From contig NZ_CP015971.1 in the NCBI RefSeq assembly GCF_001659705.1, positions 2,793,029 to 2,857,028 of the forward strand: a DNA stretch of 64,000 nucleotides, given 5' to 3'. The DNA is from Arachidicoccus sp. BS20 (GTDB taxonomy: Bacteria; Bacteroidota; Bacteroidia; Chitinophagales; Chitinophagaceae). Position 1 is the stretch's first letter. Each line of letters begins with the position of its first letter. Under the pieces are notes generated by a model that worked only from the letters and a program-made list of their open reading frames with translations, searched no databases and was not told the DNA's origin. Positions 1 through 64,000 of this stretch are shown here, piece after piece. Made by a program: the position numbers and the translations under genes.

Positions 1-1
1 A

Positions 2-61
2 CCCGGTTGCGGAAAAACTTTTGTCGAACATATTGGCATATCTGTCAAAATAGGAGATTAA
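2..61 (+). CDS. possible 3' end of an upstream gene
   Basis: One frame is open from the window edge to a TAA at 59-61 and reads PGCGKTFVEHIGISVKIGD. PGCGKT resembles a P-loop fragment, but a P-loop 14 residues before a stop would be odd, so the family is not assigned. Nineteen codons could be open by chance. It is listed because it lies just upstream of the regulatory block of the next gene and has the same strand. Confidence 0.25.
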   Translation, partial: PGCGKTFVEHIGISVKIGD

Positions 62-160
62 CTTTTTATAAAGAAATTAATAGCGGATTAGTAATTGATT
101 AATTAATTTATTAATCGATGAATATTTTCTTTACACAAGACAGCATAATCTCAGACTACC
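60..160 (+). promoter_or_regulatory. upstream block of the pectate-lyase-fold gene, duplicated at 3169-3262
   Basis: This AT-rich segment matches 3169-3262 almost base for base apart from one gap of about 11 bases. Shared stretches include TTAGTAATTG, TTAATTAA and TTTCTTTACA (TTTCCTTTACA in the other copy). The core ends 85 bases before the ATG at 191. Such conservation outside coding sequence suggests a shared promoter or operator; the regulator is unknown. Confidence 0.6.
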
Positions 161-190
161 TATAGTGGTCGTCTTTAAAATAATAATATT

Positions 191-3043
191 ATGAAGCAGC
201 GCGGCAATTTACACAAGGCATTTTGCAAAATAGGTATGTTAGCCCTTGTATATGTATTCATTGGAAGTATAGCAAATGCTCAGATAAATGTAATTAAACC
301 TAATACAATTCAACAAACTATAAAAACTCTTTATCCAACCAAAGATTGGGTAATAGCAGACTTTACGGTAACCGACCCGAGATTTGGCGCGAAAGCCGAG
401 CCGGGATTTGATAACAGAGCGGCTTTTCAGGCAGCTATTGATGCCGCATACAAAAATGGCGGCGGTATAGTATATGTGCCGGCAGGTCATTATGAGTTTC
501 GCAGTACGCAAACCGCCGTTAAGAGCGTCAGAGTGCGACAAGGCTCAGATGAAACAATGAAAGATTTTAAATACCAATATGTGCTGAATATCCCGACAGG
601 TGTGCAGCTTCGCGGCGATTGGGCTGACCCTGAATTACACCACGGGAAAGTACTTGGAACAATACTTGAAGTGCGCGTTGGGAAAAATGCGCCCAATTAT
701 AACGGAACGGTTGAAAGCTGGTGGAACGACCCGCAGGCTAATAATGCGTTACATACTACCTATACCAGCATAGCCGACAGGTTTATCAATATGAATCCGG
801 GAACGGGCGTAACCAATTTATCAATCTGGTATCCCGAACAGCAAATCAACAATATAAAACCCTATCCGTGGACATTATTTCAACCAAATGGCGACTGCGC
901 AACGATTGAACACGTAACGCTTGTAAACGCCTACAATGGTTTTTATGCCGCTCCGGGCGAACTTCATTATGTTTTAAACAGCTATTTGACAGCGCTCCAT
1001 ACAGGAATTGAAATCCACGTATGCACCGACATCGGGCGTATTGAAAATGTAAAAATAGACCCGAAATACTGGGCTAATTCAGGGCTTCCGGGTTCGCCAT
1101 CGTTAGCGGAAATTACCGCATATACAAAAGCGAAGGGCATCGGATTTGAGTTGCACCGTTCGGATTGGGAGTATTTGTCATCACTATATATTTCGGGTTA
1201 TAAAACAGGTATGTGGATTGGGAGAGAACCCGGTTTCGCCGATGCGCCCAATGCGCAATTTTACAACATTCATATCGATAATTGCGATACCGGATTGTAT
1301 GTCCAGTCCGTAAATCCTTACGGGTTGCTATTTTCCAACTCTACATTCGGAGCGGAAAACGGTGGTAAAGCCGTATATTTTTATAAAGATTTCAAAACTT
1401 CCACGCAATTCAACGGCGTAGATTTCTCGGGACCTGTCGTAAGCGATGGCAGCGATGGCGTTATATCTTTTGAAAGTTGTACGTTTAGCAATTACAATGA
1501 AAACGCGCTTAAAATAAATAGCGGCAACATACTGCTGACGCAGTGCAATTTTAAAAAGCCTGCCGGTCATGTGTTGCTGGGTTCAAACGTGAATACGCTT
1601 AAATCGGTAAACTCAGGCTACAATGGTAAGCTGGAAGTTAAAAACAACAGCAAAGCTGCTAAGGTGGACGTTTATAACGGTAAAGAATATTTGTTTACCC
1701 CGATTCCTAAAAATATAGTTACGGATATTAAAACCCAGCCGAAACCTGAGTCAAACAAAGTATTGGAAGTTAATCTGCCGAAAGCAACGGGTTTTAACAA
1801 TGATGAGCCTACGGTAGATATATCGGCTAAATTACAAGCGGCGCTTAATACGGTTAAAGCCGCCGGAGGCGGTACGGTATATCTGCCTGCCGGAAGATAT
1901 TTATTAAACAATCCGGTTAAAGTTCCTTCCGGTGTTGAATTGCGGGGAATGTGGGATGTTCAGCACTATACACAAAGCGGCGGCACTGTTATATTTACAA
2001 CTTATGACGGCGGAAGTGCAGGGGAAAAGGGCGCTTCGCTTATACAACTCGAAGCAAGCGCAGGCATCAGAGGATTGACCATTGCGCAGTTAAATTTGGC
2101 AACAGATGGTTTTAGCAATCGCAATCCCAGGAAAACGCCTTTCCTGATACAAGGACAAGGACCGAATGTGTATGTTATTAATGTAACGATAGGCGGCGGC
2201 GATAAAGGAATTGACCTTGCTTCCTACAACACAAGCGGACACTATGTGCAATATTTTGCCGGCGTACTTGCAAGAGCGGGTATATGGGTTGGCGGCGGCG
2301 CTGAAGGCGGTTTTATACGGAATATGCAACTTAATCCGGCTTATGGAACAAGACTTCCGGAAAGTGGAGAAGGATTTCCGAGGATAAGCCTGACACGTTT
2401 CGTGCAATCAAATTGCAGCGCGCTTAAATTCGCCGATGTTAAAAACGAGACAATCTTTAATAATTTTGTTTACGGCTCATTCTACGGCATCCATTTTCTG
2501 AAAGATGCGATAACCGGTCATGCTCCCGGAAAAATGACAGTTATTGGTCATGGCTCGGACGGATGTTCATATTCTTTATTTGTAGAAGATGCCGATAAAA
2601 ATACTAAGATAACCGCTATCAATTCCGAATTGGTTACTACAAAAACGGCTGAGCCCGTGAGGTCGTATGTTTTGATGGGTGGCGAAGCCAACACTAACAA
2701 AGTTGACCCGAATGCTCAACTTGCCTTGTACAATACGGCGTTTTGGGGCAGCCCCACTATTGCGGCTATTATCAACAGTGGTTCAGTTCGTTTTCAGCAG
2801 GCAAACTTTCAGTCTTCCGGCGCTCCGGGTATAGACGACAGAGGGGGAAATGTTCATGTATATTCTTCTTACTTTTCTCATAGAATGACAGGCGGATCTA
2901 CCGGCGATAATGTGTATGCGAAACTACATACAACCGGCGATTCATTAGAGCTGACCAACAACTATTATATCTCCGGTTTTAGGATAAATAATGCAAAACC
3001 GGGCAAAATTTATGGCTCTGATGTTATTTCCGATAAGAAGTAA
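191..3043 (+). CDS. secreted double right-handed beta-helix protein (pectate-lyase superfamily)
   Basis: The 950-residue protein has a signal peptide (about residues 1-31, ending SIANAQ) and two pectate_lyase_3-type domains. The first begins near residue 55 (DNRAAFQAAIDAAYKNGGG, then VYVPAGHYEF). The second begins near residue 540 (KLQAALNTVKAAGGGTVYLP). Each is followed by the G-V-x-L-R-G turn typical of the fold. Proteins of this superfamily bind or cleave polysaccharides such as pectin and usually act outside the cell; neither catalytic residues nor substrate can be named from sequence. It has its own upstream block, shared with the next gene, a TonB-receptor-like barrel, so the two may be co-regulated. 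A GH55-type enzyme or a structural surface protein are alternatives. Confidence 0.88.
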   Translation: MKQRGNLHKAFCKIGMLALVYVFIGSIANAQINVIKPNTIQQTIKTLYPTKDWVIADFTVTDPRFGAKAEPGFDNRAAFQAAIDAAYKNGGGIVYVPAGHYEFRSTQTAVKSVRVRQGSDETMKDFKYQYVLNIPTGVQLRGDWADPELHHGKVLGTILEVRVGKNAPNYNGTVESWWNDPQANNALHTTYTSIADRFINMNPGTGVTNLSIWYPEQQINNIKPYPWTLFQPNGDCATIEHVTLVNAYNGFYAAPGELHYVLNSYLTALHTGIEIHVCTDIGRIENVKIDPKYWANSGLPGSPSLAEITAYTKAKGIGFELHRSDWEYLSSLYISGYKTGMWIGREPGFADAPNAQFYNIHIDNCDTGLYVQSVNPYGLLFSNSTFGAENGGKAVYFYKDFKTSTQFNGVDFSGPVVSDGSDGVISFESCTFSNYNENALKINSGNILLTQCNFKKPAGHVLLGSNVNTLKSVNSGYNGKLEVKNNSKAAKVDVYNGKEYLFTPIPKNIVTDIKTQPKPESNKVLEVNLPKATGFNNDEPTVDISAKLQAALNTVKAAGGGTVYLPAGRYLLNNPVKVPSGVELRGMWDVQHYTQSGGTVIFTTYDGGSAGEKGASLIQLEASAGIRGLTIAQLNLATDGFSNRNPRKTPFLIQGQGPNVYVINVTIGGGDKGIDLASYNTSGHYVQYFAGVLARAGIWVGGGAEGGFIRNMQLNPAYGTRLPESGEGFPRISLTRFVQSNCSALKFADVKNETIFNNFVYGSFYGIHFLKDAITGHAPGKMTVIGHGSDGCSYSLFVEDADKNTKITAINSELVTTKTAEPVRSYVLMGGEANTNKVDPNAQLALYNTAFWGSPTIAAIINSGSVRFQQANFQSSGAPGIDDRGGNVHVYSSYFSHRMTGGSTGDNVYAKLHTTGDSLELTNNYYISGFRINNAKPGKIYGSDVISDKK

Positions 3044-3168
3044 AGTTCACAATAATGCTTTTCTGAAATGTAATATTCTAAGAAGATGAAAGGATTTTCG
3101 ATAGGGAAGATAACGGAAGATAAAAACACATCAATGTAATTTCTTAATTTGTTGAGTTCATATTCAGA

Positions 3169-3262
3169 TAAACTTTTATAAGGAAATTAATATCTGAATT
3201 AGTAATTGGTTAATTAATAAGTATTTCCTTTACAAAAGAAGCAATAATTTGCAGATTATACC
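3169..3262 (+). promoter_or_regulatory. upstream block of the outer-membrane receptor gene, copy of 60-160
   Basis: Near duplicate of the block before the first gene, with the shared core TTAGTAATTGGTTAATTAA (versus TTAGTAATTGATTAATTAA) ending 75 bases before the ATG at 3292. The remaining spacer after 3043 shows no gene or terminator. A common regulator is inferred. Confidence 0.6.
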
Positions 3263-3291
3263 GAGCTGTTTTAACATTTAAGCTGTATATC

Positions 3292-6087
3292 ATGATATCT
3301 AATCGAATTGTATTATTTGTAATATTATTATGCCTGTCTTTTTCTTTGGTAAATGCACAGAAAACAACAGGTTCTTTAAGCGGAACGCTTGTGGACACTT
3401 CGCGGATAGATACTTCGTCCGGTTTAAGTCAGGCAACCGTATCGCTTGTTGATGCTAAAGACACGACAAAAGTGCTGCGTACATTATCTGACAATCAGGG
3501 TAAGTTTTCGTTTCATGGTCTTGCGCCCGATGTGTATATGTTGCGTGTATCGTATCTCGGTTATCAGCCGATAAATAAATTCATAGGCATTACACAAGTA
3601 AAGCCGAATATTGATTTGGGCAATGTCAATATGGAGCAAATATACAATGACAATGGTACAGTCATCATCAATGCATCAGTTCCTGCAAGTTTAAAAGGCG
3701 ATACCACATCATATAGCGCAGCATCTTACGGAACTAAACCTAACGCAACGGTGGAAGACTTGTTGGGCAAGCTGCCAGGTGTAGAGGTTGATAAGAACGG
3801 CGTTATTACGGCGCAGGGCGAACAGGTAACGCGTGTGTTTGTGGATGGCAAACGTTTTTTCGGCAACGACCCGAAACTGGCAATTGAAAATTTGCCTAAA
3901 GATATTGTTGAAAAAATAGAGATATTTGACGGTAAAAGCGACCAAAGCGAGCTTTCGGGTTTCGACGATGGTATAACTATCAAAACAATTAATATTGTTA
4001 CCAAACCCAGTAGAAAATTTGGTTGGTTCGGACGTTCCGCTCTTGGTGCGGGAAACGATGAAGCTACATTAAAAGACCCGCTATATACGTTAAATGCGCG
4101 CGTTTTTCATTTTGACGGCGATGTAAAAATGGGATTGGTGGGCGAAATGAATAATGTGAATGTTCAGGGCTTTACCCGTGCCGACCAAAACAATCAAAAC
4201 GGATTGACGAAAACAGGTTCAGGAAATGCTTTCTTCGGAAATACATGGAACGGCAAAAAAGCAAAGACGGATTTCAGCGTAGATTATCATTATAACAATA
4301 CTAATGTGAAGCTTTTACAAAACAGCATAAGACAGAATTTTTACAGCGACTCCGCATTGAACAATAATAATCTCGGTTTAGACACATCCAACACACTTAC
4401 GCAAAACCATTCTATCAACTTAAATCTTGATACAAAATTTGATTCGACAGATGAATTGAGAATAAGACCGAGCATATCTTTCAACAGCTCAAATAAATCC
4501 ACACAATCTTCGACAGAAATAGACAGTCTTTCCGGTGGCGAAAGTATTCCTAAGAACATAACTTATGCCGATAGAACGAATCACAACAGCGGGCACAATA
4601 TAAATGTGAGCGCTACTTATGCTCATTCTTTTGCAAAAAAAGGAAGACGAATTACATTGGATATGCAATATTCAAACGGCGAAAGCAGCAACGGTGGGAA
4701 CAACTATTCACGTATGCAGTTTTTCGGAATTGCGCCGGACGATGTAACCAATCAGCGAAACGAAACAGACGGCAATAATAATTCTCTTTCTTCCACATTG
4801 ACTTACACCGAGCCGATTGCTCAAAATCAGCAGTTGGAATTGCAGTACAATAATTCTTTTTCGACCTATACTTCAAATAGAAAGACATTTGATTTTGACA
4901 GCTCAACCAATGATTATTCCATTCCGAATATTGAGCTGACAAATGATTTCAAAAATAATTTTTCGTCCAACAACGCCGTGATAGGTTACAGATACAATAA
5001 CGGAATAATCAATTTCAACCTGTCGGGTGGCGTGAAATTCGGAAAGAAAGAAGGCAATAATCTTTCAAAAGATTACACGATTGTAGATAATTATACAAAT
5101 CTCTATCCTACGGCGAGACTTACGTACAATATTTCAAGAACCAAAAAACTGATTTTCCGTTATGAAGGGCGCACAAATCAACCCGCAATTGCCCAGTTGC
5201 AGCCTATTGTGGATAGTTCAAATGTGCTTAATATCACGTCCGGAAACCCCAATCTTAAACAAAACTTTAATAATCATTTTCAGTTCAGATATAATGATGT
5301 TAATAATTCCGGTAAAAAGTTTTTTTTCGTTTTCTTAGATGCAAACTTTATTCATAACAATATTGTTAATTCGATAACACATCTGGAAAACGGCGGACAA
5401 TCTACCATGCCAGTCAATCTTGACGGAAGCTACAATTTACACGGTTCGCTGGACTATGGTCTTCCGTTGATGTCGCCTAAATCCAATTTTGATTTTAAAA
5501 CGGATGTGAGAAACAATCGTTCTGCAAGTCTTATTGACAGCAGCATGAATTTTACATACAACACGGCGCTTTCCGAAAGCATTCGTTGGTCAACTTCTAT
5601 GGATAAATTGTTCGACATCAATGTAGCCATAACGCCCGCATACAACATTGCAACTTATGGCGATATAAGTGATGATGATAATCTGAATTATTATTCTCAA
5701 TCTACGTCATTCGACGGAACGTGGTATGCAGCTTCGGGTTGGGAAATAACATCCAGTTTTGATTACACTTTTTACAATGGAAATGCTCCGGGGCAAAACG
5801 TGAGTATTCCGCTATGGAATGCGGGCATTATCAAGCATCTTTTTAAAGATAATGCAGGAGAAATCAGTATTTCGGTGCATGATATATTGAATGAAAATAA
5901 AGGCGTGAACTTTCAGAGAAGCGAAAATTACAGCCAACAAACCATGACCAATATTCTAAAAAGATATGCCCTTATATCATTCACGTATAATCTTCATAAG
6001 TTCGGTGTAAAAAGAAGTAAAGACGCATTAAAAGACTGGAAGAAGCGTTATGAAAACGATAAAGAATCTGAAGACGAAGGGTCGTAG
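3292..6087 (+). CDS. TonB-dependent-receptor-like outer-membrane beta-barrel protein
   Basis: The 931-residue protein begins with a signal peptide (residues 1-23, ending LVNAQ). A carboxypeptidase-regulatory-like beta-sandwich follows (GTLVD...DNQGKFSFHGLAPDVYMLRVSYLGY, about 30-105), then a plug-like segment (VEDLLGKLPGVEVDKNGVI, about 155-235). The rest is a long Asn/Ser/Thr-rich barrel of the OMP_b-brl_3 type, ending in an acidic KDWKKRYENDKESEDE tail. Members span the outer membrane of Bacteroidota and resemble SusC-like receptors; the substrate is unknown and no SusD partner lies nearby. The tail is not a normal barrel-terminating aromatic strand, so the last residues probably extend into the periplasm. 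Monocistronic, with a terminator about 100 bases downstream. Confidence 0.9.
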   Translation: MISNRIVLFVILLCLSFSLVNAQKTTGSLSGTLVDTSRIDTSSGLSQATVSLVDAKDTTKVLRTLSDNQGKFSFHGLAPDVYMLRVSYLGYQPINKFIGITQVKPNIDLGNVNMEQIYNDNGTVIINASVPASLKGDTTSYSAASYGTKPNATVEDLLGKLPGVEVDKNGVITAQGEQVTRVFVDGKRFFGNDPKLAIENLPKDIVEKIEIFDGKSDQSELSGFDDGITIKTINIVTKPSRKFGWFGRSALGAGNDEATLKDPLYTLNARVFHFDGDVKMGLVGEMNNVNVQGFTRADQNNQNGLTKTGSGNAFFGNTWNGKKAKTDFSVDYHYNNTNVKLLQNSIRQNFYSDSALNNNNLGLDTSNTLTQNHSINLNLDTKFDSTDELRIRPSISFNSSNKSTQSSTEIDSLSGGESIPKNITYADRTNHNSGHNINVSATYAHSFAKKGRRITLDMQYSNGESSNGGNNYSRMQFFGIAPDDVTNQRNETDGNNNSLSSTLTYTEPIAQNQQLELQYNNSFSTYTSNRKTFDFDSSTNDYSIPNIELTNDFKNNFSSNNAVIGYRYNNGIINFNLSGGVKFGKKEGNNLSKDYTIVDNYTNLYPTARLTYNISRTKKLIFRYEGRTNQPAIAQLQPIVDSSNVLNITSGNPNLKQNFNNHFQFRYNDVNNSGKKFFFVFLDANFIHNNIVNSITHLENGGQSTMPVNLDGSYNLHGSLDYGLPLMSPKSNFDFKTDVRNNRSASLIDSSMNFTYNTALSESIRWSTSMDKLFDINVAITPAYNIATYGDISDDDNLNYYSQSTSFDGTWYAASGWEITSSFDYTFYNGNAPGQNVSIPLWNAGIIKHLFKDNAGEISISVHDILNENKGVNFQRSENYSQQTMTNILKRYALISFTYNLHKFGVKRSKDALKDWKKRYENDKESEDEGS

Positions 6088-6184
6088 TATGTCTTGATTA
6101 TTGTATAATCTAAAGTAGAAAAAATATCTTCGTATATGTCTAAAATCTTATAAGGTATTCAAGCGTTTTTTATCTTCCGCACTC

Positions 6185-6228
6185 AACCGGACAGGTCGAA
6201 ATTTTCTTCGGCTTGTCCGGTTTTATTT
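6185..6228 (+). terminator. intrinsic terminator after the outer-membrane protein gene
   Basis: Stem AACCGGACA (6185-6193) pairs with TGTCCGGTT (6214-6222), extended inward by one wobble and one G-C pair. It is followed by TTATTTTTG. Confidence 0.85.
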
Positions 6229-6303
6229 TTGTTGAAAAGCCGGTATAACTCACAATTATCTTCCAAAAAATTACTGATAAAGAAATTTAATTTACCGAAA
6301 TGT

Positions 6304-6311
6304 TATATTTG
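6304..6311 (+). promoter_or_regulatory. -7 box TATATTTG of the sensor kinase gene
   Basis: Matches the Bacteroidota -7 consensus TAnnTTTG and lies 26 bases before the ATG at 6338. The longer reading frames upstream begin before the box and are not needed. No clear -33 TTTG is seen. Confidence 0.55.
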
Positions 6312-6337
6312 TTCAATTAGAAAAACAATCTCGTTAA

Positions 6338-7690
6338 ATGAAGAAAGCGATTCCGGTAAGTTTAGTGTTGGTGGCTTTGTCGCTGATTGGCTTTGTGATT
6401 TTACAAATCAACTGGGTATTCAACATTGTTCAAACGCAGGAACAAAAAATTATGTACAAGCTCGACCTCGCCGGGAGAGAAATTGCAGATTCGTTGGGAA
6501 GCACACAGTCCATAGCATCTATAAGACTGAACAACCGCGCTTTTCAAATGCCTTCGTTTAATGCTCCACCGGACCCGTTTAGCAATAAAATCAGCTATAG
6601 ACTCACAGCAACGGAAGTAAATAATATTATCAGGAAAATATTGGCAAAAAACGATTTGAAAGCAAGCAATGTTGAGTATTGTATTTATTACGGACCCATC
6701 ATTACCGGCATTAGCGAATATCTTTCCCCAGACTTTGCAAACGTGAGCCAGAAAATTAATGAAGACCCCGCGTATGCGGCAAACTCATTTAACTATTCTT
6801 ATCCCATAAATCCCAGGACCGATATAAGCAACGGATTTATTATTTCCAATGAAACATTGACGATTCTCATGCCTTACATCAGCAAACAGGCGTGGCATTC
6901 GTTAACGTGGATTTTAATCGGCTCTGCATTGCTTACGCTCATCACAATTTCTGCATTTTATCTGACGGTCCGCAATATGCTGCAACAAAGAAATTTGAGT
7001 AAAATCAAGAGCGATTTTATCAACAACATGACGCATGAATTTAAAACGCCGCTCGCGACTATTTCTTTGGCAATCGATGCTTTGCATAATCCGAAAGTGA
7101 AAGGTAATGCAGAAAAAACAGAGTACTTTGGCGGTATTATCAAAGAAGAAAACAAGCGAATGAATAAGCATGTGGAAACAATATTGCAAGCTGCCTTGAT
7201 GGAAAAAGAAGAGCTTCAGCTAAACAAAACAGAGCTTCATGTACACGATATTATCCGCGGCTTGGTTGATAATTTTTCTTTGCAATTGCAAGACAAAGCC
7301 GGACAAGCGATTACACATCTCAACGCTGCAAACGATTTGATTTCCGGCGACGAAGTGCATATTACCAATTTATTCAATAATTTAATTGATAATGCAGTTA
7401 AATATTCCAAGCCCGATGTACCGCCGAGAATCGTAATTACCACAACCAATTCAGCTAAAAATATAGTAGTACAACTGAAAGACAACGGAATCGGTATGTC
7501 CAAAGAATCGGTCAAAAGAATTTTTGAAAAATTTTACCGCGCCCATACGGGAAACCTGCACAACGTAAAAGGCTTCGGACTCGGAATGACGTATGTGAAA
7601 GATATTATAGATGCGCATAAAGGCAAAATAAAAGTAGAGAGCACTTTAGGAAAAGGAACAACGTTTACAGTCGAATTACCCTTAACCTGA
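6338..7690 (+). CDS. membrane sensor histidine kinase, no adjacent response regulator
   Basis: The 450-residue protein has a first membrane helix at about residues 5-26, a periplasmic sensor region to about 185 and a second helix at about 190-212. The HisKA domain carries NNMTHEFKTPLA with the phospho-acceptor His near residue 233. The ATPase domain follows with an N box (NLFNNLIDNAVKYS, about 345), G1 (DNGIGM, about 382) and G2 (GFGLGMTYVKDII). All kinase motifs are intact. Bacteroidota kinases of this type are usually followed by an OmpR/PhoB-type regulator; here the next gene is glnN behind its own promoter, so the partner must lie elsewhere. The signal sensed is unknown. Confidence 0.93.
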   Translation: MKKAIPVSLVLVALSLIGFVILQINWVFNIVQTQEQKIMYKLDLAGREIADSLGSTQSIASIRLNNRAFQMPSFNAPPDPFSNKISYRLTATEVNNIIRKILAKNDLKASNVEYCIYYGPIITGISEYLSPDFANVSQKINEDPAYAANSFNYSYPINPRTDISNGFIISNETLTILMPYISKQAWHSLTWILIGSALLTLITISAFYLTVRNMLQQRNLSKIKSDFINNMTHEFKTPLATISLAIDALHNPKVKGNAEKTEYFGGIIKEENKRMNKHVETILQAALMEKEELQLNKTELHVHDIIRGLVDNFSLQLQDKAGQAITHLNAANDLISGDEVHITNLFNNLIDNAVKYSKPDVPPRIVITTTNSAKNIVVQLKDNGIGMSKESVKRIFEKFYRAHTGNLHNVKGFGLGMTYVKDIIDAHKGKIKVESTLGKGTTFTVELPLT

Positions 7691-7772
7691 ACGAAATCGT
7701 TTGCGTAAATCATTCTTTGTGAAAAATACATTATTTTAAAATAAATTTAGCCATTCATGTGCGGAAATCATA

Positions 7773-7800
7773 TACATTTGGACAAATGAAATTACATTTG
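7773..7800 (+). promoter_or_regulatory. glnN promoter region with two TACATTTG boxes
   Basis: TACATTTG occurs at 7773-7780 and 7793-7800, 20 bases apart. The first overlaps an inverted repeat CATTTG-GA-CAAATG (7775-7788). The second is 42 bases before the ATG at 7843. Two start sites, or an operator overlapping the upstream box, are both possible. Confidence 0.5.
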
Positions 7801-7842
7801 CACAACATTTAAAAATTTTTAATTTAAACAATTAATAGAACT

Positions 7843-10035
7843 ATGTCATTACGTTTCAGCGCAATCAGTTCTTTAACGAGCGATGCCGAAATAAAGGCAG
7901 GAGAAGCTACGCAAAAAGTAACTGCAATCTTTAGGGAAAATGTATTCTCATTGGATAAAGCCCGCGCATTCCTCAGCGACGAGGCATATAAAAGCTTGGT
8001 AGCAAGCGTTAAAAGCGGCAAAAAAATAGACAGAAGTCTGGCAAATCAAATCGCAAGCGGTATGCGCGCCTGGGCAGAAGCCAAAGGTGTAACGCATTAT
8101 ACACACTGGTTTCAGCCGTTGACAGGTACAACCGCAGAAAAGCACGATTCATTTTTTACGCTCAAAAGCGATGGAACGCCAATTGAAGAATTTGACGGTG
8201 CTACTTTAATTCAGCAAGAGCCGGACGCATCTTCTTTCCCCAACGGCGGTATTCGCGCAACTTTTGAAGCGCGCGGTTATACAGCCTGGGACCCATCTTC
8301 TCCGGCATTTATTTATGAAATTGCAGGCGGAAGAACATTGTGTATTCCTACCATTTTCGTTTCCTACACGGGCGAATCTTTGGACAACAAAGCGCCGTTG
8401 CTGAAAGCATTGGAAGCATTGGGAAAAGCTGCGGTGGACGTGGCAAATCTGTTTGATAAAAATGTAACAAAAGTAACGCCTACTTTAGGCTGGGAACAGG
8501 AATATTTTGTTATCGACGAAGCGCTGGCAAATGCGCGTCCGGACTTAGTTCAGGCAGGTCGTACGGTATTTGGCGCTGCGCCTGCTAAAGGTCAGCAATT
8601 GGAAGACCATTATTTCGGTTCCATTCCCGACAGGGTATATGCGTTCATGCGCGATTTTGAAACCGAAGCGTACAAGCTCGGTATTCCTTTACGCACACGC
8701 CACAACGAAGTTGCACCTGCACAATACGAAGTTGCGCCAATCTTTGAAGAAGTAAACATTGCTGTTGACCACAACATTTTGTTGATGGATGTAATGACGC
8801 GCGTTGCAAAACGCCACAAATTGAAAGTGTTGTTGCACGAAAAACCATTTGCCGGCATCAACGGAAGTGGTAAGCACAACAACTGGAGCTTAGCGACAGA
8901 TACAGGAATTAATTTGTTAGCGCCGGGCAAAACGCCGAAAACAAACTTATTGTTCCTTACTTTCTTCATTAATATTATTAAAGCGGTGCACGATAATGCT
9001 GATATGCTGCGTGCGTCTATCGCATCTGCAAGCAATGACCATCGTTTGGGTGCAAACGAAGCGCCGCCGGCAATTATTTCTGTATTCGTAGGCGAATATT
9101 TGACCAAAGTATTGAACGATATCGAAACAAGAGTTGATGAAAAATTTGATGAACAGGATGAAGCTATTCTGAAATTGGATTTGCATAAATCGATTCCGGA
9201 ATTGTTGCTCGATAATACGGACAGAAACCGTACTTCGCCGTTTGCTTTCACAGGAAATAAATTCGAGTTCCGTGCAGTGGGTTCTTCTGCAAACTGTGCC
9301 AATGCAATGATTACGTTGAACGCAATTCTTGCAGATACGCTTATCAAGTTCAAAGCAGAAGTAGATGAAATTATTTCAAAAGGAACGAAGAAGGAAATTG
9401 CCGTAATGCAAACCTTGCAGAAATACATTGTGGACAGCAAAGCTGTATTGTTCGAAGGCGATGGTTACAGCGAAGCATGGGAAAAAGAAGCTGAAAAACG
9501 CGGCTTGCCGAATGTAAAAACAACACCTTTAGCGCTTGATGCTTTGGCTACCAATAAGGCAAAAACATTGTTTGAAGGGTTGGGTATTTATACGCATCGC
9601 GAGTTGGAAGCACGCCACGAAATTGAGCTGGAAAATTATCTGAAAAAAGTGCAAATCGAAGGTCGCATCATGGGCGATTTGGCGCTGAACCATATTTTGC
9701 CTGTGGCAATTGCTTATCAAAATAAAGTAGCAGGGAACATTCAGTCATTAAAATCTTTAGGTTTGGCGGAAACGTCGTACAAAGCGCAAAGCGAATTGCT
9801 GGCACGTCTTTCCGACCACATTCAGGCAATTTATACCAAAGTGCATGAAATGACAGAAGCACGCAAAATAGCAAACGCTATCACAGACGTTCGCACACGA
9901 GCTATTGCTTACGAAAGCCAGGTAAAAGCGAAGTTCTTTGACGAAATCCGTTATCATGTGGACAAGTTGGAACACTTAGTTGACAACGAATCATGGACTT
10001 TACCTAAATACCGCGAGATGTTGTTGTTGAGATAA
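7843..10035 (+). CDS. glnN: type III glutamine synthetase
   Basis: The 730-residue length is that of GSIII, the large glutamine synthetase common in Bacteroidota, which makes glutamine from glutamate and ammonia with ATP in the cytosol. Visible family features are NEVAPAQYEVAP (about 288-299, active-site region), NGSGKHNNWS (about 338-347) and a conserved C-terminal segment FEGDGYSEAWEKEAEKRGL. The gene is complete, with a double -7 box upstream and a strong terminator 32 bases after the stop, so it is probably monocistronic. An ammonium channel gene lies 9.5 kb downstream; both serve nitrogen assimilation, but no GlnK or GlnB gene is present in the window. Confidence 0.97.
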   Translation: MSLRFSAISSLTSDAEIKAGEATQKVTAIFRENVFSLDKARAFLSDEAYKSLVASVKSGKKIDRSLANQIASGMRAWAEAKGVTHYTHWFQPLTGTTAEKHDSFFTLKSDGTPIEEFDGATLIQQEPDASSFPNGGIRATFEARGYTAWDPSSPAFIYEIAGGRTLCIPTIFVSYTGESLDNKAPLLKALEALGKAAVDVANLFDKNVTKVTPTLGWEQEYFVIDEALANARPDLVQAGRTVFGAAPAKGQQLEDHYFGSIPDRVYAFMRDFETEAYKLGIPLRTRHNEVAPAQYEVAPIFEEVNIAVDHNILLMDVMTRVAKRHKLKVLLHEKPFAGINGSGKHNNWSLATDTGINLLAPGKTPKTNLLFLTFFINIIKAVHDNADMLRASIASASNDHRLGANEAPPAIISVFVGEYLTKVLNDIETRVDEKFDEQDEAILKLDLHKSIPELLLDNTDRNRTSPFAFTGNKFEFRAVGSSANCANAMITLNAILADTLIKFKAEVDEIISKGTKKEIAVMQTLQKYIVDSKAVLFEGDGYSEAWEKEAEKRGLPNVKTTPLALDALATNKAKTLFEGLGIYTHRELEARHEIELENYLKKVQIEGRIMGDLALNHILPVAIAYQNKVAGNIQSLKSLGLAETSYKAQSELLARLSDHIQAIYTKVHEMTEARKIANAITDVRTRAIAYESQVKAKFFDEIRYHVDKLEHLVDNESWTLPKYREMLLLR

Positions 10036-10067
10036 TTTGTGTTTCTTACAGAGAACACAAAATAAAT

Positions 10068-10100
10068 AAGGCACAGAGATTTTTTCTTTGTGCCTTTTCC
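10068..10100 (+). terminator. intrinsic terminator after glnN
   Basis: AAGGCACAGAG (10068-10078) pairs with CTTTGTGCCTT (10086-10096), 11 base pairs including one G-T, followed by TTCCTTTT. Confidence 0.85.
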
Positions 10101-10220
10101 TTTTGAAATATTTTCCTGCAGAATAACAAAAAATTCAATTTCGCCGTTGTTGCATCTTTTGACCAACAACCATAAACGCTTTGTGCGTCAATTTCTCTGT
10201 GCGCTCTATGCGAAACATCT

Positions 10221-10228
10221 TACCTTTG
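10221..10228 (+). promoter_or_regulatory. -7 box TACCTTTG of rsmA
   Basis: An exact TAnnTTTG box whose last G is only 9 bases before the ATG at 10238. Transcription should start about 5 bases before the codon. This excludes the upstream in-frame ATG at 10181 and decides the start. Confidence 0.65.
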
Positions 10229-10237
10229 CGCACAATT

Positions 10238-10993
10238 ATGCAGGAATACACGCTCAAAAAATCGCTGGGGCAACACTTTTTAAAGGACGAAAATATTTGT
10301 AAAAAAATTGTGGAATCCTTGTCTCCGCTGCATTTCACGCAGTTGGCAGAAGTCGGGCCCGGCGCGGGAGCCATTACAAAACACCTGCTGCAAATTCCGA
10401 ACATCGATTTTAAGGCGATAGAATTAGACAAAGAAAAAGTTGATTTTCTCGAAAAAAATTACCCTGCCATCCAGGGCAAAATCATCAACGAAAGTATTCT
10501 TGAAACTACTGTTCCTTTTGAAAATGAATTTGTGGTCATCGGCAATTTTCCCTACAATATTTCTTCGCAAATTTTGTTCAGAGTTCTCGAATGGAAACAG
10601 CAAGTTCCCATTGTTATCGGAATGTTTCAGAAGGAAGTTGCACAGCGTGTTGCAGCCAATAACGGAAAAAAAGATTACGGGATTTTGAGTGTATTGATAC
10701 AACAGTTTTACGAAGTAAAATATTTGTTCGACGTGCCGCCGACAGCATTTAATCCGCCGCCCAAAGTGATGAGCGGCGTTATACAACTCACGCGAAAAGA
10801 AAATACTTTTGCGCTGCAAAGCGAACGAAAATTGTTTGTGTTGGTAAAAACAGCATTTAATCAGCGAAGAAAAACTTTGCGCAACGCTGTAAAATCTTTG
10901 TTCAGCGCAGAAGTTTTGCAAGACGAAATTTTCAATAAACGAGCCGAGCAATTAAGTGTTGAAGACTTTGCGAAACTCACTTTTAAAATGTGA
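10238..10993 (+). CDS. rsmA: 16S rRNA (adenine1518-N6/adenine1519-N6)-dimethyltransferase
   Basis: The 251-residue protein starts MQEYTLKKSLGQHFLKDENI, the usual KsgA/RsmA N-terminus. Motif I is EVGPGAGAITKHLL, the acidic motif II ends IELDKEKVDFLE, and the catalytic motif IV is NFPYNISSQILF. The C-terminal domain carries the family's FNQRRKTLRNA. It dimethylates two adjacent adenines in helix 45 of 16S rRNA during late 30S assembly. The start is chosen because the promoter box lies between this ATG and the longer alternative at 10181. The mRNA would have almost no 5' leader. Confidence 0.96.
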   Translation: MQEYTLKKSLGQHFLKDENICKKIVESLSPLHFTQLAEVGPGAGAITKHLLQIPNIDFKAIELDKEKVDFLEKNYPAIQGKIINESILETTVPFENEFVVIGNFPYNISSQILFRVLEWKQQVPIVIGMFQKEVAQRVAANNGKKDYGILSVLIQQFYEVKYLFDVPPTAFNPPPKVMSGVIQLTRKENTFALQSERKLFVLVKTAFNQRRKTLRNAVKSLFSAEVLQDEIFNKRAEQLSVEDFAKLTFKM

Positions 10994-11035
10994 ACCATGA
11001 TTAGGCGCATTATAGGATTAACACAATAATTGAAT

Positions 11036-11091
11036 GACGCTATGCGAAGCGTCCTCGCTTCGCATTTATATTCTGTCGGCTCTTGCCGACA
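11036..11091. repeat. tandem hairpins with an alternative stem
   Basis: ATGCGAAGCG (11042-11051) and CGCTTCGCAT (11056-11065) form a perfect 10-bp stem with loop TCCT. TGTCGGC (11074-11080) and GCCGACA (11085-11091) form a 7-bp stem with loop TCTT. GACGC (11036-11040) can instead pair with GCGTC (11049-11053), which competes with the first stem. No T-run follows, so it is not a standard terminator. It lies between rsmA and the dehydrogenase gene. Confidence 0.6.
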
Positions 11092-11113
11092 ACAAATAAA
11101 ATGAATTAAAAAA

Positions 11114-12040
11114 ATGAAGGCAATCATTACCGCGAAAGCGCACGATATTTTAAAAAATACATTGGAACAAAAAGGATTTGAAGTTTTATATCAACCAACA
11201 ATCACTTATGCAGAATTGGAAAATATCATTCCCGAAATTGACGGATTGATTGTAACCACGCGATTGAAAATAGATAAAAATATTCTCGACAAAGCGTCGA
11301 AACTCAAGTGGATTGGGCGTTTGGGAAGCGGTATGGAATTAATTGATGTTCCTTATGCCGAAGCCAAAGGTATTCAATGTGTGAGTAGTCCCGAAGGAAA
11401 CAGAAACGCCGTTGCGGAACATTCACTTGGTTTGATTCTGAATTTATTGAATAAAATTTCTTCTTCCTTCGATGAAGTGAAGACGCACAAATGGATTCGT
11501 GATGCCAACCGCGGCACAGAGCTTACCGGAAAAACGGTCGGTATTATCGGCTTTGGCAACACGGGCGGCGCGTTTGCAAAATTGCTGCAACCTTTTGGCG
11601 TAACGGTTTTGGCGCACGACAAATACAAATTTGATTTTGCGCACGATTACATTCGCGAAGCGCAATTGGAACAAATATTCCGTTATGCAGATGTTGTGAG
11701 TTTGAACCTTCCATTGACTGATGAAACTTTTCATTATGCCAATGATGAATTTTTCAATTCATTGGAAAGAAAACCTTTGTTCATCACGGCTTGCAGAGGA
11801 AAAGTTACAGACGTTCCGGCATTGTTGCGCGCTTTGGAAAACGGAAAAATTTCCGGCGCAGGCATGGATGTTTTGGAAAATGAAAAATTAGATACTTATT
11901 CCGATACGGAATTCCGGTTGCTGGATGCGCTTGCGGCAAAATCCAATGTGATTTTAACGCCGCACATTGCGGGTTACAGCCATGAAGCCTTTTATAAAAT
12001 GAGTGAGGTGGTCTTACAAAAACTTAGATTGTTTTCGTAA
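11114..12040 (+). CDS. D-isomer-specific 2-hydroxyacid dehydrogenase (SerA-like)
   Basis: The 308-residue protein has the split substrate domain and central NAD-binding domain of this family. [14 protein letters not shown] (about 139-152) is the dinucleotide loop. The catalytic Arg is in [13 protein letters not shown], the Glu in [12 protein letters not shown] and the His in [13 protein letters not shown]. Such enzymes oxidise or reduce 2-hydroxyacids such as 3-phosphoglycerate, glycerate or lactate with NAD(H). It lacks the C-terminal ACT domain of many SerA enzymes, and no serC or serB gene is nearby, so the substrate is open. Confidence 0.92.
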
Positions 12041-12069
12041 TTTTTTTATTTTTTTAAGAAAAGATTTTT

Positions 12070-12077
12070 TATCTTCG
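12070..12077 (+). promoter_or_regulatory. -7-like box TATCTTCG before greA
   Basis: One mismatch from TAnnTTTG. It lies 81 bases before the greA ATG and upstream of a terminator hairpin, so greA transcripts would carry a roughly 75-base leader. The T-rich surroundings make a -33 box hard to define. Confidence 0.45.
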
Positions 12078-12101
12078 TAATGATTGAAATCAATTGTGCA
12101 G

Positions 12102-12134
12102 CGCCACATTCATTTGTGGCGTTGTATTTTTTTT
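12102..12134 (+). terminator. intrinsic terminator in the greA leader
   Basis: CGCCACA (12102-12108) pairs with TGTGGCG (12115-12121) over a 6-base loop, followed by TTGTATTTTTTTT. It lies between the -7-like box at 12070 and the greA start at 12159. It may end the upstream dehydrogenase transcript, attenuate greA, or both. Confidence 0.75.
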
Positions 12135-12158
12135 GTGTAACATAAAAATATAATTCCT

Positions 12159-12632
12159 ATGAGCGACGTAATGTATGTTTCAAAAGAAAGTTTTGAAAAA
12201 ATGAAACAGGAATTGCATCACATGCTAACCGTACTTCGCCCCGAAGCTTCGCGCGCTATTGCCGAAGCCCGGGAAAAAGGCGACTTGCGTGAAAATGCGG
12301 AATATGATGCAGCCAAAGAAGCACAAGGTATTCTGGAAGCAAAAATAGCGAAATTGGAAACGCTGGTGCACAATGCCCGCATTGTTGATGAAAGCGAGAT
12401 TGATACAAGCAAAGTTTCTGTATTGACCAAAGTTACTATTACAAATACGGGGACAAAAAAGACCGTAACATACCAGTTGGTAGGCGAAAAAGAAGCAAAC
12501 CTGAAAGAAGGGAAAATTTCGGTTGCATCGCCCATCGGACAAGGATTGCTGGGTAAAAAAGTAGGCGAAGTGGCGGAAATAAAAGCGCCCAATGGCTTAT
12601 TAAAATTTAAAGTGGATAAGATTTCAGTGTAA
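12159..12632 (+). CDS. greA: transcription elongation factor GreA
   Basis: The 157-residue protein matches GreA in length. An N-terminal antiparallel coiled coil (about 1-75) has the acidic tip GDLRENAEYDAAKEAQG that enters the RNA polymerase secondary channel and stimulates cleavage of backtracked RNA. The C-terminal FKBP-like domain ends SPIGQGLLGKKVGEV and APNGLLKFKV. The leader contains an intrinsic terminator. A bidirectional terminator follows 23 bases after the stop. Confidence 0.97.
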   Translation: MSDVMYVSKESFEKMKQELHHMLTVLRPEASRAIAEAREKGDLRENAEYDAAKEAQGILEAKIAKLETLVHNARIVDESEIDTSKVSVLTKVTITNTGTKKTVTYQLVGEKEANLKEGKISVASPIGQGLLGKKVGEVAEIKAPNGLLKFKVDKISV

Positions 12633-12655
12633 ATATTTTTCAACGCTTGAAACGA

Positions 12656-12690
12656 AAAGAGGCTGCAAAAAATCGTTGCAGCCTCTTTCT
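12656..12690. terminator. bidirectional terminator between greA and the deacetylase gene
   Basis: AAAGAGGCTGCAA (12656-12668) and TTGCAGCCTCTTT (12676-12688) form a perfect 13-bp stem with a 7-base loop. It has A-runs before and T-runs after, and serves the convergent genes on both sides. Confidence 0.9.
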
Positions 12691-12705
12691 GTTTCCGAAG
12701 AAAAA

Positions 12706-13536
12706 TTATTTACCCTGAACCAAAGGATAATGGTCAATGGTTTCAAAAGCAATGCTCGTATCTTGTTTCAGCAGCGTAATGAACTTTGCAAGGCTGTCGG
12801 CATATTGGGGTTTGCCAAACAACCTGTCGTGCGACAAAATAACGATTGCATTTTGCGCTTTGGTTTCGCCATTTGCCAGCTTTGTTTTAACCATGTTTGC
12901 CATTGCTTCTGCGCTTTGAACCGGCGTAGAGCCTTTGCCTTGCTGCCATTCCACATCCCAACCGATGACGGAATAACCTAAAGAATCTAACCGCTGACAA
13001 ACTTGCAAAGGTGTTTTTTGCCCGGATATTTCTTTATTCAAAACCCAGGAGTTCATACCCGGCAGACGGATAATTTTTACATCGATATTATATGTGTTTT
13101 GCATTCTCATAAAATCGTTCAAGGCGCTGTCCGGATGCGCATAAAACCATCTGTATTTATTGCTTGCATGCGTCCAGCTATGATTTGCCATTAAGAATTG
13201 CGGATAACTGTTGTGCAGTGTATCGAGAATGCGTTTACGCAACGGGTCAAAGGCGTTGGCGCCTACGGAAAAGAAAGTTGCTTTTACGCCTTGCTCTTTA
13301 AACACGCGCAAAACGTTGCTTGTGCCGGGTGGTTGCGGGCTGTCGTCCCAAGTAAGGAACACATATTTTTTTGTCGAATCTAATTTGATGGTCGAGCCTG
13401 GTTTCAAAACTGTGGAAACGGCTGAAGAATCTTTTGCTGAGTTTGCTGCATTTTTATTACCGTTTTTGCAAGCGGAAAATGCAAAAATTGTCGCGATGGA
13501 ACACGCTGCAACTGCTATATTTTTATTCAGTAACAT
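12706..13536 (-). CDS. lipoprotein polysaccharide deacetylase (NodB-type, CE4)
   Basis: The 276-residue protein has a lipoprotein signal with lipobox FSAC (Cys about 23). Its NodB homology domain shows motif 1 as TWDDSP (usually TFDDGP), keeping the catalytic Asp pair, and motif 2 as NHSWTH, keeping both metal-binding His. Later segments include IRLPGMNS (in the place of RxPxG) and VILSHDR. The family removes N- or O-acetyl groups from chitin, peptidoglycan or other glycans in a metal-dependent way. It probably acts in the periplasm, anchored to a membrane. Convergent with greA and transcribed alone. Substrate unknown. Confidence 0.9.
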   Translation of the reverse strand: MLLNKNIAVAACSIATIFAFSACKNGNKNAANSAKDSSAVSTVLKPGSTIKLDSTKKYVFLTWDDSPQPPGTSNVLRVFKEQGVKATFFSVGANAFDPLRKRILDTLHNSYPQFLMANHSWTHASNKYRWFYAHPDSALNDFMRMQNTYNIDVKIIRLPGMNSWVLNKEISGQKTPLQVCQRLDSLGYSVIGWDVEWQQGKGSTPVQSAEAMANMVKTKLANGETKAQNAIVILSHDRLFGKPQYADSLAKFITLLKQDTSIAFETIDHYPLVQGK

Positions 13537-13647
13537 AGGTTGAAATTTTTATAAAATTAAAGCTATATATTTCTTTGGTAAAGAAGATGAAAATTGTACC
13601 AAGTTTTTTGTTTGTGGAAAAATTGATGATTTGCAAATGGGTTGTAC

Positions 13648-13685
13648 ACAAAAAAAGCCCTGAAACGAAATCGCCCCGGAGCTTT
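13648..13685 (-). terminator. probable terminator after the metal-tail membrane protein gene
   Basis: Read on the minus strand, AAAGC (13685-13681) pairs with GCTTT (13658-13654), with extra G-C pairs inside, followed by a T-run. The stem is imperfect. Confidence 0.5.
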
Positions 13686-13704
13686 ACCCAAAAAATGAAA
13701 AAAA

Positions 13705-14436
13705 TTATTTCGTACTGTCTGCTGTGCTGCTTGCAGGTAAGTTGGTTAAAGAAGCATTATGTTCTTTCTCCGCTCTTTTTTCGCAAGCAGAACAAAGTTC
13801 ATTATCACCTATTTTTCTGGCTTTAAATGCATCTTCAAGCGAGCCTTGCGCTACACCTGCGTGCCCTTTAATGTATTGACAATCTGGATAGAGATGGTAT
13901 TTTTCACTATTGGGTGCCCAATAAACTGTGCTGTTTGTTTTGCCTGTAAGCTGTGTTAAAACAGAATCCTGTGCATTCAGTTGCGCAGAATATTTTTCAA
14001 TCGACGGCGGATTAAAATCTGCGCCAGTAATGCCTGCAATCAGTAATGCGATAATGCCTACTGCACCTGCAATTCCTTTGGTTTTGCCGTCCAGTTTTTT
14101 ATCGGTAAAAATGATGATGATTAACGGTAGAAAAGCCAGCACGCTCATAATAGCGCCAAGCTGGTTTTGAATGAAAAACTTCGCTCCGTCTTTTTCCGAT
14201 GCCGGGTCTAAACGATTGGCTTTTTTCCAAAGCGTAGAACCCACGACCGACAGAATGAGAATAACTACAATGGACACAATCAGCCATGTAAGATTGAGCT
14301 GACCGTGCTTTAATTTTATAATGGCAAATATTTCGCCGGCAATGGCAATGAGCCAAGCCAAAAATGCAAAGAGGCGGAGTTGCTTGGCTTGTCCTTTGCT
14401 CTCGGCGCTTGCTTCAAAAACTTTTTGTTCCGACAT
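13705..14436 (-). CDS. four-helix membrane protein with a C-terminal His/Cys metal-binding-like domain
   Basis: The family is not recognised. The 243-residue protein has four hydrophobic helices (about 20-42, 48-70, 92-112 and 122-142) and a soluble tail. In the tail VYWAPNSEKYHLYPDCQYIK and, 30 residues on, NELCSACEKR give a H-x4-C...C-x2-C pattern (about 180-222). Small domains with this spacing occur at the ends of other membrane and DNA-uptake proteins and are thought to bind zinc. The charged linker IEKYSAQLNAQDSVLTQL may place the tail in the periplasm or cytosol; topology is not clear. Its own terminator follows; the upstream neighbour is a DUF937 protein on the same strand, separated by a terminator. 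Confidence 0.8.
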   Translation of the reverse strand: MSEQKVFEASAESKGQAKQLRLFAFLAWLIAIAGEIFAIIKLKHGQLNLTWLIVSIVVILILSVVGSTLWKKANRLDPASEKDGAKFFIQNQLGAIMSVLAFLPLIIIIFTDKKLDGKTKGIAGAVGIIALLIAGITGADFNPPSIEKYSAQLNAQDSVLTQLTGKTNSTVYWAPNSEKYHLYPDCQYIKGHAGVAQGSLEDAFKARKIGDNELCSACEKRAEKEHNASLTNLPASSTADSTK

Positions 14437-14508
14437 GGCATTATTTTTTTAAATGAAAAAATTAGCTTAAAGATAGATTAAAGAAATGAAAATATAAATA
14501 AATGAATA

Positions 14509-14537
14509 AAAATCCGAAGAACGCCTCTCCGGATTTT
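14509..14537 (-). terminator. intrinsic terminator after the DUF937 gene
   Basis: AAAATCCG (14509-14516) and CGGATTTT (14530-14537) form an 8-bp stem. On the minus strand a T-run follows. It lies 28 bases after the stop of the gene at 14565. Confidence 0.75.
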
Positions 14538-14564
14538 ATTGTTAGGTTCAAAAATGAGGAATAA

Positions 14565-15035
14565 TTAAATCAGATTTTTCAATGTACCTAAAAGTCCGCC
14601 TGTAGAGTTGTTATTACTGCTACCGCCCATTAAGCCGGACAATGCACTTTCGATACCGCCCAGGCTGATGCTATTGTCGTTTGGGTCGTTGGCTTTGCCG
14701 GAAAGTTTGCTAAGCACGGTCGGAATAATGGACGAAGTTAAAGACGAAGCCGTTTCCGGGCTAATGCCGAATTTGGATGCAAGGCTTCCGGCAACTTTTT
14801 CAACAATGTTTTGCGTGGTTGCATTTCCTGCGACATTACTGTTGCTTTGACCGCCGCCGAACATTCCCATAATGCTGGAAAGCCCACCGCCTGCAACTGC
14901 CGCCTGAAGTTCACTAAGGATGGATCCGTGTGCATGTTGAGCAATCGCATCTGTCTGGTCGTTTGAGACATCGGGCGTATTATTTACGGCTGAGCCCGTT
15001 GCTTCTTTTACTAAGTTTAAAAGTTCGTCGAACAT
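14565..15035 (-). CDS. DUF937 (YidB-like) protein
   Basis: The 156-residue protein has an N-terminal helix (MFDELLNLVKEATG), a Gly/Ser/Asn-rich body with GGGLSSIMGMFGGGQ, and a conserved central part (VEKVAGSLASKFGISPETAS, then SIIPTVLSKL) typical of DUF937. No signal peptide is seen. The function of the family is unknown. It starts 65 bases after the lactonase gene on the same strand with no terminator between, so the two may share a transcript. Confidence 0.82.
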   Translation of the reverse strand: MFDELLNLVKEATGSAVNNTPDVSNDQTDAIAQHAHGSILSELQAAVAGGGLSSIMGMFGGGQSNSNVAGNATTQNIVEKVAGSLASKFGISPETASSLTSSIIPTVLSKLSGKANDPNDNSISLGGIESALSGLMGGSSNNNSTGGLLGTLKNLI

Positions 15036-15100
15036 AGGTGTAGGGTTTATTTTTTGTAAATTAAGGATGTTAAGGTAGGTAAATTATTTATATATGAAAA

Positions 15101-16252
15101 TTATTTTTTTGTTGCGAAAATCAATGCTACCGGCATCGGCAACGTTACGGAATGTTGCGTGTAAGTGAGCAAGCCTGTTTGTTCATTTATTTTATAAATT
15201 TTTATGGAATTGTCATCACGCGCAGCTACTAATAAAAATTTACCGTTGGGCGAAATATTAAAATCGCGTGGATGTTTGTCTGTCGGTACGTGGGCGACTT
15301 CTTGCAAAGTTCCATCTTCTTTTATTTTAAAAATGGTAATATCATTTGCTTTACCGCGATTGGAGGCATAAAGGAATTTACCGTTGGGCGAAATACGAAT
15401 TGCTGCGCTGCCTTTATCGGCATTTGCGGTATCTTCTACGTCGGTGGATGTTACTGTTTGCAAGTAAGTGAGCGAATCATTCTGAAAAGAGTAAGCAATT
15501 ATTTTTGCTTCCAGCTCGTTCAACAGATACACAAATTTTTTATTAGGCGAAAAAACCAAATGGCGCGGACCAAAACCTGCCGAAACTTTGTATTTTTTTG
15601 CATTTGCTTCGTTCACGGGTTTTACATCATTTGCGTTGAAAGGATATTGATACAAAGTGTCGTTGCCCAAGTCGCATACAAATAAATATTTTTCGTCGGG
15701 CGACAGGAATGTTGAATGAACATGCGACTGCGTTTGAATTTTTTTGTTGGCGCTCGTACCTGAATGCGCGATAATTTGCACGGCTGGCGACAGCTTGCCC
15801 GAATCGTTGGTTTTATAAACCGAGAAATTGCCGCCGTTGTAATTGGCAACAAACACATTTTTTCCCGTGGAATCTACCGAAACAAAGCACGGCGCATCGC
15901 CGTTGGAAAGCTGTGAATTTAAAAAATTGATATTCCCTGTTCTGTTATCGAAAGCAAAAGCAGACACGCCGCCTTTAGTATTTGCATCGGTATTTTCATT
16001 AACTGCGTACAAATATTTTTCATCTTTCGTCAATGCGAGATAAGACGGATTGAAAATATTTTCAGTATGAAAAACAGGATTGAGCGTACCGCTGTCTTCG
16101 TCAAAATCATATAAATAAATGCCGCCGCTTGCGTTGCCTGCGGTGTAAGTTCCCGCCAATACATATTCTTTGTTATTGCTCATTTTGGATGGTTTGCAAC
16201 TGCTTGCAGCTGTGATTGAGAGAGCTATACAGCCAATAAGAAATTTTCGCAT
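15101..16252 (-). CDS. lactonase-family seven-bladed beta-propeller lipoprotein (6-phosphogluconolactonase-like)
   Basis: The 383-residue protein has a lipoprotein signal with lipobox ASSC (Cys about 19). Repeated blade sequences run through it, such as NPSYLALTKDEKYLYAVNE, SHVHSTFLSPDEKYLFVCD, FGPRHLVFSPNKKFVYLLNE and HPRDFNISPNGKFLLVA. This is the PF10282 lactonase fold shared with 6-phosphogluconolactonase Pgl and muconate-cycloisomerase-like proteins. The lipid anchor places it outside the cytosol, so a role in the pentose phosphate pathway is unlikely; it may hydrolyse an external lactone. Preceded by a TATCTTTG promoter box. Confidence 0.9.
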   Translation of the reverse strand: MRKFLIGCIALSITAASSCKPSKMSNNKEYVLAGTYTAGNASGGIYLYDFDEDSGTLNPVFHTENIFNPSYLALTKDEKYLYAVNENTDANTKGGVSAFAFDNRTGNINFLNSQLSNGDAPCFVSVDSTGKNVFVANYNGGNFSVYKTNDSGKLSPAVQIIAHSGTSANKKIQTQSHVHSTFLSPDEKYLFVCDLGNDTLYQYPFNANDVKPVNEANAKKYKVSAGFGPRHLVFSPNKKFVYLLNELEAKIIAYSFQNDSLTYLQTVTSTDVEDTANADKGSAAIRISPNGKFLYASNRGKANDITIFKIKEDGTLQEVAHVPTDKHPRDFNISPNGKFLLVAARDDNSIKIYKINEQTGLLTYTQHSVTLPMPVALIFATKK

Positions 16253-16268
16253 GATTATTTAATTCAAA

Positions 16269-16276
16269 CAAAGATA
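16269..16276 (-). promoter_or_regulatory. -7 box TATCTTTG of the lactonase gene
   Basis: Read on the minus strand the box matches TAnnTTTG exactly and ends 16 bases before the ATG at 16252. Confidence 0.6.
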
Positions 16277-16317
16277 TTGAAATCGTGTAGTTATATTATA
16301 TTAGATTGGTTCGTGTC

Positions 16318-16370
16318 ATAAAAAACTCCGACCGACTATCAAAGAAAAAGAGACAGTCGGTCGGAGTTTT
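16318..16370 (-). terminator. strong terminator after the DUF4399 gene
   Basis: AAAACTCCGACCGACT (16322-16337) and AGTCGGTCGGAGTTTT (16355-16370) form a perfect 16-bp stem with a 17-base loop. It lies 16 bases after the stop at 16387 and is followed on the minus strand by further Ts. Confidence 0.92.
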
Positions 16371-16386
16371 GAAAATTAAATGCTAA

Positions 16387-16878
16387 CTATTTTACCGTAA
16401 CAGTAACGGTTGCCGCTAAAGCGCTTCCGTAAGAACGATGGATAGCATCGCCAAATTGCAATGTCAATGTATGTTTTCCGGCGCTTAATGGAACGGTTGC
16501 TTCTGTTTGTCCACCGCCGTAATGAATGTGTGTGCTATCTGCCGGAATCACTTGTCCGGTGGGAATAGAATCTCCTGCATCAATCAATAGATGATGATGA
16601 CCCAGACCTTCGGCGATTTGTCCGTCAGGTGCTTTTTTAACCACCGTCATACTGTCCACGCCAAACTCAATTTTAACAGGAGAAGAAACGGTTTGCCCGT
16701 CTTTCAGGTTTTTGAAATACACTTTTGCGCCCGCAGGCACCGGCGGCAAAGCCGGAACAGTATCTGTTGCGACAGTTGATGCTGTTGTAGAGTCTGCGTT
16801 AGAAGCGCTGCCCGAACCTGAATTACAAGCAACTAACGACGTCAATAATATCGCAGGAACGATGAATAATTTTCGCAT
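16387..16878 (-). CDS. DUF4399 lipoprotein
   Basis: The 163-residue protein has a lipoprotein signal (lipobox LVAC, Cys about 18), a Ser/Thr-rich linker and one DUF4399 domain. Key segments are KVYFKNLKDGQTVSSPVKI, EGLGHHHLLID, a second His pair in STHIHYGGGQTE, and the closing PLSAGKHTLTLQFGDAIH. The clustered histidines suggest metal binding, but the function of the family is unknown. Monocistronic between two clear signals. Confidence 0.87.
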   Translation of the reverse strand: MRKLFIVPAILLTSLVACNSGSGSASNADSTTASTVATDTVPALPPVPAGAKVYFKNLKDGQTVSSPVKIEFGVDSMTVVKKAPDGQIAEGLGHHHLLIDAGDSIPTGQVIPADSTHIHYGGGQTEATVPLSAGKHTLTLQFGDAIHRSYGSALAATVTVTVK

Positions 16879-16971
16879 AATAGAGAAATTTTATGAGTGA
16901 GAAATTTTGTTGAAACGATAAAGTTAAGCATACAAGCTTTTTCTGCAAAACTTCATACGGCGATTCTTGCT

Positions 16972-16979
16972 TAAATTTG
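16972..16979 (+). promoter_or_regulatory. -7 box TAAATTTG of the m5C methyltransferase gene
   Basis: Matches TAnnTTTG and lies 23 bases before a GTG at 17003. The in-frame ATG at 16967 lies upstream of the box and could not be on this transcript. Confidence 0.5.
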
Positions 16980-17002
16980 CTTTTTCAATCATTAATTTTA
17001 AC

Positions 17003-18364
17003 GTGGCATTACCATTACCCGAAGCACTCCTTTCATCTTTGCAAAACACCAAAGGTTTTGACAGAAACGGCTTTATAAAAGTTCACGAAGAAACTTCCGG
17101 CATCACATCTGTAAGATACAATCCCGACAAATTATTGTTGTATAAAAATGCTTTACCTGAAGATAAGGTTGGCTGGAATCCTTACGGTTTCTATCTTTCG
17201 GAGCGTCCATCATTTACTTTTGACCCTTTGTTTCATGCAGGGTTTTATTATGTGCAGGAAGCCGGAAGCCAGTTTATTTGGGAAGCATTGTCGCAAACAA
17301 GCGATAGAAACGAGAAGGTAAAAGTACTGGATTTATGCGCCGCGCCCGGCGGAAAATCAACCTTATTGTCATCCTATTTTTCCAATGGTTTAATTATCGC
17401 CAATGAAGTGATTAAGTCAAGGGCGAATATTTTAGTTGAGAATATTACAAAATGGGGAACAGATAATGTTGTAGTTACCAATAATGACCCGCAGCATTTT
17501 TCTTCTTTAAAAAATTATTTCGATATTGTGCTGATAGATGCACCATGCAGCGGAAGCGGACTTTTCAGAAAAGACAATGATGCGATTACAGAATGGAGCG
17601 AAGACAATGTAAAACTTTGCAGCCTGCGCCAGCAAAGGATTTTGGCAGATGTATATCCTTCGATAAGACAAAACGGGTTGCTTATTTATTCGACTTGCTC
17701 TTATTCGCCACAGGAAGATGAAGAAATACTGGATTGGCTGACGGATAATTTTTCCTTAGAAAATATTCCGCTTGAAACACGGGAAGAATGGGGAATTACA
17801 CAAGTCGAATCTTCAAAAAACAAAGCCGTAGGCTATAAATTTTATCCTGATAAAACGCGCAGCGAAGGATTTTTTATTTCCGTTTTTCGGAAAAAGGACG
17901 GCGAAGTTTTTTATGAAAATAATGCAAAAAAATTAGCTGTTCCTAATAGAAATGAAATCGCTGAAATATATAATTGGATTGAAATTCAGCAACCTGTTCA
18001 GATTTTTAAACACAACAATTCTTTTATTGCTTTGAATGAAAATTGGCTGGACGAAATTCCTTTGTTGCAGCAAAATTTATATTTGAAAAAAGCGGGGGTT
18101 ACCATCGGCGAAATTAAAAACAAGGGACTTGTTCCTGCGCACGATTTGGCGGTAAGTACTATTTTCGCAAAAGTTCTTCCGCGTGTAGAATTGGACAAGG
18201 CACAAAGTTTGCAATATCTCAAGCGCAAAGATTTTGAGTTGAACGATTCGCTGAAAGGCTTTGTTTTAGCAAGTTTTGAAGGAATTAATCTTGGCTGGAT
18301 GAAATTGTTGCCCAACAGAATCAATAATTATTATCCCAACGAATGGCGTATTTTAAAAGATTAA
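17003..18364 (+). CDS. RsmB/RsmF-family RNA (cytosine-C5)-methyltransferase
   Basis: With a GTG start at 17003 the protein has 453 residues and begins V-A-L-P-L-P-E-A-L-L; an ATG at 16967 would add 12 residues but lies before the -7 box. Motif I is LDLCAAPGGKSTLL, motif IV is IDAPCSGSGLFRKD with the product-release Cys, and motif VI is YSTCSYSPQEDEE with the catalytic Cys. An RsmF-like C-terminal region follows (KNKGLVPAHDLAVS, ending YYPNEWRIL). The enzyme uses SAM to methylate a cytosine in 16S rRNA or a tRNA; the exact target is not visible. The next gene follows after 58 bases. Confidence 0.92.
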   Translation: MALPLPEALLSSLQNTKGFDRNGFIKVHEETSGITSVRYNPDKLLLYKNALPEDKVGWNPYGFYLSERPSFTFDPLFHAGFYYVQEAGSQFIWEALSQTSDRNEKVKVLDLCAAPGGKSTLLSSYFSNGLIIANEVIKSRANILVENITKWGTDNVVVTNNDPQHFSSLKNYFDIVLIDAPCSGSGLFRKDNDAITEWSEDNVKLCSLRQQRILADVYPSIRQNGLLIYSTCSYSPQEDEEILDWLTDNFSLENIPLETREEWGITQVESSKNKAVGYKFYPDKTRSEGFFISVFRKKDGEVFYENNAKKLAVPNRNEIAEIYNWIEIQQPVQIFKHNNSFIALNENWLDEIPLLQQNLYLKKAGVTIGEIKNKGLVPAHDLAVSTIFAKVLPRVELDKAQSLQYLKRKDFELNDSLKGFVLASFEGINLGWMKLLPNRINNYYPNEWRILKD

Positions 18365-18422
18365 CTTTGCTCTTATGGATAAAATCCGCATCTTTAAAAA
18401 TTGTAATTAACAAACAGAAATA

Positions 18423-19316
18423 ATGAAAAAAATCATTCTTTTTATAAGTGCATCTTTTATTATCGGTATTGCTTCGGCACAGTCAAATTTTGTGGTACAT
18501 ACTATAAAAGACGGCGAAACACTTTCACAACTTGCCAAGCAATACGGCACAACGGTGGGCGATATAATGCGGCTCAATAAAATGACGACAGACAGTAAAT
18601 TGTTCGTAGGCGAAGCGGTTAAAATACCCACAGCAAATGCACTGGCAGAAACGTCTCATACAGTAGCAAAAGGCGAAACACTGTACCAAATTGCGCGGGC
18701 AAATAAAGTTACCGTTGCTCAATTGCGCGACTGGAATAATATTCCCGACAATACTATTAAAGTAGGGCAGGTTTTGCGCTTGACACCTCCGGCTGAAGGT
18801 AGTCCGGTTGCAACTGTAGAACGCCCCTCTCCTGTAGCAACACAGGCAGATAATACGCTTCCGGCACAAAATTCTTCTGCACAATCTGCTGATAAGGTAG
18901 CAGAAACTACAGTTCCGGCAGCAAGTGACGACAAGCAAAGAACGGGAGATTCGGAAGCGCAGTCGCAACCGCAAACACCTATACCAACAGATACTGAAGA
19001 AGGTGTGTTTTCGACTGCTTATCTAAGCCACGCAAACGGAACGGAATTAATTACAAAAGGAACAGCCGGCATTTTTAAAACCGCAAGCGGATGGCAAGAT
19101 AAAAAATATTATATTCTGATGAATGATGTTACTCCCGGAACTATTGTAAAAATACAGGCGAACGGTAAAACAGCTTATGCAAAAGTGCTTTGGAACCTGG
19201 GTAATGTAAAGCAAAATGCAGGCTTGACATACCGCATCAGCGATGCCGCAGCGAACGTATTGAGTCTAAGCGGCGACAGCTTTGATATTATTGTTTCTTA
19301 TTATAAATCCAATTGA
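18423..19316 (+). CDS. secreted protein with two LysM domains and an RlpA-like C-terminal domain
   Basis: The 297-residue protein has a signal peptide (residues 1-20, ending GIASAQ). LysM 1 is at about 24-70 (HTIKDGETLSQLAKQYGTTV) and LysM 2 at about 80-122 (HTVAKGETLYQIARANKVTV). A Pro/Thr/Gln-rich linker follows to about 195. The C-terminal part reads GTAGIFKTASGWQDKKYYIL and VTPGTIVKIQANGKTAYAKV, then RISDAAANVL, which resembles the double-psi barrel of RlpA-like proteins. LysM domains bind peptidoglycan, so the protein probably acts on or attaches to the cell wall in the periplasm. The RlpA resemblance is an inference. Confidence 0.88.
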   Translation: MKKIILFISASFIIGIASAQSNFVVHTIKDGETLSQLAKQYGTTVGDIMRLNKMTTDSKLFVGEAVKIPTANALAETSHTVAKGETLYQIARANKVTVAQLRDWNNIPDNTIKVGQVLRLTPPAEGSPVATVERPSPVATQADNTLPAQNSSAQSADKVAETTVPAASDDKQRTGDSEAQSQPQTPIPTDTEEGVFSTAYLSHANGTELITKGTAGIFKTASGWQDKKYYILMNDVTPGTIVKIQANGKTAYAKVLWNLGNVKQNAGLTYRISDAAANVLSLSGDSFDIIVSYYKSN

Positions 19317-19433
19317 TTTTACAAAAACGGTTTTCATAATTGGCATAGATATTGGTTTTAGTATTGTGGCTAATCTATGAAAATCATTCAATTAGGAGAG
19401 ATTGTGTGAGGTCTTATGCTCATGCAACCTTTT

Positions 19434-19470
19434 AAAAGCATCGGAACTTTGCCGATGCTTTTTGTTTTAT
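19434..19470 (+). terminator. intrinsic terminator between the LysM gene and amt
   Basis: AAAAGCATCGG (19434-19444) and CCGATGCTTTT (19452-19462) form a perfect 11-bp stem, followed by TGTTTTATG. It stands 118 bases after the LysM stop; the intervening bases show no clear gene. Confidence 0.88.
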
Positions 19471-19584
19471 GTCTCTTTATCAGATATATTAAGATAATAA
19501 TTATTTATTAATTTGTTTTGACTTGAAAGTTATTTTGTGGAAATTTGGCAATTGTTTAGCAAATATTATTATTAATTAATCTGT

Positions 19585-20964
19585 ATGCAAAAAACTTCTT
19601 TTAAGAGAGTTGCTCCGTTCCTTATTTTGGCGCTTGTAGCTTTGGGTGCGTTGTTTATTCCTTCGATAACGAATTACGCTGATGCTTCGGGAAAGTATAA
19701 TGGCGCCGATACCACATGGGTACTTATTTCTACTGCTTTGGTATTTTTAATGACGCCGGGGCTTGCCTTTTTTTACGGCGGCATGGTAAACAGGAAAAAC
19801 ATTCTTTCTACCATGATTAAAAGTGTGGTAGCTGCGGGAGTCGTGAGTGTTATTTGGGTTGTTGTTGGGTTTAGCTTGTGTTTCGGAAAATCTATCGGCG
19901 GTTTTGTGGGCAATCCTGCGACTTTTTTCTTTTTTAAAGATGTGGCTTCGGGGCAGCCGTGGGGCGGAATGCCAACGGTTCCGTTTACATTGTTTTCTTT
20001 ATTTCAATTAATGTTTGCCATTATTACGCCGGGTTTAGTGGTAGGCGCTGTTGCCGAAAGAATAAGATTTACTTCGTACATTTTGTTTATTGTTTTGTTT
20101 AGTTTATTGGTATATGCGCCGCTGGCACACTGGAGTTGGCATCCCGATGGATTTTTAGCAAAAATGGGTGCGCTCGATTTTGCAGGTGGAACAGTGGTGC
20201 ATATTTCCGCAGGATGCGCTGCACTTGCGGGTGCTTTGGTCTTGAAACGAAGAAAAGTCCACATCGAAAAAATAGAAACGCCGCCGGCAAATATTCCTTA
20301 TGTTTTAATTGGAACAAGTTTGTTATGGTTTGGTTGGTTTGGGTTTAATGCGGGTTCTGCGGGCGCTGCAAACGGATTGGCTGTTTCGGCTTTTGCAACG
20401 ACCAATACAGCAGCAGCAGCAGCGGGTTTATCATGGATGTTTTTTGATGTGATGAAAGGGAAAAAACCTTCTGTGCTTGGCTTCTGCATTGGCGCTGTTG
20501 TCGGCTTGGTGGCGATTACACCGGGCGCAGGATATGTAGCAATTCCGCAAAGTATATTTATAGGCGTGCTTGCTGCCATTATTTCAAATACAGCCGTTCA
20601 TATTAAGTCAAAATCCAGAGTAGATGATACTTTGGACGTTTTTCCATGCCATGGGATAGGCGGTATTGTAGGAATGATTTTGACCGGTGTATTTGCTACA
20701 AAAACCGTTAATAGTGCAGGTGCAGACGGGCTGTTTTATGGCAATGCAAGTTTCTTTTTTACTGAACTGAAAGCACTGCTTTTTGCCGTGGTTTATAGTT
20801 TTGTGGTATCGTTTTTAATTTTCAAGTTTATCAACTTTATATTGCCGTTGCGCGTGAGCGAAGAAGACGAAAAAATCGGCTTGGATGCTTCGCAGCACGA
20901 TGAAATTTATTTAGATCCGCCGCGACCAATTCATACCGCTTCTGATATAGTGGCAAAAGCTTAA
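19585..20964 (+). CDS. amt: ammonium transporter (AmtB family)
   Basis: The 459-residue protein is an Amt/Mep/Rh channel with about 11 membrane helices after a first N-terminal hydrophobic segment. The conserved twin histidines of the pore are His182 (LAHWSWHPDG) and His356 (FPCHGIGG). The N-terminal TPGLAFFYGGMV and DFAGGTVVHISAG are family signatures. It moves ammonium across the inner membrane. In most bacteria amt is paired with glnK; here it stands alone, followed by a terminator and the convergent mfd gene. Confidence 0.96.
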   Translation: MQKTSFKRVAPFLILALVALGALFIPSITNYADASGKYNGADTTWVLISTALVFLMTPGLAFFYGGMVNRKNILSTMIKSVVAAGVVSVIWVVVGFSLCFGKSIGGFVGNPATFFFFKDVASGQPWGGMPTVPFTLFSLFQLMFAIITPGLVVGAVAERIRFTSYILFIVLFSLLVYAPLAHWSWHPDGFLAKMGALDFAGGTVVHISAGCAALAGALVLKRRKVHIEKIETPPANIPYVLIGTSLLWFGWFGFNAGSAGAANGLAVSAFATTNTAAAAAGLSWMFFDVMKGKKPSVLGFCIGAVVGLVAITPGAGYVAIPQSIFIGVLAAIISNTAVHIKSKSRVDDTLDVFPCHGIGGIVGMILTGVFATKTVNSAGADGLFYGNASFFFTELKALLFAVVYSFVVSFLIFKFINFILPLRVSEEDEKIGLDASQHDEIYLDPPRPIHTASDIVAKA

Positions 20965-20987
20965 ATTTACCTGCTCATGTTTAATTG

Positions 20988-21022
20988 AAATCCTTTGTAT
21001 TTGCACAGAGGATTTTTTTATT
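20988..21022. terminator. bidirectional terminator between amt and mfd
   Basis: AAATCCTTTGT (20988-20998) pairs with ACAGAGGATTT (21005-21015) with one G-T pair, followed by a T-run that overlaps the last codons of mfd on the other strand. Confidence 0.8.
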
Positions 21023-24000
21023 TGGAAGTTTCTTTACGTGATACGGAAGACCACATTTTTTGTAAAAAACGAAGCATTTCATCGGCATTTTTTACATCAT
21101 TCACAATCAGCAAAAAGTTGGTGCCTATTTGTTTCAACCTCGCTTTGTTCGTTCCTGTTTGCAAATAATCAAGGATATTTTTAAACGTATCGCTTTCAAA
21201 ATACGGCGAATCGTTTTTGTTGATGAAGAAACAGCGCAATACATTTTCTTTCAGCGTCATTTTCTCAAAACCTAAGCCAATAGCGAGTTCCCGCGATTTG
21301 ATTACGGAAAATAAATCTTCCACCTGTTGCGGAATTGCGCCAAATCTATCAATTAATTCCTGACGAAAATGTTGCAGTTCTTCTTCATTCTGATAATGGT
21401 CGAGTCTTGTATAAAGCGCCAAACGTTCCGTTATATTTTCAACATAACTATCGGGAATTAAAATCTCCTGGTCGGTATCAATCGTGCAATCGGAAACAAA
21501 ATCGTCTTGCTTGGAAATTTCTTCTTTGAACAAATCCTTAAAGTCTGTGCGCTTGAGTTCGCGAATGGCTTCTTCCAAAACTTTTTGGTACATTTCAAAA
21601 CCGATTTCAGCCATGAAACCCGTTTGTTCTCCGCCCAACAAATTTCCCGCACCGCGAATATCCAAATCGCGCATCGCAATCTGGAAGCCGCTTCCCAACT
21701 CGCTAAACTGTTCCAATGTTTGCAGGCGTTTTCGCGAATCGGCAGGTAAAGTGCTCATCGGCGGAGCTAACAAATAACAAAATGCTTTTTTATTATTTCG
21801 CCCAACACGACCGCGTAACTGATGCAAATCGCTCAACCCGAAATGATGCGCATTGTTGATGATAATCGTGTTCACATTCGGAATGTCCACGCCGCTTTCA
21901 ACAATATTGGTACAAACCAATACATCGTATTTCCGCTCAATAAAATCCAATATTTTTCCTTCCAATTCTTTTCCATCCATTTGTCCGTGAGCATAAGTAA
22001 CACTTAAATCGGGACAAAGCTGTTGTATCAAAGCACTCATTTCTTTTACGCCCTGCACACGATTGTAAACAAAGAAAACCTGTCCGCCGCGCTCGATTTC
22101 AAAATAGATGGCATCGCGTACAAAATCGTGCGAAAAGACCTGTACTTCGGTTTGAATCGGTTGGCGATTTGGCGGCGGCGTATTGATGATTGATAAATCT
22201 CTCGCGCCCATCAAACTGAACTGTAATGTACGCGGAATGGGCGTTGCAGTCAATGTAAGGCTATCTACATTGGTGCGCAAAGTCTTTAATTTTTCTTTGT
22301 GCGCCACGCCAAACTTTTGTTCTTCATCAATAACCATCAAGCCTAAATCTTTGAATTTCACATCCTTTCCGAGAACAGCGTGCGTACCAATAATTATGTC
22401 AATTTTTCCTTCGGCTAATTTTTGTAAAGTTTCTTTTTTCTCTTTCGCCGTTTTAAAGCGATTGATAAAATCGACCGTAACGGCAAACTCTTTTAGCCGT
22501 TCCGAAAATGTTTGAAAATGCTGATAGGCAAGAATAGTCGTCGGCACTAAAACCGCCACTTGTTTTCCATCCACAACAGCCTTAAAAGCCGCGCGGATAG
22601 CCACTTCCGTCTTTCCGAAACCCACATCGCCGCAAACCAATCTGTCCATTGGTGCGGGACTTTCCATATCGCGTTTTACATCGGCAGTGGCTTTGCTTTG
22701 GTCGGGCGTATCTTCATAAATAAAGCTCGCTTCCAATTCGGTCTGCATATAATTGTCGGGCGAAAAGGCAAAGCCTTTTTGCGCTTTTCGTTCCGCATAT
22801 AATTTGATTAAATCGAATGCAATTTCTTTAACGCGCGTCTTGGTTTTTTCTTTCAGCTTGTTCCAGACATCGCTGCCGAGCTTGTTGATTTTCGGTTCGG
22901 TTCCTTCTTTGCCCGTGTACTTTGAAATCTTGTGCAGCGAATTAATATTCACATACAAAATATCATTGTCGCGGTAAATAATACGCACCGCTTCCTGAAT
23001 GCTGCCGTTACTTTCGATTTTTTGCAAACCGCTGTAACGACCGACGCCGTGGTCGATATGTGTAACAAAATCGCCGGGCTGCATATCGCGCAAAGTCTTT
23101 AACGACAAGGCTTTGCTCTTGTTGTACGCCTGACGGATATGATACTTATGATAACGCTGAAAAATCTGGTGGTCGGTGTAGCAAACGATTTTTAAGTCAT
23201 CGTCAATAAAGCCTTCGTGAATGCTGACAGCCAATGGCGTGAATTGAATTTCGGTATTCAAATCCGTAAAAATGCTCCTTAACCTTTCAAGTTGTTTTGC
23301 TTGTTCCGAGAAAAGATAAATATCGTATTTCTTACTTTCGTAAGACTTTAAATCTTTAATCAGCAAATCGAAATTGCGGTTAAACGAAGGCTGCTCTTTT
23401 GTGAAGAAGTCAGAAGTTAGAAGAGAGAAGTGTGGTTGGTAGCCAAACTCAATAATCGTTCTTTCTAAAATTTCTTCTTTGATAATTTCTGAAGAGAGAA
23501 AATCATCTTGATTAATATTCTTTAAAATCTTTGTTTCTTCAAATTCATCGTTGATTTCTTCGACAAAATTTTCATTATCCTTTTTATCCAAGAAGTCCTG
23601 CAAATCCAAGTTCTGACGAGTGATTTGCTCCGCAATTACGTCCCAGTCTTTCAGCCAGATAATCGTGTTTTCGGGAAGAAAATTGAACAAAGAAATTTTT
23701 TCTTCATCATCAAATTGTGTTTCTACATTTGGTATAATCGAAACCTGCAACAGCTTACGCTCGCTCAATTGTGTTTCCGGATCAAACAAACGAATGCTGT
23801 CCACATCGTTGCCGAAAAGCTCCACACGATAAGGCTTGTCATTTCCGAACGAATAAATATCCAAAATGCCGCCGCGCAAAGCAAACTGTCCGGGTTCGTA
23901 CACAAAATCGGTTCGCACAAAACCGTAATCGACGAACAATTCCATTAAACTATCAACATTCAAAGTGTCGTTTACTTTGATATGAATAATATTTCCGCTC

Positions 24001-24431
24001 AACGTTTTGGGCAGCACTACTTTTTCAAACAACGCTTCGGGATAAGTAATCATCGCGCCGGTGCGTTCGCCCGTTGGCGCAGAAAATCTTGTCAATGCCT
24101 CTGTCCGTAGCATGATGTGCGACGAATTGAGCAGTTGAAAATTCTTTCTGTTTTTGAAAGAAGACGGAAAATAAAACAGGTTCAACGCGCCTGTAAGATT
24201 TTCCAAAGTGTTGTGGAAATACGCGGCTTCCTCTGAATCGTTCAGTACAAAAACATGGTTGAAATTTTTCAATGCTTCGTGCTGAAATACTGATGCAGCA
24301 AGGAATTCAGCGGAACTGCCTTTTAAATTCTGTAAAAATATTTTTTCGGATTTGGACAGTAAAAGCCTGTCCGCCAACTGTTTCAGGCGGGGAAAATTGT
24401 TGTACTTCCCGAGAAGTGTCTGTAGGTTCAT
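21018..24431 (-). CDS. mfd: transcription-repair coupling factor
   Basis: The 1137-residue protein covers the whole Mfd layout: a UvrB-like N-terminal region, an RNA-polymerase-interacting domain (GDFVTHIDHGVGRYSGLQKI, about 455-475), a RecG-like helicase and the TRCF C-terminal domain. Walker A is GDVGFGKTEVA (about 597), Walker B DEEQKFG (about 700), motif III TATPIPRTL (about 728) and motif VI LRGRVGRNN (about 868). It frees RNA polymerase stalled at DNA damage and recruits UvrA. The ATG at 24431 is chosen because a TACCTTTG box lies 9 bases upstream; the longer frame to 24515 runs back through this promoter. Confidence 0.97.
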   Translation of the reverse strand: MNLQTLLGKYNNFPRLKQLADRLLLSKSEKIFLQNLKGSSAEFLAASVFQHEALKNFNHVFVLNDSEEAAYFHNTLENLTGALNLFYFPSSFKNRKNFQLLNSSHIMLRTEALTRFSAPTGERTGAMITYPEALFEKVVLPKTLSGNIIHIKVNDTLNVDSLMELFVDYGFVRTDFVYEPGQFALRGGILDIYSFGNDKPYRVELFGNDVDSIRLFDPETQLSERKLLQVSIIPNVETQFDDEEKISLFNFLPENTIIWLKDWDVIAEQITRQNLDLQDFLDKKDNENFVEEINDEFEETKILKNINQDDFLSSEIIKEEILERTIIEFGYQPHFSLLTSDFFTKEQPSFNRNFDLLIKDLKSYESKKYDIYLFSEQAKQLERLRSIFTDLNTEIQFTPLAVSIHEGFIDDDLKIVCYTDHQIFQRYHKYHIRQAYNKSKALSLKTLRDMQPGDFVTHIDHGVGRYSGLQKIESNGSIQEAVRIIYRDNDILYVNINSLHKISKYTGKEGTEPKINKLGSDVWNKLKEKTKTRVKEIAFDLIKLYAERKAQKGFAFSPDNYMQTELEASFIYEDTPDQSKATADVKRDMESPAPMDRLVCGDVGFGKTEVAIRAAFKAVVDGKQVAVLVPTTILAYQHFQTFSERLKEFAVTVDFINRFKTAKEKKETLQKLAEGKIDIIIGTHAVLGKDVKFKDLGLMVIDEEQKFGVAHKEKLKTLRTNVDSLTLTATPIPRTLQFSLMGARDLSIINTPPPNRQPIQTEVQVFSHDFVRDAIYFEIERGGQVFFVYNRVQGVKEMSALIQQLCPDLSVTYAHGQMDGKELEGKILDFIERKYDVLVCTNIVESGVDIPNVNTIIINNAHHFGLSDLHQLRGRVGRNNKKAFCYLLAPPMSTLPADSRKRLQTLEQFSELGSGFQIAMRDLDIRGAGNLLGGEQTGFMAEIGFEMYQKVLEEAIRELKRTDFKDLFKEEISKQDDFVSDCTIDTDQEILIPDSYVENITERLALYTRLDHYQNEEELQHFRQELIDRFGAIPQQVEDLFSVIKSRELAIGLGFEKMTLKENVLRCFFINKNDSPYFESDTFKNILDYLQTGTNKARLKQIGTNFLLIVNDVKNADEMLRFLQKMWSSVSRKETSK

Positions 24432-24440
24432 AACACGCTG

Positions 24441-24448
24441 CAAAGGTA
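24441..24448 (-). promoter_or_regulatory. -7 box TACCTTTG of mfd
   Basis: Exact TAnnTTTG on the minus strand, 9 bases before the ATG at 24431, which predicts a nearly leaderless mfd mRNA. Same geometry as rsmA. Confidence 0.65.
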
Positions 24449-24457
24449 CAATTTGCC

Positions 24458-24487
24458 ATGACACTAATCCTAAATAATTCGTGTCAT
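24458..24487. promoter_or_regulatory. inverted repeat in the mfd/DUF2130 divergent promoter region
   Basis: ATGACAC (24458-24464) and GTGTCAT (24481-24487) form a perfect 7-bp inverted repeat with 16 bases between, about 16 bases upstream of the mfd start-site region. It could bind a regulator of both genes; no regulator gene is adjacent. Confidence 0.3.
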
Positions 24488-24526
24488 AAAACATTTCGTA
24501 ATATTGTTTTTTCAAACAAAAAAACT

Positions 24527-25849
24527 ATGAACGAGATTATTTGTCCGAATTGTCATAAGGCATTTAAAGTAGATGAAGCCGGTTTTGCAGATATTCTTAA
24601 ACAAGTTCGCGACCATCAGTTTGAGGAAGAATTAAAAAACAGAATTGAAAGTGAAGTAAGGCTTGCGAAAGCTGAGCAACGAAATGCGTTTACCGAAGCG
24701 TATAAAAATCTGGAAAAAGAACGCGACAGCTTAGCGAATACCTTAAAAAATAAAGACACGGAAATAGAAAATGCAGTAAAAATTGCCGAAGCTACGCTTA
24801 AAAATTCTTACCAGGATTTGATTGCTCAGAAAGATAACAGCATCACTACGCTAAAAGCCCAAAAAGACAATGAAATAAATCAGTTGAAAGCCAAAATCGA
24901 AAGTGCGGAAACGGAGAAAAAACTGGCGCTTGCAGAAGCTGTTCAGAAAGTGGAAAAAGAACGCGATACCCTGGCAACAGAAAAAATACTGCTCGAAAAA
25001 TCGTTGAACGAAAAGTATATAGCCGAGCTTAAAACGAAAGACGACATTATTAAATTGAAAGACGAAGAAATTGCACTCCGCAAAGATATGAAGCTGAAAC
25101 TCTCAACTAAAATGCTTGGAGAAACGCTTGAACAGCATTGCGAAACAGAGTTTAATAAACTTCGCCCTGTTGCTTTTCAAAACGCTTATTTTGAGAAAGA
25201 CAACAATTCAAGTTCCGGTAGCAAAGGCGATTTTATTTATAGGGAAAATGATGAAGCAGGCAATGAAATTATCTCGATTATGTTCGAGATGAAAAATGAA
25301 GCCGACCAAACGGCAACCAAAAAACGCAATGAAGATTTTTTTAAAGAACTTGACAAAGACCGGAACGAAAAGAACTGCGAATATGCTGTTTTAGTGTCAT
25401 TGTTAGAATCGGAAAACGAGTTATACAACACAGGAATTGTTGATGTGTCGCACCGATACAACAAAATGTACGTCGTGCGTCCACAGTTTTTTATTCCGAT
25501 AATTACTTTGCTGCGCAATGCAGCCATGAACGCTATGAAATATAAAGCCGAACTTGCATTGGTTAGAAACCAGAATATTGACATTACCAATTTTGAGGAA
25601 GAACTTAGTGAGTTCAAGAAGGGATTTGCAAGAAATTATGAATTGGCAAGCCGCAGATTTAAAGAAGCGATTGACGAAATAGATAAAACAATCATTCATC
25701 TTCAAAAAACGAAAGATGCTTTGTTGTCGTCAGAGAATAATTATCGCCTTGCAAATAATAAAGCCGAAGATTTGAGCATTAAAAAACTAACGCGAAACAA
25801 TCCTACAATGAAAGCAAAGTTTGATGAACTGTCGAACAAGTTGGAATAA
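24527..25849 (+). CDS. DUF2130 coiled-coil protein with a nuclease-like core
   Basis: The 440-residue protein starts [17 protein letters not shown], a likely zinc-finger half (C-x2-C). A long charged coiled coil spans about 40-185. The conserved DUF2130 core follows at about 200-380, with GSKGDFIY and, about 20 residues later, IMFEMKNE. That D...E-x-K pattern, and a downstream Gln-less helix [11 protein letters not shown], resemble the PD-(D/E)XK nuclease fold. No biochemical role is established for the family. The ATG at 24527 starts the Cys motif; the extra codons from 24458 would overlap the mfd promoter region. Divergent from mfd. Confidence 0.88.
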
Positions 25850-25858
25850 AAAGTAAAA

Positions 25859-25892
25859 CAGGCTGATGCGGAAATGTTTCCGCATCAGCCTG
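25859..25892. terminator. bidirectional terminator between the DUF2130 and DUF2795 genes
   Basis: CAGGCTGATGCGGAAA (25859-25874) and TTTCCGCATCAGCCTG (25877-25892) form a perfect 16-bp stem with a 2-base loop. On the minus strand TTTTACTTTTT follows, so it ends the DUF2795 gene best. Confidence 0.85.
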
Positions 25893-25921
25893 CATGATTA
25901 GTTTGTAAACTAATTTATTAG

Positions 25922-26143
25922 TTAATATTCATCTTCGTTGAACAAAAAGTCTTCCTGGCTCGGATAGTCGGGCCAAATATCTTCAATGCTTTCATACACT
26001 TCGCCTTCGTCTTCCAGCTCTTGCAAATTTTCTACCACTTCAATGGGTGCACCGGAACGGATGGCAAAGTCAATCAACTCATCTTTGCTTGCGGGCCAAG
26101 GCGCATCTTCCAAATAACTGGCTAATTCTAAAGTCCAAAACAT
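25922..26143 (-). CDS. DUF2795 small acidic protein
   Basis: The 73-residue protein reads MFWTLELASYLEDAPWPASK at the start and ends SQEDFLFNEDEY, with almost the whole sequence matching the DUF2795 family that is strongly conserved across Bacteroidota. A helix-turn-helix-like segment (KDELIDFAIRSGAPIEVVEN) lies in the middle. It has no signal peptide and is very acidic. The function is unknown; conservation suggests a core cytosolic role. It has its own TACATTTG box. Confidence 0.9.
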   Translation of the reverse strand: MFWTLELASYLEDAPWPASKDELIDFAIRSGAPIEVVENLQELEDEGEVYESIEDIWPDYPSQEDFLFNEDEY

Positions 26144-26167
26144 AAGCCTTCAATTTAAAAATTTCGG

Positions 26168-26175
26168 CAAATGTA
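26168..26175 (-). promoter_or_regulatory. -7 box TACATTTG of the DUF2795 gene
   Basis: Matches TAnnTTTG on the minus strand, 24 bases before the ATG at 26143. The region also holds the divergent lolD promoter. Confidence 0.55.
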
Positions 26176-26251
26176 ATTCATCAAAGCAAACTACCAAATA
26201 ACATTTTTCAACACAATAATTAAGTTTCGGTTAAAATAAATTTTTTTCCGG

Positions 26252-26259
26252 TACGTTTG
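26252..26259 (+). promoter_or_regulatory. -7 box TACGTTTG of the lolD-like gene
   Basis: Matches TAnnTTTG, 23 bases before the ATG at 26283. A weak -33-like TTTC lies at 26225-26228. Confidence 0.5.
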
Positions 26260-26282
26260 TAAAAAACAAGAAGCGTTGCTTT

Positions 26283-26936
26283 ATGCTGAAAGCAGTAAAT
26301 ATTCACAAAAAATACAACCAGTTAGAAGTTTTAAAAGGCGTGAGTCTTGAAATTGCGCAGCGCGAAATTGTTTCGATAGTAGGCTCATCCGGCGCAGGAA
26401 AAACCACGCTGCTGCATATTTTAGGAACTTTGGACAGCGCCGATAAAGGAGAAATTTACCTGAACAATCAGCCTTTCCATCATTTGCGCGATAAGAAGCT
26501 CGCCGATTTCCGTAATAAAAATATCGGTTTCGTTTTTCAGTTTCATCATTTGCTGCCGGAATTTACGGCATTGGAAAATGTATGTATTCCGGGCTGGCTT
26601 GCAGGCAGAAAAAAGAAAGAAGTAGAAACTGAAGCCGCGCGCCTTCTTTCGATTTTGGGATTAAAAGACAGAATTGAAAACAAACCGAACCAATTAAGCG
26701 GCGGCGAACAGCAACGCGTTGCCGTGGCGCGTGCGCTTATCAATAAACCGTCAATTGTGTTTGCAGACGAACCTACGGGCAACCTCGACAGCGCAAATGC
26801 AAAAGAACTGCACAATCTTTTTTTTCAACTGAGAGAAGAATTTAGCCAGACATTTTTAATTGTTACGCACAACGAAGAACTTGCCGCGATGAGCGACCGC
26901 ATTCTGAAAATGAAAGACGGACTGATTGAAGAATAA
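26283..26936 (+). CDS. lolD: LolD-like ABC transporter ATP-binding protein
   Basis: The 217-residue protein is a complete ABC ATPase of the LolD/MacB class. Walker A is GSSGAGKT (34-41), the Q-loop is [18 protein letters not shown], the signature is [15 protein letters not shown], and Walker B with the D-loop is [14 protein letters not shown]. LolD drives release of lipoproteins from the inner membrane with LolC/E permeases. No LolC/E gene is adjacent, so another FtsX-type permease could be the partner. Followed by a repeat element and the convergent lptG. Confidence 0.88.
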
Positions 26937-26943
26937 TTTTTTC

Positions 26944-27108
26944 ATTTAACCACATAGATACATAGTCAATTAAAAAGTCAAAACCTGTTTATAATTTAAG
27001 CAGGGAGAAATCATAAGTATTTTCATCGAAAGATGAAAATCTATGTGTTGCTATTACATTTCGCTTCGATTATCTATACAAGAAAACTATGTTTCTATGT
27101 GGTTAAAT
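26944..27108. repeat. MITE-like non-coding repeat, copy 1
   Basis: The 165-bp element has terminal inverted repeats at 26944-26965 and 27087-27108 (22 bp, one mismatch), with ends reading TTTAACCACATAG inward. An internal hairpin TTTTCATC-GAAA-GATGAAAA lies near its middle. The interior aligns with 45490-45662 in inverted orientation. No open reading frame or clear target-site duplication. It fills the gap between two convergent genes. Confidence 0.8.
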
Positions 27109-27111
27109 ATT

Positions 27112-28206
27112 CTATTTGGGCGCTTTTCGGTATAAATAAATTGCTACGATTGCGAATACAATATTGGGAAGCCACGCAGCAATAAGCGGTGGAAAATTTG
27201 CTTTGGTAGAAAAGATAGTGGAAAATCTGTCCATTAAAATAAAAACGGCTGCCAGCACAAAACCGATAGCCAAATGCGCGCCGCTGCCGCCGCGAACTTT
27301 TCGACCGGCAATTACAGCACCAATCATCGTCAAAATCAGTACAGAAATGGGCGTGGCAAACCTGTGATAAAATTCTATTTTATATGAGTTTACATCTTCG
27401 CCGCCGCGCAGTTCTTCCAGTTTTATTTTTTGCCAAAGTTTAGGCGTTGTCAATTTCACTTCGGCATATTGGTCGTCTTTTAAATCTGTCGGGTCAAATT
27501 TGAAATATACTTTTTTTTCAGGATAATATTTTACGGTTTCAACGCCTTTGTTAAACGTTCGTTCCACTACGCTTTGCAGGTTCCAGTGTGCGCCGTGCGC
27601 CGTGTCCCAGCGAATGGAAGCCGACCTCAAATTATAGACCAGTTCGTGATTTTTCAGGCGCATCATAAAAAATGGTCCGCCGCTTTTATTCACTGCATCA
27701 AAGTTGTGAATGCCGTTGTAGGTAAAAGAATCTGTTTTAAAATACAGCATCGGTGCGTGCTTTACAAGCTTGTCGTAGCTTGAGTTTCCGTGTACGTACA
27801 CATCTTCAAAATACGTGCGTTTTATTTCTGCGGGCGGAACAATAAATGAAGCCGCAACACCCAGTAACAAACACAATGCAATGCCCGTAAAAAGATACGG
27901 ACGAAGAAAACGCTTAAAGCTTGTGCCACTTGCGAGAATAGCAATGATTTCGCTGCGCCCCGCCATTTTCGATGTAAAAAAAATCACAGCAATAAATACG
28001 AACAAAGGAAACAGCAGCGCGATAATATGTGGAATGAAAGAGAGATAATAATCTTTAAAAATTTTGTACGCCGACCAACCGCTTTTTACAAAATCATCCG
28101 TTTTTTCGCCAATATCGATTACCACAGAAATTACGGTAAACAGAAAAATGGCGAAGAAAAACGTGGTTAAGAAATTCTTGATAATGTACCGGTCAATCTT
28201 CTTCAT
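27112..28206 (-). CDS. lptG: LptG/YjgQ-family lipopolysaccharide export permease
   Basis: The 364-residue protein has the LptF/LptG layout: N-terminal helices (about 12-34, 55-80, 98-122), a periplasmic beta-jellyroll of about 145 residues, and three C-terminal helices (about 275-297, 306-325, 330-350). MKKIDRYIIKNFL at the start, SKMAGRSEIIAILASG and the closing YLYRK are typical. With LptB and a partner permease it lifts LPS from the inner membrane. The partner and lptB are not in the window. Bacteroidota often carry several family members, so lptG versus lptF is a best guess. Confidence 0.9.
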   Translation of the reverse strand: MKKIDRYIIKNFLTTFFFAIFLFTVISVVIDIGEKTDDFVKSGWSAYKIFKDYYLSFIPHIIALLFPLFVFIAVIFFTSKMAGRSEIIAILASGTSFKRFLRPYLFTGIALCLLLGVAASFIVPPAEIKRTYFEDVYVHGNSSYDKLVKHAPMLYFKTDSFTYNGIHNFDAVNKSGGPFFMMRLKNHELVYNLRSASIRWDTAHGAHWNLQSVVERTFNKGVETVKYYPEKKVYFKFDPTDLKDDQYAEVKLTTPKLWQKIKLEELRGGEDVNSYKIEFYHRFATPISVLILTMIGAVIAGRKVRGGSGAHLAIGFVLAAVFILMDRFSTIFSTKANFPPLIAAWLPNIVFAIVAIYLYRKAPK

Positions 28207-28248
28207 AAAGAGTTACAAAGTAAAAGGAATTAATCATATCATAAACAC

Positions 28249-28277
28249 AAAAAACGCATCAATTATGAATGATGCGT
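28249..28277 (-). terminator. terminator after the small secreted protein gene
   Basis: ACGCATCA (28254-28261) and TGATGCGT (28270-28277) form an 8-bp stem; on the minus strand TTTTTGTG follows. It lies about 28 bases after the stop at 28305 and just upstream of lptG. Confidence 0.75.
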
Positions 28278-28304
28278 CCGGTAAAGTTTTACTACTGTCG
28301 AAAA

Positions 28305-28745
28305 TTATTGCTCGTCATTGCTGTCCGGATTATCGCCGGAAATAAATTTGTTAATGATTACTTTCCATTCGTTATTTTCTTTTTTCAAAGCGACTTTTTG
28401 TTTCTGTTGCTGAATGCCGTTTATCGGTTTGCCCAGGTCCATAGTGATTTCTACAAATGCACTGTCGCCTGTAATTTTTTCACTGTCGGCAGTAAATGTC
28501 GCGTTCGTCAGCAATGTTTTTATAGAATCCGGAATGGCTGCCGACTGTTGAGAAACCATTGGTTCTATTTGTTTTAGCGTGTTTACCCCAACAGAGTCGG
28601 CATATTTTTCGGCTTCTGCTATGTTAAGGTTAACCATTGCTTTGGAAAAACTTGAAGCAACGGAAGAGGGCGTTGCTGTCTGGCTTTTGCTTTCAAATGC
28701 AACGCAAGAAATTGCGATTGCGAGGCACAATAAAGTCTTTTTCAT
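28305..28745 (-). CDS. small secreted protein, DUF4878/NTF2-like
   Basis: The 146-residue protein has a signal peptide (residues 1-21, ending ESKSQ). Its body has the helix-rich start SSVASSFSKAMVNLNIAEAEKY and a strand-rich end with SAFVEITMDLGKPI and KVALKKENNEWKVIIN. That is the pattern of DUF4878 and other NTF2-like periplasmic proteins. The function is unknown. The C-terminus is acidic (GDNPDSNDEQ). Its transcript ends at a clear terminator before lptG. Confidence 0.78.
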   Translation of the reverse strand: MKKTLLCLAIAISCVAFESKSQTATPSSVASSFSKAMVNLNIAEAEKYADSVGVNTLKQIEPMVSQQSAAIPDSIKTLLTNATFTADSEKITGDSAFVEITMDLGKPINGIQQQKQKVALKKENNEWKVIINKFISGDNPDSNDEQ

Positions 28746-28830
28746 TTTTTATTTTTTAATGATTTGATAGAGCGTCAAAGTTGCTCAATAAAGCCGATAC
28801 CGGAACAATAACCGTGCAGAAATTTTAAAT

Positions 28831-29562
28831 TCAATGTTTATGCATGGCATATTTTATTCCGCTTAACAAAAGATGGAGATATGGCGGTTCGCTGTACGAT
28901 TCGTCGGTGTGTCCCATTTCTACATAAAAAGCGCGACCGCCGTCAAAGTTGTGATACCAGCACATCGGATGATTGTCGTCGTTTTCCCCGCCTTTGTAGG
29001 ACGATTCGTCAATTTTTATCAGCACGTGCAGGTCATTGGCAATCCATTTGTAATTGTACCATTCGTCGGTACGCGTCCAACGGTCAGGGAGATTTTTTGT
29101 ACCCGGAAAATTATGGTCAACCACTTCCAGCGTTGCCTGTTGAATTTTAGGATGACTTTTAAAATAAGCGCCTACCAAATTGCCGTACCAGGACCAATCA
29201 TATTCCGTATCCGTTGCAGCATGAACGCCCACAAATCCGCCACCGTTACGGATATAATTTTCAAATGCTTTTTGCTGCGCATTATTCAATACATCGCCCG
29301 TTGTATTGAGAAAAATAACGGCTGCATATTTTTTCAGATTATCGTTCGTAAAAAGATTTGAATCGGTAGTTGTATCTACGGAAAAATGATTTTCTGCGCC
29401 CAGCTTTTGAATGGCTGCAATGCCGGCGGGAATAGAAGCATGATGAAAACCTGCCGTTTTGCTAAATATCAAAACCTTTGAATGGCGTGCATTTGCGGCT
29501 GCGAAGCAACAAAAAATAATTGCAATGGTTACTGTTATTTTGAGCAGAATATATTTTTTCAT
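28831..29562 (-). CDS. secreted ThuA-like domain protein
   Basis: With ATG at 29562 the 243-residue protein begins MKKYILLKITVTIAIIFCC, a signal peptide ending ANA. The longer frame to 29622 has no signal and is not used. The ThuA fold is a glutamine-amidotransferase-like domain; segments include VLIFSKTAGFHHASIPAGI, GGGFVGVHAATDTEYDW and GRAFYVEMGHTDESY. ThuA-like proteins take part in sugar metabolism in some bacteria, but their reaction is unclear, and in Bacteroidota they are often secreted and near carbohydrate-active enzymes. No such enzyme is adjacent here. Confidence 0.9.
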   Translation of the reverse strand: MKKYILLKITVTIAIIFCCFAAANARHSKVLIFSKTAGFHHASIPAGIAAIQKLGAENHFSVDTTTDSNLFTNDNLKKYAAVIFLNTTGDVLNNAQQKAFENYIRNGGGFVGVHAATDTEYDWSWYGNLVGAYFKSHPKIQQATLEVVDHNFPGTKNLPDRWTRTDEWYNYKWIANDLHVLIKIDESSYKGGENDDNHPMCWYHNFDGGRAFYVEMGHTDESYSEPPYLHLLLSGIKYAMHKH

Positions 29563-29623
29563 AATTAACATTCGTTTTCTTTCGGCTAAGGTCGGAAAAT
29601 TTATTTGATAATAATGCAACACA

Positions 29624-29660
29624 ATTGTCGTTATTCCGAGCGACCAGGCATAACGACAAT
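29624..29660. repeat. intergenic palindrome
   Basis: ATTGTCGTTAT (29624-29634) and ATAACGACAAT (29650-29660) form a perfect 11-bp inverted repeat with a 15-base loop, between the ThuA-like gene and the stop of the MacB-type permease gene. No T-run follows on either strand, so it is more likely a dispersed palindromic repeat than a terminator. Confidence 0.5.
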
Positions 29661-29702
29661 CGTGTTTGTATTTTATTTCCCCTTAAAGTTTCAATCACAG
29701 GT

Positions 29703-32144
29703 TTATTCATCCTTCAGACTATTGACAGGATTAGCTTTTGCCGCTTTCATTGCACGCAAACAAAGTACTACCAGCGCAACAATCAACATTCCGATGCCGC
29801 TGATGAGAAATATCCACCAACTTAATGATGTTTTAAAAGCAAAATCCTGCAACCATTTGTGCGAAAAATACCAAGCGATGGGAAACGCAATTACTGATGC
29901 CAACACCACCAATTTTACCAAGCTCTTTGACAGCAAAGAAATAATTTGCATTACCGATGCGCCCAATACTTTTCGTATGCCGATTTCTTTTGTCCGTTGG
30001 TTTGCCATAAAACTTACCAAACCCAATAACCCCAAGCAACTGATAAAGATTGCCAAGCCTGTTGCCCATTTCAATAAAGTAGATAGGCGAATATCACTTT
30101 TGTATAAATTTTTAATGGTGTCGTCTAAAAAAGTATAATCAAAATCTCTGTTGGGATAGATTTTTTTATACGCCGATTCAACTTTATCGAGCGTGTTTTT
30201 CCAAGCCGAAATATCATTTCCGTTTAATGAAAGTGAGAGCCTTGAAGCATAGCTTTTGTCATCTGCAAATACTGTAGTGGGAAAAATAGGACTGTGCAAG
30301 GACATGGTTGTAAAATCTTTCAATACACCTACAATCTTCGAAGAATCGCTTGGTCCGCCTTTGACATATTGCCCGATGACATCTTGCGGATTGTGAAAAC
30401 CCATTTGATGCAGCAGCGTTTCATTAATCAGCACATCTGTAACTTTCGCGCTTGTGTCCACATGAAAATTTCTTCCTGCCAATAATTGCAAACCGAACAG
30501 ACTAAGATAATTATCGTCGCCGCTGCGAACATGCACCTGGTCGTAATCGTTTTCCACGCCTTTGTTATACCACGTTATCCTTGTGCTGCTCCATCCGTTC
30601 ACAAGTGGCGGCATTGTATTGAGCGAGATATTTTGTATTTGCGGAATCTTCTTTAACTCATTGACCAAAACAAATTTTTTGCTTTTGCCTCTTTCCCTGA
30701 AATCCGGAATTCCGAAAGTAACAATTGCATCTTTTTTCATGCCGATGTCTTTGTTCAATTCATAATGAATTTGTTTACCAATAACAAAAACCACAATTAA
30801 AAATACCTGTGCCAATACAAACTGAAAAACCGTCAAAACTTCTCTAACCCGTACATTGCGCGACTTTCCCTTGTTGAGAACCTGATTTTTCATAACCAAC
30901 GCAGGGCGATATTTTGTAAGTACAAAGGCAGGATATAAACCGGCAAGCAATGTAACCACAATAATCATTATTACAAGAAAAACAAGAACCAGCGGCTGAA
31001 ACATTTCTTTTGCATTCAAGCCATCCGGAATAAATCCTTTAAATACATAAATCAAAAAAGGAGAAAGTATGATTGCAAGAATCGCCGCGCAAACTGTAAC
31101 CAAAAATGTTTCAGTTAAGAACTGATAAACGATTTGCCTGTTGTTGCTGCCAAAAGTTTTGCGCACGCCAATTTCTTTTGCACGCAATGTTGATTGCGCC
31201 GTAGAAAGATTGATGAAATTAATGGCTGCAAGCAACAGTAAAAACAATGCAAGCAAACCAAGATTGCGCAAAGAAGATTTGCTTACAGTTCCATCAATGT
31301 GTGTATTAAAATGAACGTCGGACAACGGCTGTAACTGTCCTATCCAAAGATCCTTTTCTTCCACACCTTTTTCATTTTCTATAAAAAGATTTTTGAGTTG
31401 CCTGTTTACCGTTTCCGGATTTGTCTTTGGGTTCAACCGTACAAGAAATTGCGAAGAGCCGTCCACGTTTCGCCAGTTGGGCGTCATGCCACTTGCCTTA
31501 AACCTTGCATTGTATGTTTTTAATGAAATGAAAATTTTATTGTCAAAATCCGTGTGTTCTTTCAAGTCTGCAACAATTCCTGAAACGACAGTTTGGATAG
31601 AATCTTCAAAAATCATGGACCTGCCAATGACTTTATCAAGCGCGACATGAGGAAAATATTTTTCCGCTTCCGTTTTGCTGATGACAACCTGATTTATCTG
31701 CGACAAAGAACTTGCGGCGCTTCCCTGCAACCATTGATGTGGGAATATTTTAAAATAATTTTCATCGGCAAAAGAAATATCATCATTTTTGGACAAGGTT
31801 ACGCCTTTGCTGTTTTGTTTATTCGGAATAGTAACAGTCGGATTTTGAAGAAACGACTGCATGAAATGCGCCGATGCCTGTATGCCCGGAATGTTTGACG
31901 GTATTGCATCTGCGGCAGGTACAGAGATTCCTGAATTTGTGCCGAAAGGCGGCATACTTGTATAAACACGGTAAATATTTTCTTTCTGCGGTTCCCAATT
32001 ATCAAAACTATAATCGTATCGCACAATCAAAAAAATCACAATTGCCGCGCTAATGCCGACTGCCAAGCCGAGAATATTAATCGCAGTCGTGGCTCTGTTT
32101 TTCTTAAAAATCTTGAATGCATATTGCAGGTTTTTGAAGAACAT
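29703..32144 (-). CDS. MacB/FtsX-type ABC transporter permease
   Basis: The 813-residue protein has two tandem MacB_PCD-FtsX units. It starts MFFKNLQYAFKIFKKNRATT with the first membrane helix at about 20-40. Each unit carries the cytoplasmic signature just after a helix: KEIGVRKTFGSNNRQIVYQF (about 330) and, in the second, KEIGIRKVLGASVMQIISLL (about 700). About eight helices are visible. Such single-chain permeases are common in Bacteroidota and may move lipoproteins, peptides or drugs with a LolD/MacB ATPase. No ATPase is adjacent; the lolD-like gene at 26283 is the nearest. Confidence 0.92.
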   Translation of the reverse strand: MFFKNLQYAFKIFKKNRATTAINILGLAVGISAAIVIFLIVRYDYSFDNWEPQKENIYRVYTSMPPFGTNSGISVPAADAIPSNIPGIQASAHFMQSFLQNPTVTIPNKQNSKGVTLSKNDDISFADENYFKIFPHQWLQGSAASSLSQINQVVISKTEAEKYFPHVALDKVIGRSMIFEDSIQTVVSGIVADLKEHTDFDNKIFISLKTYNARFKASGMTPNWRNVDGSSQFLVRLNPKTNPETVNRQLKNLFIENEKGVEEKDLWIGQLQPLSDVHFNTHIDGTVSKSSLRNLGLLALFLLLLAAINFINLSTAQSTLRAKEIGVRKTFGSNNRQIVYQFLTETFLVTVCAAILAIILSPFLIYVFKGFIPDGLNAKEMFQPLVLVFLVIMIIVVTLLAGLYPAFVLTKYRPALVMKNQVLNKGKSRNVRVREVLTVFQFVLAQVFLIVVFVIGKQIHYELNKDIGMKKDAIVTFGIPDFRERGKSKKFVLVNELKKIPQIQNISLNTMPPLVNGWSSTRITWYNKGVENDYDQVHVRSGDDNYLSLFGLQLLAGRNFHVDTSAKVTDVLINETLLHQMGFHNPQDVIGQYVKGGPSDSSKIVGVLKDFTTMSLHSPIFPTTVFADDKSYASRLSLSLNGNDISAWKNTLDKVESAYKKIYPNRDFDYTFLDDTIKNLYKSDIRLSTLLKWATGLAIFISCLGLLGLVSFMANQRTKEIGIRKVLGASVMQIISLLSKSLVKLVVLASVIAFPIAWYFSHKWLQDFAFKTSLSWWIFLISGIGMLIVALVVLCLRAMKAAKANPVNSLKDE

Positions 32145-32249
32145 GGCTTTTTCTTTTTATAATTTAAAAATATTTCTCCCGAAAAAATTTATCAGCAAGC
32201 ATGCCAAGCTTTCAATATGTTGTAAATCAATTAATTACAATTTTTTCAA

Positions 32250-32308
32250 AAAATAAAAGTGTATCAAAAGCGAACACTTAGTGTCCGCTTTTGATACACT
32301 TTTTTAAA
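32250..32308 (-). terminator. very long terminator palindrome after the GNAT gene
   Basis: A 49-base near-perfect palindrome is centred at 32279. Nineteen pairs (32255-32272 arm and its partner), one A/C mismatch and five further pairs are visible, with A-rich and T-rich outer ends. It lies 80 bases after the stop of the acetyltransferase gene and ends its minus-strand transcript. It could equally work in the other direction. Confidence 0.8.
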
Positions 32309-32382
32309 TTTTTGAGGAAATTTTATGCAGAGCCGGCAGCTCAAATAAAGTACGGAGAAGAATTGCTCTGTATGAAATCCGC

Positions 32383-32835
32383 TTAAAAATCAATCGAGCA
32401 GTTTACCCAATCGTTATCAAATTTTGCATCATACTTTTTATAAAAATCCAGCGCCGGCGTGTTCCAGTCAAGCGCTTGCCAAGCCATTCCCGAAAATTTT
32501 TTTTCTTTCGCTTCTTCCATCAATTTTTCAAAAAGCATTTTTCCGATGCCGCGCCCGCGATATTTTTCCGTAACAATCAAATCTTCCAGATACATTCTTT
32601 GCCCTTTCCAGGTAGAATAACGAACGTAATATAAGCCGAGCGCAACTAACTTTTTCGTTTCATCATCTTCTGCCACAAATGCCCACCACACGGGCGTTTC
32701 GGAGAAGCCGCTTGCTTCAAAATGCTGCAAAGTTACGGTTACTTCCTGCGGCGCTTTTTCAAACAAAGCGAGTTCGTTTACCAGGTTCATCATTTGCGGG
32801 CAGTCTTCTTTTTTCGCTTTTCTTATTAAAATCAT
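32383..32835 (-). CDS. GNAT-family N-acetyltransferase
   Basis: The 150-residue protein is a single GNAT domain: MILIRKAKKEDCPQMMNLVN (motif C), YLEDLIVTEKYRGRGIGKML (motif A with the acetyl-CoA loop R-G-x-G-I/K) and NTPALDFYKKYDAKFD (motif B). The whole resembles the spermidine/spermine or thialysine acetyltransferase branch. The substrate is not defined by the sequence alone. A TACATTTG box lies 17 bases upstream; a divergent pterin gene starts 70 bases away. Confidence 0.9.
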   Translation of the reverse strand: MILIRKAKKEDCPQMMNLVNELALFEKAPQEVTVTLQHFEASGFSETPVWWAFVAEDDETKKLVALGLYYVRYSTWKGQRMYLEDLIVTEKYRGRGIGKMLFEKLMEEAKEKKFSGMAWQALDWNTPALDFYKKYDAKFDNDWVNCSIDF

Positions 32836-32851
32836 CTTTAAAATTTGTGGT

Positions 32852-32859
32852 CAAATGTA
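32852..32859 (-). promoter_or_regulatory. -7 box TACATTTG of the acetyltransferase gene
   Basis: Matches TAnnTTTG on the minus strand, 16 bases before the ATG at 32835; faces away from the pterin-synthase promoter. Confidence 0.55.
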
Positions 32860-32876
32860 AACCCGAAAAATCGGTT

Positions 32877-32884
32877 TACCTTTG
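32877..32884 (+). promoter_or_regulatory. -7 box TACCTTTG of the first pterin-synthase gene
   Basis: Exact TAnnTTTG, 20 bases before the ATG at 32905. The in-frame ATG at 32845 lies upstream of this box and is not used. Confidence 0.6.
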
Positions 32885-32904
32885 CAAAAAATTATTTTTT
32901 AGCA

Positions 32905-33315
32905 ATGGTATATCTTACGCGCTTGGAGCATTTCAATGCTGCGCATAAATTGTATAATCCCAACTGGAGCCGCGAACAGAATGATGAAGTGTTCGGGCTT
33001 TGCGCCAATGAAAACTGGCATGGACACAATTTTGAATTGTATGTTACGGTAAAAGGAAATCCTAATCCGGATACGGGTTTTGTAATGGATGTAAAAAAAC
33101 TGAGCAAAATTATTATAGATAATGTCATCGAAAAACTCGACCATAAAAATCTCAATCTTGATGTGGATTTTATGCAAGGGAAATTGTGCAGTACAGAAAA
33201 TCTGGCAATCGGCATCTGGCAGCAACTCGAACCGCATTTGCCAAAAGATGTACATTTGCACAAAATAAAATTGTACGAAACGCCGAGAATATTCGTGGAA
33301 TATTTCGGGGAATAA
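32905..33315 (+). CDS. 6-pyruvoyl-tetrahydropterin synthase / QueD family, paralogue 1
   Basis: The 136-residue protein starts MVYLTRLEHFNAAHKL. The three zinc-binding His are His14 (FNAAH), His39 and His41 (WHGHNF). The catalytic Cys is Cys33 (GLCANENW), and the C-terminal Glu-containing segment is LYETPRIFVEY. All active-site residues of the fold are present. Family members act on 7,8-dihydroneopterin triphosphate, the FolE product, making 6-carboxy-tetrahydropterin for queuosine or tetrahydropterin. folE lies 1.1 kb downstream on the same strand. A toxin-antitoxin pair and a second paralogue follow directly. Confidence 0.92.
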   Translation: MVYLTRLEHFNAAHKLYNPNWSREQNDEVFGLCANENWHGHNFELYVTVKGNPNPDTGFVMDVKKLSKIIIDNVIEKLDHKNLNLDVDFMQGKLCSTENLAIGIWQQLEPHLPKDVHLHKIKLYETPRIFVEYFGE

Positions 33316-33326
33316 ATTTTATAAAT

Positions 33327-33551
33327 ATGGCAAACACAATTACGATATATCCAAACTCCAAGGAAGAAGAAAGTTTGTATAAGCAATTAGCGAAAAGGTT
33401 GAACAATCATTTTACATCCGATAAAAAGAAATTGTCCGATGCCAATATTCGTTTTCTGAAAGAATTGGAGCAAGCGGTTCAGGAACTGAATGCAATTAAA
33501 AGTGGCAAAGCAAAAGGGCGCGAAGCGAAAGCATTGATAGATGAGCTATAA
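33327..33551 (+). CDS. probable antitoxin of a RelE/ParE-type pair
   Basis: The 74-residue protein starts at ATG 33327, 11 bases after the pterin-synthase stop. It reads MANTITIYPNSKEEESLYKQ at the start and ends KGREAKALIDEL. It is small and highly charged, with no visible helix-turn-helix, so it would use its helical C-terminus to mask the toxin. The family is not recognised by name; the call rests on size, charge and an 11-base overlap with the toxin gene. Confidence 0.75.
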   Translation: MANTITIYPNSKEEESLYKQLAKRLNNHFTSDKKKLSDANIRFLKELEQAVQELNAIKSGKAKGREAKALIDEL

Positions 33552-33867
33552 AGTAATCACGCTATCGTATTTTGATAAGCAAGCTAAGCGTCTTGTGAAA
33601 AAATACCCGTCTTTGAAACAAGAGTTGATTTCTTTGATTGAAAGTTTGCAAAATAATCCGACGCAAGGCGTAGGCATTGGGAATAATTGTTTTAAAATTC
33701 GTATTGCAATTGCATCAAAAGGAAAAGGTAAAAGGGGCGGAGCAAGGATTATTTCGCACGTGCATATTGATAAAGAAAAAGTTTATTTGCTGTCAATGTA
33801 TGACAAAGCAGAACAAGAAAACATTTCTGATTTACAAATCAAAGCGCTTTTAAATTTGATACATTAA
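33541..33867 (+). CDS. RelE/ParE-superfamily toxin
   Basis: The 108-residue protein begins MSYKVITLSYFDKQAKRLVK, has the middle NCFKIRIAIASKGKGKRGGA and continues VYLLSMYDKAEQENISD. That is the layout of the RelE/HigB-2 branch of the ParE superfamily, which cleaves mRNA at the ribosome or, in ParE, blocks gyrase. It overlaps its antitoxin gene by 11 bases in another frame, so they are translated together. The second pterin-synthase gene starts 3 bases after its stop. Confidence 0.86.
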   Translation: MSYKVITLSYFDKQAKRLVKKYPSLKQELISLIESLQNNPTQGVGIGNNCFKIRIAIASKGKGKRGGARIISHVHIDKEKVYLLSMYDKAEQENISDLQIKALLNLIH

Positions 33868-33869
33868 TT

Positions 33870-34286
33870 ATGGCTCAGGAAAAAGTTTCCGTTTTCAGAA
33901 AGGCGCACTTCAACGCCGCGCATCGCCTGAATGTGGAGGAGTGGAGCGCAGAAAAAAATGCTGAAGTTTTCGGCAAATGCAACCTGCCGCATTATCACGG
34001 GCACAACTACGAGATTGTCGTAAAAGTTACCGGCGAAGTAGATGAAAAAACGGGTTATGTGTTTGATATGAAATTGCTGAACGATATTATTCAGCAGGAA
34101 GTTGTCGCACGGTTTGACCACCGCAATTTGAATTTAGATACACAGGAATTTAAAACCCTAAATCCAACGGCAGAAAATATTGCAATTGTAATTTACAAAC
34201 TCATTCGCCCGCGAATCGACGAGAAATTAGATCTGCAAATCCGCTTGTACGAAACCGAAAGAAACTTTGTGGAATATCCAATTTAA
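33870..34286 (+). CDS. 6-pyruvoyl-tetrahydropterin synthase / QueD family, paralogue 2
   Basis: The 138-residue protein has the full active site: zinc ligands His18 (FNAAH), His43 and His45 (YHGHNY), catalytic Cys37 (FGKCNLPH) and the C-terminal LYETERNFVEY. It is clearly related to the first paralogue but about half the residues differ, so this is an old duplication rather than a recent copy. One of the two is probably QueD; the other may serve another pterin route. It starts 3 bases after the toxin stop and is followed by folE, so it belongs to the same transcript. Confidence 0.92.
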   Translation: MAQEKVSVFRKAHFNAAHRLNVEEWSAEKNAEVFGKCNLPHYHGHNYEIVVKVTGEVDEKTGYVFDMKLLNDIIQQEVVARFDHRNLNLDTQEFKTLNPTAENIAIVIYKLIRPRIDEKLDLQIRLYETERNFVEYPI

Positions 34287-34375
34287 TTTGAAAATTTGAT
34301 GATATGATAAATTGATAGGAAATTCAATTTTATCCAACCAATCTTTTAAATCTTACAAAATCCCAGTTCAGACAA

Positions 34376-34972
34376 ATGGCATATAGAAAAACCGAACATT
34401 ACGACGAAACTGTTACCAACGGTTTGATGAATCATTATAAAGAAATATTGAATTTGCTGGGCGAAAATTCCGAGCGCGAAGGCTTGCTGAAAACACCCGA
34501 ACGCATTGCCAAAGCCATGCAGTTTATGACACAGGGATACGAGCAAAACGCAGTGGAAATTTTGAACTCCGCCAAGTTTCACGAACCGATTAGCGAAATG
34601 GTAATCGTAAAAGACATAGAACTGTACAGCTTGTGCGAGCATCATTTGCTGCCGTTCATCGGGAAGGCGCACGTGGCGTATATTCCCAACGGTTGGATTA
34701 CAGGCTTGAGCAAAATTGCGCGCGTAGTGGATATATTTTCCAGAAGATTGCAGGTGCAGGAAAGACTGACCGTCGAAATTCTCGATGCCATCAAAGAAGC
34801 CTTGCAGCCTTTGGGCGTTGCCGTTGTAATCGAAGCGAAACATTTGTGTATGATGATGCGCGGCGTAAGCAAGCAAAATTCTTCCACAACAACATCGGCG
34901 TTCTTTGGCGAGTTTGAAAACGACAGAACAAGAAGCGAGTTTATGAAGTTGATAAGCGCGGAGTTGCATTGA
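34376..34972 (+). CDS. folE: GTP cyclohydrolase I
   Basis: The 198-residue protein has all hallmarks of FolE: the zinc ligands Cys87 and His90 ([12 protein letters not shown]) and Cys158 (KHLCMMMRG), plus [17 protein letters not shown] and QERLT. It converts GTP to 7,8-dihydroneopterin triphosphate, the first step of folate, queuosine and biopterin synthesis. Two pterin-synthase paralogues that use this product lie just upstream. A small membrane protein gene and fabD follow closely. Confidence 0.97.
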
Positions 34973-34984
34973 TTTTAAGAATAA

Positions 34985-35392
34985 ATGTTTATGAGTAAAA
35001 CATTAAAAAATATTCTTTTAATAAGTGCAATAGTTTTATCAACTGTTGGAGTAATATTATGTATAATGGCATTTTTCTCTTTTATTTTTGAAATATTTAA
35101 AGAGCGAGACGCATTTTGTATTTCTCTTGGTTCGTTGTTTGGCATAACAGGGTATATTGGATTATGGAAAAGTCTTTTAGATAAAACAAACTATTATTAC
35201 CGAACAAATAATTTACTATTGATTTTAGGGTTATTAAGCTACATAATACTTCTATTTACAATACATGAAAGTATGCCGATAAAAGGTTTTGAAGATTTGT
35301 TAGAAACTCTAATATTTTTTGAACCATGTATCGTAGCAATAATTATTCTTATAGATAATTTCACACAGATAAAACACAAAAGAAATTCATGA
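34985..35392 (+). CDS. small AT-rich four-helix membrane protein
   Basis: The family is not recognised. The 135-residue protein has four hydrophobic segments (about 8-30, 47-62, 76-92 and 109-127) separated by short charged loops such as FKERDAF and LLDKTNYYYRTNN, ending in a basic tail QIKHKRNS. It starts 12 bases after folE and overlaps fabD by 4 bases (ATGA), so it should be translated in the same transcript. Its base composition is visibly more AT-rich than both neighbours, which suggests a later arrival. A start two codons on (34991) is equally possible. Confidence 0.7.
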   Translation: MFMSKTLKNILLISAIVLSTVGVILCIMAFFSFIFEIFKERDAFCISLGSLFGITGYIGLWKSLLDKTNYYYRTNNLLLILGLLSYIILLFTIHESMPIKGFEDLLETLIFFEPCIVAIIILIDNFTQIKHKRNS

Positions 35393-36279
35393 AACACGCT
35401 TACGTTTTCCCCGGTCAGGGCGCACAGTTCAGCGGCATGGGGAAAAAAATGTACGACGAAAATGAAACGGCAAAAACATTATTTGAGCAAGCCAATGATA
35501 TGCTCGGCTTCCGCATTACAGACATTATGTTCAACGGAACTGATGAAGAATTGAAGCAAACCAATGTAACGCAGCCGGCGGTTTTTCTGCATTCCGTGAT
35601 TGCGTTCAAAACTTTACAAAACCCGCAGCCTGACATGGTTGCAGGTCATTCGTTAGGCGAATTTTCTGCATTGGTTGCCAACAACGCTTTGTCGTTTGAG
35701 GATGCATTGAAGCTTGTAAGCATCCGCGCGAAAGCGATGCAAAAAGCTTGCGAAATCAATCCATCCACGATGGCGGCAATTCTCGGTTTGCCGGATGAAA
35801 AAGTGGAAGAAATTTGCGCAAGCGTTGCAAAAGAAACCGGCGAAATTGTTGTGCCTGCAAATTATAATTGTCCCGGGCAATTAGTCATCAGCGGTTCTGT
35901 CAAAGGCGTTGAAGCCGCTTGCGAAGCAATGAAAACCGCAGGCGCAAAACGCGCTTTGGTATTGCCTGTGGGCGGCGCATTTCATTCGCCATTGATGCAG
36001 CCTGCAAAAGAAGAATTGGCTGCGGCTATTGATTCTATTGCGTTTCAGCAGCCAATTGCACCTGTTTATCAAAATGTAGTTGCAAAAGCAATAAGTAATC
36101 CTGATGAAATAAAGCAAAACTTAATCGCACAATTAACAGGCGCAGTTAAATGGACACAATGCGTTCAGGCAATGATAGCCGACGGCGCTACAACTTTCAC
36201 GGAATGCGGTCCCGGAAAAGTTTTGCAGGGATTGGTTTTGAAAATTAATAAAGAAATTTCCGTTGATGGTGTGAGTTAG
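35389..36279 (+). CDS. fabD: malonyl-CoA:acyl-carrier-protein transacylase
   Basis: The 296-residue protein starts MKHAYVFPGQGAQFSGMGKK and has the catalytic Ser88 in AGHSLGEFSAL and the active-site His199 in GGAFHSPLM. It loads malonate onto acyl carrier protein to begin each fatty-acid elongation cycle. It overlaps the preceding small membrane protein gene by 4 bases and ends at a strong terminator. Unusually for fabD, no other fatty-acid synthesis gene is adjacent. Confidence 0.96.
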   Translation: MKHAYVFPGQGAQFSGMGKKMYDENETAKTLFEQANDMLGFRITDIMFNGTDEELKQTNVTQPAVFLHSVIAFKTLQNPQPDMVAGHSLGEFSALVANNALSFEDALKLVSIRAKAMQKACEINPSTMAAILGLPDEKVEEICASVAKETGEIVVPANYNCPGQLVISGSVKGVEAACEAMKTAGAKRALVLPVGGAFHSPLMQPAKEELAAAIDSIAFQQPIAPVYQNVVAKAISNPDEIKQNLIAQLTGAVKWTQCVQAMIADGATTFTECGPGKVLQGLVLKINKEISVDGVS

Positions 36280-36300
36280 TTTTCATAAGTCATAAAAATA

Positions 36301-36340
36301 AGAAAGGCATTCTTCAATTTTAGAAGAATGCCTTTCTTTA
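36301..36340. terminator. bidirectional terminator between fabD and the Tricorn-type protease gene
   Basis: AGAAAGGCATTCTTC (36301-36315) and GAAGAATGCCTTTCT (36323-36337) form a perfect 15-bp stem with a 7-base loop, between two convergent genes. Confidence 0.9.
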
Positions 36341-36355
36341 CAACTATATTCAAAT

Positions 36356-39300
36356 TTAATTGCCTGCTTCTTTCAGCATTTCTTTTACGCCTGCCTCTAA
36401 TTGGTCGTCTTTGCCGTTAAGGAAATCTTCATAAGGCAAAGGAACTTTAATATCGGGTTCAATTTGCAAACCTTCTGTCGGGCGGTTTTCTTTACCAATA
36501 GTTGCCACCATTGGAATACCAAAAATAATGGTTGGGTCTATCTGGCGTTCCCACCAAACGGCTGTGCCTGTGCCGGCAACCGGCATGCCGATTAATTTTC
36601 CGATACCGATTTCTTTATACACATAAGGGAAAATAAATGCATCGCTGTAATTGCCTTCGCTCATCAGCACACAGCTTGGTTTTTGCCATCTGTTCAAAGG
36701 TTCGCCGCCTTTCAGCAAGTTGCCTTGCGGTGCAAATTTGAGATAATTTTTTCCTGTAAGGAAAGTCGCCAAATCATCGTGCAGCCAACCGCCGCCATTA
36801 AAACGTGTATCTACAATCAATGCTTTTTTATCCCTTTCTTTTCCCATTACTCTGTCAAATGTTTCACGGAAACTTGCATCGTTCATGCCTTCGACATGTA
36901 CATACCCGATTTTGCCGCCGCTCAATTTATCAACCATGTCAGCCATTAATTTTGTCCAGCGTTTGTACATTAAGCCTGATTCTTCGCCGAGAGAAATCGG
37001 GCGAATAACTTCTTCCCAATTACCGGAAGCGCCCGAGAAAGAAAGCAATGTGTTTTTGCCAATCTTATGATTTAACAAAGACGTCCAATCAATATCATCG
37101 GTAATCGCTTGTCCGTCGATGGATTCCAAAATGTCGCCCGCTTTCACTTTGCTTTTCGCCAGGTCAATTGGTCCGCCGGCAATGATTTCGGTAATCTTCA
37201 AGCCTTTGCCTTTGTACGTTTCGTCGTATAATAAACCTAACGCCGCAGTTTGGTCGCCGCCTCTGCTTTGCGGATAGTATCTTCCGCCAGAGTGAGAAAC
37301 ATTCAGTTCGCCTAAAAATTCACTCAGTAAAACCTGAAAATCATAATTGTTGTTGATATGCGGTAAGAAACGCGCGTAGTTTTTATAATATCCGTCCCAA
37401 TCGATTCCGTGTAAAGTAGGGTCGTACAATTTCTTTTTCACTTGCCTCCAGGCGTGTTCAAAAATGTATCGCCTTTCTGCAGCAGCATCAAGCAACATGC
37501 TGCTGTTAATGGCTACCGGGGTTACTCTTCCGCTTGAGACATCAACTGTAATCAAACCGCCGTGCGTGCTTAAGAACAATGTTTTTTCATCTTTGCTTAG
37601 TTCAAGGCTGCTTCCGCCGTCGCTGAGCTTTGCAAGAATATGTGTGTCGTGCGTTCTCGGTTCCGTAACCCAAAGGTCAAAGCCTTTTTCAAACGCTGCG
37701 AGATAATACAGTTTACTGCCGTCTTTTGTTAAAGCATAATCACTGATGGAACTGCTGTTGATAGTAAGCCGTACTTGACGATTGTCGAGGTCGGTCAAAT
37801 CCAATTGTAAATCTTTGGAAGAATCTTTTGCGGGCTTGATTTTGCTTGTATCTGCTTTGGCAGTATCTTTTCGTTCTTTGAACAAAGCATAATCTTCTTT
37901 GCTCAAATTAAATTCGTCGTAAGCTGCTTTGTCAAAAAATACAGCGTACACATCACTTTCGCGACTGCCTTGTGTTGCCAAAGATTTTCTGCCCAGCTTA
38001 TCGCTTTCCCACAGCAATGCTTTTCCGCCCAATGCCCATTTGCTGTTGCCTTCGCCGAAGCCGCTGTTTACAGGGAAAAATATTTTTGATGAACCATCAG
38101 CTTTTGCCATCGCTGCATTGCTCGAAGAGAAGTAACCGTGTTGGTCGTCAAACACAATCCATTTGCTGTCAGGACTCCATGAGAAATCCCAGTCGCCATC
38201 GGAATAAGAATGATTACTACCTTCGGGCAAAATGGTTACGGTTTTCTTTGTAGCTACATCATATACTTTTAAAATATTTCGTTCTTCAATGTATGCAATT
38301 TTCTTTCCGTCGGGAGAGTATTTAGGCTGAAATTCATCTTTGTCTGTTGCAATCAGAGGCTCTTCTTTCAAAACAGTTGAAGCATAAAAATACGGCTCGT
38401 CTTTACGAACAAGGGAAGTTTTGTAAATATCCCAGCTATCGCCTCTTTCGGTTGCGTAAATAAGGCTGCGACCGTCGGGTGCCCATTGCACCATGCGTTC
38501 TTGCTGGGGCGTGTTGGTAATTCGTTTTGTTTCGCCGTTAGAAACTGCGGTAACAAATATTTCGCCGCGATTGACAAAAGCAATTTCTTTTCCATTCGGG
38601 CTTACGGAAAACTCGCTGATATTACCGTTTACGCCAATGGTTTTATCAACGTCGTCGTCCGCGGCATTTTCAATCTGAATAGCCACTTTCGCCGGCTGCC
38701 CGTTTGGTTGCAATGTATAAATTTCGCCATTCCAGGTAAAGCATAACTCATTGTCATTTGAACGGCTGAGATTGCGTACAGGATTGTTTTTGAAAGACGT
38801 AAGCTGTTTTGGCGCATCGGCATTCAGGTTTTGCTCGTAAACATTTTGTATGCCGTTTCTTTCGCTTAAATAAAATGTGCTTTTATTGTCGTTGCTGAAA
38901 ACCGGCTCTCTGTCTTCGCCTATAAAAGTGCTGATTTTTTTATAATGCTGCGAAGCAATATCGAACGTCCATACGTCGCGCGTAACTGCAGATGTTGCGT
39001 GTTTGCGCCAGGCATCTTCGTAGCCTTTTACATCTTCAAAAATAATTTGCGAGCCGCTACTGTTATAATGCGCACGCTCCATGCCTGCAGCACTTATCAA
39101 AACCGGTCTGCCACTGTTTACGGAAATTGAGTACAGGTTTTTGAATAATCCGCTGCTGAACCGAACGCTTTTTGCGGGTGCATTGCGTGCGGAAAGGAAT
39201 AAAACCTGTTTATCGTCGGGCGAAAAATCGGCAGGAATATCGTTGCCGCTGTAATAAGTTAACCTTTTAGCAGCGCCGCCTTTTGCCGAAATTACAAATA

Positions 39301-39568
39301 CATCAAAATCGCCGTAACGGTCGCTGGCGAATGCAATGGATTTTCCATCGTGGCTCCACACAGGCATTTCGTCGTAAGCATCGCCAACGGTCAATGGCTG
39401 AGCTGTACCACCCGAACTATTGACTGTATATAAATGTCCTTTGTAGCCGAAAGCAATAGTTTTACCGTCGGGCGAAATGGATGGATTCATCAGCCATAGC
39501 GGCGTGATTTGTGCAAAAGCTCCGCAGGTCGCAAGCAGCGACATGGAGATAAGTAGCAGTTTCTTCAT
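36356..39568 (-). CDS. secreted Tricorn-type S41 peptidase
   Basis: With ATG at 39568 the 1070-residue protein starts MKKLLLISMSLLATCGAFAQ, a signal peptide; the frame extending to 39619 adds only leader codons. The N-terminal two-thirds is beta-propeller with repeated PD40-like blades (SISPDGKTIAFGYKG, WSHDGKSIAFASDRYGD, YSPDGKKIAYIEER). A PDZ domain (about 830-900) and a C-terminal S41 core follow. The active-site His759 (NVSHSGG) and nucleophile Ser975 (GNYSDAF) match Tricorn. It trims peptides, here in the periplasm. Its promoter overlaps a palindrome. Confidence 0.93.
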   Translation of the reverse strand: MKKLLLISMSLLATCGAFAQITPLWLMNPSISPDGKTIAFGYKGHLYTVNSSGGTAQPLTVGDAYDEMPVWSHDGKSIAFASDRYGDFDVFVISAKGGAAKRLTYYSGNDIPADFSPDDKQVLFLSARNAPAKSVRFSSGLFKNLYSISVNSGRPVLISAAGMERAHYNSSGSQIIFEDVKGYEDAWRKHATSAVTRDVWTFDIASQHYKKISTFIGEDREPVFSNDNKSTFYLSERNGIQNVYEQNLNADAPKQLTSFKNNPVRNLSRSNDNELCFTWNGEIYTLQPNGQPAKVAIQIENAADDDVDKTIGVNGNISEFSVSPNGKEIAFVNRGEIFVTAVSNGETKRITNTPQQERMVQWAPDGRSLIYATERGDSWDIYKTSLVRKDEPYFYASTVLKEEPLIATDKDEFQPKYSPDGKKIAYIEERNILKVYDVATKKTVTILPEGSNHSYSDGDWDFSWSPDSKWIVFDDQHGYFSSSNAAMAKADGSSKIFFPVNSGFGEGNSKWALGGKALLWESDKLGRKSLATQGSRESDVYAVFFDKAAYDEFNLSKEDYALFKERKDTAKADTSKIKPAKDSSKDLQLDLTDLDNRQVRLTINSSSISDYALTKDGSKLYYLAAFEKGFDLWVTEPRTHDTHILAKLSDGGSSLELSKDEKTLFLSTHGGLITVDVSSGRVTPVAINSSMLLDAAAERRYIFEHAWRQVKKKLYDPTLHGIDWDGYYKNYARFLPHINNNYDFQVLLSEFLGELNVSHSGGRYYPQSRGGDQTAALGLLYDETYKGKGLKITEIIAGGPIDLAKSKVKAGDILESIDGQAITDDIDWTSLLNHKIGKNTLLSFSGASGNWEEVIRPISLGEESGLMYKRWTKLMADMVDKLSGGKIGYVHVEGMNDASFRETFDRVMGKERDKKALIVDTRFNGGGWLHDDLATFLTGKNYLKFAPQGNLLKGGEPLNRWQKPSCVLMSEGNYSDAFIFPYVYKEIGIGKLIGMPVAGTGTAVWWERQIDPTIIFGIPMVATIGKENRPTEGLQIEPDIKVPLPYEDFLNGKDDQLEAGVKEMLKEAGN

Positions 39569-39598
39569 ACAAAAATGATTAGTTAATAAAAAATGAAT

Positions 39599-39624
39599 CG
39601 TGGTTACAAATTTATACAACCACG
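39599..39624 (-). promoter_or_regulatory. -7 box inside a palindrome upstream of the Tricorn-type gene
   Basis: CGTGGTT (39599-39605) and AACCACG (39618-39624) form a perfect inverted repeat with 12 bases between. TAAATTTG on the minus strand (39607-39614) lies in the centre. A repressor bound here would cover the promoter. Confidence 0.5.
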
Positions 39625-39661
39625 TAGGTTATTGTAAAAATTATTGATGAACGGTAAAATA

Positions 39662-40054
39662 TCATTGTTCTCTCAACCTTTCGTCGGTATAGGTAATTTC
39701 TTTTCTGCCATGCGGCGTAGGCTTGCCGTTTTCGTCAATTGTTACAAAAACAATTTTTTCGATGGTAAGCACTACTTTCAGATTTATTTTGTTTCGTACC
39801 TGGCAGGCAAGCGTAAGCGAGGTCGTACCAAAATGTGTTGCCTTGATACCAAGTTCTATAATATCGCCTTGCCGCGGCGAACTCACAAAATTAATTTCAG
39901 ACATATATTTTGTAACGCAACGAATGGTTCCCAGTTGAATAATGGCATAAACCGCCGCTTCTTCGTCTATCCATTTCAGCAACGTACCGCCAAACAGTGT
40001 GTTATTGGGATTGAGGTCTTCGGGCTTAATTAATTTTCGGGTATAGAAATTCAT
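39662..40054 (-). CDS. YciA-like acyl-CoA thioesterase (hotdog fold)
   Basis: With ATG at 40054 the 130-residue protein reads MNFYTRKLIKPEDLNPNNTL, then FGGTLLKWIDEEAAVYAI with the catalytic Asp/Glu pair, VTKYMSEINFVSSPRQGDI and FVTIDENGKPTPHGR. This is the YciA/BACH hotdog thioesterase pattern, which hydrolyses acyl-CoA to acid and CoA in the cytosol. A TAAATTTG box lies 20 bases upstream, so the 29 extra codons of the longer frame fall outside the transcript. Confidence 0.9.
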   Translation of the reverse strand: MNFYTRKLIKPEDLNPNNTLFGGTLLKWIDEEAAVYAIIQLGTIRCVTKYMSEINFVSSPRQGDIIELGIKATHFGTTSLTLACQVRNKINLKVVLTIEKIVFVTIDENGKPTPHGRKEITYTDERLREQ

Positions 40055-40074
40055 ATTTTTTTGATTAGAAAAAA

Positions 40075-40082
40075 CAAATTTA
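40075..40082 (-). promoter_or_regulatory. -7 box TAAATTTG of the thioesterase gene
   Basis: Matches TAnnTTTG on the minus strand, 20 bases before the ATG at 40054, and decides the start. Confidence 0.5.
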
Positions 40083-40182
40083 CCTAAAGTAACACATTGT
40101 TTTAAAGTTCTTTTTGGGCAGAACAATATTTTTTTACACAAAGCATCAAACTTTTACTACACGGCAACAAAGCATCAGGCAA

Positions 40183-40190
40183 TAAATTTG
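40183..40190 (+). promoter_or_regulatory. -7 box TAAATTTG of the TPR-like gene
   Basis: Matches TAnnTTTG, 36 bases before the ATG at 40227. An in-frame ATG at 40188 overlaps the box and is not used. Confidence 0.45.
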
Positions 40191-40226
40191 CTCAGGTTTT
40201 GTGGTAAACCTTACAAAACTTGTTTT

Positions 40227-40622
40227 ATGCTAACAGAAAAAAACATAAAATTCAAATCTGCACTTGCGGCATATAAAAACGGGCAATACCTTCGGTCTGT
40301 CCACATACTGCAATTGCTCGAAAAAGAACAACCGGATAATTGGCTTGCAAAATATCATTTGGGCAATGCCAAGCTAAAAACCGGGAAGAAAAGAATGATT
40401 TTTTCTGCAATTAGCGATTTCCAAAGAGCGAAAGACTTAATTGCAAATACAAATCATTTGTTTATTCCTCAATTGGATAAATGTATCCATGAGGCGAAAG
40501 TGCTGTTGCATCCTGCGAAAAACAATTACCTAAGCATCCCGACCGTAAAAACTTTTCTGCTTTCTCTAAAAAAACGACCGGAAATTTCCCAAATTATCGA
40601 CCGGCTTATTTCCATCCATTAA
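40227..40622 (+). CDS. small TPR-like hypothetical protein
   Basis: The 131-residue protein starts MLTEKNIKFKSALAAYKNGQ and contains a probable TPR pair: FKSALAAYKNGQYLRSVHIL, LLEKEQPDNWLAKYHLGNAK, and a second helical hairpin. The C-terminus is basic (LLSLKKRPEISQIIDRL). No signal peptide or enzyme motif. It lies just before the ribosomal-protein operon with its own promoter. Function unknown. Confidence 0.65.
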   Translation: MLTEKNIKFKSALAAYKNGQYLRSVHILQLLEKEQPDNWLAKYHLGNAKLKTGKKRMIFSAISDFQRAKDLIANTNHLFIPQLDKCIHEAKVLLHPAKNNYLSIPTVKTFLLSLKKRPEISQIIDRLISIH

Positions 40623-40653
40623 ACATGGAACGAAGTCTTTTTCGATTTTTTTC

Positions 40654-40680
40654 TTTGTTTAATAATTTTTTCTACCTTTG
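40654..40680 (+). promoter_or_regulatory. rplK operon promoter
   Basis: -33-like TTTG (40654-40657) and -7 TACCTTTG (40673-40680) with 15 bases between, near the usual Bacteroidota spacing. The start site would be about 40685, giving an rplK leader of roughly 80 bases. Confidence 0.65.
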
Positions 40681-40720
40681 CAACCCCAAATAGTTCTTTT
40701 ATAGGAATATTGTGTTGGGA

Positions 40721-40741
40721 GTCCGCGCATATTGCAAGGAC
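40721..40741 (+). promoter_or_regulatory. possible L1 autoregulatory hairpin in the rplK leader
   Basis: GTCC (40721-40724) pairs with GGAC (40738-40741), an asymmetric AA bulge follows, and an inner GC pair closes a loop. In many bacteria L1 represses its operon by binding such a leader hairpin. The resemblance is structural only. Confidence 0.3.
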
Positions 40742-40765
40742 GTTATTACCAAAAAAATTATTACA

Positions 40766-41209
40766 ATGGCAAAAGAAATCTCAGGTTTCGTAAAGTTGCA
40801 GGTAAAAGGCGGTCAAGCCAATCCTGCTCCGCCGGTTGGACCTGCATTAGGTTCTAAAGGCGTAAACATTATGGAGTTCTGCAAGCAGTTCAATGCAAGA
40901 ACTCAGGATAAAATGGGGAAAGTTGTTCCCGTTGTTATCACGGTTTATTCTGACAAATCTTTCGACTTCGTTATCAAGACTGCACCCGCAGCCGTTCAGT
41001 TGATGGAAGCCGCAAAAATCCAAAAAGGTTCTAAGGAAAGCAATCGCAGCAAAGCTGGTAAAGTGACTTGGGCACAGGTCGAAGCTATCGCTAAAGACAA
41101 AATGCCCGATCTCAACTGTTTTACCGTAGAAAGCGCCATGAAAATGGTTGCCGGTACAGCCCGCAGTATGGGTTTGACTGTTGAAGGCACAGCGCCTTGG
41201 GAAAATTAA
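40766..41209 (+). CDS. rplK: 50S ribosomal protein L11
   Basis: The 147-residue protein starts [20 protein letters not shown], then [20 protein letters not shown] and ends with the RNA-binding domain ([20 protein letters not shown]). It binds the GTPase-associated region of 23S rRNA. The ATG at 40766 fits the family N-terminus; the frame back to 40712 is leader. First gene of rplK-rplA-rplJ-rplL. The usual upstream neighbours secE and nusG are absent. Confidence 0.97.
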
Positions 41210-41233
41210 TTCATCCTTAAACTTATTTGGAAA

Positions 41234-41929
41234 ATGGCAAAAATCACTAAAAAAAGAAAAGCAGCTAATGCAAAGATTGATGCAAACAAGGCATATACGC
41301 TTGCCGAAGCATCTGCATTGGTTAAAGAAATAAACACAACAAAATTCGACAGTTCTGTTGATTTGCATATTCGTTTGGGCGTTGACCCTAAAAAAGCAGA
41401 CCAACAGGTTCGCGGTACGGTTACGCTTCCACACGGAACAGGTAAAACCAAGCGCGTTTTGGTTCTATGTACACCGGACAAAGAAGCTGCTGCGAAAGAA
41501 GCAGGTGCAGACTTCGTTGGTTTGGACGAATTTATTACAAAAATTGACGGCGGCTGGACAGATGTAGATGTAATTATTGCAACGCCTTCCGTAATGCCTA
41601 AAATCGGTCGCTTGGGTAAAGTATTAGGACCCCGTAACCTGATGCCGAATCCTAAAACAGGAACAGTAACCAACGATGTTGCTGCTGCTGTAACCGAAGT
41701 AAAAGGTGGTAAAATCGCGTTCAAAGTGGACAAAGCGGGTATCGTGCACGCATCTATCGGTCGCGTGTCTTTCACGCCGGAAAAAATCACAGAAAACGGT
41801 CAGGAATTAATCAATGCGTTGATTAAACTGAAACCGACTGCCGCAAAAGGTGTGTATGTAAAAGGTGTAAGCCTTGCAGCTACAATGAGCCCGGGCATCG
41901 CTATTGACACAAAATCTGTTCAGAATTAA
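41234..41929 (+). CDS. rplA: 50S ribosomal protein L1
   Basis: The 231-residue protein shows [54 protein letters not shown] and the family C-terminal [20 protein letters not shown]. It binds 23S rRNA at the L1 stalk and often represses its own operon. It begins 25 bases after rplK. Confidence 0.97.
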
Positions 41930-41969
41930 TTTATAAAAAATTAGTTCACGACATCAAAAATTTTTGACA

Positions 41970-42488
41970 ATGACTAAAGAACAAAAAAACGAAGTAATAG
42001 AACTTTTGAAAGAAAAGTTCACTCAATATAACAACTTCTACGTTACGAATACAGAATCGTTAACAGTAGAACAAGTTGGACAATTGCGCCGCGCTTGTTT
42101 TGACAAACAAGTAGAAATGAAAGTGGCAAAAAACACTTTGATTAAAAAAGCGTTGGAATCACTTGATGCTGAAAAATACGCAGGCGTTTACGAATCTTTG
42201 AACAATGTAACCGCTTTGATGTTTTCGGAAAATCCGAAAAATCCGGCAGTTATTATCAGCTCATTCCGTAAAGGCGGCGACAAGCCCGAACTGAAAGCCG
42301 CTTTCATCAACGGCGACGTATATAGTGGCGACAATCAGTTGACTGCATTGACCAATATCAAGACGAAGGAAGAGCTTATCGGCGAAGTTATCGGTTTGTT
42401 GCAATCTCCAATCAGCCGCGTAGTAGCAGCTTTACAAAACCGCGAAGCAAAAGCGGAAGAAGTTGCAGAGCCTGTTGCAGCAGAATAA
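41970..42488 (+). CDS. rplJ: 50S ribosomal protein L10
   Basis: The 172-residue protein starts MTKEQKNEVIELLKEKFTQY (ATG 41970; a TTG two codons earlier is not needed). VEQVGQLRRACFDKQVEMKV and KNTLIKKAL match L10, which anchors L7/L12 to the ribosome. The gap to rplA is 40 bases, but 174 bases with two hairpins separate it from rplL, which is unusual. Confidence 0.97.
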   Translation: MTKEQKNEVIELLKEKFTQYNNFYVTNTESLTVEQVGQLRRACFDKQVEMKVAKNTLIKKALESLDAEKYAGVYESLNNVTALMFSENPKNPAVIISSFRKGGDKPELKAAFINGDVYSGDNQLTALTNIKTKEELIGEVIGLLQSPISRVVAALQNREAKAEEVAEPVAAE

Positions 42489-42496
42489 ATCACGTC

Positions 42497-42516
42497 ATTC
42501 CCGCGAAGGCGGGAAT
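42497..42516. repeat. short palindrome between rplJ and rplL
   Basis: ATTCCCGC (42497-42504) and GCGGGAAT (42509-42516) form a perfect 8-bp stem with loop GAAG. The preceding CGTC and following CTC match a palindromic repeat seen in many unrelated bacterial genomes. No T-run follows. Confidence 0.5.
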
Positions 42517-42527
42517 CTCAAAAATAA

Positions 42528-42556
42528 AAAAGCCATATTTCCCCGAATGGCTTTTA
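42528..42556 (+). terminator. terminator-like hairpin between rplJ and rplL
   Basis: AAAAGCCAT (42528-42536) pairs with ATGGCTTTT (42547-42555) in a perfect 9-bp stem with a 10-base loop. It should reduce read-through from rplJ into rplL. A CTTCTCCTTTGGGAGATTTT stretch follows, resembling a dispersed repeat arm seen at 59148-59280. Confidence 0.65.
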
Positions 42557-42662
42557 AAAACTTCTCCTTTGGGAGATTTTAGGGGGTTAAATAATTTTTT
42601 TAAACCATCCGGCGGAGCGCTTTAAAAACAGAGCTATGAAGTCGGAAAAAATTGAAAACAAA

Positions 42663-43037
42663 ATGGCAGAAGTAAAAGCATTGGCTGAACAGTTAGTAAG
42701 CCTTACAGTAAAAGAAGTACAAGAATTAGCAGACTTCTTGAAAAGCGAATACGGTATTGAACCGGCAGCAGCAGCAGTTGTTGTAAGCGGCGGCGCCGGT
42801 GGCGACGCTCCCGCAGCAGAAGAAAAAACAGCTTTTGACGTAGTGCTCGTAAGCGGCGGTGCAAGCAAACTTGGTGTGGTTAAAGTTGTAAAAGACATTA
42901 CCGGCTTAGGTTTGAAAGAAGCTAAAGAAATCGTGGACAACGCTCCAAAACCTGTAAAAGAAGGTGTTTCTAAAGCTGAGGCAGATGAAATAGTTGAAAA
43001 ACTTAAAGCTGCAGGCGCTGAAGTTGAAGTAAAATAA
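42663..43037 (+). CDS. rplL: 50S ribosomal protein L7/L12
   Basis: The 124-residue protein starts [20 protein letters not shown] and ends with the conserved domain [20 protein letters not shown] and [20 protein letters not shown]. The ATG at 42663 fits the family; nine codons upstream are in frame but unlike L7/L12. It forms the stalk dimer that recruits translation factors. A terminator follows, and rpoB, the usual next gene, is missing. Confidence 0.97.
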
Positions 43038-43073
43038 TTCATTCCGCTTCCGGAAGGAATATTCAAAAAGAAC

Positions 43074-43106
43074 AAAACCCGTTGATTCGTTCAGCGGGTT
43101 TTTGTT
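43074..43106 (+). terminator. terminator after rplL
   Basis: AAAACCCGTTGA (43074-43085) pairs with TCAGCGGGTTTT (43091-43102) with one G-T pair over the loop TTCGT, followed by TGTTTTG. Confidence 0.92.
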
Positions 43107-43166
43107 TTGTATGTTATCAATCATCTCAGGAAAAAATCATTATTCGTGCATTCGAGGTATAAAATT

Positions 43167-43174
43167 TACTTTTG
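43167..43174 (+). promoter_or_regulatory. -7 box TACTTTTG of cutC
   Basis: Matches TAnnTTTG and ends 3 bases before the ATG at 43178. Transcription should begin at or within the start codon, which predicts a leaderless mRNA. Confidence 0.6.
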
Positions 43175-43177
43175 CTC

Positions 43178-43891
43178 ATGCTTTTAGAAATTGCCTGTTT
43201 TAATATCCAATCTGCATTAAATGCGCAAGCCGCAGGTGCAGACAGAATCGAACTTTGCGAAAACCCTTTTGATGGTGGAACAACGCCTTCTTACGGAACT
43301 TTGAAAACTGTAACAGAAAAAGTTACAGTTCCTGTATTTCCCATTATTCGTCCGCGTGGCGGCGATTTTCTATACAACGACGAAGAGTTTGAAGTGATGA
43401 GGAAAGATTTGCTTTTGTGCAAAGAACTTGGCTTCAAAGGTGCGGTTCTTGGTTTGCTGAATGGAGACGGGACAATTGATACAGAAAGAACGAAACAATT
43501 AGTCGATTTGGCTTATCCGTTAGAAATTACTTTTCATCGTGCGTTTGACAGAGCAAAAAATCCTTTGGGAAGTCTGGAAAAAATTATTGAAACAGGCTGC
43601 TCAAGAATTTTGACAAGCGGACAAAAACCGAATGTGGGCGATGCATTGGATTTGATTAAAGACTTGATTGTTCAAGCAAACAACAGAATCATCATTCTTC
43701 CCGGAAGCGGTGTTCGCAGCAGCAATTTGCAAAAAATAAAAGATGCCGGCGCAAACGAATTTCATTCTTCTGCAAGAAAAGAATACGATTCGCTCATGCA
43801 ATTTACTGTTCCATCAATGGCTGAAATATTGATGAACACGGGCGTTGACGAAGAAGAAGTCAAAAAGATGAAGCAAATTATACAACAATGA
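43178..43891 (+). CDS. cutC: copper homeostasis protein CutC
   Basis: The 237-residue protein is a CutC TIM barrel: MLLEIACFNIQSALNAQAAG, ADRIELCENPFDGGTTPS, PVFPIIRPRGGDFLYND, FHRAFDRAKNPL and RILTSGQKPN. CutC proteins bind Cu(I) in some species, though their exact role is debated. The start at 43178 is chosen by the promoter box. The next gene overlaps it by 4 bases. Confidence 0.93.
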   Translation: MLLEIACFNIQSALNAQAAGADRIELCENPFDGGTTPSYGTLKTVTEKVTVPVFPIIRPRGGDFLYNDEEFEVMRKDLLLCKELGFKGAVLGLLNGDGTIDTERTKQLVDLAYPLEITFHRAFDRAKNPLGSLEKIIETGCSRILTSGQKPNVGDALDLIKDLIVQANNRIIILPGSGVRSSNLQKIKDAGANEFHSSARKEYDSLMQFTVPSMAEILMNTGVDEEEVKKMKQIIQQ

Positions 43892-44406
43892 ATATTCGCG
43901 AAGCATTGTTAGAACCATCGGTTCAAATCAAATCCGAAGCCTTGAAGATTGCAGACTATGCAACTTCTTCCAAAAAACGATTTGATGAATTAATGCAATG
44001 TTTTTTATCCAACGAATATCGCTTGCAGCAACGCGCGGCTTGGTGTGTAAGTATGGCTGCGCGAAAAAATAAGCAACTTATTATTTCCTACGTTCCTTTT
44101 TTAGTACAACAGCTTTCGCGCAAAGATGTGCATGATGCAATTTTGAGAAACAGCCTGCGTATTTTACAAGAAGTGGAAATTCCTGCAAAATATTTTGGCG
44201 AAACCATGAACGCCTGCTTTGCATTTGTCGAAAGCGCTACAACACCGATTGCTATTAAAGCATTTGCATTAACTGTTTTGGGAAACATTGCGCAGCACAT
44301 TCCAGAAATAAAAAATGAAATCAAACTGCTGATAGATTTTCAAATCAATAATGCTTCCGCAGGTTTTAAAGCGAGAGCAAAACAGGTATTGAAGCAAATA
44401 AATTAG
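43888..44406 (+). CDS. HEAT-repeat-like hypothetical protein
   Basis: The 172-residue protein overlaps cutC by 4 bases (ATGA), so it is translationally coupled. It is all helical, with pairs such as KRFDELMQCFLSNEYRLQQ, RAAWCVSMAARKNKQLI and IAIKAFALTVLGNIAQHIPE, the layout of HEAT repeats or a DNA alkylation-repair-like scaffold. No catalytic motif is seen. Function unknown; a scaffold role is the best guess. Confidence 0.72.
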   Translation: MNIREALLEPSVQIKSEALKIADYATSSKKRFDELMQCFLSNEYRLQQRAAWCVSMAARKNKQLIISYVPFLVQQLSRKDVHDAILRNSLRILQEVEIPAKYFGETMNACFAFVESATTPIAIKAFALTVLGNIAQHIPEIKNEIKLLIDFQINNASAGFKARAKQVLKQIN

Positions 44407-44465
44407 TTGAAATACTACTTTCCTTAAATATACCCGTCTTGCAGTTAAAACTCATTGAAGCATTG

Positions 44466-44473
44466 TATCTTTG
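44466..44473 (+). promoter_or_regulatory. -7 box TATCTTTG of the AraC-type gene
   Basis: Exact TAnnTTTG, 20 bases before the ATG at 44494. A weak TTG lies 24 bases upstream. Confidence 0.55.
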
Positions 44474-44493
44474 CAGACTAAATTGTGTGAGCG

Positions 44494-45444
44494 ATGAATG
44501 TAGCGAAAGATTTGACATTGAATGAAATTATCCGTACAATTGATAATGCGAAGAATGACCAAAATAATATTTGTTTGGTCTGTCCCCAAAACGATAAAGA
44601 CGAATTTGCCTCATCTCAACTGAATAAATCAGTCAATTTTGCTTTACTGAAAACCGAAGGTCGCGTGTCGGAAAATCTGCCATACAGGTTAATTGACCAT
44701 TACGCTGTTGTGTTGTGTTTGAAAGGCTCGTGTAAGAAAACGGTCGGACATTATGCCTTTGCTGTTCAGCCCGGAAGTTTGCACATTATTTTCCCGGGAA
44801 TGATTAATACGTTTGATGAAGTTTCTGAAGATTTACAATTATACATGGTTCTTTTCAGGAGAGATTTTTTTGCTGATTTGTCCGTTAAAGACAGGATGCT
44901 GGAGAATATTTTGGATTCCGGTCTTGATTTTCCGCCGGTTTGTAATTTGGACGATACAAATTTTGCGGCGGTAAAATTATTGATGGAACAAATGCACGGC
45001 GAATACGCCCGGCAAGGATTGTATCACACACAAATTATACAATCCATGCTGATGCAATTGTTTTATCTCACGGGAAGATTTTTGCAGGATTCGGTACAGC
45101 GGCAACCAATGCATTCTTCGCGCAGTCATCAATTAACTCAGCAATTCAAGCGCGAAGTAGGCAACCACTTTCTTACCAAAAGAACCGTGCAGGAATACGC
45201 CGATATGCTTTTTGTAACTTCTAAATATTTGAGTGAAGTTGTAAAGCAGGAAACGGGCGAACCGGCACTAAAGCTCATTCATAAGCGGCTTTATTACGAG
45301 GCACTTTATTTGCTTAATTATTCTTCCATGAGCATCAAAGAAATTTCCGACTTTCTCAATTTTGATACGCCCTCTCATTTCAGTCGTTTCTTCAAGCAGT
45401 TCGCAGGTTACGCGCCGTCGGCACTCAAGAAAGGCGCAGCGTAA
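44494..45444 (+). CDS. AraC-family transcription regulator
   Basis: The 316-residue protein has an N-terminal cupin-like sensing domain (about 55-135, with VVLCLKGSCKKTVGHYAFAV and GSLHIIFPGMINTFDEV). The C-terminal two-helix-turn-helix DNA-binding domain spans about 215-312 (VQEYADMLFVTSKYLSEVVK; MSIKEISDFLNFDTPSHFSR; KQFAGYAPSALKK). Such proteins control transport and degradation genes. The ligand and targets are unknown. It is not next to an obvious target operon; a MITE-like repeat and a small porin gene follow on the same strand. Confidence 0.9.
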   Translation: MNVAKDLTLNEIIRTIDNAKNDQNNICLVCPQNDKDEFASSQLNKSVNFALLKTEGRVSENLPYRLIDHYAVVLCLKGSCKKTVGHYAFAVQPGSLHIIFPGMINTFDEVSEDLQLYMVLFRRDFFADLSVKDRMLENILDSGLDFPPVCNLDDTNFAAVKLLMEQMHGEYARQGLYHTQIIQSMLMQLFYLTGRFLQDSVQRQPMHSSRSHQLTQQFKREVGNHFLTKRTVQEYADMLFVTSKYLSEVVKQETGEPALKLIHKRLYYEALYLLNYSSMSIKEISDFLNFDTPSHFSRFFKQFAGYAPSALKKGAA

Positions 45445-45489
45445 ATTGCCACGAAACGAAGTGAAGTTCGACGAAGTCAATGCACGAAT

Positions 45490-45662
45490 AATTTTAACCA
45501 CATAGAAACATAGTTTTTATAGATGAACGCAGCGAAAAATAAAATCGCACAGTAGATTTTTATCTTTGATGAGAATACTATGATTTTCTGCACGCTCTAA
45601 TAACAAGCAATCTCACTCTTATTTCTTCAACTAAATTCTAATGTTTCTATGTGGTTAAAATT
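45490..45662. repeat. MITE-like non-coding repeat, copy 2
   Basis: The 173-bp element has perfect 22-bp terminal inverted repeats at 45490-45511 and 45641-45662. The interior read on the minus strand aligns with copy 1 (26944-27108), sharing for example TAGTATT/TAAGTATT, AAAATCTA and TTTTTCGCTGCGTTC/TTTCGCTTCGATT. No open reading frame. It sits between two genes on the same strand. Confidence 0.8.
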
Positions 45663-45856
45663 AGTTTTATCTGTGCATCTGTGGCTTCATTCTTCCAAAA
45701 ATCCATACCGAAAAATTGGTTAGTATCGCCGAAGTTTTGGAATTGCAGCCCGTATTTTCCCGGCGTAATTTTGCATCGTCAAAAAGAGTTGGAGAATAGT
45801 TACTGCGCAGTAAGTCATAAACTCTGAGGCGATTATAAAAATTTAAAAAATAGAAT
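45663..45856 (+). other. spacer between the repeat and the porin gene
   Basis: No gene is seen. A perfect 14-bp palindrome TTACTGCGCAGTAA at 45800-45813 lies 43 bases before the porin ATG and is a candidate operator. The other bases show no TAnnTTTG box and no terminator. Confidence 0.4.
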
Positions 45857-46411
45857 ATGAACAAGAAGTTAACTAAAATCGGAATTTTATCGGTAGCGTT
45901 TTTATTGGCTGTAGTATTCCGTTCCAATGCGCAATCTGCAACACGCTCAAGCATTATTTTAGGCGTTGGTCCGCAGGCAAGTCTTCCGCTTAGCAATTTT
46001 AAAGACAATTATAACTGGTCTTTGGGCGGCTCTGTTCAGGCAGATTTTGCAATTGTAAAGAAAGATCTATATGTAGTAGTAAATGGTGGATTTGACAATT
46101 ATTTTGCAAAGGGCGATGCTAAAGATTTGCAGATTATTCCCGCACAGGCAGGTTTGAAATATTATTTCCCTACAACCAACCTGTACATTCAGGGAACTGC
46201 CGGCGCAGGTTTCATTGTTGATAAAAAAGATGTGGGCGCAGACAAGTCTGCATCATTCATCTATACTCCGCAAATCGGTTATTTGTTGCCAATTGCGAAA
46301 AACAGCTATCTTGACTTTGGTGTAAATTTCCGCGGACAAACCAAATTTGTTGACGGTGGAAAATCAAACAATGCTATTGGCTTGAGAGTGGCTTACAACT
46401 TCGGACTATAA
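45857..46411 (+). CDS. small outer-membrane beta-barrel protein
   Basis: The 184-residue protein has a signal peptide (residues 1-26, ending FRSNAQ) and alternating hydrophobic strands: SSIILGVGPQASLPLS, YNWSLGGSVQADFAIV, LYIQGTAGAGFIV and SYLDFGVNFRGQTKF, ending with the aromatic strand LRVAYNFGL that barrel insertion needs. It matches the small porin or OmpW/OprG-like families common in Bacteroidota. Cargo unknown. Terminator 24 bases after the stop. Confidence 0.85.
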   Translation: MNKKLTKIGILSVAFLLAVVFRSNAQSATRSSIILGVGPQASLPLSNFKDNYNWSLGGSVQADFAIVKKDLYVVVNGGFDNYFAKGDAKDLQIIPAQAGLKYYFPTTNLYIQGTAGAGFIVDKKDVGADKSASFIYTPQIGYLLPIAKNSYLDFGVNFRGQTKFVDGGKSNNAIGLRVAYNFGL

Positions 46412-46434
46412 TCCCTCTACATATAGTGATTTGG

Positions 46435-46470
46435 CGGAACGGGCACCTGCTTGTTCCGTTTTTGTTTTAT
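46435..46470 (+). terminator. terminator after the small porin gene
   Basis: CGGAAC (46435-46440) pairs with GTTCCG (46453-46458), with inner pairs possible, followed by TTTTTGTTTT. Confidence 0.75.
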
Positions 46471-46725
46471 ACAAAGTTGTTGTTTGTCGATTAGCAATCG
46501 CGAACTCGCTGTATAATTGTAATGTACGATTATTGTGCTGCGAATTAAAATTTTCTGTTCAAGCTTTTATTTAGTGCATTACAAATTTTCTAAAAGGGCA
46601 TTCATAGAAAATATGCTGTGGAAACGGCTTTCTTAATTTGCATTCAGGTACAAAACCGCACGATGTCGAAAAAATACGACATGAATTTGGCGTTTTTTTG
46701 ACGAAACGTTAAGATTTATCTGTAT
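46471..46725 (+). other. gene-free spacer
   Basis: No gene or tRNA is seen in these 255 bases. An inverted repeat ATGTCG (46663-46668) / CGACAT (46677-46682) lies about 45 bases upstream of the next promoter box and could be an operator. Confidence 0.4.
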
Positions 46726-46733
46726 TATCTTTG
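46726..46733 (+). promoter_or_regulatory. -7 box TATCTTTG upstream of a leader terminator
   Basis: Exact TAnnTTTG. It would start a transcript at about 46737 that meets a terminator at 46766-46797, before the permease ATG at 46825. TTTG at 46697-46700 is a distant -33 candidate. Confidence 0.55.
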
Positions 46734-46736
46734 TGC

Positions 46737-46797
46737 TTTCTCATAAGCAGTTAGTTTTGGTTACGGCTCTTGTTTCTACAAGAGCTTATTTTTTTTA
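46737..46797 (+). ncRNA. candidate small RNA or attenuator leader of the permease gene
   Basis: The predicted roughly 60-base RNA has a 5' hairpin (TGCTT 46734-46738 with AAGCA 46745-46749, partly upstream of the start) and a terminator: GCTCTTG (46766-46772) with CAAGAGC (46779-46785), then TTATTTTTTTT. A second, weaker -7-like TATCTTCA (46813-46820) near the permease start means the gene could have its own leaderless promoter, leaving this as a free RNA. Confidence 0.4.
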
Positions 46798-46824
46798 TTA
46801 CCGTTCAAATATTATCTTCATCCG

Positions 46825-47901
46825 ATGAACGGAAATTCGCAACGGTACAGAACTTTAAAGCGTCTTTTGAAAAATAAAGGTGCGTGTTTCGGATTATTCG
46901 TTATCGCAATTGCGCTTTTTACTGCAATTTTCGCGTATCCGCTTTCGCCGGACAGTTCGCCGAATGCAAACAGGATGATTCCTGAAATTGCCAATCAAAA
47001 GCCCGGATTTTCCATACAATTTTTGCGTATCAAAAATCAACGTGAAGTTTCACGCAGTTCATTTTTTAAGTATTTATTGTCGGGCAAAGAGGATGATTTT
47101 CAACTCGTTCCCATTATCGGCTTTAAAAAAACAGATTCGGGATTTCTTGTAAAAAAATATATTGACGAAGGCGTTTCGCAAAATGTTTTTTATTCTGCCG
47201 ATAAAATTTTAAATCCTGCAATCGTTCTGAAAAAATTTTATCTCGGTACGGATAAATTCGGCAGAGATATTTTAAGCCGGTTGATTATCGGCACGCGTGT
47301 AAGTCTTGCCGTAGGCTTAATTGCTGTAATTATTTCATTGACGGTTGGCGTGTTTCTCGGCGCGATTGCAGGCTACTTCGGCGGTCGCACAGATAATGTT
47401 GTAATGTGGTTGATTAATGTGATTTGGTCAATGCCGACATTGTTGCTCGTATTTGCCATCACTATTTTATTAGGTAAAGGTTTTTGGCAGGTTTTCGTAG
47501 CAGTCGGTTTGACTTTGTGGGTAAGCGTTGCGCGACTTGTACGCGGACAAATTCTTTCCATAAAAAAACTGGAATATGTAGAAGCAGCGCGTGTATTAGG
47601 TTTCAGTCATGTGAGAACAATTGTCAAACATATTTTACCAAACATTGTTGGTCCGGTAATGGTCATTGCTGCGGGCAATTTTGCTTCCGCAATTGTGATT
47701 GAAGCCGGTTTGAGCTTCCTTGGTCTTGGCGTGCAGCCGCCGCAGCCGAGTTGGGGTTTGATGATTAAAGAAAACTACAATTTTATCATTACCAATAATC
47801 CCATGCTGGCGCTCACGCCCGGCATTGCGATTATGTTATTAGTACTTGCTTTTAATTTGTTAGGCAACGGATTAAGAGATGCGATGGATGTGAACGATTG
47901 A
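46825..47901 (+). CDS. oligopeptide/dipeptide ABC transporter permease (OppC/DppC-like)
   Basis: The 358-residue protein has the OppC layout: a first helix (about 18-38), a periplasmic insert of about 110 residues with KKFYLGTDKFGRDILSRL, the DPP-type motif, and five C-terminal helices. The cytoplasmic EAA loop is in EAARVLGFSHVRTIVKHILP and LSFLGLGVQPPQPSWGLMI closes the family signature. It imports peptides with an OppB-type partner, ATPases and a binding lipoprotein, none of which is adjacent. Its ATG lies inside a 7-bp inverted repeat (46801-46832) that could mask it. Peptidase genes follow directly. Confidence 0.9.
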   Translation: MNGNSQRYRTLKRLLKNKGACFGLFVIAIALFTAIFAYPLSPDSSPNANRMIPEIANQKPGFSIQFLRIKNQREVSRSSFFKYLLSGKEDDFQLVPIIGFKKTDSGFLVKKYIDEGVSQNVFYSADKILNPAIVLKKFYLGTDKFGRDILSRLIIGTRVSLAVGLIAVIISLTVGVFLGAIAGYFGGRTDNVVMWLINVIWSMPTLLLVFAITILLGKGFWQVFVAVGLTLWVSVARLVRGQILSIKKLEYVEAARVLGFSHVRTIVKHILPNIVGPVMVIAAGNFASAIVIEAGLSFLGLGVQPPQPSWGLMIKENYNFIITNNPMLALTPGIAIMLLVLAFNLLGNGLRDAMDVND

Positions 47902-47972
47902 TTATTCGGTATTTTAACCGAGTTTATCGATGAACACAAACTTCTTCATCCCAAATTTTGATTTTTAATTTT

Positions 47973-47980
47973 TATTTTTG
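47973..47980 (+). promoter_or_regulatory. -7 box TATTTTTG of the DPP IV gene
   Basis: Matches TAnnTTTG, with TTTG at 47957-47960 as a possible -33 box and 12 bases between, which is short. The ATG at 47998 follows after 17 bases. Confidence 0.4.
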
Positions 47981-47997
47981 ACTTCTAACTTTTTATC

Positions 47998-50019
47998 ATG
48001 AACAAATTTTTACTCGCTGCTTTTCTGTTCGGTAGCATTACGGTTTCTGCACAACAAAAATTGGTATTAACGGATTCCGATTATGCACACGCAGAAAAAT
48101 TTCTTTCTTACAAAACATATCCATTACTGGAAGTAAAAAAATTTCCGGGCGATACAATGAGTTCCAACTATCGCTTTGGCAGGCGTAGATTTGGCGGCGG
48201 CGTGGCTTCGCCCGATGGTAAATACGAGGCATTTATAAAAGATGATAACTTGTGGGTAAAAGAAATAGCCACAGGCAATGAAATTCAATTAACAACAGAC
48301 GGCGAAAAAAATTTCGGCTACGCAACCGACAATGCAGGTTGGAAACACAGCAACCGCCCGATTCTTCGCTGGTCGCCGGATTCTAAAAAGATTGCAACTT
48401 TCAAACAAGACCAACGCAATGTGGGCGATATGTATTTGGTTACGACAAATGTTGGTCATCCGCATTTGGAATCATGGAAATATGCGCTGCCCGGCGATTC
48501 GGTAATCGCAATGATTCATCGCGTGATAATTGATGTTGATGCCAAAAAAGTAATTCCGCTGAAAGTTGCGCCCGACCCACATCGCGCTACATTGAGCGAC
48601 GATGTTGCAAGCAGTGGAACATTTGACGATGTCGATTGGTCGCCCGATGGAAAACAGCTTGCTTTTGTTTCCACATCGCGCGACCACAAGATTGAAAAAT
48701 TCAGAATTGCTAATACCGAAACAGGCGATGTACGTGAAGTATTTACCGAAACCGTGCCTACGCAATACGAATCGGGCTGGGGAACAATTAATTGGAAATA
48801 TTTACCTGCAACCAATGAAATCATTTGGTTTTCCGAAAGAGATAATTGGGGACATTTGTATTTGTACGATGCAAAAACAGGGAAACTTAAAAATCAAATT
48901 ACGAAAGGAAATTGGTTGGTTTCGCAGATATTGAAAGTGGATGAAAAGAAACGCGAAATCTATTTTATCGCGAACGGACTGGAAACGAAAAACCCGTACT
49001 TCGGACAGTTTTGTAAAATCAATTTCAATGGAAAAGGTTTCAAAGTTTTAACGCCGGAAGTGGGCAATCACAATGTGGAATTGCGCGAAAATGATTTTGT
49101 CGATACTTATTCCCAGCCGGATGTTCCGCCTATAAAAGTGTTGCGGAATTTTGACGGCAAATTAATTGACACACTTGAAAAAACCGATGTATCAAAACTC
49201 ATAGCAAACGGATGGAAACCACCAATTCCGATTACTGTAAAAGCGCATGACGATACAACCAATTTATACGGATTGCTGTTTACGCCAACGCATCTTGACC
49301 CGAACAAAAAATATCCGATAATCGATTATATTTATCCCGGTCCGCAAGGCGGAAGCGTTGGTAGTTGGTCTTTCGTTCCATCGCGCGGCGATAATCAGGC
49401 TTTGGCAGAACTGGGTTTTGTGGTGGTGGTTTTGGAAGGCACCAGCAATCCTTTGCGCAGCAAAAGTTTTCATGACATGAGTTATGGCGATATGGCGCAA
49501 AATACATTGGCAGACCAAGTTACCTGCATTCGTCAATTATCGACAAAATACAATTATATCGACACAAGCCGTGTAGGCATTTGGGGACATTCCGGCGGCG
49601 GATTTGCAACTGCCGGCGCAATGTTTCGCTATCCCGATTTCTTCAAAGTGGGTATTGCAGAATCAGGCAATCATGACAACAGAAATTATGAAGACGATTG
49701 GGGCGAACGGTATGACGGGCTTGTTCAAAACTCGGATTATGCGGCACAGGCAAATGAGAATTATGCAAAAAACTTAAAAGGAAAATTGTTGCTTGTACAT
49801 GGTTTGATGGATGATAATGTGCCGCCGCAAAATACATTGCTGGTAGTCCAGGCATTGGAAAAAGCCAATAAAGATTTTGATTTAATTATTTTTCCGAACA
49901 GCCATCATGGTTATGAAGATTATTTTTACATGATGCGTCGCCGTTGGGATTATTTTGTAAAAAATCTGTTGGGCGCAGAACCGCCAAAAGAATATTTATT
50001 GGGACCAAAAAGGAAATAA
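47998..50019 (+). CDS. secreted S9 dipeptidyl peptidase (DPP IV-like)
   Basis: The 673-residue protein has a signal peptide (MNKFLLAAFLFGSITVSAQ), an N-terminal eight-bladed propeller (DPPIV_N) and a C-terminal alpha/beta-hydrolase. The catalytic triad is visible: Ser532 (WGHSGGG), Asp606 (GLMDDNVPP) and His637 (PNSHHGY). Members cut X-Pro or X-Ala dipeptides from peptide N-termini in the periplasm. The M1 peptidase gene starts 20 bases after its stop and a peptide permease precedes it, so peptide use is the likely role of the cluster. Confidence 0.95.
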   Translation: MNKFLLAAFLFGSITVSAQQKLVLTDSDYAHAEKFLSYKTYPLLEVKKFPGDTMSSNYRFGRRRFGGGVASPDGKYEAFIKDDNLWVKEIATGNEIQLTTDGEKNFGYATDNAGWKHSNRPILRWSPDSKKIATFKQDQRNVGDMYLVTTNVGHPHLESWKYALPGDSVIAMIHRVIIDVDAKKVIPLKVAPDPHRATLSDDVASSGTFDDVDWSPDGKQLAFVSTSRDHKIEKFRIANTETGDVREVFTETVPTQYESGWGTINWKYLPATNEIIWFSERDNWGHLYLYDAKTGKLKNQITKGNWLVSQILKVDEKKREIYFIANGLETKNPYFGQFCKINFNGKGFKVLTPEVGNHNVELRENDFVDTYSQPDVPPIKVLRNFDGKLIDTLEKTDVSKLIANGWKPPIPITVKAHDDTTNLYGLLFTPTHLDPNKKYPIIDYIYPGPQGGSVGSWSFVPSRGDNQALAELGFVVVVLEGTSNPLRSKSFHDMSYGDMAQNTLADQVTCIRQLSTKYNYIDTSRVGIWGHSGGGFATAGAMFRYPDFFKVGIAESGNHDNRNYEDDWGERYDGLVQNSDYAAQANENYAKNLKGKLLLVHGLMDDNVPPQNTLLVVQALEKANKDFDLIIFPNSHHGYEDYFYMMRRRWDYFVKNLLGAEPPKEYLLGPKRK

Positions 50020-50039
50020 TTTTTTTAATTTTTATCAAA

Positions 50040-52028
50040 ATGCACAAACGAATGAAACTATTGAAACTCTCTTGCATCGGGCTGCTTGCGTGTATTACAG
50101 CGCCCATGTATTCGTCGGCGCAAACACCGACACAGGCAGATAAATCGGCTTACAATCCACTTGAAACATTTGACCCCTCGTTTTATACTTTTGCCGGTAA
50201 TGAATATCGTAGCGCAAACGGCGCGCCTGGACCAAAGTATTGGCAAAATAGCGCGAGCTATACAATTCATGCTACGTTAAATGAGCCCGATACAACAATC
50301 TCAGGAAATGTGTCTATCGACTACACGAACAACAGCCCCGATACGCTGAATTATTTGTGGCTGCAAATAGACCAAAATATTTTTGACCAAAGTTCGCGCG
50401 GCGTAGCTACAACCGTTATTGGCGGCGACCGCTTTGATGTAAAAGGTTATACAAAAGGCGGCGAACATATTCAGTCTGTGTCGGTTGTGTACAAAGGAAA
50501 AACGTATAAAATCGACCCCGTAATTACCGATACACGCCTGCAGGTTCGTTTGCCATTTGGCGTTCATCCGAACGGCGATAAGATTACGGTAAAAGTAAAT
50601 TATTGGTTTTCTATTCCGGAATACGGCGCGGACAGAATGGGAAGATTATACACCAAGAACGGCGTTGTATATCAATTAGCACAATGGTATCCGCGTATGT
50701 GCGTGTATGACGATATGCGCGGCTGGGGAACATTGCCTTATTTGGGACAAGGCGAATTTTATTGCGAATACGGCAATTACGATTATTACATCACAGCGCC
50801 CGCTGACATGATTGTTGCGGGTTCCGGCGATTTGCAAAATCCGCAGGAAGTATTAACGGCAACAGAAATGAATCGTTTGGCAAAAGCAAGAAAAAGTGAC
50901 AGCGCTATACAAATTATTAAAGAAGATGAAGTAGGCGCAGCTTCTACGCGTCCGAAGACTTCCGGTAATTTGACCTGGCATTTTAAAATGCTCAACTCGC
51001 GCGATGTTTCCTGGGCGGCGTCCAAAGCATTCCGCTGGGATGCAACGCGCATCAATTTTCCTTCGGGCAGAAAAGGCATTTCTATGGCGGTTTATCCTGT
51101 GGAAAGCCAAGGATATGATGCTTACGGAAGAGCCGCTGATTATCTGAAACGCAGCATTGAAATTTATTCTAAAGATTATTTTGAATATCCCTGGAACTCG
51201 GCTGTTGTTGTTGCAGGCGTGGCTTTGGGTATGGAATATCCGGGCATTGTATTCACAAGCTACAAAATAAAAACCCGCAGCCTTTGGGGCGATGTTACGC
51301 ATGAAATAGGACATAACTGGTTCCCGATGATTGTAGGCAGCAACGAAAGAAGGTTTATGTGGATGGATGAAGGTTTCAATACATTCATCAATCAGTTTTC
51401 CTCTTTTGAATATAATAATGGCGAGTATGGCAATAAACATTATCCAAGCATTTCGCCGCGCGCAGGTCGTATGTTGTCTTACGAAAAAGACCCATTAATG
51501 ACACCGCCCGAAGCAATGGGCTTCAGAGATGTTGGTTTGTACTACAACAAAACGTCTATGGCGCTGGATATTTTGAGAAATGATATTTTGGGTGCGGACA
51601 GGTTTGATTATGCTTTCAGAACTTATATTAAAAACTGGGCGTTCAAGCATCCCTGGCCTTACGATTTTTTCCATACAATGGACAATGCTGCGGGAGAAGA
51701 TTTAAGTTGGTTCTGGAAAGAATGGTTTTATACAACATGGACTTTAGACCAAGCTGTTACCGGCGTGAAATATGTAGACGACAAGCCCGAAAACGGCGCA
51801 CTGATTACCATCAGCAATCTTGGAAAAATGGTGTTGCCTGTAACGCTTGATATCAAACAACAAAACGGCGATTCTTCCACAGTAAAACTTCCGGTAGAAA
51901 TATGGCAGCGCGGCGGTGATTGGACTTTCAAGTACAATTCTACTTCGCCCATTGAGTCTGTGGTAATTGACCCGAAAGTTCATTATCCCGATACAAATAG
52001 AGATAACAATACCTGGAAAGCGCAATAA
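50040..52028 (+). CDS. secreted M1-family metallopeptidase, first of two
   Basis: With ATG at 50040 the 662-residue protein has a basic start and signal peptide ending YSSAQ; an ATG at 50052 is also possible. Zinc ligands are His421 and His425 (HEIGH) with Glu444 (MWMDEGF), and the exopeptidase-type motif appears as GMEYPG. An N-terminal beta domain precedes the catalytic core and a C-terminal beta-sandwich follows. It removes N-terminal residues from peptides in the periplasm. It begins 20 bases after the DPP IV gene, so they share a transcript, and a terminator follows. A paralogue lies 197 bases downstream. Confidence 0.94.
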   Translation: MHKRMKLLKLSCIGLLACITAPMYSSAQTPTQADKSAYNPLETFDPSFYTFAGNEYRSANGAPGPKYWQNSASYTIHATLNEPDTTISGNVSIDYTNNSPDTLNYLWLQIDQNIFDQSSRGVATTVIGGDRFDVKGYTKGGEHIQSVSVVYKGKTYKIDPVITDTRLQVRLPFGVHPNGDKITVKVNYWFSIPEYGADRMGRLYTKNGVVYQLAQWYPRMCVYDDMRGWGTLPYLGQGEFYCEYGNYDYYITAPADMIVAGSGDLQNPQEVLTATEMNRLAKARKSDSAIQIIKEDEVGAASTRPKTSGNLTWHFKMLNSRDVSWAASKAFRWDATRINFPSGRKGISMAVYPVESQGYDAYGRAADYLKRSIEIYSKDYFEYPWNSAVVVAGVALGMEYPGIVFTSYKIKTRSLWGDVTHEIGHNWFPMIVGSNERRFMWMDEGFNTFINQFSSFEYNNGEYGNKHYPSISPRAGRMLSYEKDPLMTPPEAMGFRDVGLYYNKTSMALDILRNDILGADRFDYAFRTYIKNWAFKHPWPYDFFHTMDNAAGEDLSWFWKEWFYTTWTLDQAVTGVKYVDDKPENGALITISNLGKMVLPVTLDIKQQNGDSSTVKLPVEIWQRGGDWTFKYNSTSPIESVVIDPKVHYPDTNRDNNTWKAQ

Positions 52029-52044
52029 AAAACTTTTCGGAAAG

Positions 52045-52075
52045 AAGGTTGCCTAAAATTGGCAGCCTTTTTAAT
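52045..52075 (+). terminator. terminator after the first M1 peptidase gene
   Basis: AAGGTTGCC (52045-52053) pairs with GGCAGCCTT (52061-52069) with one G-T pair, followed by TTTAATT. It separates the two M1 genes. Confidence 0.75.
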
Positions 52076-52224
52076 TAATTTTATCGCTCATTAAACAAAT
52101 TTGACAGATGAAATTAGCCATAAGAACTTTGCATATCCAAAGCGATGATTATTTATGGCGAAACGGAGTTCGGCGAAGCCAATTCCATGTGGCAAATAAA
52201 AAATAATAAAAAAATAATAAACAC

Positions 52225-54093
52225 ATGAAAAAAACAATATTATTTATCGCTTGCGCATTTACACTCAAGGCTTATTCGCAGCAACTGTATGTGCCGCGCA
52301 ACATTAAAATCGCTTACGAAAAAGGTACGCGCAGCATGGATGGAAATCCCGGAAAAAATTATTGGCAGAACAAAGGTGTTTATGACATCAACGTTGCCGT
52401 AAACCCTGAAACCAAAGGCGTTACAGGAACGGAAAACATTGATTACACCAATAACAGTCCCGACACGTTGAAAGTAATTGCCATTCGGTTTGTAAACAAT
52501 TTACACAAGCCGCAGGCGCCGCGCTCAGGATTTTATGCAAAAGATTTTCTGGATTCCGGATTGACCATTACGGCACTTTCCATCGGCGGTTTACAGTACG
52601 ATGAAAATGCAAAAGAATGGGGAACTGTGGGTGTTGTACGGTTAAAAACGCCTGTGCTTCCGCATGCTACCGTGAATTTAAAAATCGACTGGAATTATCC
52701 GTTGTCCAAACAAAGCGGTCGTGAAGGTCAAATAGATTCTTCTACTTTTTATTGTGCATATTCTTATCCGCGAGTTTCTGTTTACGATGATTATAATGGC
52801 TGGGATTTATTGCCGCATTCAGACAGGCAGGAATTTTACAACGATTTCAACGATTACACTTTGTCTGTTAAAGTGCCAAAAGACTATGTGGTTTGGGCAA
52901 CCGGCGATTTTTTAAATCCTGACCAAGTGCTGCAACCGGCGATAGCAGCGCGTTTGAAAGCTTCTTACACTTCGGACAGCACAATACATATTGCAACATT
53001 GGACGAAATGCAGCAGCAAAAAGTAACGCGCCAGTATGATTGGAATATCTGGAAATTCAGGGCGAATGATATTACCGATGTTTGTTTTGGAACAAGTAAT
53101 CATTACGTGTGGGACGGAGCAAGTGCGTTGGTAGATGCTTCCACCGGACGCCGCGCAAGTATGCAGGCTGCGTACAATTATGCAGCGGAAGATTTTCATC
53201 ACGCAGTAGATTTTGGCGTTCATGCGTTGAAATTTTTCTCCACGCAATATCCCGGCGTTCCTTATCCGTTTCCGAAAATGACGGCGTTTCAGGGCTTTGC
53301 CGATATGGAATTTCCGATGATGGTCAATGATTCTCATGTGGACAATTTGCCTTTCGCACAAATGCTGCAAGACCATGAAATGGCGCACACGTATTTCCCG
53401 TTTTATATGGGTATCAACGAAACGCGTTATGCGTATATGGATGAAGGCTGGGCTACAACGTTTGAATATTTAATCGGGCAAGATGAAGTGGGCAAAGAAC
53501 AAGCTGCGGAAACATATAAAAATTTCCGTATCAGACGCTATATCAACGACCCTTCGACGGAAGAAGACCAACCGATTATTTCAATGTCCACACAGGTAAG
53601 CGGCGCGGGCTACGGCAATAATTCTTACGGAAAAGCATCATTAAGTTATCTGGCTTTAAAAGATTTGCTGGGCGATGATTTGTTTAAAAAAGCATTACAT
53701 CATTATATGGCTGAATGGCACGGAAAGCATCCGATTCCCTGGGATTATTTTAATGCGATGAGCGCCGGAGCAAGTCAAAATTTGAATTGGTTTTTCCAGA
53801 ATTGGTTCTTTACGAATAATTATATCGATTTGAAACTTGATAAGGTGGAAAAGAAAAACGGCGCTTATACAATTACCGTTTCAAACGTTGGCGGTTTTGC
53901 CATTCCGTTTGATGTAAAGCTCACTTATGCAGATGGAACAACGGCTGCAATCCACGAAACGCCTAACGTTTGGCACAGCAATGAAAAACAACAATCGATA
54001 AAAATACCTACTTCAAAAACCATTAAATCCGTTCAGCTTGACGGCGGGATTTTTATGGATTATACGCCGAAAGATAATGTGTGGAATGGATAA
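52225..54093 (+). CDS. secreted M1-family metallopeptidase, second of two
   Basis: The 622-residue protein has a signal peptide (MKKTILFIACAFTLKAYSQ). Zinc ligands are His384 and His388 (HEMAH) and Glu407 (MDEGWATT), and the substrate-side motif is ADMEFPMM. It shares the layout, repeated phrases (YTNNSPDTL, YPRVSVYDD) and probably the ancestry of the preceding M1 gene, but the two differ widely, so this is an old tandem duplication. Convergent with gmhA, only 14 bases apart, with no terminator in the gap. Confidence 0.93.
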   Translation: MKKTILFIACAFTLKAYSQQLYVPRNIKIAYEKGTRSMDGNPGKNYWQNKGVYDINVAVNPETKGVTGTENIDYTNNSPDTLKVIAIRFVNNLHKPQAPRSGFYAKDFLDSGLTITALSIGGLQYDENAKEWGTVGVVRLKTPVLPHATVNLKIDWNYPLSKQSGREGQIDSSTFYCAYSYPRVSVYDDYNGWDLLPHSDRQEFYNDFNDYTLSVKVPKDYVVWATGDFLNPDQVLQPAIAARLKASYTSDSTIHIATLDEMQQQKVTRQYDWNIWKFRANDITDVCFGTSNHYVWDGASALVDASTGRRASMQAAYNYAAEDFHHAVDFGVHALKFFSTQYPGVPYPFPKMTAFQGFADMEFPMMVNDSHVDNLPFAQMLQDHEMAHTYFPFYMGINETRYAYMDEGWATTFEYLIGQDEVGKEQAAETYKNFRIRRYINDPSTEEDQPIISMSTQVSGAGYGNNSYGKASLSYLALKDLLGDDLFKKALHHYMAEWHGKHPIPWDYFNAMSAGASQNLNWFFQNWFFTNNYIDLKLDKVEKKNGAYTITVSNVGGFAIPFDVKLTYADGTTAAIHETPNVWHSNEKQQSIKIPTSKTIKSVQLDGGIFMDYTPKDNVWNG

Positions 54094-54107
54094 CTATAAA
54101 AATAGTT

Positions 54108-54683
54108 TTATTCAAAAATCGTTGCCTCTACCAATTGGCAAATGATATGTCCGAGCAGCATGTGGCACTCCTGGATACGCGGAGTGTCACGTGTCGGGAC
54201 ATTAAAAAGCAAATCGCTTTTTCCGGCAAGATTGCCACCGTTGCTTCCCGTAAAACCAATGGTTGTAATGCCCATTTCTTTCGCTGTATCGAATGCTGCC
54301 AATACATTTTTTGAATTGCCCGAAGTGCTTAAACCAATTAAAATATCGCCTCTTGAACCGATGCCGTCGAGCAGTCTTGAATAAATCACGTCGAAATTAT
54401 AGTCGTTCGCAACTGCCGTTAAGTAGGAAATATTGCCATGCAAATCTTCCGCAGGCAAAGCTTTACGATCTTTATAAAATCGTCCGGAAAGTTCAGCCGC
54501 CAAGTGTTGCGCATCTGCCGCACTGCCGCCATTGCCGCAAAACCAAACTTTATTGCCGCGCTGAAACGCAGCGCTGATGAGCGTTACAGCCGATTCTATT
54601 TTATTGATAAAATCTGCATCCTGCAAAATTTGTTGTTTTGCATTGATGGATTCATTTATGCAATGTGTGATAATATCTTTCAT
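54108..54683 (-). CDS. gmhA: phosphoheptose isomerase (SIS domain)
   Basis: The 191-residue protein has one SIS domain with the phosphate loop CGNGGSAADAQHLAAELSGR, STSGNSKNVLAAFDTA and the C-terminal QECHMLLGHIICQLVE. GmhA converts sedoheptulose 7-phosphate to the heptose precursor of LPS inner core and S-layer glycans. ATG at 54683 is chosen because a TAAATTTG box lies 6 bases upstream; three further codons in frame fall within that box. No other heptose gene is nearby. Confidence 0.93.
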   Translation of the reverse strand: MKDIITHCINESINAKQQILQDADFINKIESAVTLISAAFQRGNKVWFCGNGGSAADAQHLAAELSGRFYKDRKALPAEDLHGNISYLTAVANDYNFDVIYSRLLDGIGSRGDILIGLSTSGNSKNVLAAFDTAKEMGITTIGFTGSNGGNLAGKSDLLFNVPTRDTPRIQECHMLLGHIICQLVEATIFE

Positions 54684-54689
54684 TAAGAG

Positions 54690-54697
54690 CAAATTTA
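54690..54697 (-). promoter_or_regulatory. -7 box TAAATTTG of gmhA
   Basis: Matches TAnnTTTG on the minus strand, 6 bases before the ATG at 54683; the mRNA would start within about 3 bases of the codon. Confidence 0.55.
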
Positions 54698-54719
54698 GAC
54701 CGATAATTTAATAATTGCA

Positions 54720-55796
54720 TCAACCAACTTTGTCTAATCCTTTATTTCGTTTTCGGAAAAAATATTTTCTTACCGGCGTATCAATTGCCACCTGAACTGC
54801 GTAAGCAAATACAATCAACACAGGCACGCCGGCAGCCGTTATCCACCACGATTGTGCAATGCTCCATTTGTTTGCCGCGTGGTAATAACCGAAATACCAA
54901 ATCAATGAATAATGCGTCATATACAAAGGATAAGAAAGGTTGCCCAAAAATGTACACACTTTTTTGCCGGTATTATTTTGTACGGAATTCGCGCCAAAAA
55001 TTATTAACGCAGGATAAACAAAAATTACAATCGCGCATTCAATCAGCCAGTTCCATTTGGTTATACAAAATGTTGCAACCAATATAATTGCCAGTAACGT
55101 GAAATTGATATGCCGTTTAGGTTTCAGTTGCAAACGATACAGCAGCAATCCCATCGGGAAAGAAAAAGCGATACGTGCAAGCCCGTCAAAAAAATTGCTG
55201 CCGGCCCAGCCGCCCATAATATTTCCGGCGCGATAGCCTGTAAACAATAAGGCAATTGCGTCTGCAACGACTATAATTATCAGCCAAAATTTACTGATTT
55301 TTTTCAGCACAATTGCATACACAATATTGGCAACATATTCCCAAAACAAAGACCATGCGGGACAATTTAACCCGAAATTATTATTGTATCGGTTGTCCAT
55401 TCCGGAATAAGGAAAAAGCAACGTGGAACATAAAAATATCAATGCCAATTCCCTGAAACTGTAAGCGTTCACAGCCTTCGATGGTTCAAAAATAAAAAAC
55501 AAAAAACCGAGAATTGAACCAATGACCACCAAGGGATGCAGGCGAATCAGGCGTGAAATAAAAAATTCTTTGATGCCCAATTTTTGTATGCGGTCGTCAT
55601 AAGCATAACCGATCACAAACCCCGATAAACAAAAGAAAAAATCTACCGCCAAAAAACCATGACCGATCGGACTTTTATCATCGCTCGGATAAATAAATTC
55701 CGAAAAATGAAAAATAACCACGCATATCGCAGCCACGCCGCGCAAGCCGTCCAAGGCAAAAAAGTGTTTCTTGGTTTGTAATATGGAAGTTTGCAT
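54720..55796 (-). CDS. OafA/YrhL-type membrane acyltransferase
   Basis: The 358-residue protein is an acyltransferase-3 family member with about ten membrane helices. The signature begins FALDGLRGVAAICVVIFHFS with the catalytic His in the first helix, followed by FLAVDFFFCLSGFVIGYAY. Such enzymes add acetyl or other acyl groups to surface sugars such as O-antigen or exopolysaccharide. The gene stands alone, minus strand, next to gmhA and a glycosyltransferase gene, which fits cell-envelope work. Confidence 0.9.
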   Translation of the reverse strand: MQTSILQTKKHFFALDGLRGVAAICVVIFHFSEFIYPSDDKSPIGHGFLAVDFFFCLSGFVIGYAYDDRIQKLGIKEFFISRLIRLHPLVVIGSILGFLFFIFEPSKAVNAYSFRELALIFLCSTLLFPYSGMDNRYNNNFGLNCPAWSLFWEYVANIVYAIVLKKISKFWLIIIVVADAIALLFTGYRAGNIMGGWAGSNFFDGLARIAFSFPMGLLLYRLQLKPKRHINFTLLAIILVATFCITKWNWLIECAIVIFVYPALIIFGANSVQNNTGKKVCTFLGNLSYPLYMTHYSLIWYFGYYHAANKWSIAQSWWITAAGVPVLIVFAYAVQVAIDTPVRKYFFRKRNKGLDKVG

Positions 55797-55911
55797 TCGT
55801 AGTGTTTTTGAGATTTCTCCCTGCGATCGAATTAAAAATCTGTTCAGCCGTAATCTTGTTGAATACGGTTGTTTACGCCTTTCAATAAATCGAGATGGCT
55901 GTCAATCATTT

Positions 55912-56328
55912 TCAGAAATTGTAAGAGTTTAAAAATTGTGTTGGCGTTAAAGCCGGCAGTAAAGGCAATTGAGATTTAAAATGCTTTATATTTCTTGTTA
56001 TGAAGAAATTCATTTTGTGATGCAACGCAAGGTAATAAAGAAATCCATCTTCCAAATCATTGAAACTTTCGATATTAGAATATAATGTATTGGAATGATA
56101 GGACAAAATTTTGCACAATCTGCAAAATGCTCTTATCATTTCCATGGTTGGTTTTTTATTTTTCTCTAAAAAATAGATGGAAGTCGAAATGACAGTTTCA
56201 GAAATATAACATTCAAAAACATTTTCCATCGCCAAATCAATTATTTGCTCAATTTTATCTAATTCTCCTTCTCTGCCAAGCAAATAATCCAATACAATAT
56301 TGGTATCTAAAAAAATCTTAGTTGCCAT
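55912..56328 (-). CDS. PIN-domain toxin (VapC-like)
   Basis: The 138-residue protein is a PIN nuclease: MATKIFLDTNIVLDYLLGRE carries the first acidic residues, and a later one is in FNDLEDGFLYYLALHHKMNF. PIN toxins such as VapC cut RNA, often initiator tRNA or rRNA. It is encoded after its ribbon-helix-helix antitoxin with an 11-base overlap, the usual order. The long helical middle (CRLCKILSYHS) is family-like. The pair is transcribed away from the glycosyltransferase gene. Confidence 0.88.
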   Translation of the reverse strand: MATKIFLDTNIVLDYLLGREGELDKIEQIIDLAMENVFECYISETVISTSIYFLEKNKKPTMEMIRAFCRLCKILSYHSNTLYSNIESFNDLEDGFLYYLALHHKMNFFITRNIKHFKSQLPLLPALTPTQFLNSYNF

Positions 56329-56581
56329 ATTTTTCTTCTAAATGTTTATGCCATTCTTTTTTATAATCAGCATTGATTAATTTCGAAGCAGTTACAGGAA
56401 ATTTTTTTCTGAAATTTTCCGTAAATGACGAGCCTTTTTCTACAGCCTGTTTTTCGCCCGAAGTAAGCGACCTTAAATAATTTTCAACAAAAGAAGAAAC
56501 ACTTTGATTTCGTTTTTTAGATAAGTTTTTTACTTTATCAACAACGCTCTCTTCTATGCTCAATGTGAGTTTCGTTTTCAT
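56318..56581 (-). CDS. ribbon-helix-helix antitoxin (DUF6364-like)
   Basis: With ATG at 56581 the 87-residue protein starts MKTKLTLSIEESVVDKVKNL, a ribbon-helix-helix N-terminus that binds DNA as a dimer. The rest is charged and helical (SSFVENYLRSLTSGEKQAVE, then FRKKFPVTASKLINADYKKE) and would cover the PIN toxin. The eight codons upstream from 56605 are not used because a promoter box overlaps them. It overlaps the toxin gene by 11 bases. Confidence 0.84.
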   Translation of the reverse strand: MKTKLTLSIEESVVDKVKNLSKKRNQSVSSFVENYLRSLTSGEKQAVEKGSSFTENFRKKFPVTASKLINADYKKEWHKHLEEKYGN

Positions 56582-56602
56582 TCGTATAATATTTTCTTTT
56601 AG

Positions 56603-56616
56603 CAAATATACGTATA
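56603..56616 (-). promoter_or_regulatory. promoter and palindromic operator of the PIN/RHH pair
   Basis: On the minus strand TATATTTG (56610-56603) matches the -7 consensus, 21 bases before the ATG at 56581. The palindrome TATACGTATA (56607-56616) overlaps it, and a second CGTATA half-site lies at 56584-56589. An RHH dimer bound here would block the promoter, giving the usual antitoxin autoregulation. Confidence 0.5.
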
Positions 56617-56634
56617 AAAAATTGTTACGTAATG

Positions 56635-57765
56635 TTAGCCGGTTTCTAAAATAGTACTTACCAAAACCTGCCAGCTGTATTTCTTTTTTTCTTCCCGGAT
56701 AAATGGAATAAAATGTGCTTCGCCAAGGTCGTACAATCGCTCAATGCCTTGCGCCACGTGCACTTCGTCAGGGTCAACCACGACGCCTGTTTTTTCATTT
56801 TCGACCATATCGGGCAATCCGCCGACGTTGGTTACGAGCATCGGTTTTTCAAAATGATATGCCAAAGGCGTTACGCCGCTTTGCGTGGCGCTGCGGTAAG
56901 GCTGTATTACAAAATCCGCCGCGCTTAAACAATAACGCACTTCGCTGTCGGGAATGAAATCGGTTTTTAAAATCAGTAGCGATTCAATTCCTAATTCTTT
57001 TATCAGCGAAAAATATTTTTCCTTGTCTTCGTAAAACTCGCCTGTAATCAGCAGTTTGGGCAAAACGATGCTTTTTGTTTTACTTTCATCAACCAATATT
57101 TTCATGGCTTTTAATAAAATATCCAAGCCTTTGTACGCGCGAATAAACCCAAAGAAAAGTATCGTTGGCTCATCGTTGATGTTGAGATATTTTCTTGCTT
57201 CTTGTTTTGAAATAGCTTCGCCGAAATTGTCGTACAAAGGATGAACAACAAGCTGTGCTTTTTTATTGGTAAACTGTTTTAAATCGCTCAGCACTTTCTT
57301 ACTCATCGTAACAAAAGCATCAATCGGTTTGACGAAATATTTCGTCAATTGTTCATCGCCGATGCGTTTTTCGTGCGGCAATACATTGTCCGCAATGCAG
57401 ATAATTTTTGTATGATTGTTCTTTTTTACGCTGCGCAAAATTCTTCCCAAAGCCGCGCCCATAAAGGGAATCCAGTAACGTACAACAATAATATCGGGCT
57501 TTAAATTTTTCAATTCACGACCAACTTTCAACCAATTAAAAGGATTGACAGAATTGATGCAAACTTTAATATTCAAATCCTGCGGCGCAGGTTCTGTCGA
57601 GTATTGCGTTGTCCCAGGAAACAGGAACGACGGGTATTGCAGCGAAAATGTATAAATAGTTGTATCGTGTCCCTGCTTCGCAAATTCCCTTGCCAGCCTT
57701 TCGTTGAAAGTAGCAATGCCGCCGCCGCGCAAAGGATAAGCCGAACCGATGATTACAATGTTCAT
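56635..57765 (-). CDS. GT4-type glycosyltransferase
   Basis: The 376-residue protein has the two Rossmann-like domains of family 4 transferases: MNIVIIGSAYPLRGGGIATF at the start, an acceptor domain to about 195, then ILFFGFIRAYKGLDILLKAM and the nucleotide-sugar motif QPYRSATQSGVTPLAYHFEK followed by GGLPDMVENEKTGVVVDPD with the Glu that helps catalysis. It adds a sugar to a growing glycan at the cytosolic face. It overlaps the rseP stop codon by one base (TAATG), so the two are translationally coupled. Substrate unknown. Confidence 0.92.
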   Translation of the reverse strand: MNIVIIGSAYPLRGGGIATFNERLAREFAKQGHDTTIYTFSLQYPSFLFPGTTQYSTEPAPQDLNIKVCINSVNPFNWLKVGRELKNLKPDIIVVRYWIPFMGAALGRILRSVKKNNHTKIICIADNVLPHEKRIGDEQLTKYFVKPIDAFVTMSKKVLSDLKQFTNKKAQLVVHPLYDNFGEAISKQEARKYLNINDEPTILFFGFIRAYKGLDILLKAMKILVDESKTKSIVLPKLLITGEFYEDKEKYFSLIKELGIESLLILKTDFIPDSEVRYCLSAADFVIQPYRSATQSGVTPLAYHFEKPMLVTNVGGLPDMVENEKTGVVVDPDEVHVAQGIERLYDLGEAHFIPFIREEKKKYSWQVLVSTILETG

Positions 57766-59132
57766 TATTTTTTAAACAGCTTGAAAATATCATTACCAAA
57801 CGCGAAAATCATTAGTCCGAATAGAATAATCATGCCGGCAACCTGGGCGTACTCCATGAATTTGTCGCTCGGTTTTCTGCGTGTGATGATTTCGTAAATG
57901 CAGAACAATGCGTGTCCGCCGTCCAATCCCGGAATGGGCAGTAAATTCATAATCGCCAGCATCATGGATAAAAACGCAGTGAGCGACCAGAACGATTGCC
58001 AGTCCCACATTGCAGGGAAAAGATTAGCAATGCTTACGGGACCGCCTACATTCTGCGCCACGTTTATTTTGCCGCCAAACAATATTCTTAATTGTCTTAC
58101 ATAAGAAACCAATGTGCCGCAACCTTTTGAAATGCCCGCAGGAATTGCACCGAAGAATGAATAACGAATGGTATCTGTTGGAATAATTTTATCTAAGTCT
58201 TTTGTCGAATAAGATACGCCAATCGTACCGCTTTCGGGAACTGTAACGTTTAATATTACAGTATCTTTTTGATTGCGTAAAACCTGCACGGCAACAGGTT
58301 TATTAATGTTTGATTTTATGGCTGATGAAAATTCGTCCCAGAATTTTACAGGCTGATTATTAACGCCAATGACTAAGTCATTCTTTAAAAATCCTGCTTT
58401 TTTCGCGGCAGAAGTATCCACAATGCTGTCCAAAGTTTGAATAGGAATACGAATATCTGTTGCCGTTAAAAAATGTAGTTTTTTATTGATAACCTGTGAA
58501 GCTAAATCACTTGGAAGGCTGATGTTTACAGCATTCCCGCCGCGATTAACGGTAATGGTTTTTACATTGTTCAGCAAAATATCCAAAGGAATTTCTTCAA
58601 ATCTTGTGGTGGGTTTTCCGTCAATCGCTGTGATAATATCGCCGCTTTGCAAACCAACTTTTTGCGCCAGCGAATCTGCATAAATTCCATAAGGCAATTT
58701 TTGCGCAGGCGTGTATGTATCGCCCCAATGCCACAACATCATTGAATAAATGGTAAAGCCTAATAAAATATTCATCGTAATACCTGCAAGCATAATGATT
58801 AATCTTTGCCATGCGGGTTTGCTGCGAAATTCGTAAGGTTGCGGCGGCAGTTTCATTTGCTCTTTGTCCATGCTTTCGTCAATCATGCCCGTAATTTTTA
58901 CGTAGCCGCCTAATGGAATCCAACCGATGCCGTATTCTGTTTCGCCCACTTTTTTCTTTACAATAGAAAACCATGCGTCGAAAAAAAGGTAGAATTTTTC
59001 TACGCGACACTTAAAAATTTTTGCCGTGATGTAATGCCCGAATTCGTGCAGGATAACAAGTATAGATAACGATAAAATTAGTTGTGCGGCTTTGATGCCA
59101 ACTGTAGCCCAAGGTATTGTTGCTAAAAACAT
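57765..59132 (-). CDS. rseP: RseP-type site-2 zinc metalloprotease
   Basis: The 455-residue protein has the zinc motif HEFGH (His29, His33), two PDZ domains (about 190-330) and a C-terminal membrane helix with LDGGH (about 405) giving the third ligand. RseP cuts anti-sigma factors and signal-peptide remnants inside the inner membrane, linking envelope stress to ECF sigma factors. The dxr gene upstream and a glycosyltransferase downstream form its usual Bacteroidota neighbourhood; a repeat element separates it from dxr. Confidence 0.94.
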   Translation of the reverse strand: MFLATIPWATVGIKAAQLILSLSILVILHEFGHYITAKIFKCRVEKFYLFFDAWFSIVKKKVGETEYGIGWIPLGGYVKITGMIDESMDKEQMKLPPQPYEFRSKPAWQRLIIMLAGITMNILLGFTIYSMMLWHWGDTYTPAQKLPYGIYADSLAQKVGLQSGDIITAIDGKPTTRFEEIPLDILLNNVKTITVNRGGNAVNISLPSDLASQVINKKLHFLTATDIRIPIQTLDSIVDTSAAKKAGFLKNDLVIGVNNQPVKFWDEFSSAIKSNINKPVAVQVLRNQKDTVILNVTVPESGTIGVSYSTKDLDKIIPTDTIRYSFFGAIPAGISKGCGTLVSYVRQLRILFGGKINVAQNVGGPVSIANLFPAMWDWQSFWSLTAFLSMMLAIMNLLPIPGLDGGHALFCIYEIITRRKPSDKFMEYAQVAGMIILFGLMIFAFGNDIFKLFKK

Positions 59133-59147
59133 TTATTATGAATTATG

Positions 59148-59280
59148 AAGCCTCCCCCTGCCCCTCCAAAGGAGGGGTGTAAGGACGGTTTGTGTTTTAT
59201 TTAAAATTTATTTTAGTGTTCAAATCTCAATTTTATTTTCGCTTCCAAAGTCCCTCCTTTGGAGGGGTTGGGGAGGCTTT
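59148..59280. repeat. inverted-repeat element between rseP and dxr
   Basis: The 133-bp element has arms of about 33 bases: left 59148-59184 (AAGCCTCCCC...CCCCTCCAAAGGAGGGG) and right 59247-59280 (CCCTCCTTTGGAGGGG...GGGGAGGCTTT). Each arm is itself palindromic around CCTCCAAAGGAGG. The interior is AT-rich and non-coding. The right end abuts the dxr stop codon. A single-arm relative lies at about 42557-42582. It resembles bacterial palindromic repeat or MITE families. Confidence 0.7.
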
Positions 59281-60438
59281 TTATAAGTTTACCAAAGTCG
59301 CTGCAAAATTGCGTGCTTCTGCGTCGGTTTCAAAATAATCTTCCAGAGTAGGGTTTTCGATGAAATTTATCTTGGTCATGGTTTTTTCAATTACTTCGGT
59401 CATTTCCAAAAAGCCAACCCTGTTGTGCAGAAAAGCGTACACGGCAAGTTCGTTTGCTGCATTTAAAATACAAGGCATATTGCCGCCTTTGTTTAACGCT
59501 TCGGAAGCCAGCACCAGATTGCGGAAAGTCTTTAAATCGGGTTCTTCAAACGTAAGCGTGTCGGGTTTTCTGAAATTGTAGCGCGGGAAATTGGCTTTAA
59601 TCCTGTGCGGAAAACTCAACGCATATTGAATAGGTACTTTCATATCGGGCAAGCCCATTTGCGCTTTGATGCTGCCGTCTTCAAACTCCACAAGGCTGTG
59701 AATAATACTTTGCGGATGAACGACCACCTGAATTTGCTGCGGCTTTAAATGGAACAACCATTTTGCTTCAATCATCTCAAGCCCTTTATTCATCATGGTT
59801 GCAGAGTCAATGGAAATTTTTGCACCCATGTTCCAGTTGGGGTGCTGAATGGCGTGTTCGCGTTTTACATTGACCAAGTAATTCGGCTTTCTGCCCAAAA
59901 AAGGTCCGCCGCTTGCGGTCAAAATCACGCGGTCAATTTTATTTGTTCCCTCGCCTACCAAACATTGAAAAATGGCAGAATGTTCGCTGTCAATCGGGAT
60001 AATGGGAACGCGCTTTTCGTAAGCCGTGCGCATTACAATATCGCCCGCAACTACGAGCGTTTCTTTATTTGCCAAGCCAACGGGTTTGCCGTTTTCCAAT
60101 GCTTTGAGTGTCGGCTTTAAACCTGCAAAACCCACAATTGCCGCAACCATAAAATCATATACATCCAAGCCTGCAACGTCAATCACAGACTGCTCGCCGG
60201 CAAATACTTTGACATTGGTATTGAGCAACGCAGACTGCACCAAAGAAAACTTTGCTTCATTGGCGATGACCACAATATTGGGATTAAATTTTAAAGCCTG
60301 CTGAATCAGCAACTCGTGATTGTTGGACGCCGTGAGCACTTCTACGGAAAATAAATCAGGATTGGCTTCAATCACATCCAGCGCCTGCCGACCGATAGAA
60401 CCCGTAGAACCAAATATGGCTATTCGTTTTTTCTGCAT
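59281..60438 (-). CDS. dxr: 1-deoxy-D-xylulose 5-phosphate reductoisomerase
   Basis: The 385-residue protein starts MQKKRIAIFGSTGSIGRQAL with the NADPH-binding loop; an ATG one codon earlier (60441) is also possible. PIDSEHSAIFQCLVGE, ILTASGGPFLGR and the metal- and substrate-binding DSATMMNKGLEMIEAKWLF follow. It carries out the second step of the methylerythritol phosphate route to isoprenoids and is the target of fosmidomycin. Upstream codons to 60555 look like leader. Confidence 0.96.
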   Translation of the reverse strand: MQKKRIAIFGSTGSIGRQALDVIEANPDLFSVEVLTASNNHELLIQQALKFNPNIVVIANEAKFSLVQSALLNTNVKVFAGEQSVIDVAGLDVYDFMVAAIVGFAGLKPTLKALENGKPVGLANKETLVVAGDIVMRTAYEKRVPIIPIDSEHSAIFQCLVGEGTNKIDRVILTASGGPFLGRKPNYLVNVKREHAIQHPNWNMGAKISIDSATMMNKGLEMIEAKWLFHLKPQQIQVVVHPQSIIHSLVEFEDGSIKAQMGLPDMKVPIQYALSFPHRIKANFPRYNFRKPDTLTFEEPDLKTFRNLVLASEALNKGGNMPCILNAANELAVYAFLHNRVGFLEMTEVIEKTMTKINFIENPTLEDYFETDAEARNFAATLVNL

Positions 60439-60472
60439 CATTTTTTCAAAAAATTCAAGGCTTGTAAAGATA

Positions 60473-60725
60473 TTGGTTTTGCTTGAATTGAGAAATTGCG
60501 CAGGATTTTTTGGGAATGTTTGGGAAAATGTTGTCATAAATATATAATGTATCAAACCAATTTTTTCTTTGCAACATTGACGTGCTATTTAATATTTGCT
60601 GTGTCGAAGTCTTATCGGCGAATTTTTTATTCGCATTACAATTGTTTATTACTGATGCACGTATAGATATGAGTTCGCGATTGTAAACCGGATAAATACG
60701 TAAGGGAAAAATATTTTCCTCCGCT
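60473..60725 (+). other. spacer between dxr and the sigma-factor gene
   Basis: A divergent promoter region without a gene. It holds a small hairpin GCGAAT (60618-60623) / ATTCGC (60629-60634). The dxr side shows only TATCTTTA, one base from the -7 consensus, on the minus strand (60472-60465). No tRNA or ncRNA is recognised. Confidence 0.4.
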
Positions 60726-60751
60726 TGTAACATTTTCCCTCGTTCTGCGTC
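60726..60751 (+). promoter_or_regulatory. ECF-type promoter of the sigma-factor gene
   Basis: TGTAAC (60726-60731) and CGTC (60748-60751) are separated by exactly 16 bases, the pattern of many group IV sigma-factor promoters (a GGAAC/TGTAAC-type -35, a CGTC-type -10). The start site would be about 60758, 6 bases before the ATG at 60764. Autoregulation by the encoded sigma factor is inferred. Confidence 0.6.
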
Positions 60752-60763
60752 ATCTTTATAGTA

Positions 60764-61276
60764 ATGAATCCGACAGCAATATTTACCGAACGAATTCTGC
60801 CTTTGAAGGACAAGCTTTTGCGCGTGTCTTTCAGCATCGTTCGGCAAGTAGAAGAAGCGGAAGATATTGTGCAGGAAGTGATGTTAAAAATCTGGAGCAA
60901 GCGCGATGAGTGGGCAAATCTGGATAATTGCGAAGCATATTGTATGACAATGACACGCAACAATAGCATTGATTTTTTAAGAAGAAAAAAAATACAGTTA
61001 CAAACATTAGACAGTGCGCAAATTGTTTCATCAAAAGAGGCAAACCCTTTGGAAAAGGTTACAGACAAAGAAACATTTTTACAAATTCAGGAAGCCATGC
61101 AGGCGCTACCGGAGAAGCAATTTTTATCTATCCAATTGCGCGAAGTAGAAGGAAAATCATATAATGAAATTGCAGAATTATTAAGCATAACCATCGAGCA
61201 AGTGAAAGTAAATATTCATCGTGCACGCACAAGCATTCGCGCGCAGCTTACAAAACAATTCAATCATGGAATATAA
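60764..61276 (+). CDS. ECF-family RNA polymerase sigma factor
   Basis: The 170-residue protein has region 2 (EAEDIVQEVMLKIWSKRDEW, with the DxxQ/E polymerase contact and -10 reading helix) and region 4 (LPEKQFLSIQLREVEGKSYN; EIAELLSITIEQVKVNIHRA) for the -35 element. It is the group IV type used in envelope and iron stress. The next gene overlaps it by 11 bases and is a probable anti-sigma factor. Its own promoter matches the ECF type, and rseP, which may release it, lies 1.6 kb upstream on the other strand. Confidence 0.93.
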   Translation: MNPTAIFTERILPLKDKLLRVSFSIVRQVEEAEDIVQEVMLKIWSKRDEWANLDNCEAYCMTMTRNNSIDFLRRKKIQLQTLDSAQIVSSKEANPLEKVTDKETFLQIQEAMQALPEKQFLSIQLREVEGKSYNEIAELLSITIEQVKVNIHRARTSIRAQLTKQFNHGI

Positions 61277-61796
61277 CGATATAAAAATTTTATTAGACAA
61301 ATATCTGGCAGGCGAAACTTCCCTGGAAGAGGAAAAACTGTTGGGCGAATATTATGCGAAACCCGATGTTCATGCGGATTTTGCAGCATTCAAACCTTTG
61401 TTCGATTATTTTTCTTCAGAAAAAAACCTCACGACAAGCGAAGGCTTTGAAGAAAAAATTCTTTCAAAAATCAAGGAAGAAACAGCGCCTGCAAAAACGT
61501 TTAAGTTGTATTGGTTACGAGTTGCGGCGGTTGTTTTATTATTGCTTGGTTCGGCAGGAATTATTTATAAATCGGTTGATAAAAACAAAATTGTTCCTGT
61601 GCAAAACGTTGCAGAAGCAACGCAAATCAATAACTCTGCCGCCGAAATTACAGATACTTATAGCAATCCCGAAGATGCGAAAAAAGCCGTAGAACAAGCG
61701 CTGGCGCTGCTTTCAAAGCATCTGAACAAAGGGGAAAATATTGCCGAAAGAAACATCGGAAAAATGGATGTGCTGAATAAAGCGTTAGATAATTAA
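61266..61796 (+). CDS. probable transmembrane anti-sigma factor
   Basis: With ATG at 61266 the 176-residue protein starts MEYNDIKILLDKYLAGETSL. It has a charged cytosolic N-terminus of about 75 residues, one membrane helix (RVAAVVLLLLGSAGIIY, about 85-101) and a periplasmic helical tail (NPEDAKKAVEQALALLSKHL). No zinc H-x3-C-x2-C motif is seen. The position, overlap with the sigma gene and single-helix layout support an anti-sigma role; direct sequence proof is lacking. Confidence 0.8.
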   Translation: MEYNDIKILLDKYLAGETSLEEEKLLGEYYAKPDVHADFAAFKPLFDYFSSEKNLTTSEGFEEKILSKIKEETAPAKTFKLYWLRVAAVVLLLLGSAGIIYKSVDKNKIVPVQNVAEATQINNSAAEITDTYSNPEDAKKAVEQALALLSKHLNKGENIAERNIGKMDVLNKALDN

Positions 61797-61835
61797 AAAT
61801 AAAAAATTAGTAATTAATAATTGAACACGCCGACA

Positions 61836-61906
61836 CGTCATGCCGAACTCGTTTCGGCATCTCTTGGTAAGCCGTTTTAAGATGCCGAAACGAGTTCGGC
61901 ATGACG
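61836..61906. repeat. 27-bp perfect palindromic repeat
   Basis: The arms 61836-61862 and 61880-61906 are perfect reverse complements of 27 bases with a 17-base loop. Each arm can also fold alone (GCCGAAC with GTTTCGGC). The right arm read on the minus strand translates RHAELVSAS, a peptide that recurs at the ends of spurious predicted genes in Bacteroidota. It lies between the anti-sigma gene and the first DUF4252 gene. Confidence 0.85.
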
Positions 61907-61979
61907 ACAAAGGTGTTCGGAATAAGGAATTGGTGCGACAATTTTATCAATCAATTTATTAAAATAAACATCAAGGAAT

Positions 61980-62504
61980 ATGAAACAGTTTAAAAAAATA
62001 ATCGTCTTGTTTGCAGCAATATTTTTGCTTTGCACACAGGCATTTTCGCAAAGCGATGCCATCGGCAAGTTTTTCAACCAGTATGTAAATGACGATAATT
62101 TCACGGTCGTTTCCATCAGCCCGAAAATGTTTAAGATGTTATCGAAAGTCAACTGGGACGATGTAAGTCCCGATGTAAAACAAACGGTAAGCCAAATCAC
62201 AAGTTTGCGTTTACTTGAAACGGAAAAAAATGCGCAACAAATATATAGAGATGCTGCAAGAAAACTGAACCTTGCTTCTTACGAAGAACTGATGACCGTG
62301 CGGGATGGCGGCGACAATGTGAAATTTCTTGTGAAGGAAAACAACAATATCATTTCCGAATTGCTGATGCTCGTTGGCAGCGATGACGATTTTGTATTGA
62401 TGTCGATTACCGGAAATATTGATTTAGACAAGATGGCAAAGCTTGGACAAACGCTGAATATTCAGGATATGGACAAGCTGAAGAATGTAAGAAAGAAAAA
62501 ATAA
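61980..62504 (+). CDS. DUF4252 lipoprotein-like secreted protein 1
   Basis: The 174-residue protein has a signal peptide (residues 1-24, ending TQAFSQ) and one DUF4252 domain: GKFFNQYVNDDNFTVVSISP, KFLVKENNNIISELLMLVG and DDFVLMSITGNIDLDKMAKL. DUF4252 proteins are secreted or anchored Bacteroidota proteins of unknown function, often encoded after an ECF sigma/anti-sigma pair as here. It begins 74 bases after the long palindrome. Two further DUF4252 genes follow. Confidence 0.88.
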   Translation: MKQFKKIIVLFAAIFLLCTQAFSQSDAIGKFFNQYVNDDNFTVVSISPKMFKMLSKVNWDDVSPDVKQTVSQITSLRLLETEKNAQQIYRDAARKLNLASYEELMTVRDGGDNVKFLVKENNNIISELLMLVGSDDDFVLMSITGNIDLDKMAKLGQTLNIQDMDKLKNVRKKK

Positions 62505-62528
62505 ATTATCAACTTAAAATTATCGTTT

Positions 62529-63038
62529 ATGAAAAAGAATTTGCTTTTAATCGCACTGTTTATCAGTGTTTCAGCGAATGTATTTGCACAAAAATCTTTA
62601 GACAGATTTGTTCATAAATACAGAAGCACGGCTAATGCCGACTATGTGCATGTCGGCAGTTTTTTGATGGCGTTGGCACATCCGTTTATTCCGGCAGATG
62701 ATGACGGTACGCGATTGCTGAAAAAAATTCATTCTGTTGAAGTCCTTGATTTTAATATTAATTCACAGCAACCAAATGTGCATCACGATATGAAACTGTT
62801 GCAATCAGATTTGATTAAAGATGGTTACGATGAATTGATGTTCGTAAAATCCGAAGGCGACAGAGTACATATTCTCGGCAAAATTCAAGGCGATAAAATT
62901 GTAAAAGATTGCGTGCTGTTGGTCGATAGCGATAATGAAATTTCTGTTGTTCATGTGACAGGAAAAATCAACTTAGATGAAATAGGAAATCTTTCTGGCA
63001 AATTTGGAAATGCAAAATTTAGTGTTGCGAAGAATTAA
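62529..63038 (+). CDS. DUF4252 secreted protein 2
   Basis: The 169-residue protein has a signal peptide (residues 1-21, ending NVFAQ) and the DUF4252 pattern SLDRFVHKYRSTANADYVHV, LKKIHSVEVLDFNINSQQPN and EISVVHVTGKINLDEIGNLS. It starts 24 bases after the first DUF4252 gene and is its paralogue; it has no adjacent promoter box and belongs to the same transcript. Function unknown. Confidence 0.86.
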   Translation: MKKNLLLIALFISVSANVFAQKSLDRFVHKYRSTANADYVHVGSFLMALAHPFIPADDDGTRLLKKIHSVEVLDFNINSQQPNVHHDMKLLQSDLIKDGYDELMFVKSEGDRVHILGKIQGDKIVKDCVLLVDSDNEISVVHVTGKINLDEIGNLSGKFGNAKFSVAKN

Positions 63039-63075
63039 GTATTTTACTCGAATATTCTTTTTTAAAATAATTTTT

Positions 63076-63576
63076 ATGAACCGCTATTTTATTTTGATTG
63101 CGATATTTATAATGCTTTCCACAGCTTCATTTGCACAGAAAACAATTAATACATTTATCGAAAAATACGGACAAATTAAAAATGTCGAGTTGTATGATGC
63201 ACTCAAAATGATGTCAAGTCAAGTGAATGACACACTGCCTCCCGAAAAAAAGGCAATAATAAAAAAGTTGAAGACCTTTCAAGTAATGAATATTCAATTT
63301 GATGAAAGTAATAAAAACACAATAACTGATGAGATAGTAAAATTGAAGGCTAATTTGCTGAAAGATAAATATGAGGAATTGGCATCATTCAAATCAAACG
63401 GCAGCAAATCCATTGCTATGGTCTTTATACCTGAGAATAAAGCAGAGAAAGATTATGTGCAAATTGTAGAACAAGACGATACTGCATATATCATACATAT
63501 AGCAGGAGAAATGACAGACAATGAATTCTCAAAACTCATTGCAAGCATAAGCATCAGTGAAAACGCGGATAATTAA
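63076..63576 (+). CDS. DUF4252 secreted protein 3
   Basis: With ATG at 63076 the 166-residue protein has a signal peptide (MNRYFILIAIFIMLSTASFAQ). The domain shows TINTFIEKYGQIKNVELYDA, KLKTFQVMNIQFDESNK and AYIIHIAGEMTDNEFSKL. It is the most diverged of the three and AT-rich. The 24 codons upstream in frame overlap the second gene and lack a signal peptide, so they are not used. Function unknown. Confidence 0.84.
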   Translation: MNRYFILIAIFIMLSTASFAQKTINTFIEKYGQIKNVELYDALKMMSSQVNDTLPPEKKAIIKKLKTFQVMNIQFDESNKNTITDEIVKLKANLLKDKYEELASFKSNGSKSIAMVFIPENKAEKDYVQIVEQDDTAYIIHIAGEMTDNEFSKLIASISISENADN

Positions 63577-63760
63577 AATGCTCTTTACATATAAAAAGGC
63601 AACATCCATCCGGATAAGATTGAAATACTCTCCATACAAATGGGAAAACAAAAAGCAGGGCACAGCAAAAGATTAAAACAAAAATACTTTTGGCATTATT
63701 TGTTATAAATAAGTAATTTTAATACGTTAATTACATTGCTTATTTTAAATATCTGCCAAA

Positions 63761-64000
63761 ATGGAAGAGAACCAAACATCCGGAACCGCCGGCGCCGGAC
63801 ATAACCAATCCGAAGAAGTCAAAGAATTTCTCAAACAAGGCTTTTTGCCTCTGGTCAGAAAAATCATTTTCCGCCCTACAGAACTTCAGTCTGAATTTTC
63901 CGAGAACGACAATTCCGTGAAGTCCATCGTTATGATTATTATTTGTGGCGTTTTGTACGCCATATTACCTTACATTTTTGTTGGAAGGGTACGACAGTAT
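63761..64000 (+). CDS. start of a membrane protein gene, cut by the window edge
   Basis: The first 80 codons are open to the edge: MEENQTSGTAGAGHNQSEEV, then a basic amphipathic segment FLPLVRKIIFRPTELQSEFS and a hydrophobic helix VMIIICGVLYAILPYIFVG at about 58-76. The layout, a charged soluble start before a multi-helix membrane part, recalls Yip1-domain proteins, but too little is visible to be sure. No promoter box is clear in the 184 bases upstream. Confidence 0.7.
   Translation, partial: MEENQTSGTAGAGHNQSEEVKEFLKQGFLPLVRKIIFRPTELQSEFSENDNSVKSIVMIIICGVLYAILPYIFVGRVRQY

Follow-up and report, generated by a model that had tools for sequence, protein, structure and literature searches.

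A dispersed palindromic element in Arachidicoccus sp. BS20 whose ends enclose a GxxExxY gene in other genomes

The element in the window and in its genome

The window analysed here is a 64-kb stretch of the 3.49-Mb, single-contig genome of Arachidicoccus sp. BS20 (G000:C1:2793029-2857028). In the gap between two convergent ORFs lies a non-coding element of 165 bp, copy 1, whose terminal 23 bases on either side form inverted repeats with 95.7% identity (22/23). Its ends follow the layout AACC-ACATAG-nn-ACATAG plus the reverse complement, and its centre is a hairpin, often with CATAG and CTATG on the flanks. A second copy lies 18.4 kb away in inverted orientation. Because the two copies are 82% identical across copy 1 positions 65-164, their interiors partly match besides the ends. 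All of this bears out the original prediction, which had described a 165-bp non-coding element with terminal inverted repeats in a convergent gap and an inverted second copy matching it in the interior as well. The features are listed in Table 1.

Table 1. Positions of the two copies, their parts and their neighbouring genes in the window
Feature	Position	Strand	Basis
Copy 1, dispersed palindromic element, CACATAG type, non-coding	26944-27108	+	One of 34 genome copies
Left 18-bp core end of copy 1, AACCACATAGATACATAG, two CACATAG-type units, period 8	26948-26965	+	End pattern
Secondary hairpin CCTGTTTATAATTTAAGCAGG, left half of copy 1	26984-27004	+	Paired in minimum-energy fold
Central hairpin TTTTCATC-GAAA-GATGAAAA	27020-27039	+	Copy 1 sequence, stem counts
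Right 18-bp core end of copy 1, CTATGTTTCTATGTGGTT on the + strand	27087-27104	-	End pattern
ORF left of copy 1, presumably an ABC-type ATPase, LolD-like	26283-26936	+	ORF list
ORF right of copy 1, presumably an LptF/LptG-type permease	27112-28206	-	ORF list
Copy 2	45496-45656 (G000:C1:2838524-2838684)	-	BLAST, covariance model
Gene left of copy 2, presumably an AraC-type regulator	44494-45444	+	ORF list
Gene right of copy 2, presumably a small outer-membrane-type protein	45857-46411	+	ORF list

Two other palindromic features were seen in the window. A lone ATCTGTGCATCTGTGGC end of the CACAGAT type sits just right of copy 2 (45669-45685). Positions 61836-61906 hold a perfect 27-bp inverted repeat, CGTCATGCCGAACTCGTTTCGGCATCT, with a 17-nt spacer; a near copy of one of its arms occurs beside a mini-element at locus L093, and the repeat may represent another dispersed palindrome family.

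A BLAST search of the genome with copy 1 gave 29 matches at E <= 1e-3, the best non-self match having an E value of 2.8e-23. The end pattern, with at most 2 mismatches, identified 64 ends, against 1 for the reversed control pattern. Together with a covariance model built from 18 copies, these searches yielded about 34 copies in total and, besides these, a few ends that are shortened or stand alone. The original prediction, which had staked itself on a genome-wide search finding further copies and on interior similarity above chance, was confirmed in both respects. Of the 34 copies, 27 are 131-168 bp long, one is 197 bp and four are 213-226 bp; the copies at L093 and L094 (44 and 59 bp) have lost most of the interior, a similar short copy of ~40 bp lies at L022, and the copy at L097 has a degenerate left end. 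The mean column identity of 72% among 18 aligned copies suggests that they are old. According to a mechanical ORF call, all 34 are intergenic; ORFs of 63-78 aa overlap four of them and none overlaps copy 1. In its terminal inverted repeats, its lack of coding capacity and its many copies per genome, the element matches the definition of a MITE.

The predicted GNRA-type hairpin is real, but its GNRA loop is peculiar to copy 1. A central stem of at least 6 bp is present in 25 of 30 copies (6.7 expected), in most of them as TTTTCATC/GATGAAAA or a close variant, and the whole conserved centre, namely the stem with CATAG-like and CTATG-like motifs, in 13 of 30 (0.05 expected). Among the 30 loops read by script (four copies gave no match), only that of copy 1 is a GAAA tetraloop; the other 29 are 3 nt long (TTC 15, GAA 8, TTT 4, AAA 1, TTA 1). 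TTC and GAA, as well as TTT and AAA, are reverse-complement pairs. Since the sequence outside the loop does not change orientation, it looks as though the central loop alone flipped via template switching or cruciform processing. The secondary hairpin of copy 1 is variable among the other copies.

Spread of the ends and their surroundings

The ends of the element turned out to be far more widespread than its interior. In a collection of 84,980 species genomes, the exact paired ends AACCACATAGnnACATAG...CTATGTnnCTATGTGGTT, separated by a gap of 105-135, occurred in 90 stretches. All 90 carry titles that we take, from the organism names, to be Bacteroidota: Flavobacterium, Pedobacter, Parapedobacter, Belliella, Algoriphagus, Elizabethkingia, Daejeonella, Sediminibacterium, Marinifilum and others, with Saprospiraceae also among them. 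In 20 genomes, the own genome and 19 chosen from the pattern matches, we counted 8-108 ends per genome and 0-1 for the reversed control. The covariance model of the own type matched 2 of the 98 genomes in a family sample (the own genome and G007) and 2 of the 6 genomes of the genus (the own genome and, with one weak match, G101). The own-type pattern CATCnnnGATGAAAAnCT... had 0 matches in the genome collection, from which the own genome may be absent. An initial superfamily pattern had the wrong spacing; it matched 35 of the 98 family genomes, missed the own genome and was dropped. Its corrected, looser form AACCACnnAGnnACnnAG matched 32 of 118 genomes in a phylum sample, many of them through single matches no more frequent than those of the reversed control. 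Carriage by phages or plasmids was rejected: blastn with copy 1 had no match in either collection, and paired ends in viral contigs amounted to 0 long and 2 short ones.

The external copies have different interiors. Nevertheless, 59 of 74 have a central stem of at least 6 bp (14.6 expected), its sequence varying between lineages, and 21 of 74 have the conserved centre of stem plus CATAG-like and CTATG-like motifs (0.15 expected). Short versions of about 40-83 bp also exist. One site could be compared within the genus in its filled and empty states: in the gap next to pheT, the element is present in the own genome and absent in five congeners, in one of which (G098) pheT came as two pieces. The site at the permease gene is no test of this kind because the congener loci read there have no ABC neighbour.

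We then considered the sequences immediately around the copies. At the 33 own copies there was no target-site duplication beyond chance, with direct repeats of at least 9 bp at 4 of 33 (3.09 expected). Among the external copies such repeats flanked 15 of 77 (6.26 expected), Flavobacterium composites being among them, and repeats of at least 12 bp flanked 3 of the 77 (0.16 expected). Outer inverted arms of at least 9 bp were more frequent than chance: 18 of the 77 external copies lie between such arms, with 4.05 expected, as do 6 of the 33 own copies, with 2.31 expected. At five Flavobacterium loci the whole element sits inside a larger unit with AGGTCAAACGCATT-type arms; by eye, four of these (L196, L255, L257 and L234) have flanking direct repeats of 7-12 bp, and at L188 the left side falls beyond the locus end.

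Several further arrangements of this kind were observed. Complete or partial outer arms of the CCTGTTTAAAC / GTTTAAACAGG type occur at L034, L035, L056 and L099 of the own genome and at L089-L091 of G007, which makes them another nested palindrome layer in two genera of the family. At L041 of the own genome (G000:C1:3079805), the element lies within a palindrome GCCACAGATGCACGGATG...CATTCGTGCATCTGTGGC of the CRC-nn-AT end type. Outer arms of the GTTTAAAC type were rejected as a general feature, as only a few copies have them.

A GxxExxY gene between the ends

In two other genomes, inward-facing CACATAG ends were found around one ORF: a 472-bp stretch in Bacteroidetes UBA2475 (G217, from L187; C14:129029-129500) and a 467-bp stretch in a Bacteroidia MAG (G228, from L228; C12:26508-26974). 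The enclosed ORF is ~141 aa long, and its stop codon abuts the right end in both. Both ORFs encode GxxExxY proteins (TIGR04256, E 2.6e-35 and 3.8e-36, plus PF13366, PDDEXK_3), which belong to the PD-(D/E)XK nuclease superfamily. Full-length relatives with the same ends, for which the original prediction had advised a search, thus exist in other genomes; the gene they carry is GxxExxY and not the transposase it had foreseen. The same 18-bp ends that enclose this gene also delimit the 165-bp copies, which carry none.

Across 50 genomes, a search for GxxExxY gave 159 matches summed over 37 genomes. Of the 28 genomes with such ends 27 had the gene, and of the 22 without such ends 10 did (Fisher p 5.2e-5), both groups having been picked by their ends. 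The 28 include four genomes with related end types (G105, G111, G116 and G153) and two with few ends (G147 and G007); the 22 comprise 18 without an exact pattern match and 4 congeners without a model match. Among members of the genus, 7 GxxExxY loci were found in the own genome and none in any of these 4 congeners, the fifth congener (G101) lying outside the search. The single end-bearing exception is Flavobacterium ranwuense (G219), with 8 ends and no GxxExxY.

We examined the flanking sequences of 92 GxxExxY loci: 30 from the first search, 60 further ones from end-bearing genomes, and L283 and L284. Inverted repeats of at least 14 bp between the two flanks were present at 20 of 90 loci (1.35 expected). 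With a specific test for CCRC-type inverted ends (inverted 18-mers matching at least 14/18 within 350-bp flanks), 40 of 92 loci passed, compared with expectations of 5.7 for mismatched loci and 0.4 for random places. At 33 of the 40 passing loci both arms lie within 200 bp of the gene match; at the other 7 one arm lies farther off than 200 bp, perhaps as part of a neighbouring element. The remaining 52 of 92 loci fell below 14/18. Seven of the 92 loci come from genomes without ends, and 3 of these 7 passed. In a second set of 20 loci from genomes without ends, 3 passed by score, against 0 of 60 shifted control places, and 5 more (L386, L392, L395, L396 and L401) have inverted arms of the CRC-nn-A type by eye. 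Of the 40 paired cases, 32 show a full-length, gene-bearing form of 432-552 bp, and examples of the ends are GCCACGAATTACACGAAT, CCCGCAGAATACGCAGAC, ACCACAAAGAGCTCAAAG and ACCACATAGAAACATAGA. In gene-bearing elements of several end types, direct repeats of at least 7 bp were found at 4 of 40 (5.55 expected), none beyond chance. About 3.1 kb to the right of the window, L317 (G000:C1:2860141-2860494) holds a GxxExxY gene with ACCACAAAG-type inverted ends.

The end type tracks the protein clade. On a tree of 92 GxxExxY proteins, made by a quick method from 118 columns, 4 changes suffice for the CACATAG label, which 18 of the 43 labelled rows bear, compared with 14.0 after shuffling and with 0 of 500 shuffles as low. 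Three of the labels were assigned by hand, a broken row sits in the wrong place, and near-copies such as L283 and L284 favour clustering. A CACATAG-labelled gene was found in 11 of 19 named end-rich genomes, judged by the loci read. Among the 92 pattern-fetched loci (L184-L275), three have a GxxExxY gene near CACATAG ends (L198, L224 and L249). L249, in Belliella calami, shows CACATAG palindromes of 64-70 bp in tandem arrays on both sides of the gene. In the own genome, 6 of the GxxExxY loci could be placed, all outside the CACATAG clade; the seventh is broken and unplaceable. No matching-clade gene was found there.

The protein itself carries the residues D (100%), E (99%) and K (99%) across the 92 rows, which we ourselves assign to the PD-(D/E)XK motif. 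A structure model made from 3 rows has a mean pLDDT of 43, a quality insufficient for fold searching; its helix/strand order is compatible with a PD-(D/E)XK core. Of two PDB sequence searches, one returned nothing and the other one weak match (4ic1, E 0.1). PADLOC had no match for the GxxExxY proteins, and in PHROGs one of two such proteins had a single weak match (phrog_1706, E 0.0009). No relatives were found in viral contigs (two queries) or in phages. Eight plasmid records had a GxxExxY match, and two passed by score, namely Bacteroides finegoldii (17/18) and Gemmatirosa (18/18), the latter with several repeats of this kind surrounding its gene. By eye, inverted CRC-type arms are present in Bernardetia, Sphingomonas and Treponema, direct repeats in Fusobacteria and Prevotella, and nothing clear in Persicobacter. 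On the Sphingomonas parapaucimobilis plasmid (L380, NZ_CP155749.1), the gene lies between fabD and fabG, apparently as an insertion into a fatty-acid operon.

Competing accounts and the proposed mobile family

Taken as a whole, we put a probability of roughly 0.6 on the reading that the 165-bp element belongs, as a non-autonomous member, to a family of short palindrome-ended mobile elements whose full-length form carries GxxExxY. The element is probably mobilised in trans. The ends of the family consist of two tandem CRC-nn-A(G/T) units facing inward, and different GxxExxY clades are paired with different end units, CACATAG being the unit here. This reading is backed by the shared ends, the gene that lies between them elsewhere, the match of end type with protein clade, the conserved D, E and K residues, the co-occurrence of gene and ends, and the pheT site that is filled here and empty in five congeners. 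Against it count the own genome, where no placed GxxExxY gene is of the CACATAG clade, the 52 of 92 loci below 14/18, the passing loci from genomes chosen for their lack of such ends, and the end-bearing G219 without the gene. By inference, GxxExxY would recognise and cleave either the ends or the palindrome, and gene-less copies would be moved by it in trans. Copies would then spread by repair or by hairpin-centred insertion and not through a DDE transposase, as suggested by the lack of target duplication beyond chance at the own and gene-bearing copies. The direct repeats at some external copies are not predicted by such a duplication-free mechanism and speak against it.

The relation could also be the reverse, with GxxExxY as a passenger that homes into existing palindromes. 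Here the palindromes would be older, either host or selfish hairpins such as terminators or REP-like repeats; GxxExxY would be a free-standing nuclease gene inserting into their centres, and the 165-bp copies would be its target sites and not the offspring of a nuclease element. Elements lying between the arms of other palindromes above chance, in both the external and the own set, would fit this account, as would the short versions and the gene-bearing elements free of duplications beyond chance. Nevertheless, the long form has a conserved centre of its own, and 34 copies were reached in a genome where no matching-clade gene was seen. We therefore regard homing as unlikely.

On another account, the element would be a classical MITE that owes its mobility to a DDE-type IS, so far unsampled, with the same ends. 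This would explain the terminal inverted repeats, the copy number, the intergenic position and the absence of coding capacity, and the long direct repeats at three external copies would be in its favour. However, the ends that the pattern identified in the own genome pair at 44-226 bp, with no pair of transposase size, and in none of 80 external loci are the nearest facing ends more than 189 bp apart. No ends shared with a transposase-bearing IS were found among the own-genome ends or in these 80 loci, the gene that does lie between such ends is GxxExxY, and the own copies show no target duplication beyond chance. This makes the account quite improbable. The element is MITE-like in spirit, as had been proposed from its inverted ends, multiple copies and non-coding sequence; the partner found is GxxExxY, with no transposase and no target duplication at the own copies.

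It had also been suggested that copy 1 may act as a two-way terminator at its site, and in a broader form the element would be a sequence-conserved terminator or mRNA 3'-end hairpin, selected and immobile. The RNA fold of copy 1 is strong (z -7.95), the flanks read outward are A-rich and then T-rich, and external copies lie at a median distance of 17 nt from a stop codon and 58 nt from a start. Among 64 external copies used, 35 were in co-directional gaps, 14 in convergent gaps, 8 in divergent gaps and 7 inside mechanical ORFs; other gaps at the same loci were 139 co-directional, 31 convergent and 45 divergent, so convergent gaps are over-represented (14 of 57 placed copies vs 31 of 215 background gaps). 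By contrast, a terminator scan at copy 1, looking for a GC-containing stem followed by a T-run, found 0, and the gaps of the 34 own copies are mixed, with 23 co-directional, 6 convergent and 5 divergent. Within the co-directional gaps, a hand count gave 13 copies along the gene direction and 9 against, with one short symmetric copy unassigned; the own copies thus have no clear orientation preference relative to genes. The consensus fold shows almost no covariation. Rfam returned nothing above the gathering score for positions 26700-27400, the sole match up to E 5 being SNORA15 (20.8 bits vs a gathering score of 47). The sharp presence differences among congeners and the use of the ends to bracket a gene also argue against immobile terminators, and the exact 18-bp ends kept across the phylum suggest a sequence-specific reader. 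A terminator or RNA role was rejected on these grounds: a dedicated two-way terminator is not supported as the general role of the element, and the selected, immobile form is very improbable. Incidental termination at some copies is possible, given the strong fold and T-rich flanks.

REP/REPIN-type repeats moved by a RAYT (an IS200/IS605-type Y1 transposase) would likewise be palindromic and intergenic, and the own genome has three Y1_Tnp matches, but no CACATAG ends flank any of these three genes, which have other palindromes or motifs there, and this origin is hardly credible. Each of the three RAYT-like genes (L100, L101 and L102) is accompanied by a different set of repeated palindromes or motifs: in L101 a single CCACAGAG-type palindrome stands upstream of the gene, and in L102 CTTCGGAATTTGTAATTCCGAAG is one of the repeats nearby.

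Known repeats differ from the element in other ways. Rickettsia palindromic elements are palindromic and multicopy, with a mover that is unknown, and many lie inside genes. Compared by description only, they differ from the element here, whose 34 copies are intergenic by the mechanical ORF call. ERIC and other enterobacterial repeat units are intergenic, 103-168 bp long and likened to MITEs (PMC2759123); by description only, these are enterobacterial whereas the present element belongs to Bacteroidota. Bacterial MITEs such as BrickBuilt of Porphyromonas gingivalis (PMC4596501) and that of Cardinium (PMC9769881) are likewise short and multicopy, with inverted ends and no transposase of their own. 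BrickBuilt is strictly intergenic (PMC10969869) with ends resembling those of the IS5-family ISPg1/ISPg9 (PMC4596501), and an IS982-family element gave rise to the Cardinium MITE (PMC9769881). For the element here, by contrast, neither a transposase partner nor target duplication beyond chance at its own copies was found, and the gene that such ends enclose is of the PD-(D/E)XK superfamily. REP/REPIN sequences are also palindromic, extragenic and thought to be moved in trans (PMC3733652, PMC3116915). In the present genome, by contrast, the Y1 genes have other palindromes beside them, and by reading the ends do not look GTAG- or CGTC-tagged. In the open-licence papers found, GxxExxY appears as an annotation only, with no role given, and no description of a GxxExxY-palindrome link was found there; an earlier account elsewhere is possible. 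A search of that literature for the end sequences gave no bacterial repeat paper among the matches listed.

Returning to a GxxExxY-borne mobile family, no CACATAG-clade gene was seen in the own genome, and the family is therefore perhaps dormant there. Its CACATAG copies are probably inactive remnants of past spread, or are moved by a relative. More broadly, and with even odds in our estimate, GxxExxY genes would form a new class of mobile DNA with clade-specific ends and no target duplication, and its gene-less derivatives would be many of the intergenic palindromes of Bacteroidota. Members of this putative class would be ~0.43-0.55 kb long and carry one PD-(D/E)XK nuclease-family gene between paired heptamer ends, CRC-nn-A[G/T], and some gene-less derivatives would be stacked as nested palindromes. 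The class would occur in Bacteroidota and, from the plasmid records, apparently also in Gemmatimonadota, Alphaproteobacteria and Spirochaetota.

The shared ends point to an unrecognised route by which short palindromes travel through bacterial genomes. If the link holds, the ends beside each GxxExxY gene predict the DNA target of that protein, so that the question is testable at once. The role of GxxExxY and the origin of the intergenic palindromes of Bacteroidota would then have one answer: the protein and the palindromes would be two parts of one mobile system without a recognised transposase.
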